This document shows, one piece after another, positions 1 to 64,000 of a DNA stretch of 64,000 bases. The notes under the pieces are model-generated. The model saw only the letters and a program-made list of their open reading frames with translations. It made no database searches and was not told where the DNA came from. Positions within the stretch are counted from its first letter, which is position 1, and each line of letters opens with the position of its first letter. The stretch lies in the NCBI GenBank assembly GCA_030710605.1, contig CP092886.1, forward strand, positions 166,314,573 through 166,378,572. The letters are read 5' to 3'. This stretch comes from Cordylochernes scorpioides (Eukaryota; Arthropoda; Arachnida; Pseudoscorpiones; Chernetidae). The translations under genes and the position numbers were made by a program.

Positions 1-18
1 TCAATGGTTCAGCCTACT

Positions 19-59
19 CCACGCTGACGAGCGCCAAAAAGCGCGAAACGCGTTCGTGG
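19..59 (+). ncRNA. Type I hammerhead ribozyme, copy 1
   Basis: Helix I is CCACG (19-23) with CGTGG (55-59). The core CTGACGA (24-30) is followed by helix II GCGC/GCGC (31-34, 41-44) with loop CAAAAA, then GAAA (45-48). Helix III is only A48-T53 and C49-G52, so it cannot form a stable hairpin alone, but ACGCGT is self-complementary and could pair between two copies. Cleavage is predicted after T54 in the GTT triplet. All invariant core positions are present. Confidence 0.83.
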
Positions 60-369
60 ATGGCTTTTCTTGATTTATCAAGAAATTGGGTTGGCCAAAT
101 ATCAGGGAACAGGTTAAATCAATGTTTAGTTGATTTCTGTTCCACCAGATGGCGCTCTGCCTTCTGTAAAGCACATGTGCTCCTGGTCAGGATATGCTAT
201 TTTTTATATTGATTTCAACACCTGATCTTTTTATCTTTTATTTTTTTATTTCGTTTTTTAATGTGCTAAGCGTATTTACGCAAGTTTGGCCTTAAATACC
301 CATTTCTTGGTTTTTCAGGAGGCCATTGGGATCAAAAAATATTTTTTGGTCTCAATGGTTCAGCCTACT

Positions 370-410
370 CCACGCTGACGAGCGCCAAAAAGCGCGAAAC
401 GCGTTCGTGG
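370..410 (+). ncRNA. Type I hammerhead ribozyme, copy 2
   Basis: This has the same sequence as copy 1, shifted by 351 bp: helix I 370-374 with 406-410, CTGACGA 375-381, helix II GCGC/GCGC, GAAA 396-399, predicted cleavage after T405. Two cis copies would release a unit-length RNA. Confidence 0.83.
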
Positions 411-639
411 ATGGCTTTTCTTGATTTATCAAGAAATTGGGTTGGCCAAATATCAGGGAACAGGTTAAATCAATGTTTAGTTGATTTCTGTTCCACCAGA
501 TGGCGCTCTGCCTTCTGTAAAGCACATGTGCTCCTGGTCAGGATATGCTATTTTTTATATTGATTTCAACACCTGATCTTTTTTTATCTTTTATTTTTTT
601 TATTTCGTTTTTTAATATATATATATATATATATTAAAA

Positions 640-905
640 ATAAAATGCGCCCTACCTGAGAGTCCACATGAGCATTTTCGTTAGCAGAGCACCATCCACA
701 GTGGAGAAAAATATAAACTAAACGTTTATTAAACCTTCTCCGTAATATTTGGCCAACCGAATTTCTTGAAAAATCAAGAAAATTCATCCGCGTACGCGTT
801 TCGGGCTGTTGGCTCTCGTCAGCGTGGTGAAGGCTGTACTTCAACGACCAAAAAGTTGTTCCATGGAGTTTATTGAGAAATCGAGAAATAGTATTTAAAG
901 CCAAA
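640..905 (-). repeat. Diverged retrozyme-like copy, inverted
   Basis: Read on the minus strand, this holds the same order as the tandem units: a hammerhead core, then ATCAAGAAATT..GGTTGGCCAAATAT, then a diverged body and a CTCATGTG-like end. It faces the tandem pair across a (TA)n tract at about 615-636. It differs at many positions, so it is an older copy or a different subfamily. Confidence 0.6.
788..827 (-). ncRNA. Hammerhead ribozyme, diverged copy
   Basis: On the minus strand: CCACG, CTGACGA (complement of 816-822), a helix II region with weakened pairing around loop CAACA, GAAA (complement of 799-802), then CGCGTA. Helix I has one A-C mismatch and helix II has lost pairs, so activity is doubtful. 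The cleavage triplet would be GTA. Confidence 0.6.
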
Positions 906-956
906 TTTGTGTAATTACGCTAAACATGTGAGAAAATAAGAAAAATATTTTTAAAA

Positions 957-1045
957 AAGGTTAGGTGTTCATATTAAAAATAGGAAGAGCGTTTCCTGAC
1001 CGCTCATCTGAGCATTTCAGATGCCATTATATTTTTATTTTATTT
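957..1045. repeat. Retrozyme tail fragment
   Basis: It contains the T-rich or A-rich tail with the GGTGTTnATATTAAAA motif, followed by a degraded TCCTGACC..CATCTGAGCA segment. The same motif flanks other family copies in the window. No ribozyme core is left. Confidence 0.4.
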
Positions 1046-1054
1046 TCATATATA

Positions 1055-2409
1055 CTCTATAACAAAAAAAATCGACGCACCAAGAAGGAGTTGTCAGATT
1101 AGGACAAAAATTGGTGTATGTAAAGAGCATGTATAGGGGAAAAACGATTAAAATTTCAGAACAATTAATTGTTTTATTTTTCAAGTTTGATCGTCACAAA
1201 TTGAGAATGTCAATATGTCGTTGGAACCCCACTGGCCTGGATGCAGGCTGCCACCCGGCGTGTCATGGACTGATAAAGATTCCGGATGGTGTGCTGCGGG
1301 ATTTCTTGCCAAATTGTCTCCAACTGTCGGGCTAAATAGTCAACATTCCGGGAAAGTTGCAATCGCCTTCCCATCACGTCCTAGATGTGCTCAATGGGCG
1401 AGAGACCAGGCGACCTTGCTGGCCACGGAAGAGTTAGGGAAGATTGAAGACAATCCATAGTTACACGTGCCGTGGTGATGTGAGAGGAACGGCAACAAAA
1501 CAGGCCGTAGAATGTCATCCACGTACCGTTGTGCTGTCAGGGTGCCAGGAATGACTACCAATGGGGTCCTGCTATCAAATGAAATGGCACCCCAGACCAT
1601 AACGCCCTGTTGTGGACCTGTGTGGTGTTCGACAGTAAGGCCAGGATCCACACGCTGCCCAGGACGTCTCCAGACAGGTTTGCGACGGTCGTCAGGACAC
1701 AGTAAGAAACGGGACTCGTCACTAAAGAGTTTACGTCCCCCCGACACCACTGTAGTCGGACTTGTCGGTGCACGGGTGTGAGGGGTAAGCATGGTAACGG
1801 TCGGCGAGCTCTTAGATTCCGCTCTCTCAGTCGCCCGTTGATGGTCATTTTGGACACTTGAGTGCCGGTCACACGTTGGATGGTAGATACCGTGGATTCT
1901 GGTGCTGCGACAGCCATTTTGACTATTGCTCTGTCCTCCCGTTCTGTTGTTGCCCTTGGTTGACCGCTGCCGTCCTGACGTTGCATATTTCCGTTGTTGA
2001 CCCACTTTTGCCAACATCGCCTAATAGCCGCATCACTTCGACACAGATGTCGCGCGATTAGTCGATTAGACCAACCAGCCTCTTTCAATCCAATGGCACG
2101 ACCAGTTTCAAACTCTGACATATGTTCGTAATGAGCACGAATCTTTCGGCGAGGCATTGATACAGTAGAAATAGGCGTACTGCTAAAATATTAAAAGGAA
2201 ATTCTGAAAATCAGCTCGTGCCACGCCGAATATTGAGTCTAGAATGCTCGTGCTGGATGCGCAGTTCAGATGCGCTGGAACTCAGGTTTGCATAAATCGG
2301 CCACCAAATTTCAATCATTTGCATGTTTGGTCGAAACCTCTTTGTATACGTATTTTCATATAAATCGGACAATTGCTTCTTGGTTCGTCGATTTTTTTGT
2401 TATACAGTG
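1055..2409 (-). mobile_element. Tc1-like DNA transposon, inactive
   Basis: Imperfect terminal inverted repeats of about 45-50 bp start with CACTGTATAAC at the right end and CTCTATAAC at the left. They share AACAAAAAAATCGACG and CCAAGAAG. The element is flanked by TA on both sides, the usual target of the IS630/Tc1/mariner superfamily. It encodes a broken transposase on the minus strand. Length is about 1.35 kb, normal for the group. Confidence 0.85.
1210..2157 (-). pseudogene. Tc1-like transposase, broken
   Basis: The start MPRRKIRAHYEHMSEFE at 2157 leads into a helix-turn-helix pair (GLKEAGWSNRLIARHL, then a second HTH around residues 60-110), as expected for a Tc1 transposase that binds the terminal repeats. 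After LQWCRG the frame shifts near 1770. Then come FSDESRF with the first catalytic aspartate and the GVMVWGAISFDS block. The region that should hold the second aspartate (QQDNARPH in relatives) is deleted near 1475. A TAG replaces the tryptophan codon after the third catalytic residue (IEHI). Reading resumes to a natural C-terminus (ending PTTY) at 1210. With a frameshift, a deletion and a stop it cannot encode an active enzyme. The family call is firm and the lesions are read directly. Confidence 0.85.
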
Positions 2410-2439
2410 TATATACTTAGAGTGATTAGGCATCAGAAC

Positions 2440-2540
2440 GATGCATTATTTTTATCAACCTAGTAAAATCTTTACTAGTGGTAATAAAGAAAAAGCCACA
2501 CATAACACCAGTTTTGGAAAATTCAGACAATGTATAATTA
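2440..2540 (+). repeat. Dispersed short repeat (CACCAGTTTTGG family)
   Basis: GCATCAGAACnATG, CCTAGTAAAATC, ACTAGTG and ACACCAGTTTTGG follow in order. The same order occurs at 7135-7255, and the end part occurs inverted at 11075-11130 and 56745-56805. It abuts the Tc1-like element. Nature unknown. Confidence 0.5.
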
Positions 2541-2549
2541 AAGGGAGAT

Positions 2550-2900
2550 ATAATCAAAAAACTCAAATATTTCTATATTTTTAAAAATATTTATTTAATT
2601 TTATTCAATGATAATTCTACCTTCGTTATCATCGTTTTTAGAAAGACTTTCAGTTTTGTTGTAAATATGCGTAGTTAACATATCTATCTTTTTGAATCAC
2701 TAATATAAGATTAACTTTATAAATTCTATATAATGTGAAATAACTAATGTGTAATCTTTCCTCAAGTAATTGAAAATAAAAACTACTTGACGGTAAATAA
2801 TTATCTTTTTCTTATCACGACTGCACCTCAACCCTTTATCTTATCGATCCTTTGTCTTATCAACCCTTTATCTAACAACAACAAATTATTCATAATATAT
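2550..2900 (+). repeat. Dispersed 350-bp repeat, copy 1
   Basis: This AT-rich unit runs from ACTCAAATATTTCTATA to CCCTTTATCTAACAACAACAA. A near-identical inverted copy lies at 62222-62570 and a diverged direct copy at 17740-18056. No ORF. It could be an LTR or a non-autonomous DNA element, but I see no clear terminal repeats. Confidence 0.6.
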
Positions 2901-3139
2901 ATATATATATATACCAAACAATTCTTACCTTTATTACTGTGATTGAAGAATATTGCGAGGGCTTGAATTATATTGAACTGATTTGCTGATATGTTCGGCT
3001 CTTTGGAGAAATTCTTGAATCCTATTTTAAGGTAACTCTATGGCCGGGACAATTTGAAAGACACAGTAAATACTCTTGCATATATATTGTCAAGAAGCTC
3101 CATCCAGATGGGACACCTGTCAATCATCCCTGGACCCCG

Positions 3140-3164
3140 GGGGGGGGGGGGGGGGGGGGGGGGG
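3140..3164. repeat. Poly-G tract, 25 G
   Basis: An uninterrupted run of 25 G sits in an otherwise AT-rich region. It is preceded by GGACCCC and followed by AGGGACCACAGG. It may form a G-quadruplex, and its length is likely uncertain in the assembly. Confidence 0.9.
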
Positions 3165-3169
3165 AGGGA

Positions 3170-3690
3170 CCACAGGTGTGAGGGGTTCTCGGAAGCTGAT
3201 CTGAAAATAAGGAAAACGGGACGGTGGCTGACATTAGGATTATCTTTTAACTTGGGGTAAGTTGTACTCTCTCTCTCTCCCTATAAATACCCCTTATAAT
3301 AAATTAATTATTCCCAAATTTGCCCTTGCTTTATTTATCTTAGCGACAATATAAATTCATATAACTTGCATTGATCATTGCTCAAGCAGACAACAAAGAG
3401 GTCAGTTAGGCATACTTCGAAATTCTAACGCAATAGCTGTATGAATCTTTTACATGATAATATAATAGACAGTACAAACCATTTATTTATTATAATTATC
3501 ATTTGTAAATACCTATCGCATATTTGGGACAATAAATTTTCTACAAACAATATATTCTATAATAAAATTACAAATAAAACATGATAAAAATATGAAAAAT
3601 AGTACAACAGTGAATTTGTACTTGGATCAGGTGGATTTATTAAGAAAAAAGGCAATTCCAATTCGTTACGATGCACTAGCGCGCCATCTG
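3170..3690. other. No gene seen
   Basis: The first 80 bp after the poly-G tract are GC-richer (GTGAGGGGTTCTCGG..), but I cannot assign them. The rest is plain AT-rich sequence with a short CT run at about 3270-3280. No repeat partner was noticed elsewhere in the window. Confidence 0.4.
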
Positions 3691-3695
3691 TTATC

Positions 3696-3960
3696 AAATT
3701 ACGAAACTATTTTGGACGCGTAATATTCTTTTCAAAATAAAACAATTTCTACTGCCCTTAGTGCAATGAAAAAATTAAAGGGAGGGCCTGGCTCATCAGT
3801 AGTGAACCCTCCCAGCGGTTCGCCAGTTTAATCTACCAAATCTACCAAATTCACCACTGATGATCCAGGCCCTCCCTTTAATTTTTCCATTGCAGTAAGG
3901 GCAGTAGAAATTGTTTTATTTTGAAAAGAATATTTCGCGTCTAAAATAGTTTCATAATTT
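3696..3960. repeat. Foldback element, family FB1
   Basis: Two inverted arms of about 110 bp (3696-3809 and 3850-3960) surround a short middle. Each arm runs from CGAAACTATTTTnGACGCG through TTTCTACTGCCCTTA and GCAATG to GGGAGGGCCTGG and CATCAGT. Copies occur at 16795, 30950, 33675, 53310, 61151 and 63860. There is no coding capacity, so this is a MITE-like foldback. GCGCCATCTGTTAT stands just outside the left arm, as in other copies. Confidence 0.75.
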
Positions 3961-3965
3961 GAATT

Positions 3966-4260
3966 CCTATTCGTGAAACTAAAAATTGCTGATGGCTTGC
4001 GCCGTCTATTAGGAATAATAGCAGCGCTTACAGATGCGCCATATTCATTGTACATAGTATGATCTATATTTATATATATATATATAATTATTTTTTAAAA
4101 ATAGTGCAGACTGTGCACCTTTGCATATATTGACAAGATGTCAATAAAATTATTTCAATTGTCAAATTGTCTATCAGGAATAAATATTTTTTATTTCGAT
4201 AGGTGGCGCAAGCCATCAGCAACTTTTAATTGCATGATCAGGAAATGCGTTTTTAATGAT
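3966..4260. repeat. Degraded cloverleaf-family fragments and shared border
   Basis: Inverted at about 3985-4015 and direct at about 4195-4260 lie the GCGCAAGCCATCAGCAA motifs of the cloverleaf family seen intact at 10740. The middle, with TGTACAATGAATATGGCGC (inverted) and TTGACAAGATGTCAATA, is also found inverted at 46390-46510. The block is therefore a mosaic of two repeats. Confidence 0.45.
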
Positions 4261-5555
4261 AAAAATAATTTGTTCAAAGAAATCTAAGGATAATAAAATA
4301 AAAAGGAAAGAGAATCATTAAAACCATTCGCGAAATAAACATTAATCGGCGTATAAGGATTCTATAGTTCAAATAGAGGTTCTTCTGCTAATATATTTGC
4401 TCTTCTAGAAAATGCGAAGGTTTGTTCAAATCTATAAAATCTCATGGGACGTGAGGTTAATCCGCAAAAAGGTGTCTCCGAGGCGATGCATTTTTAACGT
4501 CATCACCGTTTAATATTTGATATGCTATTTGTTAATATTTTAGCCGAGTAAAGATCAGTGAGCTGTGATTTATTTCACTGAGGAATAATTGAAAGGCGAC
4601 TTTTTTTTGCAAATACCGCCATCCCGCGTGCACTTTAAAACATAATTGATACACAGGAAAACATTTATTTAAACTTTTCGGAAGAGCTCGTTAATTATTT
4701 TCTCCAAAGCTTTTATCGAATCTTGATTTTTTTAGGCTTTTTATATTTAACGGAAAAACATTTCATTTTAAAAGCTTTTTTATTAAAACCTTGGGCTGCA
4801 TCATGTCATTAATATTTCACATTGTACTCATTTTAAAATCAAATATCTCTATTGAAATTTATTTATTTTTGTATGGGAGTCGTTTATCTTCCTCTTTTAG
4901 ATATAAATATTTTCATCTTATTCACATGTTTTTCTCAAATGTTCATAAGATACTTTAATCGTTCTCTTCTTGATAAGGTCGTTCATGTCTTTTAACATGT
5001 ATTGTACTTAAATTGCGTATGTCGAGTCGATCTTTATTATTTTCAATAAAAAAAAACTATAAATAAATTTTGAATTCATTATAAGTGCACAAAATATGTA
5101 TATAGAGTTTATTGATATAAACGTGATTCAAATTTGACATATCCTATACAATGTGAATGCAGTAGATTTTCACATTGAAGAAAATGGTAATATTCCATTG
5201 GAAAGATATACTTAAAAACAGAACTACATTAACTCTCAAATCGTGTTTTGATGTAGCAGCTCAATATGATTGAACATTCTCATATAATGAAATTATTGTG
5301 CAACACATTTAGAGTATTTTTCTTTTTCACATAATCTTCAGAATAGCTAAGAGGGTTAAAAGACACTATTTAAGAGCATAGTATTTATCATAATTAAATA
5401 ATTGCTTTTAATGTAGTTCAATAACTTACATCTTGCTTATGATTTGTTAGGGAACAGGACGACAAACGCTGGAAGCTCCACAACTACAAATATTAATAGT
5501 GGAAAATGCATATGACAATTGGGCCCATAGTAACATAGTTCTCCGTGTCCCGAAC
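4261..5555. other. No gene seen
   Basis: AT-rich sequence without a credible ORF, RNA gene or repeat partner that I could recognise. Confidence 0.5.
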
Positions 5556-5559
5556 CACG

Positions 5560-5725
5560 GGACTGGCATTTCAAGGGCGGTCCAGCCCTACGTTCCTCCA
5601 GAATACCTGCGGTAGAATTTGGCTGGAAGTGATACTTCTAGGTGTCCGGTTGAAGGGAATATTGGCCCGAAAGTTTGAGAATTAAAGACTGGTTAAAATA
5701 GGCCTGACCCTGGATTGCTTATTGA
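5560..5725 (+). repeat. Penelope-like end fragment (possible)
   Basis: It carries GATACTTCTAGGTGTCCG..TTGAAGGG..CCCGAAAGTTTGAGAATTAAAG. A similar order (TACTTCTAGG, GTTGAAGGGCATG, CCGAAAGCTTGAGAAATAAA) recurs at 32640-32800, and shorter versions at 9090 and 15600. The GAAAGCTTG-AATAAA ending resembles ends of Penelope-like elements. No reverse transcriptase is nearby, so the family name is a guess. Confidence 0.35.
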
Positions 5726-7030
5726 TTTTTTTAATTGTAAAGTCAGGGATGAATATCTTCTATCTCTACTATGGAAAGTAGATTATCAAACGTTTACAAT
5801 TCCGAGATCTTTAGTCAGGGGCTCAAATATCATCCATTCTGGTTAGCATCCCCGTAAATAAAGATTTTTCAAACCTTTAGACAATTTTATAGCACGTGAC
5901 AGGACGTATTTAGTAAGAGATGACTTGGAACAAGAAGAGAACGCGCCTCTACAGCAACATAACAGAATTCTTTCTAGAAATGTTTTTGTCAAAAGATTTC
6001 CCCAAACTATTGTTTCTAGATATTGTGCTGGTAGTGTTTGAATTGAATGCATATTGATGTGAGATATATATTTATTTTTTATTTAATGTTTACTTACTTT
6101 AGCACATATAAGCACACAGGTCATAATAATCATGATGGGCGACCTATTTTATTTTAGAAATTTCAAATTCTTGTTATTGATATAAGAGTATAATGATGGT
6201 TTCTTCAACGAACAAAGGTATATAAAGATTTCATTGCGTAACCTATATAATTGCCTAATCGCAACAAAAATCATGAATTGAAAATATTTTGATAGAAAAT
6301 AGAGAGCATCAATAAATACAATAGAAATCATGCTTAAAAACTGAACCAAACTGCCACCCAATCTATCAATTCTTTAATCAGGTTGTTTAGCGACGCAGAC
6401 GATGCTGCTATATCGTGAGAGATATCGATAATATGGGTGACTGATTTAGACTTTAACTTTTGATGGGCATCATATCAGGCTCTTGCAATCAGGGAAATGA
6501 AGTTCGTGATGATGGAATATTGACGTGACGCACGCGACCGCCCGTGTGAGTCACATTCTAATAACACGGTGTTTAGGTCAACGTTGGAGGTTCTCGGAAA
6601 TTTTGACCGTAAATATTACTTGGTGTCTCCTCGCCTGCAAAACATTTAGTCCGTACTACAATGGAAATTTCACTCTTTCGATTATAAATAAAAATATGGG
6701 ATTTTTATTTACAATTATTATAAAATATCTTAAAGCATCGCTAAATGAAGCTAAAGGTTTTTATTTAACATAAATGAATTCGGATATAATCATCTATTTA
6801 AAAAAAATATATTATTCGTTAAATGGGTGTTTCTTCAGCAAAGTGTTGCATATATACATGTAGTACCAGGATGTGTAATTGCACATACACACTTAGTGCA
6901 CTAATCTCATATAGGCAGTTTGACAATTTATTAACTTCTCTATAAAATCTCAATGTTTATAAAAATATTATCATTTATAATAAAATAATATATCTGTATA
7001 TAGGGGAAATTATATATATATGGAAAAATA
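5726..7030. other. No gene seen
   Basis: AT-rich sequence. A short stretch at 6100-6140 (CATAATAATCATGATGGGCGAC) resembles the 3' part of the SINE at 14505. The short ORFs here have no recognisable domain. Confidence 0.45.
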
Positions 7031-7034
7031 ATAG

Positions 7035-7085
7035 AAAAGAAAATGTAAAGCACATGTCGTCATGGTCAGGATATGCCTTTTTTAT
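7035..7085 (+). repeat. Retrozyme tail fragment
   Basis: TAAAGCACATGT, then CATGGTCAGGATATGCC and a T-rich end match the last part of the retrozyme-like body. It is about 50 bp and has no ribozyme. Confidence 0.5.
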
Positions 7086-7134
7086 TTTTAATATATATAT
7101 ACAGTTATATATGTACCAAAATGGACACATATTC

Positions 7135-7255
7135 CTTTAAATGTGCATCAGAACAATGGCACTGTCCATCACCCCAGTAAAATCCTATACTAGTGATGAA
7201 AAAGAATGACCCACAACACCAGTTTTGGCAAATTCAGACAAAAGGCCAACCTGGG
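7135..7255 (+). repeat. Dispersed short repeat (CACCAGTTTTGG family)
   Basis: Same block order as at 2440-2540. It stands about 50 bp before the satellite begins. Confidence 0.5.
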
Positions 7256-7301
7256 TTATAACATGGGTTCGGGCTTTGGCCCCTCGTCAATAGTTATACA
7301 G

Positions 7302-8635
7302 TATATGGCACTAGGGTGTGATGGTTTAGCCTCTCTTCTATACGTATATGGAACTAGGGTTATATGGTTGAACCTCTCTACTATATATGGCACTAGGGTG
7401 TGATGGTTTAGCCTCTCTTCTATACGTATATGGAACTAGGGTTATATGGTTGAACCTCTCTACTATATATGGCACTAGGGTGTGATGGTTTAGCCTCTCT
7501 TCTATACGTATATGGAACTAGGGTTATATGGTTGAGCCTCTCTACTATATATGACACTAGGGTGTGATGGTTTAGCCTCTCTTCTATACGTATATGGAAC
7601 TAGGGTTATATTGTTGAGCCTCTCTACTATATATGGCACTAGGGTGTGATGGTTTAGCCTCTCTTCTATACGTATATGGAACTAGGGTTATATTGTTGAG
7701 CCTCTCTACTATATATGGCACTAGGGTGTGATGGTTTAGCCTCTCTTCTATACGTATATGGAACTAGAGTTATATGGTTGAGCCTCTTTACTATATATGG
7801 CACTAGGGTGTGATGGTTTAGCCTCTCTTCTATACGTATATGGAACTAGAGTTATATGGTTGAGCCTCTCTACTATATATGGCACTAGGGTGTGATGGTT
7901 TAGCCTCCCTTCTATACGTATATGGAACTAGGGTTATATGGTTGAGCCTCTTTACTATATATGGCACTAGAGTGTGATGGTTTAGCCTCTCTTCTATACG
8001 TATATGGAACTAGGGTTATATGGTTGAGCCTCTCTACTATATATGGCACTAGGGTGTAATGGTTTAGCCTCTCTTCTATACGTATATGGAACTAGGGTTA
8101 TATGGTTGAGCCTCTCTACTATATATGACACTAGGGTGTGATGTTTTAGCCTCTCTTCTATACGTATATGGAAATAGGGTTATATGGTTGAGCCTCTCTA
8201 CTATATATGGCACTAGGATGTGATGTTTTAGCCTCTCTTCTATACGTATATGGAACTAAGGTTATATGGTTGAGCCTCTCTACTATATATGGCACTAGAG
8301 TGTGATGGTTTAGCCTCTCTTCTATACGTATTTGGAACTAGGGTTATATGGTTGAGCCTCTCTACTATATATGGCACTAGGGTGTGATGGTTTAGCCTCT
8401 CTTCTATACGTATATGGAACTAGGGTTATATGGTTGAGCCTCCCTACTATATATGGCACTAGGGTGTGATGGTTTAGCCTCTCTTCTATACGTATATGGA
8501 AATAGGGTAATATGGTTGAGCCTCTCTACTATATATGGCACTAGGGTGTGATGGTTAAGCCTCTCTTCTATACGTATATGGAACTAGGGTTATATGGTTG
8601 AGCCTCTCTACTATATATGGCACTAGAGTGTGATG
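7302..8635 (+). repeat. 82-bp satellite, 16 units, each a 43+39-bp dimer
   Basis: TATGGCACTAGGGTGTGATGG starts at 7304 and then every 82 bp up to 8616, exactly 16 periods with no net indel. Each unit joins two related halves: TATGGCACTAGGG..TCTATACGTA (43 bp) and TATGGAACTAGGG..CTACTATA (39 bp). Point changes are spread over the units. The period is not a multiple of three, so apparent ORFs inside are not genes. This is higher-order tandem DNA. Confidence 0.95.
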
Positions 8636-8656
8636 TATATGTAAAAGATTTTTCAG

Positions 8657-8678
8657 CCCCCCCCCCCCCCCCCCCCCC
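8657..8678. repeat. Poly-C tract, 22 C
   Basis: A run of 22 C 20 bp after the satellite end, directly before the orphan ORF. Length is uncertain in assemblies. Confidence 0.9.
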
Positions 8679-8915
8679 TTGAGAGAGTCATCCTCCAGAC
8701 AGAGAGGAGTCTTCTTGTACTCTCCTCAGTTCCACGATGAGGATGTTCTTGTGAATGCGTGTCTCGGCAGACGCCAAAATGGCAAAGGCGTAATCATCCA
8801 GGCCATGCCCGAAGATCCAGGCCTGCAGGTCATAGGGCCGCTGGGACAGCTAATTTCACATAGAGAATTTACTCAAGTAAATCTAAATATAAATAATAGA
8901 GAGAGAGAAACATAA
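8679..8915 (+). CDS. Orphan ORF fragment with DPGLQ motif
   Basis: This short GC-richer reading frame (78 codons) lies in AT-rich surroundings directly after the poly-C tract. The translated part around HDEDVLVNACLGRRQNGKG and PEDPGLQVIGPLGQL looks protein-like up to about 8870, then turns into AT-rich filler. The segment from DEDV to DPGLQ can be aligned with the orphan ORF at 46484-46669 (DEYV ... GDGVVLE ... KDPGLQ), so both may come from one protein or mobile element family. I do not recognise the family. There is no clear start context, no clear splice sites and no signal peptide. It could be an exon, a retrocopy or part of an unknown transposon. Confidence 0.3.
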   Translation: MRESSSRQRGVFLYSPQFHDEDVLVNACLGRRQNGKGVIIQAMPEDPGLQVIGPLGQLISHREFTQVNLNINNRERET

Positions 8916-9089
8916 TATATATACTAAATTAACATTTATTTCAAATAAATATTTCCATTTATAATATATAGAGAGGGGAGATTATTATATATATTATACC
9001 AATTCTTAGTTTCACTTAATATATAGTAAAAATATATATTCAATGAAATAATCCCATGTATCAATATTGAATAAATTTAATCATTCCTC

Positions 9090-9165
9090 CAGGGAAAAGT
9101 GTCTTTCAAAACATTTTATTGTTCTCTAGCTTTCGGGCACGGACGTCCTTCTACAGGAGAAAACC
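9090..9165 (-). repeat. Penelope-like end fragment (possible)
   Basis: On the minus strand: CTGTAGAAGGACGTCCGTGC, CCGAAAGCTAGAGAACAATA, then CCTGGAGGAATG. This is related in layout to 15600-15680 and 5560-5725. Ribozyme core CTGANGA is missing. Confidence 0.35.
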
Positions 9166-9339
9166 TGGTATAATAATTCGCCAACAGAACACGAGTTAAA
9201 TATAATCGGATACTATTTTACCTAATTTTATAAAATGTTATAGATATAAATATTATAAAATAAAAATGATTGGTTGTATTTTGGAATTAGAATGATATAT
9301 TGAATTATTATTTGTTGCTTGATTTAGGTATGCATGCGT

Positions 9340-9610
9340 GGAAAAGATTATAAAATTAGTTATCAAAAATAGCTTTAATTGAGCTTACGGGATATATAAA
9401 AACATAATAAAAGTAAAAGTACTGCCTGGCTTAAGGCGTAAGAATAAAAAAAATGAAAAGCTTATTTACATAATGTACAAAGGTTTTGAGCCGGCCATTG
9501 GGATAAAACAACAACGAGTTTTTATAGGGGAAGAGTGACCTCTTGCGGTCGATTTAGCAGAGTATTTGAATCTATGAAATTATAATTTAAAATAAAATAA
9601 TATTTTTATA
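9340..9610 (+). repeat. Dispersed 300-bp repeat (CGGTCGATTTA family), copy 1
   Basis: The blocks are GCTTTAATTGAGCTT, CTGGCTTAAGGCGTAAGAAT, TTATTTACATAAT, GAGCCGGCCAT, ACAACAACGAGTTTTTATAG, CGGTCGATTTA and ATCTATGAAAT. Further copies: 20230 (+), 37515 (+), 17210 (-), 37905 (-). No ORF. Nature unknown. Confidence 0.65.
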
Positions 9611-10636
9611 TAACATAAATAAATATATTTATATTAAAAATATCTTATATTTACATTTACGAAACATTCAATATAATAATGCTTATAACCAAAAATATAT
9701 TTAAATTTAAAATATCAACAATCATCAAAAAGGTTTACCGATGTGAAATAATCACCATTTACCTAGGCAAATAATGGGGTCGTTTACATTAGAATGATAT
9801 TTGAAAAAGATATTTTTATTTAAATTCTCTACATATTTATATAGCAATGTAAATTAAAATATTTTACAATATCGAATCTATTTACATACACAACGGTGTA
9901 ACAAAGGTAAATATATAGAGTAAACACAATAAAGCTATATTTAAATTAAATTCCTTCTCTCTCATCGCGCTCCCTCCGAATAAAATATAATAACTAAGAT
10001 CTTTTTCTCTTCAATATAGAGTTATTTACTCTAGGATTAGGCTTGCGGAGAATCTATCTTTCGTGTGGTTACTTAACTTCCTCCTATTAAAAAGAAAATA
10101 TAAAAATGTGGAGATTAACAACTTTCATTCCAACTTTGCAGACGATAACAATTTTATTTCAGCTATTATTTTGTTTCATTTATTTACACACACAATACCC
10201 CTTTATAGCAACAATTTATTTTGAACAACTAAAAATATATATTAGAGAAGATAGTGTTTTATTTTATTGTAAGGTTATATATTGAAAATGACTCGAAATT
10301 GGTGTTTGTACGATATAAATAAATGATTTTAGAAAATATAGGTTAATATTGCGCATTTTGTTCAAATTTCTTACACATTTTATTATTGTTATCAAATATT
10401 TTCAGATATTGAAAGTGCTATGGAATTTATTAAGGCTGTTTTCTCCTTATTTTAAAAGAAAAAGATAGTGAGATAAAAAATATATTTTAAAATAATATCA
10501 TTTAAAATATTTTATTTATAATTATATATATTATTCCTACCCCCTCTCTCTAAAATATGATGTGTATAACAAAAAAAAAGAAATATACACTCATAGAAAA
10601 AAAGGAAAGTGTACCTTTTAGCATGTATATATATAT
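9611..10636. other. No gene seen
   Basis: Very AT-rich sequence with microsatellite-like TA runs. No ORF with a domain, and no repeat partner recognised. Confidence 0.5.
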
Positions 10637-10906
10637 ATTTAGGGTAAATGAATATCATACAACTTTATGATATATATACATATTATGTACTTAGATATTA
10701 TTGCGTGAAATGGTGTTAAATATGTATTATATATATAAAGAAAAAGGCATCTCCTTATCAATCGGAATAAATATCAACTTATTCCGATAGATGGCGCAAG
10801 CCATCAGCAACTTTCAGTTGCACGATAAGGAGATGCCTTTTTCTTAATTTATACACCTTATCCCAGTACAATATATTACATTCGTACTATTCTTTTCATA
10901 TATATA
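10637..10906 (+). repeat. 270-bp direct repeat, copy A
   Basis: By eye this is identical to 11232-11501 (offset 595 bp). It contains the cloverleaf at 10740-10843. The identity over AT-rich flanks shows a recent duplication. Confidence 0.9.
10740..10843. other. Perfect four-way-junction (cloverleaf) inverted repeat A
   Basis: An outer 20-bp stem (10740-10759 with 10824-10843, perfect) encloses three perfect hairpins. The first is ATCGGAATAA/TTATTCCGAT (10761-10788). The second is GATGGC-GCAA-GCCATC (10790-10805), with a GNRA-type tetraloop. The third is GCAACT-TTC-AGTTGC (10807-10821). Either strand could fold this way. Degraded relatives occur at 3985, 4195, 33110 and 55900. There is no box A/B and no anticodon arm logic, so it is not a tRNA. 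It may be a structured non-autonomous element. Confidence 0.8.
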
Positions 10907-11074
10907 AATAATTGCTATTTCTCCTTAAAATATTTTTTTTTTCGTCCAAAAGAAACATTCGCGGTATAATTGCAATTTTCGTTTTACATATATATATATT
11001 TATATTTTGTATATACTTTACTATATATACTGTACTGATTAGCACCATAGCCTGAAACCACGATAGGCAGATTT

Positions 11075-11130
11075 ACTTTTTCCTGAATTTGCCAAAACTG
11101 GTGTTATTATACATTTTTCATCACTTTTTT
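11075..11130 (-). repeat. Dispersed short repeat (CACCAGTTTTGG family), inverted
   Basis: CTGAATTTGCCAAAACTGGTGTT followed by a CATCACTTTTT stretch is the complement of the end part of the block at 7210-7250. Confidence 0.45.
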
Positions 11131-11231
11131 AGGTTCTTTACACGAATAATGAACCAAAACGCATTGTTTTAGTGTATTTATTAACGGGAATGGTACCTCT
11201 TTGGTATATATACATAAAAAAGCATCTCTTC

Positions 11232-11501
11232 ATTTAGGGTAAATGAATATCATACAACTTTATGATATATATACATATTATGTACTTAGATATTATTGCG
11301 TGAAATGGTGTTAAATATGTATTATATATATAAAGAAAAAGGCATCTCCTTATCAATCGGAATAAATATCAACTTATTCCGATAGATGGCGCAAGCCATC
11401 AGCAACTTTCAGTTGCACGATAAGGAGATGCCTTTTTCTTAATTTATACACCTTATCCCAGTACAATATATTACATTCGTACTATTCTTTTCATATATAT
11501 A
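11232..11501 (+). repeat. 270-bp direct repeat, copy B
   Basis: Second copy of 10637-10906. The 325-bp spacer between the copies is unrelated to them. Confidence 0.9.
11335..11438. other. Perfect four-way-junction (cloverleaf) inverted repeat B
   Basis: Same structure and sequence as the cloverleaf at 10740-10843, shifted by 595 bp. Confidence 0.8.
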
Positions 11502-11781
11502 TACTTATCTCTTTTTAATGTCATGAAAAGGGTATCCATCAAGTTGTGTTTAGGATTTGACATTCAAACATGACCGATATGTTACTGTTTACCGCTAACA
11601 CTAAAAGACGAATATGAAGCGTTTCCTTTAATTAATAATTATAATTTACAATCTTTCGAACCTATCTTTGTCCTTCAAAAGGTATATATAATTATAGTTT
11701 AAAAAATACCTTATATGTATAACGTATGCAACTTTTGCACGGAGGCACATAAAGATAACGTTTGAGAGAAACACATGAATA

Positions 11782-13101
11782 CGAAGTGTGTTCAAAAAGT
11801 ATCGCGACTTTTGAATTTTCGCGGGTTACGTATATTCGAATTTCGATCTTTTTGTGGCTTTATGTTGGTACTCATGTCTCTCACTTATGCCGACAAGCTC
11901 GGCTATTTTGAATGTCCACTTAATTGTTGACAGCTGATTTGCTTGCAGGTGTTTTGGGTCGTCTTCGATTTTTACCTATTAAAAAAATGGATCAAATAAC
12001 CTGTATCAAATTTTGTGTGAAAAACGAAATTAAGTGCGCGGAGGCATTCCGAATGTTGTCTGTGGCATACGGAGAAGCTACCTTGGACCGAAGCAACGTT
12101 TATCGGTGGTACAAAATGTTCTCAGAAGGCCGAGAAGATGTGAACGACGAAGAGCGTGACGGACGCTCAAGCACTTCAACAACAGACGAAAAAATTAATG
12201 AAGTGGAGAAAATGATATTGGCCAATCGTCGAATCACCGTTAGAGAAGTTGCTGAGGACCTAAACATATCGATTGGCTCGTGCTATTCGATTTTTATCAA
12301 TGATTCGGGCATTAGACGGGTCGCCGCGAAATTCGTTCCAAAATTGCTCAATTGCGACCAAAAACAGCATCGCATGAATATTGCTAATGAGATGTTGGAC
12401 TCTGTCCGCGACGACCCAAATTTGCTCCAGAGGGTCATAACTGGTGACGAAGCGTGGGTTTATGGTTATGACGTGGAAACCAAAGCTCAATCATCTCAAT
12501 GGAAGCTGCCGCACGAACCAAGACCGAAAAAAGCGCGCCAAGTTCGGTCGAATGTGAAAGGTTTGCTGACAGTTTTCTTCGATTGAAGGGGCGTGGTGCA
12601 TCATGAGTTCTTGCCACAGGGTAGAACGGTCAATAAGGAATATTACCTGCAAGTTATGCGCAATTTGGGCGAAGCAATCCGCCAGAAACGCCCGGATTTG
12701 TGGAAGAACAAAAATTGGCTTTTGCACCACGATAACGCCCCTGCTCACACATCGTTGCTTGTGCGCGACCTTTTGGCCAAAAACAACACACTAATGATGC
12801 CGCAGCCACCGTATTCCCCAGATCTGGCCCACTGTGATTTTTCTTGTTCCCTAAACTGAAGAGGCCCATGAAAGGACGACGTTACGCTACGCTTGACGAG
12901 ATAAAGACGGCATCGAAGGAGGAGCTGAAAAAGATTTTAAAAAATGATTTTTGAAGTGCTTCGAAGATTGGAAAAACCGTTGGCACAAGTGTATAATATC
13001 TTATGGGGATTACTTTGAAGGGGGCAAAATAGGTATTCATGAATAAATAAATAATTTTTGAAAAAAACACAAAAGTCGCGATACTTTTTGAACACACCTC
13101 G
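11782..13101 (+). mobile_element. Mariner transposon, inactive
   Basis: The 32-bp terminal inverted repeats (CGARGTGTGTTCAAAAAG..) have one mismatch and are flanked on each side by a TA target duplication (11780-11781, 13102-13103). Total length 1320 bp is typical for mariner. It encodes a D,D34D transposase with three lesions. Confidence 0.93.
11987..13046 (+). pseudogene. Mariner transposase, one stop and two frameshifts
   Basis: The start MDQITCIKF at 11987 is preferred over the upstream in-frame ATG because it fits the usual mariner N-terminus. An N-terminal HTH and the GRSSTSTTDEKI linker are followed by VITGDEAWVYGYD with the first aspartate. A TGA at 12584-12586 interrupts the frame after VFFD. 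Then come HHDNAPAHTS with the second aspartate and SPDLAHCD with the third, 34 residues apart, the mariner D34D signature. One base is missing in the T run right after HCDF (near 12838) and one more in the T run near 12949. Reading then returns to a normal C-terminus (YGDYFEGGKIGIHE). Both deletions are in homopolymers, so they could be sequencing errors, but the TGA would still block it. Cut-and-paste transposition is the family function. Confidence 0.9.
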
Positions 13102-13227
13102 TACATTTAAAATAAACCTTTTATTGTAGTTTTTATTGTATGCACATGTGTTCTTATTTTAGCGTTATATACCATCGAAGATTTTCGTCCGATCTAATGT
13201 GTTTGCATCCCATCTAATCGGCTAGTA

Positions 13228-13433
13228 CAAAGGTCGGTAAACTGCGGCACCCGAGCCACATGCGGCTCTTTGGATGTGAAGCTGCGGCTCTTTATATAGT
13301 TCCATACGCAAATATTATCCATGCGAGTACTATTTATTATTAACAAAGAAAATTTTTTTTAGCTCTTTAAAAACTTTGAAATTTTGTAAATTGAAATTTT
13401 TGACACTCCGATTCAAAAGATTGTCGACCCCTG
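13228..13433. mobile_element. hAT MITE (about 206 bp)
   Basis: The ends CAAAGGTCGGTAAACT and (inverted) CAGGGGTCGACAATCT form imperfect terminal repeats of the CAGGGGTCGGCAAAC type. GAGCCACATGCGGCTCTTTGG follows inside. Flanking 8-mers GGCTAGTA and AGCTAGCA are a likely 8-bp target duplication with two changes, as expected for hAT. No ORF; non-autonomous. Confidence 0.75.
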
Positions 13434-14500
13434 AGCTAGCATAATGTAAAACTTGGTATATTAATGATAAAACAAACTCCAGATCGTACAAATGAACGTT
13501 CGTACGTCTTCGTGATTCTCATTAATCAGGAATTTCTTTTTTATCTAAATGTTTATTATTTTTCAATCCGTGATATTTATCATAATGGTCATTTTTTATA
13601 GAATCAGCAAAATAGAACTATGTACATTTTTAGGCTGTTGACCCTTATCAGTGCTCACCATGGTATCCATGTTGCCTACGTGGTCTTCTTTCGAGCCACA
13701 CATTATGGTTTATAAGCCCTATATATTAAATTAAATGTCATTGCCAATCAATGCTGGAAATATAAATATATTACCCCTTACCCAACTTAGCAGCACAATT
13801 TAAAAAAAAAATAAATCTTATCTCGTAGAATTATTATTTTCCTTCTTTGTTGAAAATATTTTGAATTCCCTTATCGCTCAATATTTATAAGAATTACAAA
13901 AATATCGTTTCTTTAAAAAATATCGTATTGAAAGGTATAAAATGATGACGTGTGATAGAATATATTTAAAAAGATGCTATAACGCAGCTATTGTGTTAAC
14001 ACAATCCCATTAGAAATAGAACTAGGAATGTAATACACGGCCAAGTATTTCTTAGATACGCTATCGTAATTGATCGTTTCGAGAGGCCTGTGATGGCCAC
14101 GTCCATCGACCGCTGAGAGCCTATTGATTATCAAAACAGAGATAGATGGGAATATCTACATCCTGCGTCATTCCTTCCTATCAACTTGGCAGCAGTTCCA
14201 GATAGTGGCTGTTTACTGCCACCTTTTAGCGCTTCACCTATTTTATTATTTTTTAGCTGAAAAATATTAAAGCGGAAAACAAAGAACACATATTATTGAA
14301 AAATAACATACCACGGATTTTTATACCACAACAACAATGCCTTTATATAAGTATACCTCGTCTTATATAGACTCGTACTGGAGTCTAAATATATATAAAA
14401 AACTTGGTAATCGTTTTAAAAAATAAATAATAATCAAATATATACATAGTCTTGGAGTTATTATTATGATTATTATCATTAGTACATGTGGTACAGGCCA
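13434..14500. other. No gene; possible conserved noncoding island at 14040-14245
   Basis: AT-rich apart from 14040-14245, which is balanced in composition, not repeated in the window and has no ORF (for example GAGAGCCTATTGATTATC and GATGGGAATATCTACATCC). Such islands may be enhancers; that is only a guess from composition. Confidence 0.35.
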
Positions 14501-14504
14501 TGAT

Positions 14505-14775
14505 AATCATGGTGGATAGAAGTTGGCGACTGTTTTTATTGTAAGTGCACAACATGTCTACACATGTGAAAATAAAGTTCGAATTTTACACTTACAAATG
14601 TGCCGGAGCCCCGTTTGATTACTTGCACTCACTGGCGGTGTTGGACCCTTGCAAGAATCGGGGGCCATTGAAGCATTTTATTTTTTAGATAAAAGTGCTC
14701 AGTGCGGGATTCGATCCCGGGTCGTAGCGGTCGAAAAACAACGGTTTAGACCACCCTTCCACCGACCCCCTAAGT
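14505..14775 (-). mobile_element. tRNA-derived SINE
   Basis: On the minus strand a tRNA-like head (14775 down to about 14695) has a box A-like GGTGGAAGGGTGGTC (complement of 14749-14763) and box B GGATCGAATCC (complement of 14707-14717). The acceptor stem cannot pair, so this is not a tRNA gene. A body with CGATTCTTGCAAGGGTCC, GCCAGTGAGTGCAAG and GGGGCTCCGGCAC follows, then a 3' part near CATGATTATCATGGCC. Transcription by RNA polymerase III and LINE-dependent spread are known for SINEs. A possible 3' fragment is at 6100-6140. Confidence 0.7.
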
Positions 14776-15599
14776 CTTGGAGTGAATTATAACAATCGCT
14801 GAGTGTCATCTGTAGATCTAGTACTACAAGAATACAAAGCTCTCTCTAAGGCCATTAAATCAGAAAAAAAAGCTCATACATCTTTCATTTTTACATATCA
14901 TCATATAATCTGTAAAAACATGGATAATTCCTTCTTCCCAAAGATCCATATATCTATAAAATGTACGGGGATCCAACTGAAAAAGTTCATATATGCTCAT
15001 ATATGAATTATTAAACATTTATTCTATTTCCATATAAAATATATGAATCTTTAAAATATCAGATAAAAAAGTAATATCTTGATCACATACAACTCAGTCT
15101 TCCAAGAGAAACCAATGCCATCTAGCGGAATAAATATAAACCAACCGTTGATTCAAGTATTCCATAATACCTTTCATCGATAAACCAAGAAAATAAAACG
15201 GTTTCAAGTTATTCTCTTTTCTTTTATCATATTATGAATCCCGTAAAATGATAATTAATTAGAAATATATTGACAGCTAAAGCAAGCAAACTGCACGTTG
15301 AAGATATCAATTAGATTTGAATAAATAAATCGACACACTAATATAGAGATACTACCCCATAGATGTAGGCAGTCTTCTATATATACCACAATAGTTAACG
15401 AATTTTTGGGTTCAACTTGAGATCTCGAGATATCATTCGACCAGCACGTATCCTCCACCCATGCACTCATATATTTTCAAAAATTGTTTATAACACACAA
15501 AGAATGTAATATATATTTTCTCCCCCTTTCAATTACATTAATATTTAAAATATGTAAAAAATAATTTGTATATAAAAATAGTATATATCATCAATTTAT
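14776..15599. other. No gene seen
   Basis: AT-rich sequence. 15115-15200 holds a short GCCATCTAGCGG segment like the borders of other repeats. The ORFs are short and lack domains. Confidence 0.45.
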
Positions 15600-15680
15600 T
15601 GTGATACTCCTGTAGAAGGACTGACAAATCCGAAAGCTTGAAAATAAAAATTTGAACAAGAAACTTAACCTTGGAAGCTT
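15600..15680 (+). repeat. Penelope-like end fragment (possible)
   Basis: GATACTCCTGTAGAAGGACTG, then CCGAAAGCTTGAAAATAAAA, matches the order at 9090-9165 (inverted) and 5630-5690. Confidence 0.35.
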
Positions 15681-16240
15681 TATTTATTTTATAATATAGA
15701 GAGTGTCAATCAATAAATATATAATTATAAACTTACTATATATGTTTGAACGAAATATTGGAAAATATATATATTTTTTAAATTAGTATATAAGAAATAC
15801 TCTACTATATATATTTATAAATAATATTTATTTTACGAAATAAAATAATATTTTATGAAATGTAAATTTATATTACTTTTGCAACGAAGTGAATTTGCCT
15901 CGAGCTGCTAAGATAAACATAAATTGTTACCGATTAATATCTAAATTGTAAATTATTAAGTTGTATATATGTGTGTGAAAAAGGAATGGTCAGATGGAGA
16001 TTTTAAAAATAAAAAAGGCATATCATGACCACTCACCTGTTGGCCCTGTTCAAGGCGGGGCAGGCTGTCTGTTAACGAACAAAATATTGCTCCAAGAGGT
16101 TTACAGAAAATTTAAAAAAAAAGGTATTCAAGGCTAATTTTTCAGACCTATGCTGAATTTGTAAAAAGGTTGGAAAAATAGGTAAAATATCAGATGGTGA
16201 TACTAATTTTTAAATCATTTTTTCATTCCTACACATATAT
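15681..16240. other. No gene; retrozyme tail fragment at 16005-16060
   Basis: AT-rich. AAAAAAGGCATATCATGACCACTCACCT at about 16010-16040 resembles the retrozyme tail in inverted orientation. Confidence 0.4.
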
Positions 16241-16244
16241 ATGT

Positions 16245-16400
16245 TTAATTAAAAAGGCATATATTGGATCAAAATATCATTTATTTTACCAATATTTCAG
16301 TTGGCTTGAACGCCAACCTTTATCAAGGTGTTATAACATTTTAAAGTGTGTCAACAACAAACTCAGCGCCACATAACGTCAAGAGAATCCAATATATGCA
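16245..16400. repeat. Foldback element, family FB2
   Basis: It starts with AAAAAGGCATATATTGGATC and ends with the near-complement AATCCAATATATGCATTTTTT. Inside are CCAATATTTCAGTTGGC, GAACGCCAACCTTTATCAAGG and CTCAGCGCCACATAACGTC. Further copies: 18360-18482 (shorter), 29905-30140 (inverted), fragment at 17100-17150. No ORF. Confidence 0.7.
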
Positions 16401-16484
16401 TTTTTTAATTAAATATTCATTTATAGATTGCTCTATTTTAAAAACATATATATGTAATTTATATATAAATTAGTTCATGTAGGC

Positions 16485-16690
16485 ATTCAGGATATGCCTA
16501 TTTTGCTTTATATCAACACCTTTTATTTTTTCACGCTGATGAAGACCAAAAGCCCGAAACGTGTTCGTGTGGTTGGCTTTTCTTGATTAATATAATAATG
16601 TGAATAATGGACTTGTTCAACGTTTTTTTAAAATTTCTTTTTATAAATATGACGCTCTGTCATCTGAAAGGTTCATGTGAGCAGTAAGGT
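16485..16690 (+). repeat. Retrozyme-like copy with short unit
   Basis: The tail motif (CAGGATATGCC..ATCAACACC..TTTT) runs directly into a hammerhead core and then into the body (GGCTTTTCTTGATT .. GACGCTCTGTCATCTGAAAG..CATGTG). Compared with the 351-nt units it lacks the roughly 100 bp between tail and ribozyme, so it is a shorter subfamily. The tail-ribozyme-body order is what a tandem or circular RNA source would give. Confidence 0.6.
16532..16569 (+). ncRNA. Hammerhead ribozyme, short-unit copy
   Basis: CACG (16532-16535) pairs with CGTG (16566-16569). CTGATGA is at 16536-16542 and GAAA at 16556-16559. Helix III is the self-complementary CGTG context, and cleavage is predicted after T16565. 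Helix II (AGAC/GCCC around CAAAA) has lost pairs, which would weaken activity. Confidence 0.65.
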
Positions 16691-16794
16691 AAAAACCTGA
16701 CTTTTGTTCAATATTTTCTTATTATTTCACTTATTCATTAAAGTGTAAAGTGTATATGAATTAATCATGATATTATGATTATACATATTAGGAT

Positions 16795-17035
16795 GCATTT
16801 GCGCGCCATCTGTTATTAAAATTCGAAACTATTATAAACGAGTATGATTCTTTTTTAAAATAATTAAACAATTTCTACTGCCCTTACTGCAATGTAAAAA
16901 TTAATGGGAGGGTCACCACTGATGAGCCAGGCCCTCCCATTGAATTTTCCATTGCAGTAAGAGCAGCAGAAATTGTTTATTTAAAAAAATTCCTACGCGT
17001 CTATAATAGTTTCAAAATTTCATTTATACATATGT
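16795..17035. repeat. Foldback element, family FB1
   Basis: Arms of about 110 bp with CGAAACTATTATA, TTTCTACTGCCCTTACTGCAATG and GGGAGGG meet near 16917-16925. GCGCGCCATCTGTTAT stands at the left border. The middle is shorter than in the other copies. Confidence 0.7.
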
Positions 17036-17209
17036 AATATTGTTACGTATAAATATTTACATTTTTAAAGGGGGGGATATATTAGTTTAAGAAGATATTT
17101 GATATTAATATTTCAGTTGTCTGAAGGCCAACCTTTTTCAAGTTTTTTTTTTTAAACCCTGAAAAGGCCTTCTAATATATATGTTATATTAAAATAGTAT
17201 TCTATTTAA

Positions 17210-17520
17210 AATTATATTTCATAGATCCAAATATTCTGTTAAATCGACCGCCAGAGGTCATGCTTCCCCTATAAAAACTCGTTGTTGTTCTTCCCCGATG
17301 GCTGGCTCAAAACCTTTGAACATTATGTAAATAATCTTTTGTTTTCCTTATTCTACTCGCCTTAAGCCAGGCATTACTTTTATCAAATTATGTTTTATTA
17401 TATAATCCTAAAGCTCAATTAAAACAATCTCTGATCAAAACTATTGTTGTAATTATACTTTCAAGAAATTTAACCACGACTGCATCACCATAGCATAATC
17501 ATCAAGATGATCCAAAATTC
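17210..17520 (-). repeat. Dispersed 300-bp repeat (CGGTCGATTTA family), inverted, longest copy
   Basis: Complement of the block order at 9340-9610, extended by TGCATCACCATAGCATAATCATCA. This copy shows the fullest length of the family, about 300 bp. Confidence 0.65.
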
Positions 17521-17559
17521 AAGCATGAAATCTCTATTCATTTTTAAATATAACATATA

Positions 17560-17706
17560 TATATAATAAAGATAAAGAAGGCATATCCTGACCAGGAGCA
17601 TATGTGCTTTTTAGATGGCAGAGAGCCATCTAGTTGTAGAGAAATCAACTAAACATTGATTTAGTCTGTTCCCTGATATTTGGCCAACCCATTTTCTTGA
17701 TAAATC
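17560..17706 (-). repeat. Retrozyme-like copy without ribozyme
   Basis: On the plus strand it reads GGCATATCCTGACCAGGAGCA, the AGATGGCAGAGAGCCATCTAG part, AATCAACTAAACATTGATTTA and TGGCCAACCCATTTTCTTGA, then breaks off 15-20 bp before where the hammerhead should lie. It is thus the inverted body, truncated at the ribozyme side. Confidence 0.6.
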
Positions 17707-17739
17707 AATATATATAATATAATCTAAAAATACAAATAT

Positions 17740-18056
17740 TATATATTTTTGAAATATATATTTTATCTCAATTCATTGATAATTCTACTTTTTTTTACTA
17801 TAGTTTCAGAATATGCCACTTTTAATTTATTGTAAATATGTATATAGTTAACTTACCTATTTTTTAAATTCACTAATATAGAATTAATTTAGTAAATACA
17901 CTGACTGTGACTGTGACACTATCTAGTGTGTAATTATCTTCAAGTAATTATCACGGCTTCAACTTCAAATCTTTATCTTTACTCCATGACCTTGTATAAT
18001 TATACAATGGGATAATAAAAAATATATTCACAACAAATATAATTATTCATAACATA
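17740..18056 (+). repeat. Dispersed 350-bp repeat, diverged copy
   Basis: Same order as 2550-2900 (TTGATAATTCTAC, TGTAAATATG, GTTAACTTA, CTAATATA, TGTGTAAT, TCAAGTAATT), but with many changes and short indels. Confidence 0.5.
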
Positions 18057-18061
18057 TAGAT

Positions 18062-18312
18062 ATATTGAAAATGGCATATCCTGACCAAGAGCACATTGCT
18101 ATACAGAAGGCAGAGCGCCATCTGGTGGAACAGAAATCAACTAAACATTGATTTAGCCTGTTCCCTGATATTTGGCCAACCCAATTTCTTGATAAATCAA
18201 GAAAAGCCATCCAAGCTAAATAAATGTTTAGTTGATTTCTGTTCCACCAGATGGCGCTCTGCCTTCTGTAAAGCACATGTGCTCCTGGTCAGGATATGCC
18301 ATTTTTAATATT
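18062..18312. repeat. Retrozyme-like palindrome (two inverted bodies)
   Basis: Two bodies face each other. The left, inverted, runs GGCATATCCTGACC to AAAAGCCATCC (about 18071-18212). The right, direct, runs TTTAGTTGATTTCTG to GGTCAGGATATGCC (about 18226-18299) plus a tail to 18335. They meet next to where the ribozyme cleavage site would be. Each would lack a complete hammerhead. Confidence 0.65.
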
Positions 18313-18359
18313 GATTTCAACACCTGATCTTTTTTTTTTTCGTTTTTTCATATAGATAT

Positions 18360-18482
18360 ATTTTTAAATAAAAAGGCATATATTGGATCAAAATATCATT
18401 TATTTTACCAATATTTCAGTTGGCTGAACGCCAACCTTTATCAAGGTGTTATAACATTTGATCTAATATATGCCTTTTTATT
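18360..18482. repeat. Foldback element, family FB2 (short form)
   Basis: AAAAAGGCATATATTGGATC and its near-complement GATCTAATATATGCCTTTTT bound CCAATATTTCAGTTGGC and GAACGCCAACCTTTATCAAGG. An internal deletion relative to 16245-16400 removes the CGCCACATAACG part. Confidence 0.7.
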
Positions 18483-18499
18483 ATAGATATATATTTAAA

Positions 18500-18715
18500 A
18501 TAATGAAGACATTTTCTGACCAAAATCACATGTGCCTTTTAGATGGCAGAGCGCCATCTAGTGGAGCAAAAATAATTTAAACGTTTATTTAACTTGCTCC
18601 GTGATATTTGGCCAACCCAATATCTTGATAAATCAAGAAAAGCCATCCACCTACGCGTTTCGCGCTGTTGGCGTTCGTCAGCGTGGAGCAGGCTATACCA
18701 TTTTTTTGCATTTGT
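18500..18715 (-). repeat. Retrozyme-like copy, inverted, with ribozyme
   Basis: The plus strand shows a diverged tail, the AGATGGCAGAGCGCCATCTAG palindrome, AAACGTTTATTTAA, TGGCCAACCC, TCAAGAAAAGCCATCCAC and then the complement of a hammerhead core. It directly precedes the Tc1-like transposon at 18727. Confidence 0.7.
18647..18686 (-). ncRNA. Hammerhead ribozyme
   Basis: Minus strand: CCACG, CTGACGA (complement of 18675-18681), helix II ACGC/GCGC with one lost pair and loop CAACA, GAAA (complement of 18658-18661), CGCGTA, then GGTGG, which pairs with CCACG except at one position. Predicted cleavage follows the GTA triplet. Confidence 0.7.
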
Positions 18716-18726
18716 TTTCACACATA

Positions 18727-20145
18727 CACTGCGTGACATTGAAAATGGAACACCAAGAAATAGTGGCCAGAAAATTATGCAAATTTCAGGGTAGACGCGC
18801 CTAACCGAGTTATGCAAATGATGTAAAATGCGCAGCTTTCGTGCGCACATGGAGTAAGATATAAGGGAAGGAACTTGCAGAAAGGACAGTATTCGTGTCG
18901 TTATTTCTTCAAGGAAAATCATTGTAGAAATTTTGTTCTTGTGTCAAAAGACACGTGTAATAACAGAGAATGCCAGGTCATCGTAAACGGAGGCAGTTCA
19001 AGCAGACAGACGCTTTCACGAGGGGCGTGGTGATCGGACTGAAAAGGGCAGGTTGGTCCATACGTCAAATCGCAGCTGATACACACCTTGGTGCGTCCAC
19101 GGTGCACCGACTGTGGAGAAGATGGTTGGAACAAGGAAATGTGGCAATTTATAGGAATGTCGGTGCAACCAGAGTGACGTCAGCACGTGTGGATCGGCGT
19201 ATCCTTCGACAAGCAGTGGCGGCCCCACAAGCCACTTGTACCGCCATCCTGCAACATGTGCAAGACACCCTAGATCATTCCATCTCGACCAGAACCATTT
19301 CCCGTCGATTGGTTGCTAATGGCTTGCACTCATGCCGTCCGCTAAGAAGACTGCCATTGACCCCACCGAATAGGCGCCAACGTTTGGAATGGTGTCGGGC
19401 TAGATCGACGTGGATGACGGAATGGCACAGGGTCGTGTTCTCAGATGAGTCGCGTTTCTGCTTGTCCAGTGATAGTCGCCGTGTACGCGTGTGGCGTCGA
19501 CGTGGAGAAAGGTCCAATCCGGCAGCAATTGTGGAACGCCCCACCGTGCGACAATGTGGAATCATGGTTTGGGGCGCAATCGCGTATGATTCCAGGTCAG
19601 CTTTACTTCGTATTCAGGGCACTATGACGGCCCAACGATACGTTGATGATGTGCTGCGACCGGTGACACTCCCCTACCTTCAGGGGGTACCCAATGCCCT
19701 TTATCAGCAGGATAACGCCCGACCGCACACTGCTCGCATTAGCCAACAAGCTCTGCAAGATGTACATATGCTTCCCTGGCCACCGTACTCTCCTGATCTC
19801 TCACCAATCGAGCACGTCTGGGACATCATTGGACGCCGTTTGCATGCCTTGCCACAGCCGCGTTCAGAAGACGAACTGTGGCAAATGGTTGAGAGGGAAT
19901 GGAGAGCCATCCCTCAGGACGCCATCCGTACTCTGATTGACTCTCTACCTAGACGTGTTGCTGCGTGCATCGCCGTCCGCGGTGGTCTTACTTGCTACTA
20001 AGCCGACGCCGTTCTCGCTCTCTATTATGACTATCATTTTGAAATAAAGATCATTTATTGTTCGTCCCTGTCTCTCTCTGTCTGTCGAGTTTAATCAATT
20101 TCTGGCCACTATTTCTTGGTGTTCCATTTTCAATGTCACGCAGTG
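18727..20145 (+). mobile_element. Tc1-like DNA transposon, apparently complete
   Basis: The terminal inverted repeats are 47 bp and perfectly matched (CACTGCGTGACATTGAAAAT..GGCCAGAAA at both ends). TA flanks both sides (18725-18726, 20146-20147). The single ORF is intact, and an AATAAA signal follows the stop at 20043. All parts for autonomous transposition appear present, so it is the youngest DNA transposon in the window. Confidence 0.95.
18970..20001 (+). CDS. Tc1-like transposase, intact, 343 aa
   Basis: This enzyme cuts and joins DNA at the terminal repeats and inserts into TA. The N-terminus has two helix-turn-helix parts (GLKRAGWSIRQIAADTHLGAS at about 24-44 and a second at about 75-115) linked by basic residues. 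The catalytic residues are D159 in FSDESRF, D248 in QQDNARPHTA and E281 in SPIEHVWD. The second and third are separated by 32 residues rather than the classical 34. I believe relatives in the same arthropod clade share this spacing, but that is from memory. The IMVWGAIAYDSR block before the second aspartate is typical. Length fits the family (about 340 aa). Codon use is GC-richer than the surroundings, a sign of recent arrival. The ATG at 18970 gives the usual MPxxRKRR start. Activity is inferred from integrity only. Confidence 0.95.
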   Translation: MPGHRKRRQFKQTDAFTRGVVIGLKRAGWSIRQIAADTHLGASTVHRLWRRWLEQGNVAIYRNVGATRVTSARVDRRILRQAVAAPQATCTAILQHVQDTLDHSISTRTISRRLVANGLHSCRPLRRLPLTPPNRRQRLEWCRARSTWMTEWHRVVFSDESRFCLSSDSRRVRVWRRRGERSNPAAIVERPTVRQCGIMVWGAIAYDSRSALLRIQGTMTAQRYVDDVLRPVTLPYLQGVPNALYQQDNARPHTARISQQALQDVHMLPWPPYSPDLSPIEHVWDIIGRRLHALPQPRSEDELWQMVEREWRAIPQDAIRTLIDSLPRRVAACIAVRGGLTCY

Positions 20146-20229
20146 TATATATATATACATATTACATTGATAAAATTGTTTGATATAAAGAATTGAACTT
20201 GCTAAAGTTTTCAAGTATTGGAATACATG

Positions 20230-20520
20230 ATTGGCATTGCTGTCGTGGTAAAATAACAAAATCTTTAGATCAATATTGGTTTAATTTTCTTATTAAAAAT
20301 ATTTGAAACATAACTCGAGAAAAATACTGCCTGACATAAGGCGTAAGAATAAAATAAAATGAAAGGCTTATTTACATAATTTACAAAAGGTTTGAGCCGG
20401 TCATCAGGAAAACACAACAATAAGCTATATAAAGGAAAAACGCGACTGGTGGTAGATTTAACAGGATATTCGAATCTATGAAATATAATTTCAAATAAAA
20501 TAATATTTTCATATAATATA
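20230..20520 (+). repeat. Dispersed 300-bp repeat (CGGTCGATTTA family)
   Basis: TGCTGTCGTGGTAAAATAACAA, ATACTGCCTGACATAAGGCGTA, TTATTTACATAAT, GAGCCGGTCAT and GGTAGATTTAACAGGATATTCG follow in family order. It ends next to the gypsy LTR at 20526. Confidence 0.6.
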
Positions 20521-20525
20521 TTTAT

Positions 20526-20887
20526 TGTTACATCAATTTTAATGCGCCTTACATTTATTCAGAATATTCTATGATATTTAATATTTATTTAAAACAGAAT
20601 ATTTAGATTATCATCATTCCTTTTTATAGTTTCACTCCTTTTGTAATATTTATTGTACATATATCTTTATTGCTTATTGGAGCGGGAGAGGACCTAGACG
20701 AAGACTGCGGATCGCAACCTACGAGGAAGAAAAGAATAAATAAACAGGTAATTTATTTTATTTAATTTTATTTATTTACTTTTATTTATTTGTTTTGAAT
20801 ATGGAAACCCGCTCGGGAAACGTGTATAACACCAAGAAGGAAGAAACCAAGGTCGACGACCCTGCAAAGCTGCAACTTGGTGCAACA
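20526..20887 (+). repeat. Gypsy 1 5' LTR, 362 bp
   Basis: It begins TGTTACATCA and ends GGTGCAACA, so the termini TGTT/AACA are inverted. It ends just before the TGG of a likely primer binding site. Unusually, the gag start codon at 20801 lies inside the LTR. Confidence 0.88.
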
Positions 20888-21936
20888 ATTGGTAGAGATG
20901 CTGGTTTCGAACCAGTTACTTTAAACCCCAATATAGAAATTCCGAAATATGACGGGACAGAAGACCCTCGCCCATGGATAGAATCCCTCGAAGGGATTGG
21001 TCTCCTCTATCATTGGGCAGACTACTTAATTGCCCGTTATGCCGCCATGAACATGACGGGAAGCGCTAAAACCTGGTTAAATTTACACAAAGCTAGTTTC
21101 ACGAGCTGGGAAAATATTAAAATCCGCCTCATTCAGGATTTTTCTCTGGACGCGAATAAAGAAAAACTTAGAATGAAGCTCAACAGAATGCAACACTGGA
21201 ATGAACCAGCAATCAGGTTCGCGGAAGACATTCTAGTGTTGTGCAACAAGGTTGACCCCGTAATGGAAGAATAAACAGAAATTGAACATGTTATTGGAGG
21301 ACTGAAAAAAAGAGTACTCATTCGCACTCTACCTGAACCCTCCAAGAACTTCTTGTCGTGTGCAAGAAAATGGATTCTTTTGAAAAGAAGTATCGGGAAC
21401 GTGTGGAGAAATCCAGAAACCTATATAACAGTCCACGCTATTCTAGACCCCAACAACAATCGAGGTACGTGCCGCCGACTGCCGCACGAAACTACCAGAC
21501 CACTTCCAGGCCCCAAGCCCCTGTTTCCAATAATTACAAGAACGACTTCCCTCCTACTCCCAGACAGTATCAAAACAACTTTCCCCAGCCCTCTACCCCT
21601 AGACGTCCCTATAGTCCTAACTTTGTGCCGAAACCAAACCTTCAGAGAAACACCTACGATAAAAGCCAAGAAGTGAGCAAAAATAGGACGGAAGATGGAA
21701 GACCAATCTGCTTTAAGTGTAAAAAGCCAGGGCACGTGGCCCGTTATTGTAGGGTCAAGTTTATAAGAATCCTAGAAGAGGATCCAACAGATACCCAAGG
21801 GAAGGTCGAAGAGAAATTCCAAATGAATGAAATATCAGAGAAATCAGGACCTCGGCTTTATGCTGACGTATGTCATAGCACACAGACAAATATTCCTACC
21901 CGGAATAGATATTCCGTGTTGGAAGATTTAAACTAA
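20801..21936 (+). pseudogene. Gypsy 1 gag, disrupted
   Basis: Gag forms the particle and binds RNA. The ATG at 20801 (METRSGNV) lies in the LTR. The capsid-like part has typical gypsy sequence such as YDGTEDPRPWIES and GSAKTWLN. A TAA at 21272-21274 interrupts it after DPVMEE, but the same frame continues with EHVIGGLKKRVLIRTLPEP. Near 21360-21380 the frame shifts into a proline/asparagine-rich linker and a zinc knuckle C-X2-C-X4-H-X4-C (21709-21750, CFKCKKPGHVARYC). The ORF ends at 21936. Capsid and nucleocapsid are therefore present but separated by one stop and one frameshift. The first 29 codons come from the LTR. Confidence 0.85.
20890..20915 (+). promoter_or_regulatory. Primer binding site (tRNA-like, extended)
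   Basis: TGG at 20890 is followed by TAGAGATGCTGGTTTCGAACC. The complement would be a tRNA 3' end ...CTCTACCA preceded by a T-arm with TTCGAAA loop. Complementarity through the T-arm would be longer than the common 12-18 nt. I cannot name the tRNA. The site overlaps gag codons. Confidence 0.55.
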
Positions 21937-21992
21937 GCGTCGCGCCTGAATCTGTCAATCAAAGCAAGTCGACCATAAACGGAATCAAGAAG

Positions 21993-24900
21993 TTGGACGC
22001 TAAATACAAATTAAAAATTAATGTGAACAAGATAGGGACTTTTGAAGCTTTTGTTGATACAGGTGCTGAGCTCTCAGTGGTCGACCTCAGAACGGCCCTC
22101 GATACAGGCCATGGTATAAGTAAACTCGCAAAAATTTGTGCAGGACCCGATGGAAAAAAAATTGGAGACATGGTAGGAAGTATATTTTTAAATATAAAAA
22201 TTTATGACGAAACATTATCACACAACTTTGTGATATTGAAAACGCATTTACGGACATTAATTCTTGGAAGAGATTTCCTTAAGAAAATGAAGGCGATAAT
22301 AGATTGTAAGCAAGAAACTATAAAATACGATTTGACGAATAATCATGACGAAAGCAATTTTGAAATGTTGAAAATAAAGAGTGCCAAGGATTCCATTGTA
22401 CCGGAATGTTCCATTAAATTGATCAAGGCATTGGTAGAAACAGAGGATGGGGAATATATTATCGAGGAGAGCAGCAAAATGTTTCAAACAAATGGACTTC
22501 GTCTAGCAAGAAGCTTGATCAATGTTATAAATAGGGAACAACATATCTGGATAACTAATCCGTATCCTGGACCGTTAAAAATAATGAAAACCCAAACATT
22601 GGCTTTTGGAAGTAGTCCAGCGAAAATAAATGCGAATCGAGAAAGAGAGGTAGAAGAGAACGAAGAACTTAGATTCCAAATAAACGAAAATCTTTCACCA
22701 AAGGAACAGAAGGAGTTAAAACAAGTTTTAGAAAGGCATGGAGATCTGTTTTCGTCGAGATTAGGGAAAACCAATTTGGCAAAACATCGGATAGACACAG
22801 AAGACGCGAAGCCAATTAAACACAAGCCTTACAGGGTAAGTGCTAAAGAACGAGATATTATAAAATAGCAAATTGACGAGATGCTTACAGAAGGCATAAT
22901 TAGGCCATCTTCTTGTCCCTGGTATTTTCCAGTAATATTGGTCAAGAAGCGAGATGGTAAATACATATTTTGTGTGGACTACAGAAAACTGAATAATGTG
23001 ACAGTAAAAGATGTCTATCCGATCCCTAGAACAGACAAATTTATGGATACTCTCCAAGGATCTACATACTTTTCAGCAATAGACCTCAGATCTGGATATT
23101 GGCAAGTTGAAGTCGAAGAAAGAGACAAAGAGAAAACAGCTTTCACTACAGCGCATGGATTATATGAATTCAACTTGATGCCTTTTGGACTTTGTAACGC
23201 GCCTGCTACCTTTGAGAGAAATATGGAAAATATGCTTGGAAATCTGAGATGGCAAATTTGTTTGTGTTATCTGGATGATTTTATCATATATAGCCCGGGT
23301 TTTCCAACGCACCTTAAAAGACTTGAAGCTGTTTTTAGATGTTTTCGTGACTCTAATTTAAGGTTAAACGACAAAAAGTGCCGATTTGCTTTTGAAGATT
23401 TGGAGATTCTCGGCTATATAACGAGAAAACATGGTATAAAACCCGCGGAACATAACATAAAAGCTGTCAGAAATTTTCCTCGGCCCACAAAGGTCAAAGA
23501 AGTACAATCTTTTTTGGGAATGTGTTCATATTTTATATAAAATTTATCAAAGATTTCTCAAATATTGCTGACCCTTTGACCAACCTTATAAAAAAGTGTA
23601 TCATTTACCTGGACAGAAAGACAAGAGGAAGCGTTTCAAATCCTAAAACAGCACTATTAAGTCCACCAATTTTAGGTCACTTCAATCCAAATGCGCCTAC
23701 TCATGTTCATACTGATGCGTCCAACATCGGCATAGGTGCAACACTTGTCCAAGACATCGGTGGTGTAGAGAAGGTGATCACATATTTGAGTCGTATCCTA
23801 AATAAAGCGGAGCAAAATTATTCAACAACTGAATAAGAATGTCTGGCCGTTGTCTGGTCAATGTCAAAATTACGGCCCTACCTTTATGGAAGACCTTTTG
23901 AAATAGTAACAGACCATCACGCCTTATGCTGGCTCAAAAACTTGAAGGATCCAACAGGCCGATTGGCAAGATGGGCATTAAAAATTCAAGAATATGACTT
24001 CGATATAATACATAAATCAGGAAAGAAGCATCTGGACGCCGATGGCTTATCTAGGGGACCCTTACCAGAAACTGAGTGGGATGAGGATTTTGAAAGGTTA
24101 TTTTTAAATCAAATAACAGACGAAGGGGATAAGTTTATCGAAAGTGTTAAGAAAAACCTTAATGGAAGCAGGCGATCAATTGCGCAAAACTTCAAAGAAA
24201 AAGATGGATGCCTCTTTAAGAAAAACCCGAACCCTCAAGGCAGGGCGTGGTTGCTCGTGGTTCCAGAGAAGAAAAAGAGAGAAATTATGAAAGAATATCA
24301 CAATCATATGTCGAATGGCCATCTGGGCGTCGCCAGAACCATGTACCGAATGAAGAGTAACTACCTTTGGCCATCCATGCTAAAGGATGTCTCAGAATTC
24401 GTTAAGACGTGTCACCTTTGCCAAAGTAGGAAAGGCTCAAACCAATTACCTTCTGAACTACTACAGCCCATTCCCCCAGCCAACTTTCCTTTCGAAAGAA
24501 TTGGAATTGACTTTGTTGGTCCATTGCCATCTACGAAAAACAGGAAAAAATGGATAATCGTGCTGACGGACTACTACACTAGATATGCAGAAACAAAAGC
24601 AGTCTCGGAAGCAACAGTGAAAGAAGTTTCAAAATTTCTAGTAGAGGATATTTTTCTCCGGCACTGAGCCCCACAATATCTAATTAGTGACAGGGGCTCT
24701 CAATTTACCAGTAATTTAATGAAAGAGGTCATGAAAATGTGCACGATTAAACATTGCTTCACAACGAGCTATCATCCCCAGACTAATGGATTGACAGCGG
24801 TTAAATAGAACATTGATCAATATGCTCAGTATGTATGTGAACACTGATCAGAAGAATTGGGACGAAATACTCCCGTTCATCACTCACGCTTACAATACTA

Positions 24901-25400
24901 CAATTCAGGAAACCACAGGATATTCTCCCTTTTTCCTGATGTTTGGAAGAGAACCCACGTCTCTTTTGGACGACAGGAATATCTCGGTGGACATTGACAA
25001 GGATGATTATGATGAATACATAAAACATCACTTAGACAAAATAGACAGAACAAGAAAATTAGTTATTAACAACACAATAAAGACTCAAGATAGAATGAAA
25101 AAGAACTATGACAAGAAACACATGGAAAGAAGCTACGAACCAGGAGAATTAGTAGCAGTTTGGACACCAATTAGGAAAATAGGAAAGTGCGAGAAACTTC
25201 TGAGAAAATATTTTGGTCCATATAGAATATTAAAAAAGATGTCTAGCGTCAATTATCTAATAGAACCGAAAGATAATCCGGGCCAAGACCCTCTGATAGT
25301 TCATGTTTCAAGAATCAAGCCTTATTATGAGAGAATGGATGAGGTCATTCACGAGGACGTGAAAACCTTTGGAGAGGGGGAAGTGTTACATCAATTTTAA
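21993..25400 (+). pseudogene. Gypsy 1 pol (PR-RT-RNaseH-IN), disrupted
   Basis: Aspartic protease: FVDTGAEL (D at codon 22 of this ORF) and ILGRDFL. A TAG at 22866-22868 stands between DIIK and QIDEM at the RT start. RT: VDYRKLN, FSAIDLRSGYWQV and YLDD (23268-23279). A frameshift occurs near 23530. RNase H: THVHTDASNIGIG, a TAA at 23834-23836, then TDHHALCWL and the KKHLDADGLSR end. Integrase: CHLC zinc part with upstream histidines, IGIDFVGP and SDRGSQF with the first two acidic residues. A TGA at 24665-24667 precedes SDRG. The segment with the third acidic residue after HPQTNGLT is corrupted, with a TAG. Another frameshift leads into THAYNTT and the GPY module (YFGPYRI), and the ORF ends EVLHQF inside the 3' LTR. 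At least four stops and two frameshifts make it inactive. Confidence 0.9.
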
Positions 25401-25760
25401 TGCGCCTTACATTTATTCAAAATATTCTATGATATTTAATATTTATTTAAAACAGAATATTTAGATTATCATCATTCCTTTTTATAGTTTCACTGCTTTT
25501 GTAATATTTATTGTACATATATCTTTATTGCTTATTGGAGCGGGAGAGGACCTAGACGAAGACTGCGGATCGCAACCTACGAGGAAGACAAGAATAAATA
25601 AACACAATAACTTTAAAAGGTAATTTATTTTTATTTAATTTTATTTATTCACTTTTATATATTTGCTTTGAATATGGGAACCCGGTCGGGAAACGTGTAT
25701 AACACCAAGAAGGAAGAAACCAAGGTCGACGACCCTGCAGAGCTGCAACTTGGTGCAACA
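25384..25760 (+). repeat. Gypsy 1 3' LTR, 377 bp
   Basis: Matches the 5' LTR, with a 15-bp extra ACAATAACTTTAAAAG-like segment after AATAAATAAAC and a few substitutions. The last pol codons overlap its start. The LINE end at 25763 abuts it. Confidence 0.88.
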
Positions 25761-25762
25761 AT

Positions 25763-26386
25763 ATACAGGGTGATCCAAAAGTCCCGCACAACTTTAAAAT
25801 TTAATAACTCCGCGAATATTTGCGCTAGAGCAATGCGGTGAACACCATTGTGTTCAGGATGCAATGGGATTTTTTATGGCAAATAATGAAAAATTCGAAA
25901 TTGATTTTAGTTACAACTTTATTCGCTAGATGGCGCCCTACCAGAATCAGCGATTCAGCGGCCAAATTGTTTGATAAATTGAAAAATATAACTGAAAGAC
26001 ACGTATTTTTACTTTTTGAATACCAGGAAAGAACCCTAATAATATCGAATGATAAATTAATAAAACACCATTTCGCCAAAAGTTAGAAGAAATGGTTAAC
26101 GATTTTTTAATACAATCTGAGATATGTAAAATAGGTATATGCAAATTAAAACATGTAGCAAAAAAAACAAAAAACTTGATATTTTAGATGCGGTTTGCTG
26201 GAATCCTCTCAGCTATTTATATTTCGAAAATAATAATTTTCTTATATTTTAAATTCAACTCTCTCTCAGTATCGATTATATTCATTTTAATTCATTTGAA
26301 AAATATTTATCTATCTATCTCTGATGATTTATTTTACTCTGGAATGCCGTTTTTGTTTTTGTCGTGTCCAATAAAGAGCCTCAGAT
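25763..26386 (-). mobile_element. 5'-truncated LINE copy (3' end only)
   Basis: On the minus strand it begins at ATCTGAGGCTCTTTATTGGAC, equal to the end of the RNase H-LINE at 39480-39540. It continues through the same 3' region and ends GTGCGGGACTTTTGGATCACCCTGTATAT. Two further copies share this 3' end (38954 and 50280), while their 5' ends differ, as expected for LINE target-primed reverse transcription. It carries the conserved 84-codon ORF (25825-26079). Confidence 0.75.
25825..26079 (-). CDS. Conserved small ORF in LINE 3' region, copy 1
   Basis: An 84-codon ORF (MAKWCFINLSFDIIRVLSWY ... NTMVFTALL) kept open in all three copies of this LINE end (also 39015-39305 and 49966-50220). It lies downstream of the RNase H domain in LINE orientation. 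No known domain is recognised, and the opposite strand is also open over much of it, so coding is not proven. It could be a structured untranslated region instead. Confidence 0.3.
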   Translation of the reverse strand: MAKWCFINLSFDIIRVLSWYSKSKNTCLSVIFFNLSNNLAAESLILVGRHLANKVVTKINFEFFIICHKKSHCILNTMVFTALL

Positions 26387-29300
26387 TATTTTCGTTTGGC
26401 CAACAAAAAATGTCCAATTTATATACACATATATTCTTAAATAATGAGACCTTAAAGAATGCAAATAATCTTCATCTATTTACATACACAACACATCTCC
26501 CCCCTTAATAATACTCCAGTCGGTCTAGGGGTTTCCTGGCTCTCTGAGGCCTAGAACTGCGGACGGGCACTTGCACAGCGGCAGCCTCCGGTTTAGGAGT
26601 GCAAGAGGGCACGTGCACAGCAACAGGCCCTGGTATAGGAGTGCAAGAGGGTACGTGCACAGAAGCAGTCTCCTCCTTGTTTCCTGATGTAACCTCTGGA
26701 ACCTCCTCTTCACTTTATTTCTGACTTCCACCTACAGGCTTCTCTCCTGATGTTCGACGAAGTATCAAATTTCTTGTCTCCACTTGTTTCTTTCTCACAG
26801 GTCGCAATTGATTGATATGCCTCTTATACACGACGCCCTCGCAACTTATAAGGTAGTGACGGTAGCTCAATAATTCCAAAATGGTACCTTTTTACCGTTT
26901 AGGTCCAGTTGCATAGTTGCGGAAATAAACCTCGCAACCTGTAGTAAACTGCTCCTGCCTTCTTACGGCCTCATGAAATACCTCTCGCGGATTTCCCATC
27001 TTGGTATTAAATTCGAGAATCTTGATCTTAAACTTCTCTTCATTAGCAGTTCCGCCGGGGAATTCCTTTATTACAGTTTGGGGGAATGCTCTATGAGCAA
27101 ATAGGAAACTTTGTAGATTCGCCTCTAAATCATCCTTCCCATTATTCTTTCTCAAAAGGTTTTTAAACTCTCTTACATATCTCTCAGCTAAACCATTTGT
27201 ACTAGGATTATACGGACTGGTCTTAGTGTGCCGTATACCATTCATTTTGGTAAATTGCTCGAATTCACCGGAGACAAACTGTCTTCCGTTATCTGTAACA
27301 AAAAGTTAGGGCAATCCAATCCTGGCGAGAATTTCTCTAAGATGATTTATAATCGTTTTGCTGGTAATATCTTTGATGATAAAATTTTTTATCCACTTTG
27401 ATAATGCGTCCACGAGAACCAAAAACATTCTTCCCATGAACGGACCCGCTAGATCAAGAAGAAGTCGATGCCACGGTTTTTCGGGCCAAGTCCATTCCGA
27501 GATGGTAGCCGGGGGCATGCTTGCCGATTCTTGGCATACTCTACATTCTCTAGTTAACTCCTCGATGTTACTGTCTATGCCTGACCATCAGAAAATACCG
27601 TCTGGCAATCATCTTCATTTTAACAATCCCCATGTGTATTTCATGCAAGTCATTTAAAATTAAAGATCTTAATTTTGGGGGAATTACCACTCTTTCACGC
27701 CATTGAAGACAACCATACTCCAAACTTAATTCCTCATTGATCTTATGATGAGGAGCTAGTGGGTTTTCTCTAGTTACCCTTGTGAATTTCCACACACACA
27801 GTTGCCTTCTCTAACATTCCTTAATACTATAGACAGTATTTTATCTTGGGGCGTCTCATATGCCACCTCCATAAAAGAGAACGGTACCTCATTCGACTTC
27901 CTAAGAAGAAGTACCTGGTCTTCATCAAGAGACTCCCTGACACTCGATTCTAAAGGAAGACGTGACAATGCGTCAACATTGGAATTATCACTAGTTTTTC
28001 GAAATTCCACAGTATGATTAAATACAGCTAATTTTAAGGACCATCTTTTAATTATGGACGATGCACATATGGGAATTGGTTTATGAGGTGAAAATATATG
28101 AATTAAGGGTCGGTTGTCTGTGACCAATACAAATTTCCGTCCCAGTAAGTATTGTCTGAATTTCTCAACGCCAAAAGTTATGCTCAACGCTTTCTTTTCT
28201 AGTTGAGAGAAACGTTTTTCCGCTTCAGTTAATGTTCTAGAAGCAAAGGCTATAGAGCTTCTTCCTTTCTATCATTTCTATGACTCAGAATTACGCCTAG
28301 TCCATAGTCTATTAATAATGATATACATTTTTAAAATAACATTCGATATTTTTTCGTCCAATTCCATCTACAATTTTTATTCAAAAGTTGATAGAATAGC
28401 GCTAAAATGTTTGCTATATTCTTTATGAATCTATAATAATAAATTAAGAGTCCTATGAAAGATCTCAATTGCGAAACATTCTTTAGGTTCAGGCGCCTCT
28501 ATCACTGCTTTAATTTTATTTTCTAAGGGAGACAGTCCATATTTATCCATTTGAAACCCTAAATATTCCACCGATTTCTTTTTAAATTTACATTTATATC
28601 TGTTTAACTTTAAACCTTTTCTAGCAATCATCTAAACACTAGATCCAACTTTTGTGATCTTCAAAGTCTTTTCCTGCAACCAAAATATCATCTATGTAGC
28701 AGGCCACACCTGGCAAATCAGAAAATAGGCCTTCCATAATCCTTTGAAATTTATTTGGTGCTACCGCTACGTCATATGGTAGTTTTTTTATAAGAAAACA
28801 ACCTCTTTGTTGTGTTTATATCAACAACAGCTTTGGCTTCTTCAGCTAACGTTACTTGTAAGTAAGCCTGTGATAGGTCTAGAGTTGAAAGTACGGTGCT
28901 TGTAGATAATTTTGAAAAGATCTCATCGATCGATGGAATGGGATACCTATCTAATTCTATTGATTTATTAGCTGTACATCTAAAATCACCACATATCCTT
29001 ACACTACCATCCTTTTTTGATGCCGGTACTATTGGAGCGGTCCAATATGCATGAACTATAGGTTATAAAATGCAAGAATTCACTAAACGATCAATTTCAT
29101 TCTCTACTTTGTTTTTTAGAGAGAAAGGTAAACTTCTGGCCTTACAAAACACAGGAGTCACATCCTTTTTTAAATTAAAATTTATTCTAACGTCCTTTAG
29201 ACATCCCAAATCTTTGTTAAACAAATCTGCATACCTATCCATCAAATTTTTGTATATTTAAATATATTTCTATTATATTCATTATTTAAAATTTTAATGC

Positions 29301-29804
29301 TAAAAAATAAGAATAATCAAGTTTCAACTGTTGAAGCCATTCTCTTCCTAATAAAATTACCTGGAATTTTTCATTTACAAATATTAATCGTAAATATTTG
29401 TTGGCTTCTTTTACAAAAACATTTCTTTGGTCTATAATCTCTATTGATTTACCACAAAAGGATTTTAATCTTAAATTTGTTGGAAATAATCTTTTACCTT
29501 GCCAATAATTCTTATAAATATCTTTAGGTATTAACGTGTAACTGGACTTCCTGTATCTATTGTAAAGCACAAAGAATAATAATCTACTGTTAAATTTATT
29601 GTGGCATCAGTTTCGCCCTGTACAGAATATATAGAGTCCTCTTGTACAAATTCACATCCCCACATTCTTTTACTAGCTTTGCAGACCCTACTTAAATGAC
29701 CCAGTTTATTACATTTTAAAACAAGTCTTTGTTCTATGAGGTAAAACAGATGCCACGTGTGAATGTCTTTCACCACATCTATAACACGCTATTTTGCCTT
29801 TGCC
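26387..29804 (-). mobile_element. Ty3/gypsy retrotransposon 2, partial, defective
   Basis: Minus-strand pol with a gag remnant. It runs from the assembly gap at 29805 to a polypurine tract (AAGGGGGGAGA, complement of 26496-26507) and about 109 bp of LTR starting TGTGTTGTG, cut by the LINE copy at 26386. The family differs from gypsy 1. Gag and the upstream LTR are missing because of the gap. Confidence 0.85.
26505..29776 (-). pseudogene. Gypsy 2 pol (zinc knuckle-PR-RT-RNaseH-IN), disrupted
   Basis: Read on the minus strand: zinc-knuckle remnants (CNKLGHLSRVC near 29700), protease FTIDTGSPVT near 29560 and ILLGREWL near 29340. RT starts at DLFNKDLGCL (29230) and has CGDFR, ELDRYPIPSIDE, DLSQAYLQV and a YIDD box near 28688-28699. 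RNase H follows with LVTDNRPLIHIF and NVDALSRLP, then the integrase zinc part, LLLDLAGPF, and SPYNPSTNGLAERYVREFK. The last keeps the third acidic residue. A chromodomain is not seen. A repeat-like tail with VHVPSCTP ends in RLEYY and TAA at 26505. Many frameshifts and stops split it into at least eight pieces. It resembles the K02A2.6-type gypsy clade by layout. Confidence 0.85.
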
Positions 29805-29904
29805 NNNNNNNNNNNNNNNNNNNNNNNNNNNNNNNNNNNNNNNNNNNNNNNNNNNNNNNNNNNNNNNNNNNNNNNNNNNNNNNNNNNNNNNNNNNNNNNN
29901 NNNN
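29805..29904. other. Assembly gap, 100 N
   Basis: Exactly 100 N, the usual placeholder for a gap of unknown size. Gypsy 2 stops at its left edge and an unrelated foldback starts at its right edge. Confidence 1.
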
Positions 29905-30140
29905 ATTGGATAAGAATCATTCAATTTAACAATATTTCAGTTGCTTAAACGCCAACCCCTTTATCAAAATATTTTTTAAACTTAATTCTATTGACGTTAT
30001 GTGGCGCTGAGTTTGGTTTTGACACACTTTAAAATGCTATAATACCTTGATAAAGGTTGGCATTCAGCCAACTGAAATATTGGTAAAATAAATTATACTT
30101 TGAACCAATATATGCCTATTTATTTAAAGAATTATTTATG
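29905..30140 (-). repeat. Foldback element, family FB2, inverted
   Basis: GACGTTATGTGGCGCTGAGTTTG, CCTTGATAAAGGTTGGC, GCCAACTGAAATATTGG and ACCAATATATGCC are the complement of the 16245-16400 copy. An extra direct CCAATATTTCAG part at 29920-29965 suggests a foldback whose first arm is cut by the gap. Confidence 0.65.
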
Positions 30141-30186
30141 GATTGCTCTCTATTTTCAAAAAATATAAATACATATATATATATAT

Positions 30187-30477
30187 TTATATCAGTTTGT
30201 GTAGGCTACTCCACAATTTTCCATCAGCGTAGGGAAAAATGGTCCCACCGATGCGGGCGAGCGATAGAGCGCCGAGGAAAAGAACAGGATCATCCCGGGG
30301 AAGGCAATAAAGCGCCACCATCCTCGTCCAGCGGCGTGGGCAGATGCTAGTCGGCTCAGAGGGCCGATTTGGGCCGTCCTTTAGGAAGACGACATCTGGG
30401 CAAAGACATGCTGTTATGTATGGGAGGGATTGGCAAACTGGCATTCCAAGGATTTCTTCCCAACAAAACCTATACAA
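30187..30477 (-). CDS. Orphan GC-richer ORF, unknown
   Basis: A 96-codon minus-strand ORF covers a markedly GC-richer block (30235-30450) in AT-rich DNA. The translation contains CPDVVFLKDGPNRPSEP and CPRRWTRMVALYCLPRDDP followed by a hydrophobic stretch (VLFLGALSLARIGGTIF). I recognise no domain. The complement of CTTGTATAG at about 30472-30480 could serve as a splice acceptor, but no donor is evident. It could be a host exon, a promoter-like GC island or part of an unknown element. The opposite strand is also partly open. Confidence 0.25.
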   Translation of the reverse strand: MYRFCWEEILGMPVCQSLPYITACLCPDVVFLKDGPNRPSEPTSICPRRWTRMVALYCLPRDDPVLFLGALSLARIGGTIFPYADGKLWSSLHKLI

Positions 30478-30479
30478 GA

Positions 30480-30945
30480 TTGAGTTTCATTTAGATGAAA
30501 TCTCTCGGATAAAGTTTTTCTTTTCTTTTACCACTTTGAAAATTTCCTCTTTTTTTCCTTTATAATAATGTAAACCATAGAATATAACTCAGGAGCGAGT
30601 ATCTATTTCTTTTTCTTTCTAAAGAGTAAAATAACATACATAGAAATATAAATAATATTTTCCAACAATATTATTTTCAAAATAAAAAAACAACATATAT
30701 AAATATAATATATATAAAATATATATTAATACAAGATGACATTCTATTCATATACGTATATATAAGAAATGTAAATTTATATATTTTCTTTTTCGAATAT
30801 TTTCCTTTCTAAAATATATCCTAATATAACTTAATCTGTCCTAAAAGCAAATGTCCATAGTTTGATTGAATGCCATTACTAAGATACCATCCTTCAGTGT
30901 TACATATATAAGCAGAAAAGCCCAAGTATTAGAGCTCTATAAAAA
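30480..30945. other. No gene seen
   Basis: AT-rich sequence with T-rich tracts. No repeat partner recognised. Confidence 0.45.
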
Positions 30946-30949
30946 GTAT

Positions 30950-31060
30950 GGTAGATTAAATTGGTGAAACAGCTGAGAGAGTTCACCACTGATGAGCCAA
31001 GCCTTCCCAATATTTTTTCATCACAGAAAGGATGGTAGAAAGTTTGTTTTATTTGAAAAA
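30950..31060 (+). repeat. Foldback FB1, single inner arm
   Basis: GTAGATTAAATTGGTGAAAC, GTTCACCACTGATGAGCCAAG, TTTTTCATCACAG and GGTAGAAA give the inner part of one FB1 arm. The helix TTGGT/GCCAA around GAAA...CTGATGA is kept by a G-U pair. Confidence 0.6.
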
Positions 31061-31365
31061 AAAATCGTGTTTGATAGTTTTATTTTTTAATTTAATTACT
31101 GTGACAATTCCTAAGTGAGGCAGTTCGCATCGGAGTAATTTGCCGTTAAATATAATTCCCACAATTATCTAATTATTATTTAAGTTACTAATGAACTTGC
31201 AGCGCGTACACTACTTAAACACAATGGTTTGGGTTCCTCGACCATTGCGTTGTTGTTTGGTGAAATAGTCATCATATATATTCACAGAAATTAGTAGAAA
31301 CTTTCTAGGTGCTACTTTTGCCCAGAGGGTATTTTCTATTATTTATTATACCATATATATGTTAT
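31061..31365. other. No gene seen
   Basis: Contains TGCCGTTAAATATAATTCCC and CTCGACCATTGCGTTGTTG, not repeated in the window. Unassigned. Confidence 0.4.
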
Positions 31366-31369
31366 ATAT

Positions 31370-31512
31370 GTTTGTGTGTATTCAAAACTATTATAGACAG
31401 GTATGATATTTTTAAAAATTAAACAATTCTGTTTAAACAAATAATTGTTTAATTTTTAAAAGAATCATAACCGTCTATAATAGTTTCGAATTCGCATAAC
31501 AGAGGACTCGCT
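31370..31512. repeat. Hairpin from FB1 outer arms
   Basis: CAAAACTATTATAGACAGGTATGA and TCATAACCGTCTATAATAGTTTCG are inverted, with inner TTAAACAATT/AATTGTTTAA. This is an FB1 element without its inner part. Confidence 0.65.
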
Positions 31513-31554
31513 AACGCATCATATATATTAATATGTGCGTGTGTGAAAACAAAT

Positions 31555-31735
31555 AAAAAAGGTCAGGTGTTGATATTAAAATAAAAAAGGTATATCCTGA
31601 CCACGAGCACATGAGCACATTTCAGGAAACAGGGTAAATCAACGTTTAGTTGATTTCTGTTCCACTAGATGGCGTTCTCCAATCTAAAAGTTCATGTGCC
31701 CGTGGTCAGGATATGCCTTTTTTATTTTAATATAT
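31555..31735. repeat. Retrozyme-like palindrome
   Basis: TATCCTGACCACGAGCACATGAGC on the left and GTGCCCGTGGTCAGGATATGCC on the right are inverted tails. In between lies the direct body part CAGGAAACAGGGTAAATCAACGTTTAG to CACTAGATGGCG. No ribozyme core. Confidence 0.6.
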
Positions 31736-32085
31736 GCGTGTATTATATATATTTCGTATTATAATATCAATAGGATTTCTAAGCTTACTGGGATTTTTCC
31801 AATCTCACGTGGCAGCATGGCAATACAATCATGATAAGGACGCACTGAAATGGCCTCACTTATAATATATTGAAATATTTTCATCTTCTACTATTATACA
31901 ATGTTTCTTATTGAATAGAGCATTTGAATATTAAGAGATTCCAAAATTTAACTATCAATATATGACCTATTCACTAAACATACGTCAAATTAATTTATCT
32001 AGATCAGTTAATGATATTTGGCAATATTTACTATTAATCTGAAATTGTTAATTGATGACATATTCCTTATATTGTAATATATTAA
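31736..32085. other. No gene seen
   Basis: AT-rich sequence. GTGGCAGCATGGCAATACAATC at 31810 is not repeated here. Confidence 0.4.
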
Positions 32086-32089
32086 AATG

Positions 32090-32540
32090 AAACCAGATTC
32101 AATCCAATGAATATCGCTAGAGTAGAATGAGATCGATAAAGGAAGCTTACAAAAAGCGCCGAGAAGGGCAAGCAGGACAACTCATCCATCTAAGATGATA
32201 AAAAGTTTCAAGTTGGTGGGAAATCACTAGCCCCGCGCCACTCAAAAATTCAGGATACCCCAAATGCTTTTGCTAATTAACTGGCCGGTAAATTGCACAA
32301 AAATTTCATTTAGCGGGCAGATAGTGCTAATTAGTGGAGGTAATGAAGGAGATCGTCGCATTGGAGATTGAGATGATTAAAAATCCTGGGCGTGATTTAT
32401 TAGCTTCCCCGGGCTTCCACCTGTTGTTTGTTCTTTGTCACAAAAAAACTTCCAATCGCTATCTGCCAAGAATTCTGTCAAATGACTCGAATACACTAAT
32501 GACATTTTCACTGAATGATTCTAAAACATCAAACATTTAG
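32090..32540. other. Possible conserved noncoding island
   Basis: Non-repetitive DNA of balanced composition with several TAATTA/CTAATTAG homeodomain-type sites (for example TTTGCTAATTAACTGGCC and GTGCTAATTAGTGG), blocks such as CATTTAGCGGGCAG, and no coding signature. An overlapping 68-codon ORF has no domain. It looks like an ancient regulatory block; only comparison with related genomes could show that. Confidence 0.35.
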
Positions 32541-32639
32541 CATTTTTTTTCTATAAGGTTCATTTTTAATATAATCATTAGCATTAATCAATCGGAAACT
32601 TAATTTGCATAGTTAAATATAATGAAGACTCTTCCCTGC

Positions 32640-32800
32640 TTTTACAATTTTACAAAATCAATGAGGTATCTATGTCTAGGTTTCCTTTTACAATAGGTAA
32701 TACTTCTAGGTCCGTGTTGAAGGGCATGTTAGTCCGAAAGCTTGAGAAATAAAAAAATGCAAAAGGAAACCTAGCCCTAGATTCCTTATTGATTTTGTAA
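32640..32800. repeat. Penelope-like end fragment inside a foldback
   Basis: Arms of about 40 bp (TTTACAAAATCAATGAGG..CTAGGTTTCCTTTT and the inverse AAAAGGAAACCTAG..CCTTATTGATTTTGTAAA) flank TAATACTTCTAGGTCCGTG..CCGAAAGCTTGAGAAATAAA. The middle matches 5630-5700. Confidence 0.5.
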
Positions 32801-33109
32801 AGAAATTAAATATGATGAATTTTATTTTATATATAAATTAACGTTTTGTAAAGAAGCTGCACATAACTAACGACAAAGTAAAAAATTCCAATCAACAGAA
32901 GTTCTTAGGGATTTTTCATATTTAAATCTATGCACATATCTCTCTTGAATAGATATACGTTTTCAATTGTAATACTCTTTTTCCCATTTTAATAATGGAG
33001 ATATATAACATTATAGAAATATTTGTGGTTATCTCTAAAAGCCTTTTTCACAATTTTATCTTGAATCAAGAAAATGCAATTGTTTTGAGAATATACAGAA
33101 AAAAGGAAC

Positions 33110-33180
33110 CTTCTGATCGTGCAACTGAATATATATATTGCTAAAGGCATATTAACATCTATCAGAACAAAATTTATTGA
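33110..33180 (-). repeat. Cloverleaf-family fragment
   Basis: On the minus strand CAGTTGCACGATCAGAAGG matches hairpin 3 and the outer arm of the family. TCTGATAGATG stands near the other end. The centre is replaced. Confidence 0.35.
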
Positions 33181-33224
33181 TTAGGATTTTTTTATTTTCA
33201 GAGAATCGTCTACAATATCCTTTC

Positions 33225-33300
33225 TTGAATTATCAAGACGAACCAACCACCGATGTGGTTTAATGGCCCTCGTCAGCACGATGCAGACTGTACTTTGTAG
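33225..33300 (-). ncRNA. Hammerhead ribozyme relic
   Basis: On the minus strand CATCGTGCTGACGAGGGCCATTA keeps the CTGACGA core and the GGGC-CATTA half of helix II, like the copy at 51876. GCCC-GAAA has been replaced by AACCACATC. TCAAGACGAACCAACCACC upstream fits the retrozyme or Penelope border. Not functional. Confidence 0.4.
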
Positions 33301-33309
33301 ACATACCAA

Positions 33310-33400
33310 GGTCATCCTCACGTCTGAAAGGGTTCACCACTGATGATAAAACACTCCTTATAGTTTTCATTACAGTAGGGATATTAGAAATGTGTTTTAC
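33310..33400 (+). repeat. Foldback FB1, arm fragment
   Basis: AAGGGTTCACCACTGATGA, TTTTCATTACAGTAGGG and TAGAAATGTGTTTTA fit one inner FB1 arm. Confidence 0.5.
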
Positions 33401-33674
33401 TTTTAAAATATTTGTGTTTAATATTTTTATTTCTTATATACAGATGACGCGTTATTTCCTTATAATTAACTTTATCTCAGATAGTTCTAATAATCAATCT
33501 ATCAGTTCTTACTTGGTTGTAGATGATGTTCCCAAGACCACTAATAATTCATACAAAATACCTCGTTATAAATGCACACGTGAGCACGTAACTGCATTTA
33601 TCCGATCTGATACGCCTAAATTATTATTCTTATCAGTAAAATATAAATGTTTACATGCTATTTCTTCCTAATGT

Positions 33675-34062
33675 AATCACATAATACGATGCACTAGCGC
33701 GCCATCTGTAATAAAAATTCTAAACTATTTTAAATGCGTAAGATTATTTTTGATATTAAACAATTTCTACTGCCCTTACTGCAATGTAATTCTACTGTAC
33801 TCAAAGCTTATGTCCATAGTTCTTCTAAAATACCCATTCCAAGAGTCTATCAACAGTATCACTATAAAAGGAAGTTCCAAAAATGCAATATAACAGCGGT
33901 GTGGTAGATTAAACTGGCGAAAGCGCTGGGAGGGTTCACCACTGATGAGCCAGCCCCTCCTATTAATTTTTCCATTGCAGAAAGGGCAGTAGAAATTGTT
34001 TAATTTCAAAAATAATCTTACGCCTTTAAAATAGTTTCGAATTTTGATAATCACATAATGTT
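33675..34062. repeat. Foldback FB1 with internal insertion
   Basis: The outer arms are ACTAGCGCGCCATCTGTAAT, CTAAACTATTTTAAATGCGTAAG, CTACTGCCCTTACTGCAATG on the left and the inverse on the right. The left inner arm is replaced by about 110 bp of other DNA (33790-33900). The right inner arm has CTGGCGAAAGCGCTGGGAGGG and CACTGATGAGCCAGCC. Confidence 0.7.
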
Positions 34063-35590
34063 ATTTTCTGCTTTTGGATGTGTCAAATTGGATAGAAAAT
34101 ATATACATTCCAAATTACCAATTTATATTAATATTTTTTCACATTTCCCATTTATTTATAAAATTCTTCAATTGTTTATTGAGATTGGTAGATTTAAATC
34201 TTTACAAAGACTGAGTTCTACTTTTTCCAAATATCTCTGAAGCCGTTACGACTTTGAGAACCCATTCAATATAGAATATAGAGCAGAAAATATGATGATA
34301 TATGAGCAAATTCAAACAATAGCAAAGTGAGATGGAGACAAATAAAGCGATGAAATGTTGCATTAGCTTTGATGTATGGTCAGTGACTTCTTCTGTTTAC
34401 CCGCGGTAACGTTGGGTAAATAGACTGTGAAATTGCCAGGAGATGCCTTCATTTATGGCCACTTTGACTTTTTAAATGACATGTTTTTCAAAAGAATTCT
34501 GTCACAACCGACACCCGAAGAGAAATATTAAATATAAATAAATTGAAAAGTACTTGTATATTTAATTATTGTTATATATATATTCATTCTGTACTATTTA
34601 TCATTTATAATTATCGTACTAAATCCTTTGTAGTAACCGCTCCGTTGATATATTTTTCTAGGATCCTTTCTCACATTAACGTATTACACCAAGAACGTAA
34701 CCTCTCTAAATTTAACAACCTCTGCTTGTTTCGGGTAGTTCAGACAGGAAAATATGTGCCTGATAGCCTTACATTATTTGTGTGAAATACTTCTGCTGAA
34801 TTATATTTTTCTAAAATATATTAGCATTGTGTGCAGTAAGGTATTGTAATTAGAGTTATTTTTAAATGCTGTCTATAGATGATCCAATCTTTACGTTTTC
34901 ATAGAGGAGAGATGTATAGATATTTTTAAGGTATATGAAATTCTTTTGGTGCACAGAAATGCACATATATATTGGTGTATATATATATATATATGTCTGG
35001 TTAAAATCATCATTATTATTTATTTATGCTTATTCTTTATTGTTTTTGTGCTTTATTAATTTGTTTCATTGATTATTAGTTTTTATGTTGGATTAATTTT
35101 TCTTAATTCGGAAACAGTGTGTTGTTAATATTTTGTTTTGTTTTGTTATGTAATTTAAAAATCGTATTCAGTGTTGTGTATTTGAAATTCTAAATTCTTT
35201 TGTTTTGTTGTTTGTAGTGAATTACAAAATTCTAAACTCTAATTTAAGTCAAGTCTTTATTTTATTCTAAAAGGTCTCCTGGAGAAGAAGAACTCAAACT
35301 CAGCGAAACACTTTAACCTATAAAATTCAAGTTAAGTATATGCGCGACCAATATATAAAGGTCAAGCGTATGTATGTTAATTTAGAGATAGAGACAGGTT
35401 TTGTCCACATTTATATTCGAGGAAAATTCAAATTAACCGAATACTAGACAATTTACCTATTTTTAGTCAGAAAATTACTATGTAATATTTCTGTATTAGT
35501 ATAATATGAATAGGTAGCCGAATAAATAGGGAAACTCCCAGGTTTTACCCGAATGATTTTTTTTTAATCTGAGAATATTAATATGTGTAT
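34063..35590. other. No gene seen
   Basis: AT-rich sequence, with a (TA)n tract at about 34978-34994. ORFs up to 80 codons are of AT-rich composition and have no domains. Confidence 0.5.
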
Positions 35591-35592
35591 GC

Positions 35593-35867
35593 AACCATAC
35601 CTCGCTTTGCGTCGGGGTTACGTTCCAAAAAAACACGACGCAAATTGAAACGACGCAAAGTGAAAATATGTGAAGGCGCAATCAAAAACAAAGGTGTTGC
35701 CATGTTTTAGTAAAAAAAAAAAATTTTTTTTTAATTAAAGACTCGAAATCAAAACAACGCAACTTCAAAAATCTAACGACGCACAGTGAAAATCAGTAAA
35801 AATTAAGCAGCGACGCAACTTTGAAAAAAACGCAAAACGAAACGACGCAAAACGAGGTACTGGTATA
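35593..35867. mobile_element. Tigger/pogo-like MITE, copy 1
   Basis: The ends CCATACCTCGCTTTGCGTCG and, inverted, CCAGTACCTCGTTTTGCGTCG match with one indel. GGGTTACGTTCC follows. Several internal ACGACGCA motifs are spaced along it. The CATACCTCG start resembles pogo/Tigger ends. Copy 2 is at 61705-61996. No ORF. Confidence 0.7.
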
Positions 35868-37165
35868 CTTGTATGCGTATGTATAAAATATAAATTCTGT
35901 TTTAAGGTGAACAATATTTGAATAAAATGTAATACAAATATTATTTATTATGAATATATTGATATATAATTCCCATTCTAAAGTTGAATAATATGTAATA
36001 TTAGTGTATGTAACCTTCCCATTAATCAGGAAATAGCTCTCACTGTCCTTGGGGTCAATGGTTCCCATTAATGGATTTTCATGGAAGGGTTAACGTGCTG
36101 ATTTTTTACAACTCGATATGTTTACAATAAAATTTATCAATTAACATACAACTTTCAAGTTTTAAATATTTTAAATTGCTATATCTGAATATATATTAAA
36201 TTATAATTATTATTTAATAAATATAACAACATTTTCTCTTTTTTATTGAAACCAAACAGTAGAATAGGCAACTTGGAGTTGTCTTTGTTTGGCGCCAGTA
36301 TTGGAGGACACTTGGTTCAATAATGTTTGATGTCACTCCAACAACTTTTATAAAATAAATGAATTTCAACTGATTTATTGGAAATCAATTCCCCCATGCT
36401 CCTTTTGTTGAGGTTTAACGAGATTTCTTATCTGATAGTGGTCGGATTACCAAACCTTGTCGAATGAACCGCAGCACAACTTGGGAATATATCACGTGGA
36501 TAACCTTGTGGACGACCTTGTACTCATTGCACATTCGTAAAGTTGAACTATTTATAGTGCCACCATTTTTATCTTTAGAATAAAGCAATTTAAATTGCTC
36601 TTGCTAAAAAATTAAATTGGCATAACCGCTAGGAGGATTTACCACTGATGTGCAAAAATTGTTTTACTTTTAAATGAAAAGGGCGCAATATATACAAATA
36701 GCTTGAGTATTCGAATACAGATATATAGTGCACACGTCACATTCTATATTTTAGCTAAGTATTTATTAATTTATTAACAGAGTATCATTTTTGATGTTTA
36801 ATTTTGCTACTATGTAAACATCCCTCATTGCTTTTTTTATCATTCATAGTTTGTTCTTACCTTAAATAAATTGCTGTGTCATCCTGAAGTTTGTCTTTTC
36901 TGTGCCAAAAATAGGAATATATTCATTTTTTCTTCTATATATCCATAAAATGAAAGGTTACCTCTCTGGTTAAAATAGAGGCAAACACTATGTACCATCT
37001 AGTGACAGTCTCGACAAACTAGCAGTCTCTGGTTAATGACAAATCCCAACCACCTTTTTGTACCACATTCAGAAATACCACCTGGAGAGAGATATACCAT
37101 GGGGTATGTCTGAATACCTTCGTCAGTCCAAGGATAGCTTTGATTCCATAAGATCTCCCAGATAA
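35868..37165. other. No gene seen
   Basis: AT-rich. 36600-36680 is a decayed FB1 arm (TTGGCATAACCGCTAGGAGG, ACCACTGATG). 36960-37150 has ACCATCTAGTGACAG and CTTCGTCAGTCC pieces like other repeat borders. Confidence 0.45.
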
Positions 37166-37167
37166 TC

Positions 37168-37524
37168 GTGAAATCTTTAGATTTGGAAAAGAGTTGTTTA
37201 GCTGGTAAATCTATTTTCAGACATAGAATTGGCCTAGATACTCTGCCAACTAAGCATCTCTTAGGCCAATTCTTTAGATATCACGAATCCCTTGCGCAGA
37301 TCAAAGTTCACCCTAGACAGACGAAGTCATTTATAACGAAGCCACAGTCTTCAGATCGATCTTATGATTTTGTCAGAGTTGATATTATTTGTTTTGTCAC
37401 CGAACCGAGTTGGAATATGAATAGTTGCTATCAATTCGTCATAACAGTAAAGGTAAAAAATAATTGCGTGTATATATATATTATATATAATAAAGATTTT
37501 TTGCTGTTTTTTGATTCATATTGA
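37168..37524 (+). CDS. Unrecognised ORF, 118 codons
   Basis: The first 90 codons (LAGKSIFRHRIGLDTLPTKH, QIKVHPRQTKSF, YDFVRVDIICFVTEPSW) look less AT-biased than random frames nearby, then it runs into AT-rich repeats. No domain recognised, no copy elsewhere in the window. It may be a relic of an unknown element or chance. Confidence 0.15.
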   Translation: MKSLDLEKSCLAGKSIFRHRIGLDTLPTKHLLGQFFRYHESLAQIKVHPRQTKSFITKPQSSDRSYDFVRVDIICFVTEPSWNMNSCYQFVITVKVKNNCVYIYIIYNKDFLLFFDSY

Positions 37525-37785
37525 TGATTATGCTATGGTGGTGCAGTCATGGCTAAAAATCTTGTGAAAGTATAATAACAAAAATGGTTTTGATCAGAGA
37601 GATTGCTTTAATTGAGTTTTAGGTTAAACATAATTCGGCGTAAGAATAAAAAAAATGAAAAGATTATTTACATAATTACAAAGTGTTGGGTCGACCAATC
37701 GGGGAAGAACAACAATGAGTATTTATAGAGAAAGCGCGACCTCTGGCGGTCGATTTAAACAGAGTATTTATATCTATGAAATAAT
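37515..37785 (+). repeat. Dispersed 300-bp repeat, left half of a large palindrome
   Basis: Starts ATGATTATGCTATGGTGGTGCAG and ends CGGTCGATTTAAACAGAG..ATCTATGAAAT. An inverted partner is at 37905-38205. Confidence 0.65.
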
Positions 37786-37904
37786 ATATATATTTTTTAA
37801 ATGAAATAATACTTTTATATAACATATATACAATTAGTATAAAATATTGTGAATATATATAGCCTTAAGAGAATATATGTTTTATAGGAATATTATTTTA
37901 TTTA

Positions 37905-38205
37905 AAATTATAGTTCATAAATTCAAATATATATTCTTTTATATCTACCACCATGGCCAGCTCAAAACCTTTGTAATTATGTAAATAGGTTTTTCTTTTT
38001 TTTTCTATTCTTACGCCTTAAATCAAGAAGTACTTTTATCAAATTATGTTTTTATATATTCCTTTAGCTCAATTAAAGAAATCTTTGATCAAAACTATTT
38101 TTATTATTATACCTTCAAGATTTTTGCCACGACTTCATTACCAATATCATGTAGTACTAAAAAGAACCAGCAAATATTTCCATAGAATAATCCTCAAGAT
38201 AATCA
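37905..38205 (-). repeat. Dispersed 300-bp repeat, right half of a large palindrome
   Basis: Complement of the unit at 37515-37785, from ACCACCATGGCCAGCTCAAAACC to AATAATCCTCAAGATAATC. The CGGTCGATTTA end is shortened. The arms differ by many substitutions, so they are two insertions, not a fresh inverted duplication. Confidence 0.6.
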
Positions 38206-38950
38206 AAATCAGCAGAAATTCTTTATATTTATAATATATATATATTTACAGATTGATAATTTAATAAATTTATAAATAATTCATGTGTGAATAAAGGTAA
38301 ATAGGCTCAAAAAAGTAAAAATATATATCAATGATATTTTAATAAAATAGTTTACTAAAAATACAAATATCATATAATCACGAAAGATTAAAGTAGAGAT
38401 GTAACCGTGGTTTTATACATTGTAACATAAGGTCTAAAAATAATCTTATTTAGGAGAGGGATTTAGTTTTTCTCTCTGTAACAATCATGTAATATTATAT
38501 TTAATGACAAATATATATTACATTTTTTGATATAATTGAAAAGGATTTAAGAAAAGCTTAAACGGTTAGTGCTAAAGTAAATTAAATTTAGAAGATATTG
38601 TGTAATTCTCAATTTGCTTTATCTAGTCCTCGAAGGAATTGACTCCTAATCAAACGGGGCAGACAACTATCCTTACATTGATAGAACGAGTTATAATGAG
38701 ACGTATATAGAGGCTTATGTTGGAGAGATAATTTATTCAAATCAATTTAGAGTAATAATATAACGGTTGAGAGAATATAGAGGAGGCAGAATTTATTATA
38801 TAAAATAGGAGAGATAGAAATATTTATATATATAAAAGGAAAATTATTTTTGTATATTGAATTTATAAATATTATTAATGTGAGTTGGAAGAAGCGGCAG
38901 CGGGTCGACGAGCCATCGAAATAAAGAAGCATCTCATTAGTAATATATAT
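38206..38950. other. No gene seen
   Basis: AT-rich. A short block at 38625-38680 (CTAGTCCTCGAAGGAATTGAC) and one at 38888-38920 are less AT-rich but unassigned. Confidence 0.4.
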
Positions 38951-39014
38951 ATATACAGGGTGATCCAAAAGTCCCGCACAACTTTAAAAATTAATAACTC
39001 CGCGATTATTCGCG

Positions 39015-39305
39015 CTAGAGCAATGCGGTAAACACCATTGTGTTCAGGATGCAATGGGATTTTTTATGGCAAATAATGTAAAATTCGAAATTGATTTTAG
39101 TTACAATTTTATTCGCCAGATGGCGCTCTACCAGAATCAGAGATTCATCGGCCAAATTGTTTGATAAATTGAAAAATATAACTGATCGACACGTATTTTT
39201 CCTTTTTGAATACCAGGAAAGAACCATAATAATATCAAATAACAAATTAATAAAACACCACTTCGCCAAAAGTATGAAGAATTGGTTAACGATTTTCAAA
39301 TACAA
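39015..39305 (-). CDS. Conserved small ORF in LINE 3' region, copy 2
   Basis: 96 codons, of which the last 80 match the ORFs at 25825-26079 and 49966-50220 with few changes. Same reservations: the opposite strand is open too, and no domain is known. This copy is attached to the RNase H part of the element, which shows where the ORF lies in the full LINE. Confidence 0.3.
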   Translation of the reverse strand: MYLKIVNQFFILLAKWCFINLLFDIIMVLSWYSKRKNTCRSVIFFNLSNNLADESLILVERHLANKIVTKINFEFYIICHKKSHCILNTMVFTALL

Positions 39306-39485
39306 TCAGAGATATGTAAAATAGGTAAATGCAAATTAAAACATGTAGCAAAAAGAAAATTGATATTTTAGATACGGTTTGTTTCCGAAGATAATAAATT
39401 TCTAATATTTTTAATTCAACTCTCACTCAGTATCGATTATATTTATTTTAATTCATTTGAAAAATATGTATCTATCTCTGATAAT

Positions 39486-40325
39486 TTATTTTACTCTGGA
39501 ATGCCGTTGTTGTTGTCGTGTCCAATAAAGAGCCTCAGATGTACCATGCGTCTCCATCACATCAGCAGCAATGTCCACTATCTTGGGTGTGTAAAGCTGC
39601 TGCTCTGGGTCTATGTCAAATTTCTGCAAGGCTGCGGCCATTGCTGGACATGAGAATATGTGGGTAGGTGTAAGTTCCACCCCAGGACAATTGTTGCATG
39701 CCCTATAAGTTCTTGTGCCATCTGGATGTATTGTCATTCCTTTATAGTGTTTTGTTCTAAGTCTTGTTATAGTTTTTGTCATTTTTCTCTCAGAGTTTAT
39801 TTAGCATTTTGATCTTTTCTTGTTTTTTTGTTTAATTATCTTGTATTCTGACAAAGAATCAGCGTCAAATAATGGCATTTGTTCTTTCCTTTGGCTCAAC
39901 TTTCTGGCTTCCTTTGCCAATTCAAATGCCATTTCATTACTCCCGATCCCAGCATGGACAGGGATCCAATGTAGAATGCAGTTATTCTCCAATGGTTCCA
40001 GTTGGGTAAGTAACGAGTGTATTTTCCGTGTGATTTTAGTATTGCCCTTCTGAATTGCTTCTAGAGCGGATATGGAGTCGCTGTATATTAAAATTCCTTC
40101 TGCTTGATGCAGGGATGGTTGGTTAAGGCATACATCAAGGGCTTTCCAGATAGCTGTCAGTTCACAAGTGAAGTTTGACGAAATCTGTCCTGCTCCTTCT
40201 TTGATTTTGATGTTTGTTCCATCTTGCAGTATTATGTTAATTCCGGCCCCTCCATTACTCAGGGTAAGGTCTGAAGATCCATCTGTATATGCTGTTAAAG
40301 GGCGTGGCCTAGCATTTTTAATCAA
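39486..40325 (-). pseudogene. LINE-D RNase H and C-terminal region
   Basis: RNase H degrades the RNA strand of the RNA-DNA hybrid during LINE replication. TAYTDGSSD gives the first acidic residue, NFTCELTAIWKAL the glutamate, LIYSDSISAL the second aspartate and HWIPVHAGIGSNE the late histidine motif. The last acidic position reads FELAKEA where relatives have AD.LAKEA, so a key residue is changed to E. A stop at 39801 separates this from a second ORF (39486-39782) with CNNCPGVELTPTHIFSCPA, a typical C-terminal CCHC-like motif of LINEs with RNase H. The N-terminal RT is missing. Confidence 0.82.
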
Positions 40326-43300
40326 GAATTTGTACTATGAGGACATAGCCGTTAATATTCCAAACACATTAGACCTCGAAACCCAAGGTATCAAAGTCTA
40401 CCTCAATCAAAACAAAGCCATCAACATATACAATATGTATCACCCTCCAAACAATACATTTATTGACGATGGAACAATGGCTCAATTTCTTACAGACAAC
40501 ACTATTATTTTAGGTGACCTTAATGCCAAGCATAAACTATGGGGATGTTCTACGCCAAACCCAAGAGGCAAAATACTATCAAACATATTTGACGACAATG
40601 CCTTCATGTGCTTAAATGATGGGAATCCTACCCATCATTCCTACAGCTATAATACTGCACAAGCCCTTGATATAAGTTTTTACTATAAGTATTATGTTTA
40701 CTTATACTTATCAGAGGATTCCAACTTTATATATAAGTTTTTACTATCCTGACATTTTCCACAAATGCAAATAGCAAATATTAAAAGGTTTTGAAAGTGA
40801 TCATTTGCCTAATTTGATAGAAATTAGCACCAAGACCAAAACTAGCTCAATTAAGAAAAATTATGGAACTTCAAAAAGGCTAATATGATATCTTTCGAAA
40901 ACACCATTATTAAAGCAGCCAAAGTTTCAATACCAAGAGGTTATATTAAGAAATGGATTCCAAATTATACACACCAGGCAAAAAATATTCAAACACTTAT
41001 AACTAAAAGAAATGAACTACAAAAAAGTGCACCCAAAACCAAACAAATTGTAGAACTGAACTGAACATTGTGATTGCAAAAATAAAAATATTATACGTAA
41101 ATGTGAAAAGGGAAAAATGGAAACAAACTTGTGAAAACCTGAACCCAAGAAACCCAAATACAAAACTTTGGAATTTGGCAAAACAAATTGACAGAGTCCA
41201 GCCACAAACTGAAAACACAAATATGATTGAGAATACAGATGGTACACCAGCAACTAATGACAAAATTGCTGCCAATCTTTTAGGTAATTCATATCAAATA
41301 AGTAGTAAAATCAAGGTTGAAAAAAGGCCCGAAAGATTATTCATGACTGTAAAAATGTCACCAGCACTCATAATATTTTCCATGAAAAAAATCAATATGA
41401 AAGAGCTAGCTTATGCATTAGAAAACACTGACCTAAACAAGACTCCTGGGCCAGATGGAATCCATGGCCGAATGATATCAAACTTGGGCAAAATTGGCAA
41501 AGAAAGACTTCTTAATATTTTCAATAACTCCTGGAAAACTAGAAAATTGCCTCAAGACTGTAAAAATGTAACAATAATTCCCATTAAAAAACTTGACAAA
41601 TCTGCTGATGACCCAAAAAACTACCGACCTATCTCCCTCACAAATATTTGCTTAAATTAATGGAAAAAAATATATTCAGACGACTCACCTACCTCCCCGA
41701 CACAAGAAATCTCTTACCAGAAGAACAATATGGATTTAGGAAAGGACATGGGACAATAGTCCAACTCTTATTTTTCACACAAAAGGTAAAAGATGCACAA
41801 AACAAAAAGCCAACTAACCACACCATAGCTGCTTTTTAGACCTTACACAAGCTTTTGATAAGGTATGGAAAAACAAGTTAATTACAAAATTATACAAACA
41901 TTTCAAAATTGATGGAAAAGCTATCACTTGGATAAATGATTCCCTTAAAAATATATACATCAGGGTAAAATATAATGGCACTCTATCTAAAACCTTCAAA
42001 TTGTACCAAGGATTACCACAAGGATCAGTCCTTAGCCCAACTCTCTTCACCCTATTTATTGCAGGCATAGAAGACAAATTTTCACATAAAACCAATATTG
42101 GAATTTTCGCTGATGACATTATTCTATGGAGCAGCAACACTAACTGGAAAAAAGCTGAAAGAGATTTGAACAAGACTATTCTCCACCTAGAAAAATTTGC
42201 TAATAAACATAAATTAGAATTTAACCCCCAAAAATCTGAAACCTGTCTTTTTACTACAGATAAGAAACTATACAAAATAAGACCAAATATTATTCTGAAA
42301 GAACAACAATTGCAATATAATAAACATCCTAAATATCTCGGCTACACCCTGGATCCAGAAATTAACTCCAGTAAACATATTGAAGGAGTTGTTAGAAAAG
42401 GAAGAAACCGACTAAAAATCTTGAAATATATTTCAGGAAGAGTAGAGAGCTGAAGCAACAACACTAAAATTAACTTACACATCTCTAATGAGACCTATCT
42501 TGGAATATGGATATCAAATCTATGGTACAGCATCTGAAACAAATATAAAAACACTGGAAAGGATACAACTAAATGCACTTAGAATTATTACAGGTCTTCG
42601 AAATACCTGCCCTAATAATATTGTACTTTGCGAGGCAGACATTATGCCCTTAAAGGATAGAATAAGCACAATCTACCAAAATATATAAACAAAATCAAGA
42701 GTTATGAAAATAAACACAGAACTTTCAATTACATACTTATTTGGGAACCCAATATAAGACTCAAAAAAGAAGGCCCTCTCCACCTGGCCAAAAGAAATGG
42801 ATTTTTAAAATATAAAGTGGAAAAATATTATTTAGCTGAAAAAATATCTACATGCGAACCACTAACAAAATGTTATTTTTAATGCCACTTTAAACGAACC
42901 CACCAACAAACAATACCAAAATCCAGAATACTTAAAACAATTATCATTAGAAATAATTAATAAAATTCCTAAAAATGCAATAACTATCTATACCGATGGT
43001 AGCAGAGACGAGTTGGGACAAACTGGCAGTGGCTCTCTCATTAAAACCACAAATGGCAATGAGAAAATGAACAGAAGAAACCCAGTTTTTGCTCAATCTT
43101 CAGATCAAAACTTATAGCCATCTATGAAGTCTTAAAATCCATCAGAAATACTAAACATCACGATATATGGATTCTTACTCATAGTAGAAGTGCCATACAA
43201 CACTTGAGTCACACAGGGGAACTTAGAGAGAAAGTAAGCAGGAACATAATTGGTTATCTCCAAAAACTCTCAATACCTCAAAAATTCACCTTCAATGGAT

Positions 43301-43660
43301 ACCCTTACATGTTAGCATTGAAGTCAATGAAGCTGCTGGTGCGCTAGCGAAAAAAAGCACAAAAGAACCCTTGCTACAGAAATATAAACTTAATTTTAAA
43401 GAAATAGAAACAGTAGCCAAAATAAACAATAACTGGAGGATCCCACCTAAGCACAGTTGGTACACCCTAGAAGCAGATGGCCACCCAGACCTTTCAGTCC
43501 ACAAACCGGCATGCGAAGCATGCCCTTCGCTGCTATTCTGTTCAACTCATAAGCAAAGTAACGGTATCCAAGCTAGTGCTTGGACATTGTACCTGGAAAC
43601 ACCACCTCCCAGACAACGTGTCTGGAAGGATTTCTATACCGGTGGCCTTTAATCACAGCA
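40318..43660 (+). pseudogene. LINE-A ORF2 (EN-RT-RNaseH), decayed
   Basis: Plus strand. The endonuclease part has NIYNMYHPPNN, ILGDLNAKHKLWG (about 40510-40550) and AQALDIS (40660). After a stop-rich stretch RT begins near 41070 with WNLAKQIDRVQP, KTPGPDGIHGRMI, RPISLTNIC, YGFRKGHGT, FDKVWKN, YQGLPQGSVLSPTLF and FADDIILWSS (catalytic DD near 42112-42117). The thumb part (PKYLGYTLD, MRPILEYGYQIYGTAS) follows. A degraded RNase H (ITIYTDGSRDELG near 42990) and a C-terminal part to about 43660 complete it. Frameshifts lie near 40685, 41650, 41840, 42450 and 42690. It is a Jockey/I-type LINE by domain order; the exact clade is not decided. Confidence 0.85.
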
Positions 43661-43724
43661 AAATAGGAAACTATCTACTGTGTCCAGCAGGGACCGCGGG
43701 GAGGCAGCCCCCGGTCGACTCTGT

Positions 43725-44567
43725 TCACTCACAGCTGAGGAAAAGCTCAGCTGCCACGTCGTGGGCTTTCTCAAGAAGCTTGCTGTGATTTCTCAGCAGC
43801 TTACTCTCGATCGCGCCCCTCGCCCTCCTTCTCTCTTCCTGCACACCCACTACCCTTGGACAATCCAAGACGTAGTGGCGTGCATTCACATCCCTGTCTC
43901 CATAGACGCAATCAGGGTTTCTCTTAATTTTAAATCTGTGGAGACTTGGGGAAGAGCCCATGTCCCGAACTACCCTAATGAGTTTGTGGGACATTACCTT
44001 ACCGAGGTACTTGGGTGTTGTTACCCAATTGAATACCTCTCTCCCCTTCACACTGTTCCTCCATCTGTCCAACCATAAGTCCTGGACGTGACCCCTGATC
44101 CTCCTATAAACTTCTTTCTTGGTCACTGGGGTCCTCAGTGATCTACCTCTAAAGCATCCGGCCTTAGCGATCCTGTCTGCGAACTCATTACCTTCGATGA
44201 GGCTGTGTCTCCTAAACCAAGGGAGCTCCGGAGCCCGCGTCATCATCTCCAGCTCCTGGATTATTTGATACGCGAGTTGCCCTTTCTCCAGATTGATAAC
44301 GACGAGGGCCGACATACAATCTGAATAGAGGCGGTCCGGGCTGAAGTTCTTCTCGGCACACACTCTGAGGGCTACCCTGATCGCAACCAGCTCGGCTGAA
44401 AAGACCAATTCGTCCACTCTGAGTGCTAAACCTTCTTGGAAGATCAGCTCTCCATTAGTGTATATCACTACCCCAGCTCCAGTATTGGTTCCAGACTTAC
44501 TACCATCAGTGAAAACCTCCGTGCCAATTCCTGTCGGCCCTCTAGGACTCCAATTCCACTTTGGCAA
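43725..44567 (-). pseudogene. LINE-B RNase H and C-terminal region
   Basis: An intact reading frame of 280 codons, but a part of a larger broken ORF2. RNase H shows EVFTDGSKSGTN, FSAELVAIRVAL, RLYSDCMSALVV and IEGNEFADRIAKAG, so all four acidic residues are present. The C-terminus has VVRDMGSSPSLHRF and CVYGDRDVNARHYVLDC, a CCHC motif with one cysteine missing. An in-frame stop at about 44618 separates it from the linker ORF (44616-44798) that continues the RT. It belongs to an R1/I-like LINE on the minus strand. Confidence 0.85.
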
Positions 44568-44782
44568 CCACTGCGGAGGCTTCCTTGTGTCCCTCTTCGA
44601 TTCCAGGGCCCCCGCTTAAAGTCCCAGGGCATCTTCCCTTTTCTCCCAGATCTTCTGTCTGATGGTCTCCTCCTCTAGTTTCAATCCCAGGGGAATAAGC
44701 CGAGCGAGGACCAAAAAGGCCTCACTGCTGGTAGTACGATATCCCCCTGTGATTCTGAGTACCGCTGTCCTCTGCACTCTCT

Positions 44783-46054
44783 CTAGAGTTGTTGCCACCT
44801 TCTGATCCCTGTTTCGGCGCTACCAAGCCCCGGAAGCATATAGCAAGATTGGCTCGACACAGGAGAGGCAGAGGTTCCTAAAAAAGTACCCTCCTTCTCT
44901 CTCCCCCCCCCCTGTTGAGGGCCAACCAGGACAGGCCTGCACAACGCCTCCCTGCCTCTCGCCACCATCTCCTCCGCCTGGTATTGCCAACCCATCTTGT
45001 CATCAATGACCACCCCCAGGATGGTCATCCTATTGACTAACGCTACCCTCCGTCCTTCGATCCCGATAGCCGGCTTGTGTTCCCATTTGATCCCTTTCCT
45101 TTTAGTTCTTATGTCCCTAGGCTTAAAGCTGAGGGCTTTAGTTTTGGAGACATTGAACTTAAGGCCAGAGTCATGGGCCCAGATCGAGAAAATTTGGAGA
45201 GAAGTTTCAACACACTTCTCAGCCTTCGCTCTCGAAACAGCCTCAATGATGAGGAACTGGTCGTCAGCATAGAGAACCAGCCTGGCTCCCTCATGGAGCT
45301 CCTCCTGGAAAACGGTGTTTACCAGGATATTCCACAGAATAGGTCCGCAGCAAGAGCCCTGGGGGCAACCCCTAGCACAGTTTCTTTCCAACTTCCGCCC
45401 ACCAAAACTGAGGCTAATCCGTCTATCCCTCAGGAAGTCACGAATCAAGCTGCACAAATTATCAGGACAACCCATGTCCATCAAATTTCTCATCAACTTG
45501 TTCCAGCTCATGGAGTTGAACGCGCCATCAATGTCCAGGGCCACGAAAAGAACCCAAGCACCCTTATTTAAGCCCATCTCAACCCCCTCTAACACCTCGT
45601 TCAGAGCTGTGGTTGTGGACTTCCCTTCCCTAAAACCATGTTGGAAAGAGGAAAGGAGCTCATTACTCTCTAGCCAGTGCTTCAGTCGCTGAGCTAGTAG
45701 GCTATCCAGGACCTTACCTAGACACACTAGTAAAGAAAGCGGACGATAATCATTAGGAGAATTACCCTTTCTACCAGACTTTTCGAGAAGCACTACTCGG
45801 GCAACCTTCAATGCCTCAGGAAATGTACCAGTGTCCAGGCACATATTGAATAACCTGGAAAGAAGCGATGGGTGCATTCTTACCAGGGCTTTCACGACCG
45901 TGTTATCGATCCCTTCGGGACCAGAAGATTTCCTTTTCCCGAACTTGAAAGCCGTCAGTTTCACCTCATTCTCAGAAAAGGGCGGATCCACCAAACCACA
46001 AGTGGTCAGAGAGATCTCGTCCTCTGGTTCCTCGTTTCCGAAGTGCCGATCCAA
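44783..46054 (-). pseudogene. LINE-B reverse transcriptase
   Basis: 423-codon RT ORF. The motifs are GKRKSSGPEGIDNTVVKAL, NDYRPLSLLVCLGKVLDSL, QHGFREGKSTTTALNEVLE, FVALDIDGAFNSMSWNKLM (first catalytic aspartate), CARGCPQGSCCGPILWN and LVLYADDQFLI (YADD). A frameshift near 44900, next to a poly-C run (44906-44914), scrambles the thumb. The true frame continues in ORF 44616-44798 (LERVQRTAVLRITGGYRTT). No endonuclease is found upstream, because LINE-C begins near 46134. The copy is therefore 5' truncated. It may have been functional recently, since the core RT is open for 1.2 kb. Confidence 0.87.
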
Positions 46055-46339
46055 GTTGTTTTTATTTTGTCTTCTGCTTTCGAGCGAGTAGGTCTAGAAC
46101 ACATTCTCTCTGAATTTTCTCATTGTTGATGGATGAAACAGCACCAGTGATTATTTTGGCCGCTTTTGCTTGAACACTGTTTAGTCTTACTTTTAGTGAT
46201 GAGCTTGAGGGAGCCCAGACCGGTGTTGCATATTCCATTATCGGTTTATTAAGGTGGTATATGTTGTTCTAAGAATTCTGGGTTTTGCTCCCCAATTTGT
46301 TCCACATAGCCTTCTCAGAATGTTTAGTTTTCTGATAGC

Positions 46340-46690
46340 TCCATTTGAGGTGCTAATTATGTGCTATGAAAATTAAAATTCCTCATAAATAATAATTAAA
46401 ATAATTTTGTTGACATCTTGTCAATACATACACAGTCTGCACTATTAAAAAAAAGATAATATGCATTATACACACTATGTACAATGAATATGGCGCCTCT
46501 GCCAGCGCTGCAGAGTTTGGTGGAGAATCGCCAGTGGGTCTCCAGCGACACCACGCATTTTGCGATCTACGATGAATACGTAGATCGCGTACTTCGCCGC
46601 TTAGGAGATGGTGATGGCGTGGTCCTCGAGACCAACTGGAAAGATCCAGGACTGCAGTATCACACCTAGGTATTATGGATTTCAAATTTT
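46340..46690. mobile_element. Insertion within LINE-C
   Basis: It splits the RT thumb of LINE-C. It includes TTGACATCTTGTCAATA, CAGTCTGCACTATT and TGTACAATGAATATGGCGC, which also occur inverted at 4010-4170, so it is a repeat family. It carries the orphan ORF below. Confidence 0.5.
46484..46669 (+). CDS. Orphan ORF with DPGLQ motif
   Basis: 62 codons, GC-rich against an AT-rich background: MAPLPALQSLVENRQWVSSD, then FAIYDEYVDRVLRRLGDGDG and VVLETNWKDPGLQYHT, stop at 46669. The codon choice looks like a real or recently real protein. The stretch DEYV..GDGVV..DPGLQ can be aligned with the ORF at 8679-8915. The stop sits in CACACCTAGGTATT, where AGGTATT could be a splice donor. Function unknown. 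It may be an exon captured by the insertion or the coding part of an unknown transposon. Confidence 0.35.
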   Translation: MNMAPLPALQSLVENRQWVSSDTTHFAIYDEYVDRVLRRLGDGDGVVLETNWKDPGLQYHT

Positions 46691-48391
46691 ATCAATTATT
46701 TGTTTGTTTATGCTTATTTTGTGGTTATATTTATGCCTTTTTCCCTGGGAGTGGAGAAGACGCATAGGTTTGGTTTTATTGGGTTTATGGTCATTTGGAG
46801 TTCCATTGCCCACTTCTCCAGTCCTCTCATTGATGTGTTCAGTATATTTTACGATTTTTCTATGCTGCTACTTGTGTGCCATATGGCTTTATCATCTGCA
46901 TAACAGGCAACCTTTGTGTCTTCAGTGAGGTAAGGATGTATGTCGTTAATATATAGCAGATAGAGTAGAGGACTGAGCAAAGATCCCTGAGGTACACCAG
47001 CCCATGTTCTTCCTTCCTTGGAAAATTCTCCATTGACCCGAACCTTTAACCTTCTTCCCCTTAAGAAGTCTGCAATCCAGATTAAGGTTTTTCCTCTTAC
47101 TCCGATGTTGTGCAGCTTTTCACGTAATTTCTCCCTCCACACTCGATCAAAAGCTGAGGTCATATCAAGGAATATAGCCGTGGTCTTCTTTGGCGGTTTT
47201 TCCCGGAAAGAATCTATTATTGATTGACAGAAGTAGAACAGTTTATCAGTTGTACAGTGCTGGGATCTATAGGCCGTTTGGTAGAGGTTTATTTTATTAT
47301 TTTTTGTGAGCCAGACTATGAGCCTAGAGTGGATAATTCGTTCTGGTATTTTACAAAGTATTAATCATTTGACCAAAGATTAGATTATCTCTTGGTGACC
47401 TCTTGGATTTTTTTATTGATGAGTTTAGCTCATTCAGAGTGAAGTCTCTCGAGAAAATATCTTGTTGATGGAAGTTTCTTGCTTGTTTAACTAACTGGTT
47501 TATATTATTTTTAGATTCCTGTCTTCATTCGTATAGTTGAGAATGGAAGTGCTTGAAAAATATTCAGCAATTATGTCAGCCATCTGTTTGTTCTCGTTCT
47601 CGCTGTTCTATTCATATCGGTTAGAGTATTGGAGGATTGGTGTTGGTTTTGATTGTTCTCTAACACTCTAATTATATTCCAGTGTTGGCTGTCCTTTCTT
47701 GGATCCATTTTTTTCGCAGAATTCTGCCATTTTTCTTGTTTGAATATCCAAATTTCTTGTTATATTTTGTGAATAATTTCAATAAGTTCCTTTCTGTTTT
47801 ATTTGTTTTAAGAAGTCCATTGATATTGTCTCTCTCTTTGAAATCATTGCCTCGATGTTGTGGTCCTTCCAGTAATTTATCCACAGGTCTTTACGTCTAC
47901 CTCTAGTTATCGATGCTCTTTTGCAGCTTTTTAAATGTTCGAAGAGAATTTTTCCAAGCTTTTGTCAAGCGTTCTGTAATTCATTTTTTCGCTGCACAGT
48001 TCTTCAAGCTTTTCTGTGAATTTTTTTCAAGTCGGCTTTCCTAAAGTTCCATGTTCTTTTATTCTAATGGACATTCTCAATTTTGAAGTTTAGGGTTGTT
48101 AAAATTGGTCTGTGGTCACTGATTGCACCTCTCAGGATTTTCCATTGTGTTGTGGGTGCGATGTTGTAATTTATCGCTGTGATGTCTATTGCGGATTCTG
48201 TGCCTGTGGACTTAGATAGATAGGTGTTCTCTCCGTTATTTAACGGTGTAAGGTCGAGGTCGGTTAGCATGTCCTCAACCTACTGACTTTTGTTATCCTG
48301 GACAGGTGATCCCCGAATTGAACTTTTGGCGTTAAATTCGCCGAAGTATGATTGTGATATCCGAATACGCTTCACTTAATGTCTCTATTGT

Positions 48392-49029
48392 GTGTGCCCA
48401 TACAAAATGCAAAGATTTCACGAGCTGAAAGTTTGCGATTTTGAGATGCGTCAAGAATTCGCTGCATGGGTTTTCCGGCAAATTGATATTGATGAAAACT
48501 GGCTGTCGAATGTTCTGTGGACAGATGATGCTCACTTTTCTCTAAACGGAGAATTTAACATTCAAAACAGCCGCATTTGGGCAACAGAAAACCCTAGGAT
48601 TTTCACAGAAATGCCACTTTACCAGCCTAGAGTTACAGTTTTGTGTGAGTTCACTTCTTTTATTATTGGGTCATTTTTCTTTGAAAAATCAATGGAAGAA
48701 CTTTTAAAACCGTTTTTGTAACTGGTGAACGTTATGAGAAAAGGGTATTCCCATATTGCAGGGTAAAAGCACTAAGCGAAATAACATTCATGAAAGATGG
48801 AGGACCTCCTCATATCTCCCGAGGTGCCAAACAATTGCTGAAGGATACTTTCGGTGAAAATCGTGTGATAGGTCGCCACTTTATATACCAGTGGCCTCCA
48901 AGATCAACAGACTTAACGCCTTGCGATTTTTGTTTATGGGGATACATTAAATCGTGTGTTTATCGATGCTGGCCTACCACATTAGCCATGTTGAAGGCTT
49001 CTATCAGATGGCACGCTTTATCAATTTAA
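48392..49029 (+). pseudogene. Mariner-like (IS630-Tc1-mariner) transposase, fragment
   Basis: First piece, 48392-48721: MQRFHELKVCDFEMRQEFA, NWLSNVLWTDDAHFSLNGEF (first aspartate), NSRIWATENPR and FIIGSFFFE. A stop at 48721 and about 60 bp without a good frame follow. Second piece, 48790-49029: MKDGGPPHISRGAKQLL (second aspartate in KDG) and WPPRSTDLTPCDFCLWGYIK. The order matches arthropod Tc1/mariner relatives with TDEAHF and QDGAPPH blocks. The N-terminal DNA-binding part is missing, replaced by LINE-C sequence ending at about 48375. I find no terminal repeats. It is dead. Confidence 0.8.
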
Positions 49030-49880
49030 CAGATATGTTATTTAATGCTGTCCATTCTGTCATTTATCGTCTGCAGGCGGTGATTGAGAATGAAGGGTGC
49101 CACATTGAGCAAGGATTGTGACCTAATACAAGAGAGAAAGCAGTTACCTCATGTGTTGTATAAGCCGCCATGTATTATATTATCTATCAATATTTTGCAG
49201 CTCTTTGTGTTGGGATATGGGGATAATAAATGCTGTCCTCACATCTTGACTCTTCTTTTTTGTGAACAGTAATATTTTGTTTGTCATTTGCTCACATATT
49301 ATGTCGTGCAAACCAGAGTGTTATAACTTCTCGAATAACACTGGTACACACAATTTTACCCCTTATGTTTAGTTTTTCGCTTTTCGCTCATTAGAAGAAA
49401 TACATAGATAATAGATAACATAGAAATACATACATAAGAAATACATGTAGAATAAGGAATATTTTCTGTACATCAATAACTTTAGAAATTTTGTGAAAAA
49501 AAATAATACAAAATGATTTTACTACCACGTTTTTCAACGCAAAAGGTCGATTTAAAATTTATTTTTATTTGAGGGGACACATTTTTAAAATTGTGTACAG
49601 TATAATAAACAATGATAACATTTGACAAGCCCATAGGATATTTGGAATAAAGTACGACAAATATATTTTGTCACTTCCCTCTATATTTCATTTGTTGGAT
49701 CATGACAAATATCCAGTTAAATAGTCAAGGGTCGCCAATCAGTCAAGAAACTACACATTTCTTATAGCAAGAAATCCAATTAATAGTGCTATCATAATTT
49801 TTTTCAAAAATTCGTGTATTGATATCAGCAGTGTTTTTCAAACATTCAATCTATTTCACAAAACCTCATATAAAAATAAA
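49030..49880. other. No gene seen
   Basis: The end of the mariner-like relic may extend to about 49110. The rest is AT-rich, with small ORFs and no domain. Confidence 0.45.
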
Positions 49881-49883
49881 TAT

Positions 49884-50281
49884 TTTGCTACATGTTTTAA
49901 TTTGCATTTACCTATTTTACATATCTCTGATTGTATTTAAAATCGTTAAACAATTCTTCATACTTTTGGCGAAGTGGTGTTTTATTAATTTGTTATTTGA
50001 TATTATTAGGGTTCTTTCCTGGTATTCCAAAAGGAAAAATACGTGTCGATCAGTTATATTTTTCAATTTATCAAACAATTTGGCCGCTGAATCTCTTATT
50101 CTGGTAGAGCGCCATCTGGCGAATAAAATTGTAACTAAAATCAATTTCGAATTTTTCATTATTTGCCATAAAAATTCCCATTGCATCCTGAATACAATGG
50201 TGTTTACCGCATTGCTCTAGCGCAAATATTCGCGGAGTTATTAATTTTTAAAATAGTGCGGGACTTTTGGATCACCCTGTA
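49884..50281 (+). mobile_element. 5'-truncated LINE copy (3' end only)
   Basis: Same 3' region as 25763-26160 and 38954-39350, in plus orientation, from TTGCTACATGTTTTAATTTGC to GATCACCCTGTATAT. It is shorter at the 5' side than the other two copies and shares the exact 3' end. Confidence 0.75.
49966..50220 (+). CDS. Conserved small ORF in LINE 3' region, copy 3
   Basis: About 85 codons (LAKWCFINLLFDIIRVLSWY ... NTMVFTALL) matching the ORFs at 25825-26079 and 39015-39305. It is open in all three copies, which fits either protein coding or youth of the copies. Confidence 0.3.
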   Translation: MAKWCFINLLFDIIRVLSWYSKRKNTCRSVIFFNLSNNLAAESLILVERHLANKIVTKINFEFFIICHKNSHCILNTMVFTALL

Positions 50282-50329
50282 TATTAAAAAGGCTATATAT
50301 TGAATATTAATTATATATTCTTACCTTTT

Positions 50330-50500
50330 TGACCAATGAACTGAGTCTGCTAGTTTGCAGCGACGGTCAATAGGTAACATCTACTTTTGACGAGAGAAGA
50401 AACCTTTATTTTTATAGATCAATATCTACCGGCAAAGATACCATCTATGTGGTAAGGAATTATTGGAGCTGAGTATTCTCTTCTATATATATATATATAT
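50330..50500 (+). repeat. Dispersed repeat (AGCGACGGTCAATAGGTA family), copy 1
   Basis: CTGAGTCTGCTAGTTTGCAGCG, GACGAGAGAAG, AACCTTTATTTTTATAGAT, TATGTGGTAAGGAATTAT and TGAGTATTCT recur in the same order at 51960-52125. Downstream of the hammerhead-like motif in copy 2. Confidence 0.6.
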
Positions 50501-51493
50501 ATAAATATAAGGAGATAGCGCGCGATCTGTATATGTAATTGGAAACTATTTATTGTGAATTTCATGATGACCTTGGACCACCAAATAACATTACCATCGC
50601 TGAAAGACCAGTAGATAGTCATTTTATTTTGTAAAACGAAAATATAGCGCTAAATAATGTCAAATGACTTATTTAAAAATGTAAAAAAGGGATCCACGTC
50701 ATAACGAATTAAACGGTAAATTCTTAATCTTCTCATATGTTGAGGTGTTCGGTAAATGGCGCTCAAAAACGTTTTCATGTCTCTCTTAGAACAAAGCAAA
50801 ATGTCATTGAAACTAGCTTGTATCAATCAATATTTGTATTTGTTTATTTATCGACAAATGACAGCGTGCAATATATTCAAATATTGTGATATTCTCGAGT
50901 ATACAGAAACTTTTCTTCAATATAATATATTTATGATAATTTATAATATATTGGGTTGTAAAGAAAGTTTGTAAACAAAATAAATAAAAGAATAAAAACA
51001 CTGGTATTTACATATGATACATACAAGTATTTATATAAGCCTTTACTAAGATACTTCGTCGTATTAAAAATTCCTCAGCTGAAGAATGATGGTTATAGAA
51101 ATTTGAGCCCGAACTTGTTTAGAATATTTTCATTTATATAAAACCAAATAAAAAATAAAGACGAGAAAAGTAGAAATCATAAATATTTAAATCCTATAAT
51201 GTGGTAAAAGATTCGTTAAAAATATTCTGGTGAAAAATAATCGTCAAATTTATAACGTTTCAATTTCAATTTTGACGGGAAAAAATTGCAGGAAAAATGA
51301 GAAGAATTAGAAGTAATGAAGTTTATATTAGTGTTCATTGAATTATTTTCTGTATCAAATAGAAATTCATCCCATATAACCCTAACATCCCCGTGCCATG
51401 TACAACAGAATCTTTATATGAAAGTCTGAGAAACAATAGGTAAAAGCTTATATTATCGTGAAGATAGAGGCTGCCTGGCCGGCATTCATATTT
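50501..51493. other. No gene seen
   Basis: AT-rich. GCGCTAAATAATG and a GCGCGCGATCTG border-like piece at 50518 are unassigned. Confidence 0.45.
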
Positions 51494-51564
51494 CTTGAAA
51501 AAAGAGATACTTCGGCCAGTATAAGTAAGATTTATATTGGCCGAAGAGTATCTCTTTTTTCAAG
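51494..51564. repeat. Hairpin, 17+8-bp stem
   Basis: CTTGAAAAAAGAGATAC with GTATCTCTTTTTTCAAG, then after a 2-nt bulge TTCGGCCA with TGGCCGAA. The 19-nt loop is AT-rich. MITE-sized palindrome or relic. Confidence 0.7.
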
Positions 51565-51779
51565 CTTATATTATATCATATACATAACTACAATTATTAT
51601 AACCTTTATTCAACAATTAGTACTTTTAAAATGTTAAAGACTAACCAACATGTATAAAACCCATAATAATAACTCAATATTATATTTTAAAGAAATAGTA
51701 AATTATAAAGACTTCGTTTCAAGTATTTTTCTACTTGTATCTTATGGATGTTGAGGTTGTATCTTTGAATGTTGAAACG

Positions 51780-52130
51780 ACAACATAGATTTGGCCACTT
51801 TTCCAGATAAACACCTCTTTAGCAGATTGTGAAGATCCCATTTGATACCTTGGGGATTTCATGGAGTAAAGCCCGCCCTCTACTGATGAGGGCCATTAGC
51901 CCGAAATCATGGTCTCCAGGAGGTCTATTTTCAGTTTGCCGAAGCTAAGGTTGTGGCTTTGTCACTCACCTGAGTCTTCTAGTTTACAGCGACGGTCAAT
52001 AGGTAGAGTCTAGTATTGACGTTTATTTTGACGAGAGAAGGAACCTTTATTTTTATAGATTAAATCTCCTATAGCATCTATATGTGGTGAGGAATTATGG
52101 TACTGAGTATTCTTTTCTTCCTTTTCATAT
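51780..52130 (+). repeat. Dispersed repeat with hammerhead-like motif (possibly Penelope-like)
   Basis: 51790-51950 holds a hammerhead-like core and CCAGGAGGTC. 51960-52125 repeats the AGCGACGGTCAATAGGTA family. Whether both parts belong to one element is inference. Confidence 0.45.
51876..51924 (+). ncRNA. Hammerhead-like ribozyme motif, second family
   Basis: CTGATGA (51883-51889), helix II GGGC/GCCC (51890-51893 with 51899-51902) with loop CATTA, GAAA (51903-51906), then a short helix III AU/GU context and the GTC cleavage triplet ending at C51914. Helix I is weak: CCTC upstream and GAGG downstream (51919-51922) can pair across an internal loop. Core and helix II are perfect, helix I is the weak point. 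Confidence 0.6.
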
Positions 52131-53030
52131 ACTACAGCTTCCTCGATTTCTCCAGTTTAATACTCGATCGAAGACCAATATTTATATTATTGTCAGTTTT
52201 ACCTCCCACAGGTGATCATTTTAAAACTCTGATAACCCTGTTAAATCCGCAACCCGGTAAATATCAGGAGTTAACATTATAATGGTTATGTGATATCATA
52301 TTAACTCAACAATATTTCCATTTCCTACACTCTCTCTATATCCATTCTCATTATTATATATACCGTCGGAATAGATTTTATATAATATGTTGTGTGAGAT
52401 ACCACTATATTATAAATTCAATTGCGAAGAGGTTATCAATATGCAGTCAAGATGGCAATCTATATTCTATATTAGATATGGAAAATGCGATCCAATGAAA
52501 TAAATGTCATCATTTGACGGGGATGCCACTCTAATTTAACGTCGCGAGATATTCAATCATCCAGCCTTTATTTCCCGTTTCAATCGACGGTCGGGGATTG
52601 AATATCAATATTTAACTACACACATGTGTGGCGCAGATCAAATATATTTCTTTAATGTATTTCTGTTAATATTATTTATATTCACGCGTTATATATGATA
52701 ATACAAGATTATAAAATATATTTCATTCGGTTTATATTTATTATAATCATTTTTTCAAATATTCTATTGATAGAAATATTGAAGATACCTCTTTCCTCTA
52801 CATTGAGAACTTTCTTTTGCAAAGAAAATATGTCGTTATCACCGATTTTATATCATTTATCATTATTTTAATAAAGATCATTAACCGTTGACTGATTGTC
52901 AATTAATGCATTTAAATTGTCAATGTATATTGAGGAGATTTGTATCTATACGTTTCCTTTTCATATACGTATATATGTACCTGACCTTCTCTTTCTAATT
53001 TTCATTTTATTTCAAATATATATATATTAA
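52131..53030. other. No gene; possible conserved island 52480-52660
   Basis: 52480-52660 is non-repetitive and of balanced composition (GACGGGGATGCCACTCTAAT, AACGTCGCGAGATATTCAATC), flanked by AT-rich DNA. No ORF. The rest is plain. Confidence 0.35.
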
Positions 53031-53034
53031 AAAT

Positions 53035-53150
53035 AATGGAAGCATATACAGACCGGGAGCACATGTGCTCCTGGTCTGGATATGTTTCCATTATTTTTAA
53101 TATCAACATCTGACCCTTTTATTTTTTATATTTTTATATCGTTTTTCATA
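53035..53150. repeat. Retrozyme tail palindrome
   Basis: AATGGAAGCATATACAGACCGG and GAGCACATGTGCTC, then the inverse CCTGGTCTGGATATG-TTTCCATT, then the ATCAACATCTGACCC tail. Two inverted tails without bodies. Confidence 0.65.
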
Positions 53151-53309
53151 TATACGAGTATATATATAAATATGATCGTTTCCTCTCCAACCAAGAGAAT
53201 ATTGTAAAATCATTATAATGTGTAGCTAAATAGAATGGAAATGATTCTGAAATGAGTTCTATCGAAATAAATGAAGGAGTCTTCTGCTCATTATCATTTA
53301 CAATGACGA

Positions 53310-53395
53310 GTGTTACGATATATTATCGCGCCATCTGTTATGAGAATACGAAACTATTATAGACGCGTATGATTCTTTTACAAATTAAACATTCG
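53310..53395 (+). repeat. Foldback FB1, outer arm
   Basis: TATCGCGCCATCTGTTATGAG, ACGAAACTATTATAGACGCG and TATGATTCTTT match the left outer arm. The rest is missing. Confidence 0.6.
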
Positions 53396-54110
53396 AATTC
53401 TCAATGACAAGTGTGTTGGTGAAGGAGTGATTCAATAGTGAAAGTTCCATTCAAAATAAATATTAGAACATATAAAAATATACAAAATAAAATTAAAGCC
53501 GTTTGGTAAGAAATATTGCTAGATTTCAAACAATAAGATCATAATATATAGACAAAATATTTTACAATCTTCTTCAAACAGGACATTTTCTCTGCTTACA
53601 AACTGCGATCTGGCATGCTAGACTGCAATCACTGCTAAAGTCACCTTGGCGTAAAGCACGAGTCCAATTGCTATATACCTACGAGAATGTTATAGCAACT
53701 ACGTGATGCTTCCACTTCATGACTTTATTTGTCTTCTAAACTCGAGTAGATAATTTGGCGCATAGTATTTCGAATTCAGTAGGATTTTGTTAAAGGGTAA
53801 GTCGTTTAATGCATTTATTTTTCGTGTTTTCCTTTCAGAACCAGGTTAGAAACCCTATTTAGAGCAACTTCAAAATAAGTTTGAAACAATTATATTTTGA
53901 CAATGAGTTTCTTTTAATATAAATCATAAAATATTATCTTTACAGAGATTATGTAGATATAATATTTTAGGATTTATGTGAAAGGATTTCATTGCCAAAA
54001 TATAATTGTTACAATTTTATCGATGAATGGCAATTAAATTCATTTTCAATATATTCAAAAGAAGTATAAAAATTACTATAAAACACTTTTGAACTTGCAA
54101 AACCAGTGGA
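53396..54110. other. No gene seen
   Basis: AT-rich except 53590-53700 (CTGCGATCTGGCATGCTAGAC), unassigned. Confidence 0.4.
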
Positions 54111-54780
54111 GAGTTTGCCTTCTAGACGAAGGTGACATTCAACTCCGTGCTGCTTCACGAATCAGCACATCTCCGCACTCATTGCGCGAACGGCAATGCC
54201 GCGCACGTTGTGGCACGCCATGCGGAAGCTCATGACATTCTCTTATTTAATGCAGCAGATTGGTAATGAGCCGCGCGTAGGGGTACAGGACTTGTCCGCT
54301 ACTAAGGAGATGATTACACCAAAGAAAATTTTAGGTTCGTTCTTTGCTCGTTTTAGAGGCCAGGAAGTAATGAATTCTTTTGCACTATATCATACCTTCT
54401 CAGTCCTAGATCTTCGCAGTTCTTGAACAGATCGTCTGGCAACGCCTAAGCGCTTGGACTAGCTGCTGGTAGGTGTTTGACTTTGGTATAGCAATGTCTT
54501 GGGTTAATTCTTACTCCTGTGTGTATTGAAGAGACCTTTCTTTTGGGGCCCCGGAGACTGGAAAAGGGGGAGCCAGAAGGTGCGCCTTATTCTTGGGTTG
54601 GCTCTCCTTTATAGGGATTTAGCGATCAGTAACCTGTGTTGTCTCGGCGGAAATGACAGGCATTTCTGGTTGGATTGGAGGAGACTGTACAGAAGCGGGA
54701 ATTTCTCGGGCAGTGGTCTCCAGAGTTTCATTAGGTCATAGATCTACTAACCAATTCGTAACAATCTTTAGAGTGGGCTT
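54111..54780. other. Decayed GC-richer block next to LINE gag
   Basis: Two ORFs (54196-54426 plus, 54526-54741 plus) have mixed composition and no recognisable domain. The block directly follows the 3' side of the LINE gag relic at 54836 on the minus strand and may be its continuation with many breaks. Confidence 0.3.
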
Positions 54781-54835
54781 AGATATGGGAAGCTGCGCCA
54801 GACCTCGCTGGTAGGTGGATTATGGAGTTGAACGT

Positions 54836-55560
54836 TCATCTTAGGCAGTTGACTAGCCGATGTTCTTGATGGTTGCATTTGCTGCATTTTACGGCGTAAG
54901 TAATATAGGCAGGCGTTGTTTCACCTTTGAACTTGATGTTATCTTTCCGTGGAAGCTGAGGGAGTTGAATGCCTTCATTCATGAAAATGAATGAAGCCTG
55001 TCGGTCAGAAGTACCTGTCACAGGACACCACTTCATAGGCCAGGGAGATAACACGAGATATGATAGGCAGGTTTAAGATGAAATCCTTCTCCCTCACTGT
55101 GATAGGCAGGTTTAAGATTATAATTTTTTCCGCCTTCTTCTTCTACTGGAATGTCATAAGGAAGGTGTTAATGGTTTTCAACGTTGGCCAATCCGGCCTG
55201 TAAATGGCCAGGCATTCTCATCAGCTGTAAGTCGGGATCTTTCCCCAGCATCTTCTCCACGACTTTCATGTAGTACACGGAATGGAAGTCCGCGCAAACC
55301 TCGAATATAAAAGCATTGGTAAAACGTTGCTACCACTGATCTGGCCTTGTTCAGTGCCTGTTACTGTTCGGTGTTCTTCACGAAAGAGACGGAATATTTC
55401 GTGGTCCTTCGGAGTTGTTTATCTGTCCTTATGGAGCTGGCGTCAGACTTCGCATTATTGGACAGCTGGCTTTTTGGGTCTGACATTTTCCTTTAATGCT
55501 ACTGTACAGAAAGAAAAGGTGTGTTATTCTTGTCCTGTTCCGAGGATTTAACCTGATTCG
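54836..55560 (-). pseudogene. LINE ORF1 (gag-like), decayed
   Basis: Minus strand. A frame with FVKNTEQ..NKARSVV near 55380-55320 precedes TADENAWPF and TGRIGQR near 55215-55180. The most legible piece, 55054-54836, has WPMKWCPVTGTSDRQASFIF, then TYAVKCSKCNHQEHRLVNC, a zinc knuckle C-X2-C-X4-H-X4-C. Gag-like ORF1 proteins of Jockey-type LINEs end in such knuckles and bind the LINE RNA. A tandem GATAGGCAGGTTTAAGAT(G/T) duplication at 55058 and 55100 breaks the frame. No ORF2 follows. Which LINE of the window it belonged to is unclear. Confidence 0.55.
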
Positions 55561-55899
55561 CTAAATTTTGACATTTTTCTGCAGTCGAATTTACACCCTC
55601 CTCTCCGATGTTTACGGACATATTTGCATGTTCGTTTATAATAAGAATTTATATGAATATTGGTAAATTTCTTTTTTTTTTTCAGAATATCAACGTCCAT
55701 TAAAGATAATTCAATGGGAATGTCAGCATTGTATTGCTCGTCTTTCAAGATCTCTGCCAATTCGGCCTACATGTTTGAAATCTTCATATCCCCCGCTTCC
55801 ATCTTTATCAACTCTGACTCGAGCATCGCGTGGCCTCACGGCCGAGAGAGATTGCAGAATGAGTGTTATTTCTCAATAAATAAAAACTTATCGGTGCTT
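55561..55899. other. No gene seen
   Basis: GC-moderate sequence, possibly the N-terminal part of the same LINE ORF1 (minus ORF 55548-55760). A T run lies at 55671-55682. Confidence 0.3.
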
Positions 55900-55985
55900 T
55901 TCAGTTTTTCCCGAATATTGGTCAACGATTACCTGATATTTATTCCGGCCAACTTTAAGTTGCACGATCAATAGTGTTTTTAAAA
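55900..55985 (+). repeat. Cloverleaf-family fragment
   Basis: TTTATTCCGGCCAACTTTAAGTTGCACGATCA keeps hairpin 3 with changed but still paired bases (CAACTT/AAGTTG) and the outer arm start. Hairpin 2 is lost. Confidence 0.35.
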
Positions 55986-56744
55986 TGTATCAACCTGATC
56001 CCAATGCAAATTCACTTGTATACTATTTTTCGAATCTTTAGGTTTTAAATTACAGATTGATTATATATTAGAAAAATAGTTTCAAATGATCAAAACGATG
56101 AAGGAAACGATGTCAACGCTAAGTAAATTCCAAATCGAAACTGAGAGGAAAATGAGCGTGTTCTCAGCGAAATAAAGAATAGTTTATCGTAATTTTATTA
56201 TTTTTACTATGAAAGCATAAAAAATGAACCCCTCTTCAAATCTAACTATCAAACCCATATTACATATTGAATATATACGCTATATCTTTTAATTACAAAC
56301 TTCATCTCTGCCAAGTTGAAAAGATCAAAGAAATAAAGAGACAAATATATTATACTGCGCATATAGGTCTGTAGTATATAGACCTTTTCTGTAATTTCCT
56401 GAATGGAACTTAAGACTTCCTCAGAGCTCATTAAGATTGTTCTAGCAAGTTGGGATAGCTCGAGGAAAAGAAAGTTCTATAAAGATGTCATTAGTACGAC
56501 GCGCGGCCCTATTTAAAACGAGACAATTGCCGCTTGGTTCTAATTTGGGCGCTCTTTCACGGAATTGTTTTCTCTTATAAACGAATATGTTATTTCTACA
56601 TTAATAACTGGATCACATATGTCGATCTGTTCATATTTTAATACCGTGGATTGTTCTCTTAATTTTATTTAAGAGAGCTAGGTAGTGGGAGAGAACAAAG
56701 AAGGAATGCTGAAATATACATGTTATATATCGTGTATACAACTT
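55986..56744. other. No gene seen
   Basis: AT-rich, with a short balanced stretch at 56495-56570 (GACGCGCGGCCCTATTTAAAAC) that looks like a promoter-type or conserved block but cannot be assigned. Confidence 0.35.
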
Positions 56745-56805
56745 GGGTTTTGTCTGAATTTTCCGAAACTGGTGTTGTGGCCTTCTCTCTATCACCATCT
56801 TTATG
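56745..56805 (-). repeat. Dispersed short repeat (CACCAGTTTTGG family), inverted
   Basis: GTCTGAATTTTCCGAAACTGGTG then CATCACC-like TATCACCATC. Complement of 7200-7250. Confidence 0.45.
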
Positions 56806-57600
56806 TTTTTTACTGACGTGTTAAACATAATGCCTTGTTCTAATGCTACACAGCAATTTATTTAAGGCAATAACAAATTATAATTGATAAAGATACAAGA
56901 TAAACCATGAGGAAGTTTATAGAGTAGCAAAGTATAAACATCAAATTTGATATTCTATTAATAAAATAATAAATACTTTGCTACAATATACATATGTAAT
57001 ATATATAATATAATATATATACTATAGAGAGAGAAACATTAGTCGCTGTTTTAATTATATATATATATATAATCATATAAAACTAATTTCACACACACTA
57101 CAATTATAAAGGGTGAATTTGAATAGAATGAATAGAATGTGAAGATGGGGTTATCAGAGAGGTTTTCCAAATGGTTTCAGCTCATTTACTCTACCAGATT
57201 GCTTCAAGTTTCATTTTCAATCTTCTCATGTGATTATGCTTGATGGAATAACATCTTTGGAGTATATTTATCCTATAACTGTTAACGTCAGCTATGATTG
57301 ACAATTCTTTCTTCCAAACTCTTCAAAATACCCTAAATCTATAGCAGAAATATTGAATCGAAAATTATGCAGTGTAAATAATATTTTGTTTAAAAAAACA
57401 AGCAACATTTATTATTAATTTATAATTATTATAAAAAAACTAATTTTAATATTTTTATTATTAAAAATTTATTATTTTTTTCCAACATAACGATGAGCTA
57501 TATATAATTAAATATTGTAATTGTCTTTTAAATCACTTCAATAACATAATATTTGGAAATATATTTATTCAATGGAAAAAAATCCAAATTCATATATACA
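56806..57600. other. No gene seen
   Basis: AT-rich with (TA)n tracts at 56995-57070. No repeat partner recognised. Confidence 0.45.
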
Positions 57601-57604
57601 AGTA

Positions 57605-57778
57605 CAATAGAACTTCTATGTAAAGGACAACTAATTGAAGAGCCAAATTGTCCTCTAGGAAGAGGTGTCCTCTTACCGGAGAGTTGCTAATTAGTAAAAA
57701 TGGTAATTTTGGCGATTAAAGTGTCCTTTGTAGAGAAGTGTCCTTTAGCTATAGTTTCCTCTCATAGAGTTTCTGCTG
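57605..57778. mobile_element. Possible pogo-like MITE
   Basis: Ends CAATAGAACTTCTATG and, inverted, CAGCAGAAACTCTATG. Inside, TAAAGGACAACTAATTG and GTGTCCTTTGTAGAGAAGTG give subterminal repeats. TA stands on the left border. Only one copy is seen, so boundaries are uncertain. Confidence 0.4.
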
Positions 57779-57884
57779 AATATATATATATATATATATT
57801 AATATAATTTATAATTTTGGATTCTTGAAAAGACACTTCAACTCAGTGTTAATTATATTCAAACTTTTGAACTATATTATTAGT

Positions 57885-58030
57885 TAAAAATAACGAAGGC
57901 ATCTCCTAACCACGAGCACATGTGCTTTTTAGATGGCAGAGCGCATGTGCTCGAGGTCAAGAGATGCCTTCTTTATTTTTAATATCAACACCTGACCCAC
58001 TTATCTTTTATTTTTTCTATTGTCTTTTCA
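57885..58030. repeat. Retrozyme tail palindrome
   Basis: AACGAAGGCATCTCCTAACCACGAGCACATG and the inverse CATGTGCTCGAGGTCAAGAGATGCCTTC, with TTTTTAGATGGCAGAGCG between them, then the ATCAACACCTGACCC tail. No ribozyme. Confidence 0.65.
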
Positions 58031-58375
58031 TATTATTAGTTGTATCGTTATTTTTGTTTCGAACCAAACGTTATAAATTACGGTCAGACGTTAATATGTC
58101 TTAGTCAATTTTCAATATATGTTCTATTTCTGTTTTAACATTTCCTTTTGAAGCCATTACTCGTGTACATTACCCTAACACGTGTATTACATTTTAAATT
58201 AAGTAAAAAACTGATGAGACTATGATAATTCTGCTGTTCTTGTCTAAACAGTCGAGAGTTCGACATATAACTATATTTTGATAAATATTCTCTGATATAA
58301 ATCTACTATATATTGTTTTTATAGTCAATTAGATGTGCAAGGATAGAAGAATAGAGGAGAAGAATGGTGAAAGAA
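58031..58375. other. No gene seen
   Basis: AT-rich; nothing recognised. Confidence 0.45.
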
Positions 58376-58379
58376 TAAA

Positions 58380-58665
58380 CGCGGAAGAGAACCAGGAATG
58401 TTTATAGAGCCGCTAACGAAACCTGCACGTTGAATATTCCAACAACATTGGCTGGTCCTATAACCAGTGACACGACCATCTTAATTATACGAGGTTCTGG
58501 GAATGAGCCAGGCCTTCTCACGTTGGCGTGCTCAATGAGCGCGATATTTCATTCCCGCGAATTATTGCCTTCCTCATTAAGGAAATCCCTCGGTAGCCGC
58601 ATGCATGTCTTCTCGTTAACTCCTGACATCTCCATCACGCCCTTTTCTCTCCGGTCTTAATTATT
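58380..58665. other. Possible conserved noncoding island
   Basis: Non-repetitive, balanced composition (CCGCTAACGAAACCTGCACG, GGCGTGCTCAATGAGCGCG, GGTAGCCGCATGCATG). A 76-codon ORF (58430-58660) overlaps, but has no domain. Similar in kind to 32090-32540. Confidence 0.3.
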
Positions 58666-58739
58666 TTCGATTCTTTTCTCAATTTACCTGTTAATATTCT
58701 ACATATATGTGCGTTTATATTTAAGTAGAGTGATGTATA

Positions 58740-59050
58740 CATATTCAAAGTTACTGTCGTTGTCGTGTCCAATGAGAGCCTCAGATATCTCCATGCATCT
58801 ATATCACAGCAGCCGCAATGTCCGCTATCTTGGGTGTGTAGAGATGCTGCTCTAGGTCCATGTCAATTTTCTGAAAAGTTGCGGCCATTGCTGGGCATGA
58901 GAATATTTGGGTAGGTGTTAGTTCCACACTAGGACAGTTGATGCATGTCTTGTAGGTTCTTGTGCCAATTGGATATATTGTCCAGATGGCACAAGAACCT
59001 ACAAGACATGCATCAACTGTCCTGGTGTGGAACTAACACCTACCCACATA
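58740..59050 (-). mobile_element. LINE-D fragment with inverted duplication
   Basis: Matches the C-terminal coding part of LINE-D (39510-39730), from GTCGTGTCCAATGAGAGCC to CTTGTGCCA. The last 60 bp (58908-58967) are then repeated inverted at 58987-59046, with one mismatch and a 19-bp loop. A large hairpin inside a LINE relic. Confidence 0.75.
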
Positions 59051-59670
59051 TTAAAAGTAAATTATATATATGCAGTAAAACACCTGTACTGATAATCTAT
59101 TCAGATAGCTTAGATACTAGACATTGATCTTACCAAACAACAGGTAAATTCGACATTCTGTCTTTCAACGAAGGTTGATGTACTTGAGATAGAAATATAA
59201 GAAAACACTCATATATGAAAGTGTTTATTTATTTTATTTCTATTATATGTGTTGCGACACTATTATTTCATAATATATTATTTGATCAGTACTACCCCCC
59301 AGATCCAATAAAATTATTGAATAGAAAGTTCTATTTGCTTATATTCAAAGTTCAAAAGTTAGATTGATATATTTGAATATCTACATACAAGAGCTTTGAA
59401 TATAACTGCCTTTTACAATTTTTTCTCCCTACAATATTCTTCTTGTCTATTCACAATTCTTCGATGATACTTCTATATTCCACTATTCTTTCTTTTTGGA
59501 TAATTCTTCTTTTTATTCCTTATTGTCTTTTCTGGTCAGGATTTTCATGTCTTCCTATATGATCACTTAGGAGTTTTTTGGATCTTGTCTCCTTCGGAAT
59601 CCCTCTCTCTTTTAGTTGAATATGAATAGCATAAAAATACACATTTAAGTCAAAGGCCGAACTATTGAAT
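59051..59670. other. No gene seen
   Basis: AT-rich with T-rich runs; nothing recognised. Confidence 0.45.
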
Positions 59671-59674
59671 ATGT

Positions 59675-59750
59675 TTATATAAAAAGGGCGTATCTCTTAA
59701 TCTGTTTTTTTTCCCCTTAAACAGATCCAGGTACGCCCTTTTTATATAAA
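59675..59750. repeat. Hairpin, 19-bp plus 8-bp stem
   Basis: TTTATATAAAAAGGGCGTA pairs with TACGCCCTTTTTATATAAA. Inside, ATCTGTTT pairs with AAACAGAT. Small palindromic element, one copy here. Confidence 0.7.
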
Positions 59751-59964
59751 AATACAAATTTCGTTGGTTTTATCATTGATTCATAGTTTCAAATATAACC
59801 CATATCTATATTCTAGAATATACAGAAATATAAAATTGACATAATAGGCTTAGATAAATTCGAATTCGATAAAATATAGTTTGAATGTTCAAAATGGGTA
59901 ATACCTATTAGAGATCAGGATTTAACCTATTAAAAACGATAGGACCTAACTTTTATTCTATATA

Positions 59965-60421
59965 GAAAGGTCAATATACTGCTTTTCAACGGGTATCTCG
60001 AAAGCTTGCAAATTCAAAATTAAAAGAAACCCGTTGAAGAGCAGTATATTTGCTCGAAAGCTTTCAAATTCAAAATTAAAAGAAACCCGTTGAAGGGCAG
60101 TATATTTGCTCGAAAGCTTTCAAATTCAAAATTAAAAGAAACCCGTTGAAGGGCAGTATATTTGCTCGAAAGCTTGCAAATTCAAAATTAAAAGAAGCCC
60201 GTTGAAGAGCAGTATATTTGCTCGAAAGCTTGCAAATTCAAAATTAAAAGAAACCCGTGGAAGAGCAGTATATTTGCTCGAAAGCTTGCAAATTCTAAAT
60301 TAAAAGTACCCGTTGAGGAGCAGTATATTTGCTCGAAAACTTGCAAATTCTAATTTAAAAGAAACCCGTTGAAGAGCAGTATATTTTCTCGAAAGCTTGC
60401 AAATTCAAAATTAAGAGAAAC
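59965..60421 (+). repeat. 56-bp tandem repeat, about 7 units
   Basis: The unit reads CCCGTTGAAGAGCAGTATAT, TTGCTCGAAAGCTTGCAAAT, TCAAAATTAAAAGAAA. The CCCG anchor recurs at 60033, 60089, 60145, 60201, 60257, 60312 and 60368, one unit being 55 bp. The array begins with an inverted half unit (ATACTGCTTTTCAACGGG at 59975-59993), so the left border is a hairpin. Confidence 0.9.
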
Positions 60422-61150
60422 TTTTTTACCTGATTTTTTTTTTCCTTTTTCAAATAATTTCTGTGTAACTATTGCTCACATAGAAAAGTAAATAACAAAT
60501 AATAAAAAAACTCGACAGAAATAAGTTAAACATAAACTAGAAGTGCTCTAGATACAAATGTAACAATCTTAAAATGGTCCAATTTAATTAAATGTCTTAA
60601 TTATGCAGATTGGTCAGTGAAACCAACTCGGCGTAAACCCTCTCTCTCTATACATTATTGAAACGCTTTCGGGATTGGAATATTTTTCGTGTTTTTTATC
60701 ACATAAAACTAATTCTAAAACATCTTTTGATAAAGTTCAAAATATGTTGTTTGCGTTCCATTGTGTGTGTTTATAAATTGTTTTGTAATTTTATATTCTT
60801 TATATTTCAACATTTTGTATTTAAAAAAAAACACATTATAAAATCGTCAGCCAGATGACGCTTATGTCAATATATAAAAACATTTTTAAATAATAGTAAG
60901 ACTATTTAAAAAATCTTGGAAAATTATTAATATAAAAGATTAAAAACATTTTTTCATCATCTTCTATACATTATATTTGAATATATGATAGAAATTATAT
61001 CTGTGTGTGTGCTAATTTTAAATAGGACTTTAGGAATTACTTTTGAGCAGTCTTGTGAAGTCGTGACCTACTTTCAAACACATGAATAAAATACTTTTTT
61101 GATCATTATTAGTTTATTAAATTAAATTTAATTGCCATCTATCGTTATTT
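60422..61150. other. No gene seen
   Basis: AT-rich; a 66-codon ORF has no domain. Confidence 0.45.
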
Positions 61151-61444
61151 TACACATATAAATTCACTGGCAATGTGCTTCTTTTAAACATCATCAAATA
61201 TTATCTCTACAGACCTTACTGCAATGATATGAGTTATTGAATAAGAGGGCTTGGCTCATCAGTAGTGAACCCTCTCAGCGGTTTCTCCAAATTAATCTCT
61301 ATTTTTGGCGAAACCGCTGAGAGGGTTCATTACTGATGAGACAAGCCCTCTCATTCAATAACTCATATCATTGCAGTAAGGTCTGTAGAGATAATATTTG
61401 ATGATATTTAAAAGAAGCGCATTGCCAGTGAATATATATGTGTG
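61151..61444. repeat. Foldback element, family FB1, best preserved
   Basis: Arms of about 140 bp (61151-61290 and 61305-61444) are about 95% identical as inverse complements, with a 14-bp loop. They run from ATTCACTGGCAATG through CTACAGACCTTACTGCAATG and GAGAGGGCTTG to AACCCTCTCAGCGGTTT. Each arm carries the GAAAC..CTGATGA pair discussed under findings. Confidence 0.85.
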
Positions 61445-61704
61445 ATATGTTAACATTATTAGTTTAAAAATGATAGTATTTTATTCATATAAGAGAAATT
61501 ATTTAATACTAAACATTAGAAAGCTATTGGTAATAGACCAGTTCTAGTTTCTTTACGTGACATAATATAATTCTACACTCCCTTACATACTTGCAAGTTT
61601 TAAAATATTCTTCCCAATTAACTTGAAATGTTTATTATTTATATATTTACGTAGGCATGATTTTGCGGCCGACATCACAGAGTTGTTTCAGAAAAAATAT
61701 ATAT

Positions 61705-61996
61705 ACACCCATACCTCACTTTGCGTCAGGGTTACGTTCCAAAAAAACACGACGCAAATTGAAACGACGCAAAGTGAAAATAAAAGTTTGATGGCATGGC
61801 GCAATAAAAAACAAAGGTGTTGCCATACTTTAGGAAAAAAAATTCAAACAAAAAATTAAAGACTCGAATCCAAAACAACGCAAATTCGAAAATCTAACGA
61901 CGCACAGTGAAAATCAGTAAAAATTAAGCAGCGACGCAACTTCGAAAAAAAAAAAAAAAACGCAAAACGAAACGACGCAAAGCGAGGTATTGGTGT
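61705..61996. mobile_element. Tigger/pogo-like MITE, copy 2
   Basis: Ends CACCCATACCTCACTTTGCGTC and, inverted, CACCAATACCTCGCTTTGCGTC, flanked by TA on both sides. Interior is like copy 1 at 35593-35867 (GGTTACGTTCC, several ACGACGCA motifs, AAAACAACGCAA). Confidence 0.75.
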
Positions 61997-62221
61997 ATAT
62001 ATTAAAAAATCATTTTAAAAAAATTAAAATTACAAAGCTCTATTTACAACATATACACATGTATATACAAGATGGCCAATAAGTCGTGAACCTTTTTTTT
62101 TTAATTAAAAGGAAAACTAGAATAAAAAACTAGAAATATTTTATTTTAGGCAACAGATAAAGCTTAATCTAATGATGCTTCTCTAGCTACAGTTATATAT
62201 ATATACATATATATATGTTAT

Positions 62222-62570
62222 GAATATTTTGTTGTTGTTGTTAGATAAAGGGTTGATAAAACAAAGGATCGATAAAATAAAGGGTTGAGGTGCAGTCGTG
62301 ATAAAAAAAAGACAATTATTTACCGTGAAGTAACTTTTATTTTCAATTACTTGACGAAAGAATACACATTAGTTATTTTCACATTATATAGAATTTATAA
62401 AGTTAATCCTATATTAGTGATTTAAAAGGATAGATATGTTAACTACGCATATTTACAACAAAAAAAGAAAGTCTTTCTAAAAACGATTATAACAAAAGTA
62501 AAATTATCAATGAATAAAATAAAATATATATTTTTTAAAAATATAGAAATATTTGAGTTTTTAGATTATA
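62222..62570 (-). repeat. Dispersed 350-bp repeat, inverted copy
   Basis: Complement of 2550-2900, from TTGTTGTTGTTGTTAGATAAAG to ATATTTGAGTTTTTAGATTATA, with about 90% identity by eye. Confidence 0.65.
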
Positions 62571-62594
62571 TAATATATTTACGTGCGTGTCTGT

Positions 62595-62795
62595 GAAAAT
62601 TAATGAAAAGGTCAGGTGTTGGTATTAAAACCAAAAGAGGCCTATCCTGACCACGTTCACATGAATTTTTAGATGGCAGAGAGAGCGCCATCTAGTGGAA
62701 AAGAAATCAACTAAACGTTGATTTATCATATTCCCTGATTTTTGGCCAACGTATTTTATTGATGAATCAAGAAAAGTCAACCACGAACTAAAATA
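62595..62795 (-). repeat. Retrozyme-like copy ending at the ribozyme cleavage point
   Basis: Inverted body with a tail (AGGTCAGGTGTTGGTATTAAAA), GGCAGAGAGAGCGCCATCTAG, AAACGTTGATTTA and CAAGAAAAGTCAACCACGAAC, then unrelated DNA. On the minus strand the copy therefore starts at TTCGTGG, within a base or so of the predicted cleavage (T/CGTGG). Confidence 0.65.
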
Positions 62796-62799
62796 AAAT

Positions 62800-62880
62800 A
62801 TTTAAAAGGTCAGATGTTGGTATTAAAATCAAAATAGACATATCCTGACCACGTTCACATGAACTTTTGAGTTTTCGACA
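62800..62880 (-). repeat. Retrozyme tail fragment
   Basis: AAAAGGTCAGATGTTGGTATTA, GACATATCCTGACCACG and TTCACATGAACTTTTGA match the first 75 bp of the preceding copy, in the same orientation. Confidence 0.55.
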
Positions 62881-63028
62881 AGTTTTATTGCTTTTATTTT
62901 TAATATTCGGACTTAGTTATATTGTTACCGAAAGTTTCTAGATCTAAATAAAGGTATGGAAAATAAATTATATTTATCAATTACATGATAATCTAAAATA
63001 ATCGTTCGATTAATTTAATAATATATAT

Positions 63029-63386
63029 TGTTACATCATGGCTAATGAACCTATTTTATTTTAATTTGTAATATTATTTTCATATATTTTAAATTCAAAT
63101 TTATATATCATATTTACTTATTTTATTAAAGAGAATATATGTATTATAAACAGAATATATGTATTATAGAATCACCATTTGTATTTTGGTACACTGTGTG
63201 ACTTCACTGCTCTCTTTGAAGTGAGAAATAAATAAATAATTCTGGAGGCTACTTAAAGTAGAGTTATCTCGTTATTCCCTTATATAAATTTGTAGGATGG
63301 TTGAAACACGCTCTGGTAAGATGCAAGACCCGGCACATGAGAGAATCAAGGTTGAAGAGTCTGCCAAGCCGCAACCTGGTGCAAAA
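63029..63386 (+). repeat. Solo LTR related to gypsy 1
   Basis: Starts TGTTACATCA like the gypsy 1 LTR and ends with a reading frame MVETRSGKM..KVEESAKPQPGAKI, which corresponds to METRSGNV..KVDDPAKLQLGATI of gypsy 1. The last bases GGTGCAAAA fit GGTGCAACA. The middle is strongly diverged, so it is another subfamily. No internal region follows. Confidence 0.7.
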
Positions 63387-63855
63387 ATATTTATATAAGT
63401 ACACACACGGCGTTTCTTTTAACCGCGATAATCAAGAGCTGATTATTTATTTTCTTCAAATTTTTAGCTAAGATTATATTAATTATCTGTCTTATTTTTA
63501 TATAACTTATTTTATATATTCCAAATATATATTAGCAGCCTTAATTTGGACATTTTGGATAGTTATTGCTTTGATACGAGCATTCCTTACGAAGTTATTG
63601 CACGTCCAGGCGACCGCAATAAAAAACGAATACCACAATAAAGAGAGTCCTAGGAATTTTTTTCCATTCCCCAGTGAATATAAAAGTTGTTTACGTCATT
63701 CTTGGTCCTTCTTTAACTAACCTAGACAATTCTTCACTAATTATAATAGGTACTGATCGATTAGTGGATTCGATATTGAGCAATAAACATCTACATAGAT
63801 GAACTTATTAATAAAAAAAATCAAAAAACAATTATGTGAATTATTTTAAAATATA
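63387..63855. other. No gene seen
   Basis: AT-rich; nothing recognised. Confidence 0.45.
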
Positions 63856-63859
63856 ATTA

Positions 63860-64000
63860 TTTTGGCAATGTGTTTCCTTTTACATAAATCATCAAATATT
63901 ATCTCTACAGACCTTATTGCAATGATAAAAGTTATTGAATGAGAGGGCTTGACTCATAAGCGGTTTCGCCAAATTAAAATCCAGACCGCTCTAACTATTG
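63860..64000 (+). repeat. Foldback FB1, cut by window end
   Basis: TTGGCAATGTGTTTCC, CTACAGACCTTATTGCAATGA and GAGAGGGCTTGACTCAT match the left arm at 61165-61260, with a deletion before AAGCGGTTTCGCCAAATTA. The right arm lies outside the window. Confidence 0.65.

Follow-up and report, generated by a model that had tools for sequence, protein, structure and literature searches.

Animal retrozymes have been described as tandem repeats of 150–450 bp. The part of that report considered here (Cervera & de la Pena 2020, PMC7229834) names Penelope-like elements (PLEs) as strong candidates for moving them and proposes circular templates, neither of which is demonstrated in it. For hammerheads within PLEs, the portion of PMC8490949 used here cites papers of 2014 and 2017, and the W-element paper (one of PMC4918200 and PMC8490949) mentions, in its consulted part, circular DNA as a possible route for hammerhead repeats. 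According to the sections of PMC11167929 used here, the PLE protein of an anole cuts and extends both strands in vitro, beginning at two adjacent internal start sites on the RNA. These sites bound the genomic tail and are equal between strands, and ribozyme cleavage is dispensable in this assay. Inverted ends are found in Penelope copies of Adineta vaga, and one of the two may carry a tail (excerpts of PMC3846280). Among the listed titles and first lines of abstracts from open-licence papers, none linked Cordylochernes or pseudoscorpions with retrozymes.

Here we analyse a repeat at the left end of a 64,000-nt stretch of Cordylochernes scorpioides DNA, which we call the window. The window occupies positions 166314573–166378572 of contig C24 in an assembly of 2.62 Gb and 24 contigs (C1–C24). 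From the genomic anatomy of this repeat and its relatives, we consider it probable that we are dealing with a non-autonomous animal retrozyme, the circular RNA of which would be copied from both target nicks by Penelope-like machinery before the two cDNAs are end-joined.

The window locus and its hammerhead unit

The window begins with direct copies (1–250 and 352–601) that are 98% identical, spaced by 351 nt and free of differences over their first 226 nt. We number the unit from window position 1. Each copy contains a type I hammerhead, and the two cores are letter-identical, which bears out the original prediction of two 351-nt-spaced copies with the same ribozyme. Stem I consists of CCACG/CGTGG with an outer AGCC/GGCT; the core then runs through CTGACGA, stem II (GCGC-CAAAAA-GCGC) and GAA, and helix III is ACGCGT. 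The predicted cuts follow a GUU triplet, at positions that agree with the canonical fold (Table 1). Cleavage may be slow, given the weak helix III and the GUU triplet. In a scan of 1.2 kb, each copy matched the Rfam HH9 model with E 9e-8, at a score below the curated cut-off of 52 bits. No Rfam match in the 64-kb window reached the gathering score, and RF00008 had no match over the genome, a negative that carries no information because the model also matched none of 14 control genomes.

The unit is 351 bp long, has a GC content of 0.387 and occurs in tandem and in many copies. Its predicted circular fold is highly paired (minimum energy −113, a value without a shuffled baseline). Among the listed frames of at least 100 aa, one reaches into positions 1–1001 (584–919, minus strand, mostly over an older copy), and it has no Pfam match. 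Retrozyme-like anatomy, a non-coding 351-nt unit, a short self-complementary helix III and a link to Penelope-like elements, all of which had been predicted, fit the data. The first unit is full, and the second is a partial one that ends in (AT)n. An assembly artefact behind the 351-bp offset is unlikely, because the unit has at least 269 matches in the genome and one of its 32-mers occurs in 2,458 exact copies. The palindrome across the unit boundary contains position 341, at which units of the same locus disagree in several loci (L033, L040, L055 and L067).

Table 1. Features of the retrozyme locus and of related copies in the window (window coordinates).
Feature	Position	Strand	Remarks
Full retrozyme unit, right (plus) arm	1–351	+	unit numbering starts here; arm begins outside the window
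Hammerhead ribozyme 1, type I	11–65	+	core 19–59; predicted cut after T54; Rfam HH9, 38 bits (same score for each copy)
Helix III (ACGCGU) of ribozyme 1	48–53	+	too short for stability alone
S site, TTTTTTATAT; 209-type outer end	200–209	+	internal here
L site, TTTTTTAAT; 262-type outer end	254–262	+	internal in the first unit; true end at 616
Near-perfect palindrome across the unit boundary	322–359	+	unit 322–351 and 1–8
Terminal plus-arm piece, unit 1–262	352–616	+	stops at the L site
Hammerhead ribozyme 2	362–416	+	predicted cut after T405
(AT)n, right flank of the insertion	617–634		left end, outside the window, also flanked by (AT)n
Older degenerate family copy	640–1001 (approximate limits)	−	about 68–84% by stretch; hammerhead-like core at 822
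Older truncated two-armed family copy	18062–18351	minus then plus	94–95%
Older family copy	18510–18702	−	85%; hammerhead-like core at 18681

To complete the element we read 10 kb to the left of the window (L001). The insertion spans about −1825 to 616 and thus starts some 1.8 kb outside the window. In this left-hand portion, six inverted units, four of them full and two partial, precede the initial 56 nt of the plus arm. From left to right, an (AT)n flank is followed by the minus arm, which consists of unit 209–1, four full units and a piece that runs from 351 down to about 193. It meets the plus arm with a 3-nt overlap (ATA). The plus arm starts at about −55 (unit position ~296), continues with one full unit and terminates with the 1–262 piece. 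No differences separate the full units of the two arms; small changes occur in the terminal and junction pieces. Because the units on the left are inverted, the locus is not a direct array that continues leftwards. The head-to-head turn had been overlooked, as had the third, degenerate and inverted copy next to the insertion and the fixation of the ends at two sites.

The window contains several other repeats. Positions 16532–16591 carry a hammerhead-like core (CTGATGA...GCCCGAAA) in a fragment that is 82% related to the unit and has no Rfam match up to E 1. A minimal hammerhead-like core, CTGATGAGGGCCATTAGCCCGAAA, lies at 51859–51912 (site 51883); its stem I is poor and its match to Rfam Hammerhead_3 is weak (E 0.78). 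Similar cores occur at positions 48 and 4423 of locus L040, and together these cores suggest another ribozyme family. Tandem arrays are found at 7302–8635 (period 82 bp, 16.3 copies, 96% matches) and 59997–60421 (period 56 bp, 7.6 copies, 94% matches). A retrotransposon in pieces (20744–25400), with RVT_1 in one frame, is Gypsy-like by our reading and is flanked by ~370-bp repeats at 20526 and 25384 that are 93.7% alike. Positions 18964–20001 form an open frame for a Tc1-like transposase of 345 aa; among the best 120 of its 4,092 protein matches, which bear Cordylochernes names, identity over the aligned part is 81–99%. The matching C. scorpioides proteins from the contig of the window often bear X locus tags; this contig is most likely the X chromosome.

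Two-armed insertions and their fixed ends

We examined 30 loci, namely the window locus and 29 fetched loci chosen among the best matches listed (38 clusters were counted by eye in that listing, and eight were left out). Short hits starting at unit position 323 (first set) or at 320 and beyond (later set) were excluded from the anatomy. The typical insertion consists of two arrays of ~351-nt units that diverge from a variable junction, with the minus array to the left and the plus array to the right. This architecture, in which the two outer ends fall at or close to unit positions 209 and 262, one of each and on either side, was found in 26 of the 30 loci. The count includes L035, where an arm contains as many as 16 full units and the short end stops at 195. 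In L044, L058 and L060 a single arm is present and the other side joins AT-rich flank. The remaining locus, L038, has two 262 ends and is a composite of pieces of two ages. Both end types also occur in older copies (86–90%), found in L038 and to the left of the window insertion. Within the unit, the S site is internal to a full repeat and serves as the outer end in one arm of a typical insertion.

Since these 30 loci were drawn from the best matches, exact end patterns provide a freer test. Ends in (TA)n were found genome-wide at 313 L and 172 S places. Pairing was assessed over the stretch common to both listings of 100 places each (C1 to C5:12.6M; 100 L and 42 S ends). Over this stretch 20 pairs of neighbouring ends lie less than 12 kb apart; 19 are L/S pairs in head-to-head orientation, the other is an L/L pair of the same polarity, and none is a head-to-head L/L or S/S pair. 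Most of the ends listed have no partner in the exact-match listings. An internal 30-mer gave the same picture: its first 100 of 1,583 places, all on C1, form 31 clusters, and all 11 clusters with two arms are head-to-head. One large array on C1 (48800232–48808014) contains 4 minus and 19 plus internal sites, spaced by 352 nt except for one spacing of 345 and one of 351 nt.

Most insertions sit in (TA)n. Target-site duplications (TSDs) were sought in 25 loci, that is, the 30 without L035, L038 and the three one-armed loci. In a control that admitted AT-only words, 92 of 274 mismatched words were at least 11 nt long, and words holding G or C were used instead. Such words, of 11–17 nt, flank 8 of the 25 insertions, as compared to 4 of 600 mismatched pairs of flanks. 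These lengths are upper bounds because some letters are common to the unit ends. Most of the other loci have (TA)n or AT-only flanks, in which a TSD would go unrecognised.

A foldback-type DNA transposon, the arms of which would grow by unequal exchange or by DNA rolling circles, would have the same overall look, with long inverted arms made of tandem repeats and with TSDs. The details speak against such an element, and we consider it very unlikely. Instead of matching inverted termini, the insertions have different ends (209 and 262), each of which is a 3′ end of the sense strand. The junctions are variable, one-armed copies exist, variants specific to a locus fill both of its arms (see below), and a unit of 351 nt is too small for a transposase.

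The junctions bear on a second explanation. We mapped 19 of them, leaving out L038, L044 and nine loci that were fetched later. The arms overlap by 1–7 nt at 11 of the 19 (by 3 nt or less at nine of these) and abut without overlap at one. Apparent inserts of 1–21 nt occur at the other seven; the one in L037 is due to a single mismatch, and those in L041, L045 and L048 look templated. These values suggest that the arms were joined by microhomology, with overlaps mostly of 1–3 nt such as chance alone could give. With respect to the unit, the arms meet at unrelated positions: the two sides lie within 20 nt of each other at 2 of 19 junctions, close to the chance expectation (0.12 × 19). Self-priming, in which one cDNA folds back and copies itself into the second arm, was proposed for the head-to-head Penelope copies of Adineta vaga (in the part of PMC3846280 considered here) and predicts junctions at which the two arms have reached one and the same position of the unit. 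Junctions at such mirror positions, tested over the 19, were not seen in the majority. Because the arms meet as by chance, and given two different fixed outer ends that snap-back copying does not predict, we regard this route as extremely unlikely, the least probable of those considered here.

Variants common to both arms

If both arms were copied from one template, a variant of that template should fill both. We counted substitutions in 220 unit pieces from 33 loci, setting aside pieces below 95% or shorter than 61 nt, indels, the outer 8 nt of every piece, positions 313–351 and positions covered in one arm only. Among 71 cases covered in both arms, 12 are present in every covering unit of both, 8 are partial and 51 are confined to a single unit. 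The concordant cases come from the window locus (2), L046 (1), L051 (1), L056 (2), L057 (2), L059 (1), L061 (1) and L066 (2); some of them involve a single unit per arm or in one arm. Several recur elsewhere among the 33 loci, in one or more of them: 252A from L046, 198T from L056, 114T and 205A from L066, and both cases (114T and 198T) from the window locus. Of the partial cases, six belong to the composite L038 and two to L052, where the variants occupy 2 and 3 of 16 plus-arm units. The idea that 114T is private to the window locus was dropped, as its 32-mer is the one with 2,458 copies and marks a large subfamily.

The strongest case for a shared template is 252A in L046, which is nearly unique in 2.6 Gb. 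The 30-mer with this variant has eight copies in the genome, six of which are in L046, three per arm; the usual C form has 1,583. The other two copies are found one each at two loci, in single units with different backgrounds. C4 and C21 were rejected as sources of the L046 variant on account of these other backgrounds. A change in length behaves in the same way: each arm at C1:50887911 has five unit spacings, all ten of them measure 343 nt, and an identical 8-nt deletion is present in all four pieces read. The disagreement among units at position 341 in four loci and the mixed unit lengths at C1:131124132 speak against a single template.

Because variants and a length change fill both arms, the simplest reading is that one unit-length template was copied repeatedly into both, in other words that the template was a circle. 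It is from these shared variants that we infer an RNA circle. The same twin-primed reverse transcription might instead have used a linear multimeric transcript of an existing array. Such arrays exist and are nearly homogeneous (a comparison of arms that set aside pieces below 93% or shorter than 61 nt), and the part of PMC11167929 used here describes the transcription of PLE loci into RNA that contains several copies. The mixture of units in L052 and the mixed unit lengths at C1:131124132 would fit this origin as well, and a homogeneous array that is absent from the assembly would mimic a circle. Nevertheless, we consider a multimeric template unlikely. It would have to account for 252A, which fills L046 and appears elsewhere just twice, and for the deletion carried by every piece read at C1:50887911. 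Moreover, a multimeric source needs such arrays beforehand, so that the problem is merely moved back.

Penelope-like elements and comparison with known systems

The circular-template reading requires an enzyme that can act on both target strands, and the same genome contains candidates. We scored 150 of 17,015 candidate sequences and found at least 146 GIY-YIG matches; all 11 pairs among them that lie less than 8 kb apart are head-to-head. One PLE, L062 (C1:8982700–8997500), contains two copies of one ORF with a GIY-YIG domain at residues 34–114 (Pfam) and a YVDD motif downstream. The Pfam reverse transcriptase model does not reach E 0.001 on this ORF. The YVDD motif probably marks a reverse transcriptase, because several of 15 relatives of the protein carry RVT_1, some of them with GIY-YIG or PF26215. 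The arms of L062 are head-to-head, about 99% alike and longer than one 5,263-nt period each. Each of the two ends borders on (TA)n, with an offset of about 113 nt between them, and the arms overlap by 15 nt at their junction. PLEs are the best candidates for the enzyme because the same signature is found in this genome.

The (TA)n at the right end of L062 harbours a retrozyme copy. By pattern search, L062 contains no complete hammerhead, just an incomplete hammerhead-like string, and its only similarity to the 351-nt unit is a T-rich stretch. The sequence therefore gives no support to L062 as the retrozyme's direct partner, and we take this element as an illustration of the mechanism. A second Penelope-like stretch (L048, 1–1436) encodes protein 61–69% identical to that of L062 and adjoins a retrozyme array. 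PLEs of the Naiad/Chlamys type have an N-terminal GIY-YIG domain. L062 resembles them in that GIY-YIG precedes YVDD, and differs in having no complete hammerhead by pattern search.

Twin priming by a LINE-type enzyme also yields inverted copies with TSDs (part of PMC2837659). Reverse transcriptase domains are present in the window, and the 15-bp TSDs of Nematostella retrozymes are called LINE-like in the portion of PMC4918200 considered here. The two fixed internal starts and the tail at one end, by contrast, match properties of PLEs and of L062, as do the AT or (TA)n target and the two arms at 26 of the 30 loci. A LINE-type enzyme is hence a decidedly unlikely source of these insertions.

In the reading that we favour, Penelope-like copying of an RNA circle would proceed as follows. 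A transcript through tandem units would be cut by its hammerheads into 351-nt RNAs, which would be closed into circles. An endonuclease would introduce two staggered nicks, very roughly 10–15 bp apart, in (TA)n or AT-rich DNA; the target duplications support this stagger. The two target 3′ ends would then prime reverse transcription at two fixed sites within the RNA, one end at unit position 262 and the other at 209, as the recurrent 209/262 anatomy indicates. Both polymerases would circle one RNA for one to many laps, which would explain two arrays of near-identical units with opposite polarity. Finally, the two cDNA fronts would meet at a variable place and be sealed by an end-joining pathway.

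The anole enzyme, with start sites that are equal between strands, does not explain why an S end is paired with an L end. We are evenly divided on whether one dimeric Penelope-like enzyme acts on one RNA circle, with its subunits at 209 and 262 and each using one nick of the target. If so, a palindromic array of hammerhead satellites would be born complete in a single insertion. Circular RNA would then be the normal template of retrozymes and perhaps also of tandem PLEs, since the arms of L062 both exceed one lap. The genome preserves traces of both proposals made for animal retrozymes, movement by PLEs and a circular template: most young copies examined have PLE-type ends, and variants of the template recur in both arms with successive laps. 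If our reading is true, it would explain the one-step origin and the spread of hammerhead arrays, and sites 209 and 262 provide exact targets for biochemical studies of PLE integration.

How does this element compare with described systems? With the animal non-LTR retrozymes, as far as the consulted part of PMC7229834 describes them, it shares a type I hammerhead, a tandem non-coding unit of 351 bp, a GC content below 50%, TSDs longer than 4 bp and a weak helix III, as in salamanders. It differs from them in its head-to-head pair of arrays and its two fixed outer ends. The hammerhead repeats of newt, schistosome and cave cricket (excerpts of PMC4918200 and PMC8490949) are similar in size and form arrays; here, in contrast, we find dispersed palindromic insertions with TSDs. 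Against the anole Poseidon and the Adineta Penelope, judged from the sections of PMC11167929 and PMC3846280 used above, the likeness lies in head-to-head ends, two internal starts of reverse transcription, an AT-rich target and TSDs; Poseidon also shares the hammerhead. Unlike these PLEs, the unit has no protein and is a template of 351 nt that runs through many laps in both arms. Its tail measures 53 nt, whereas the PLE tail is optional, 30–40 nt long and restricted to one end. Whether S ends pair with L ends was tested here over many loci, unlike in the consulted reports on Poseidon and Adineta Penelope. The unit has no ORF with reverse transcriptase and GIY-YIG, as an autonomous PLE would, and PLE-type ORFs lie elsewhere in the genome; two internal starts, a tail at one end, head-to-head inversion and an AT-rich target are all present, as in a PLE-type insertion. 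On the features tested, the element therefore belongs to the animal retrozyme kind: it works like a PLE insertion and is not a PLE. The proposal of an undescribed lineage is borne out only in part: by anatomy the element is an animal retrozyme. What appears to be new, judged against the open-licence literature considered, is its integration anatomy, which points to a single small template copied over many laps by twin-primed synthesis.
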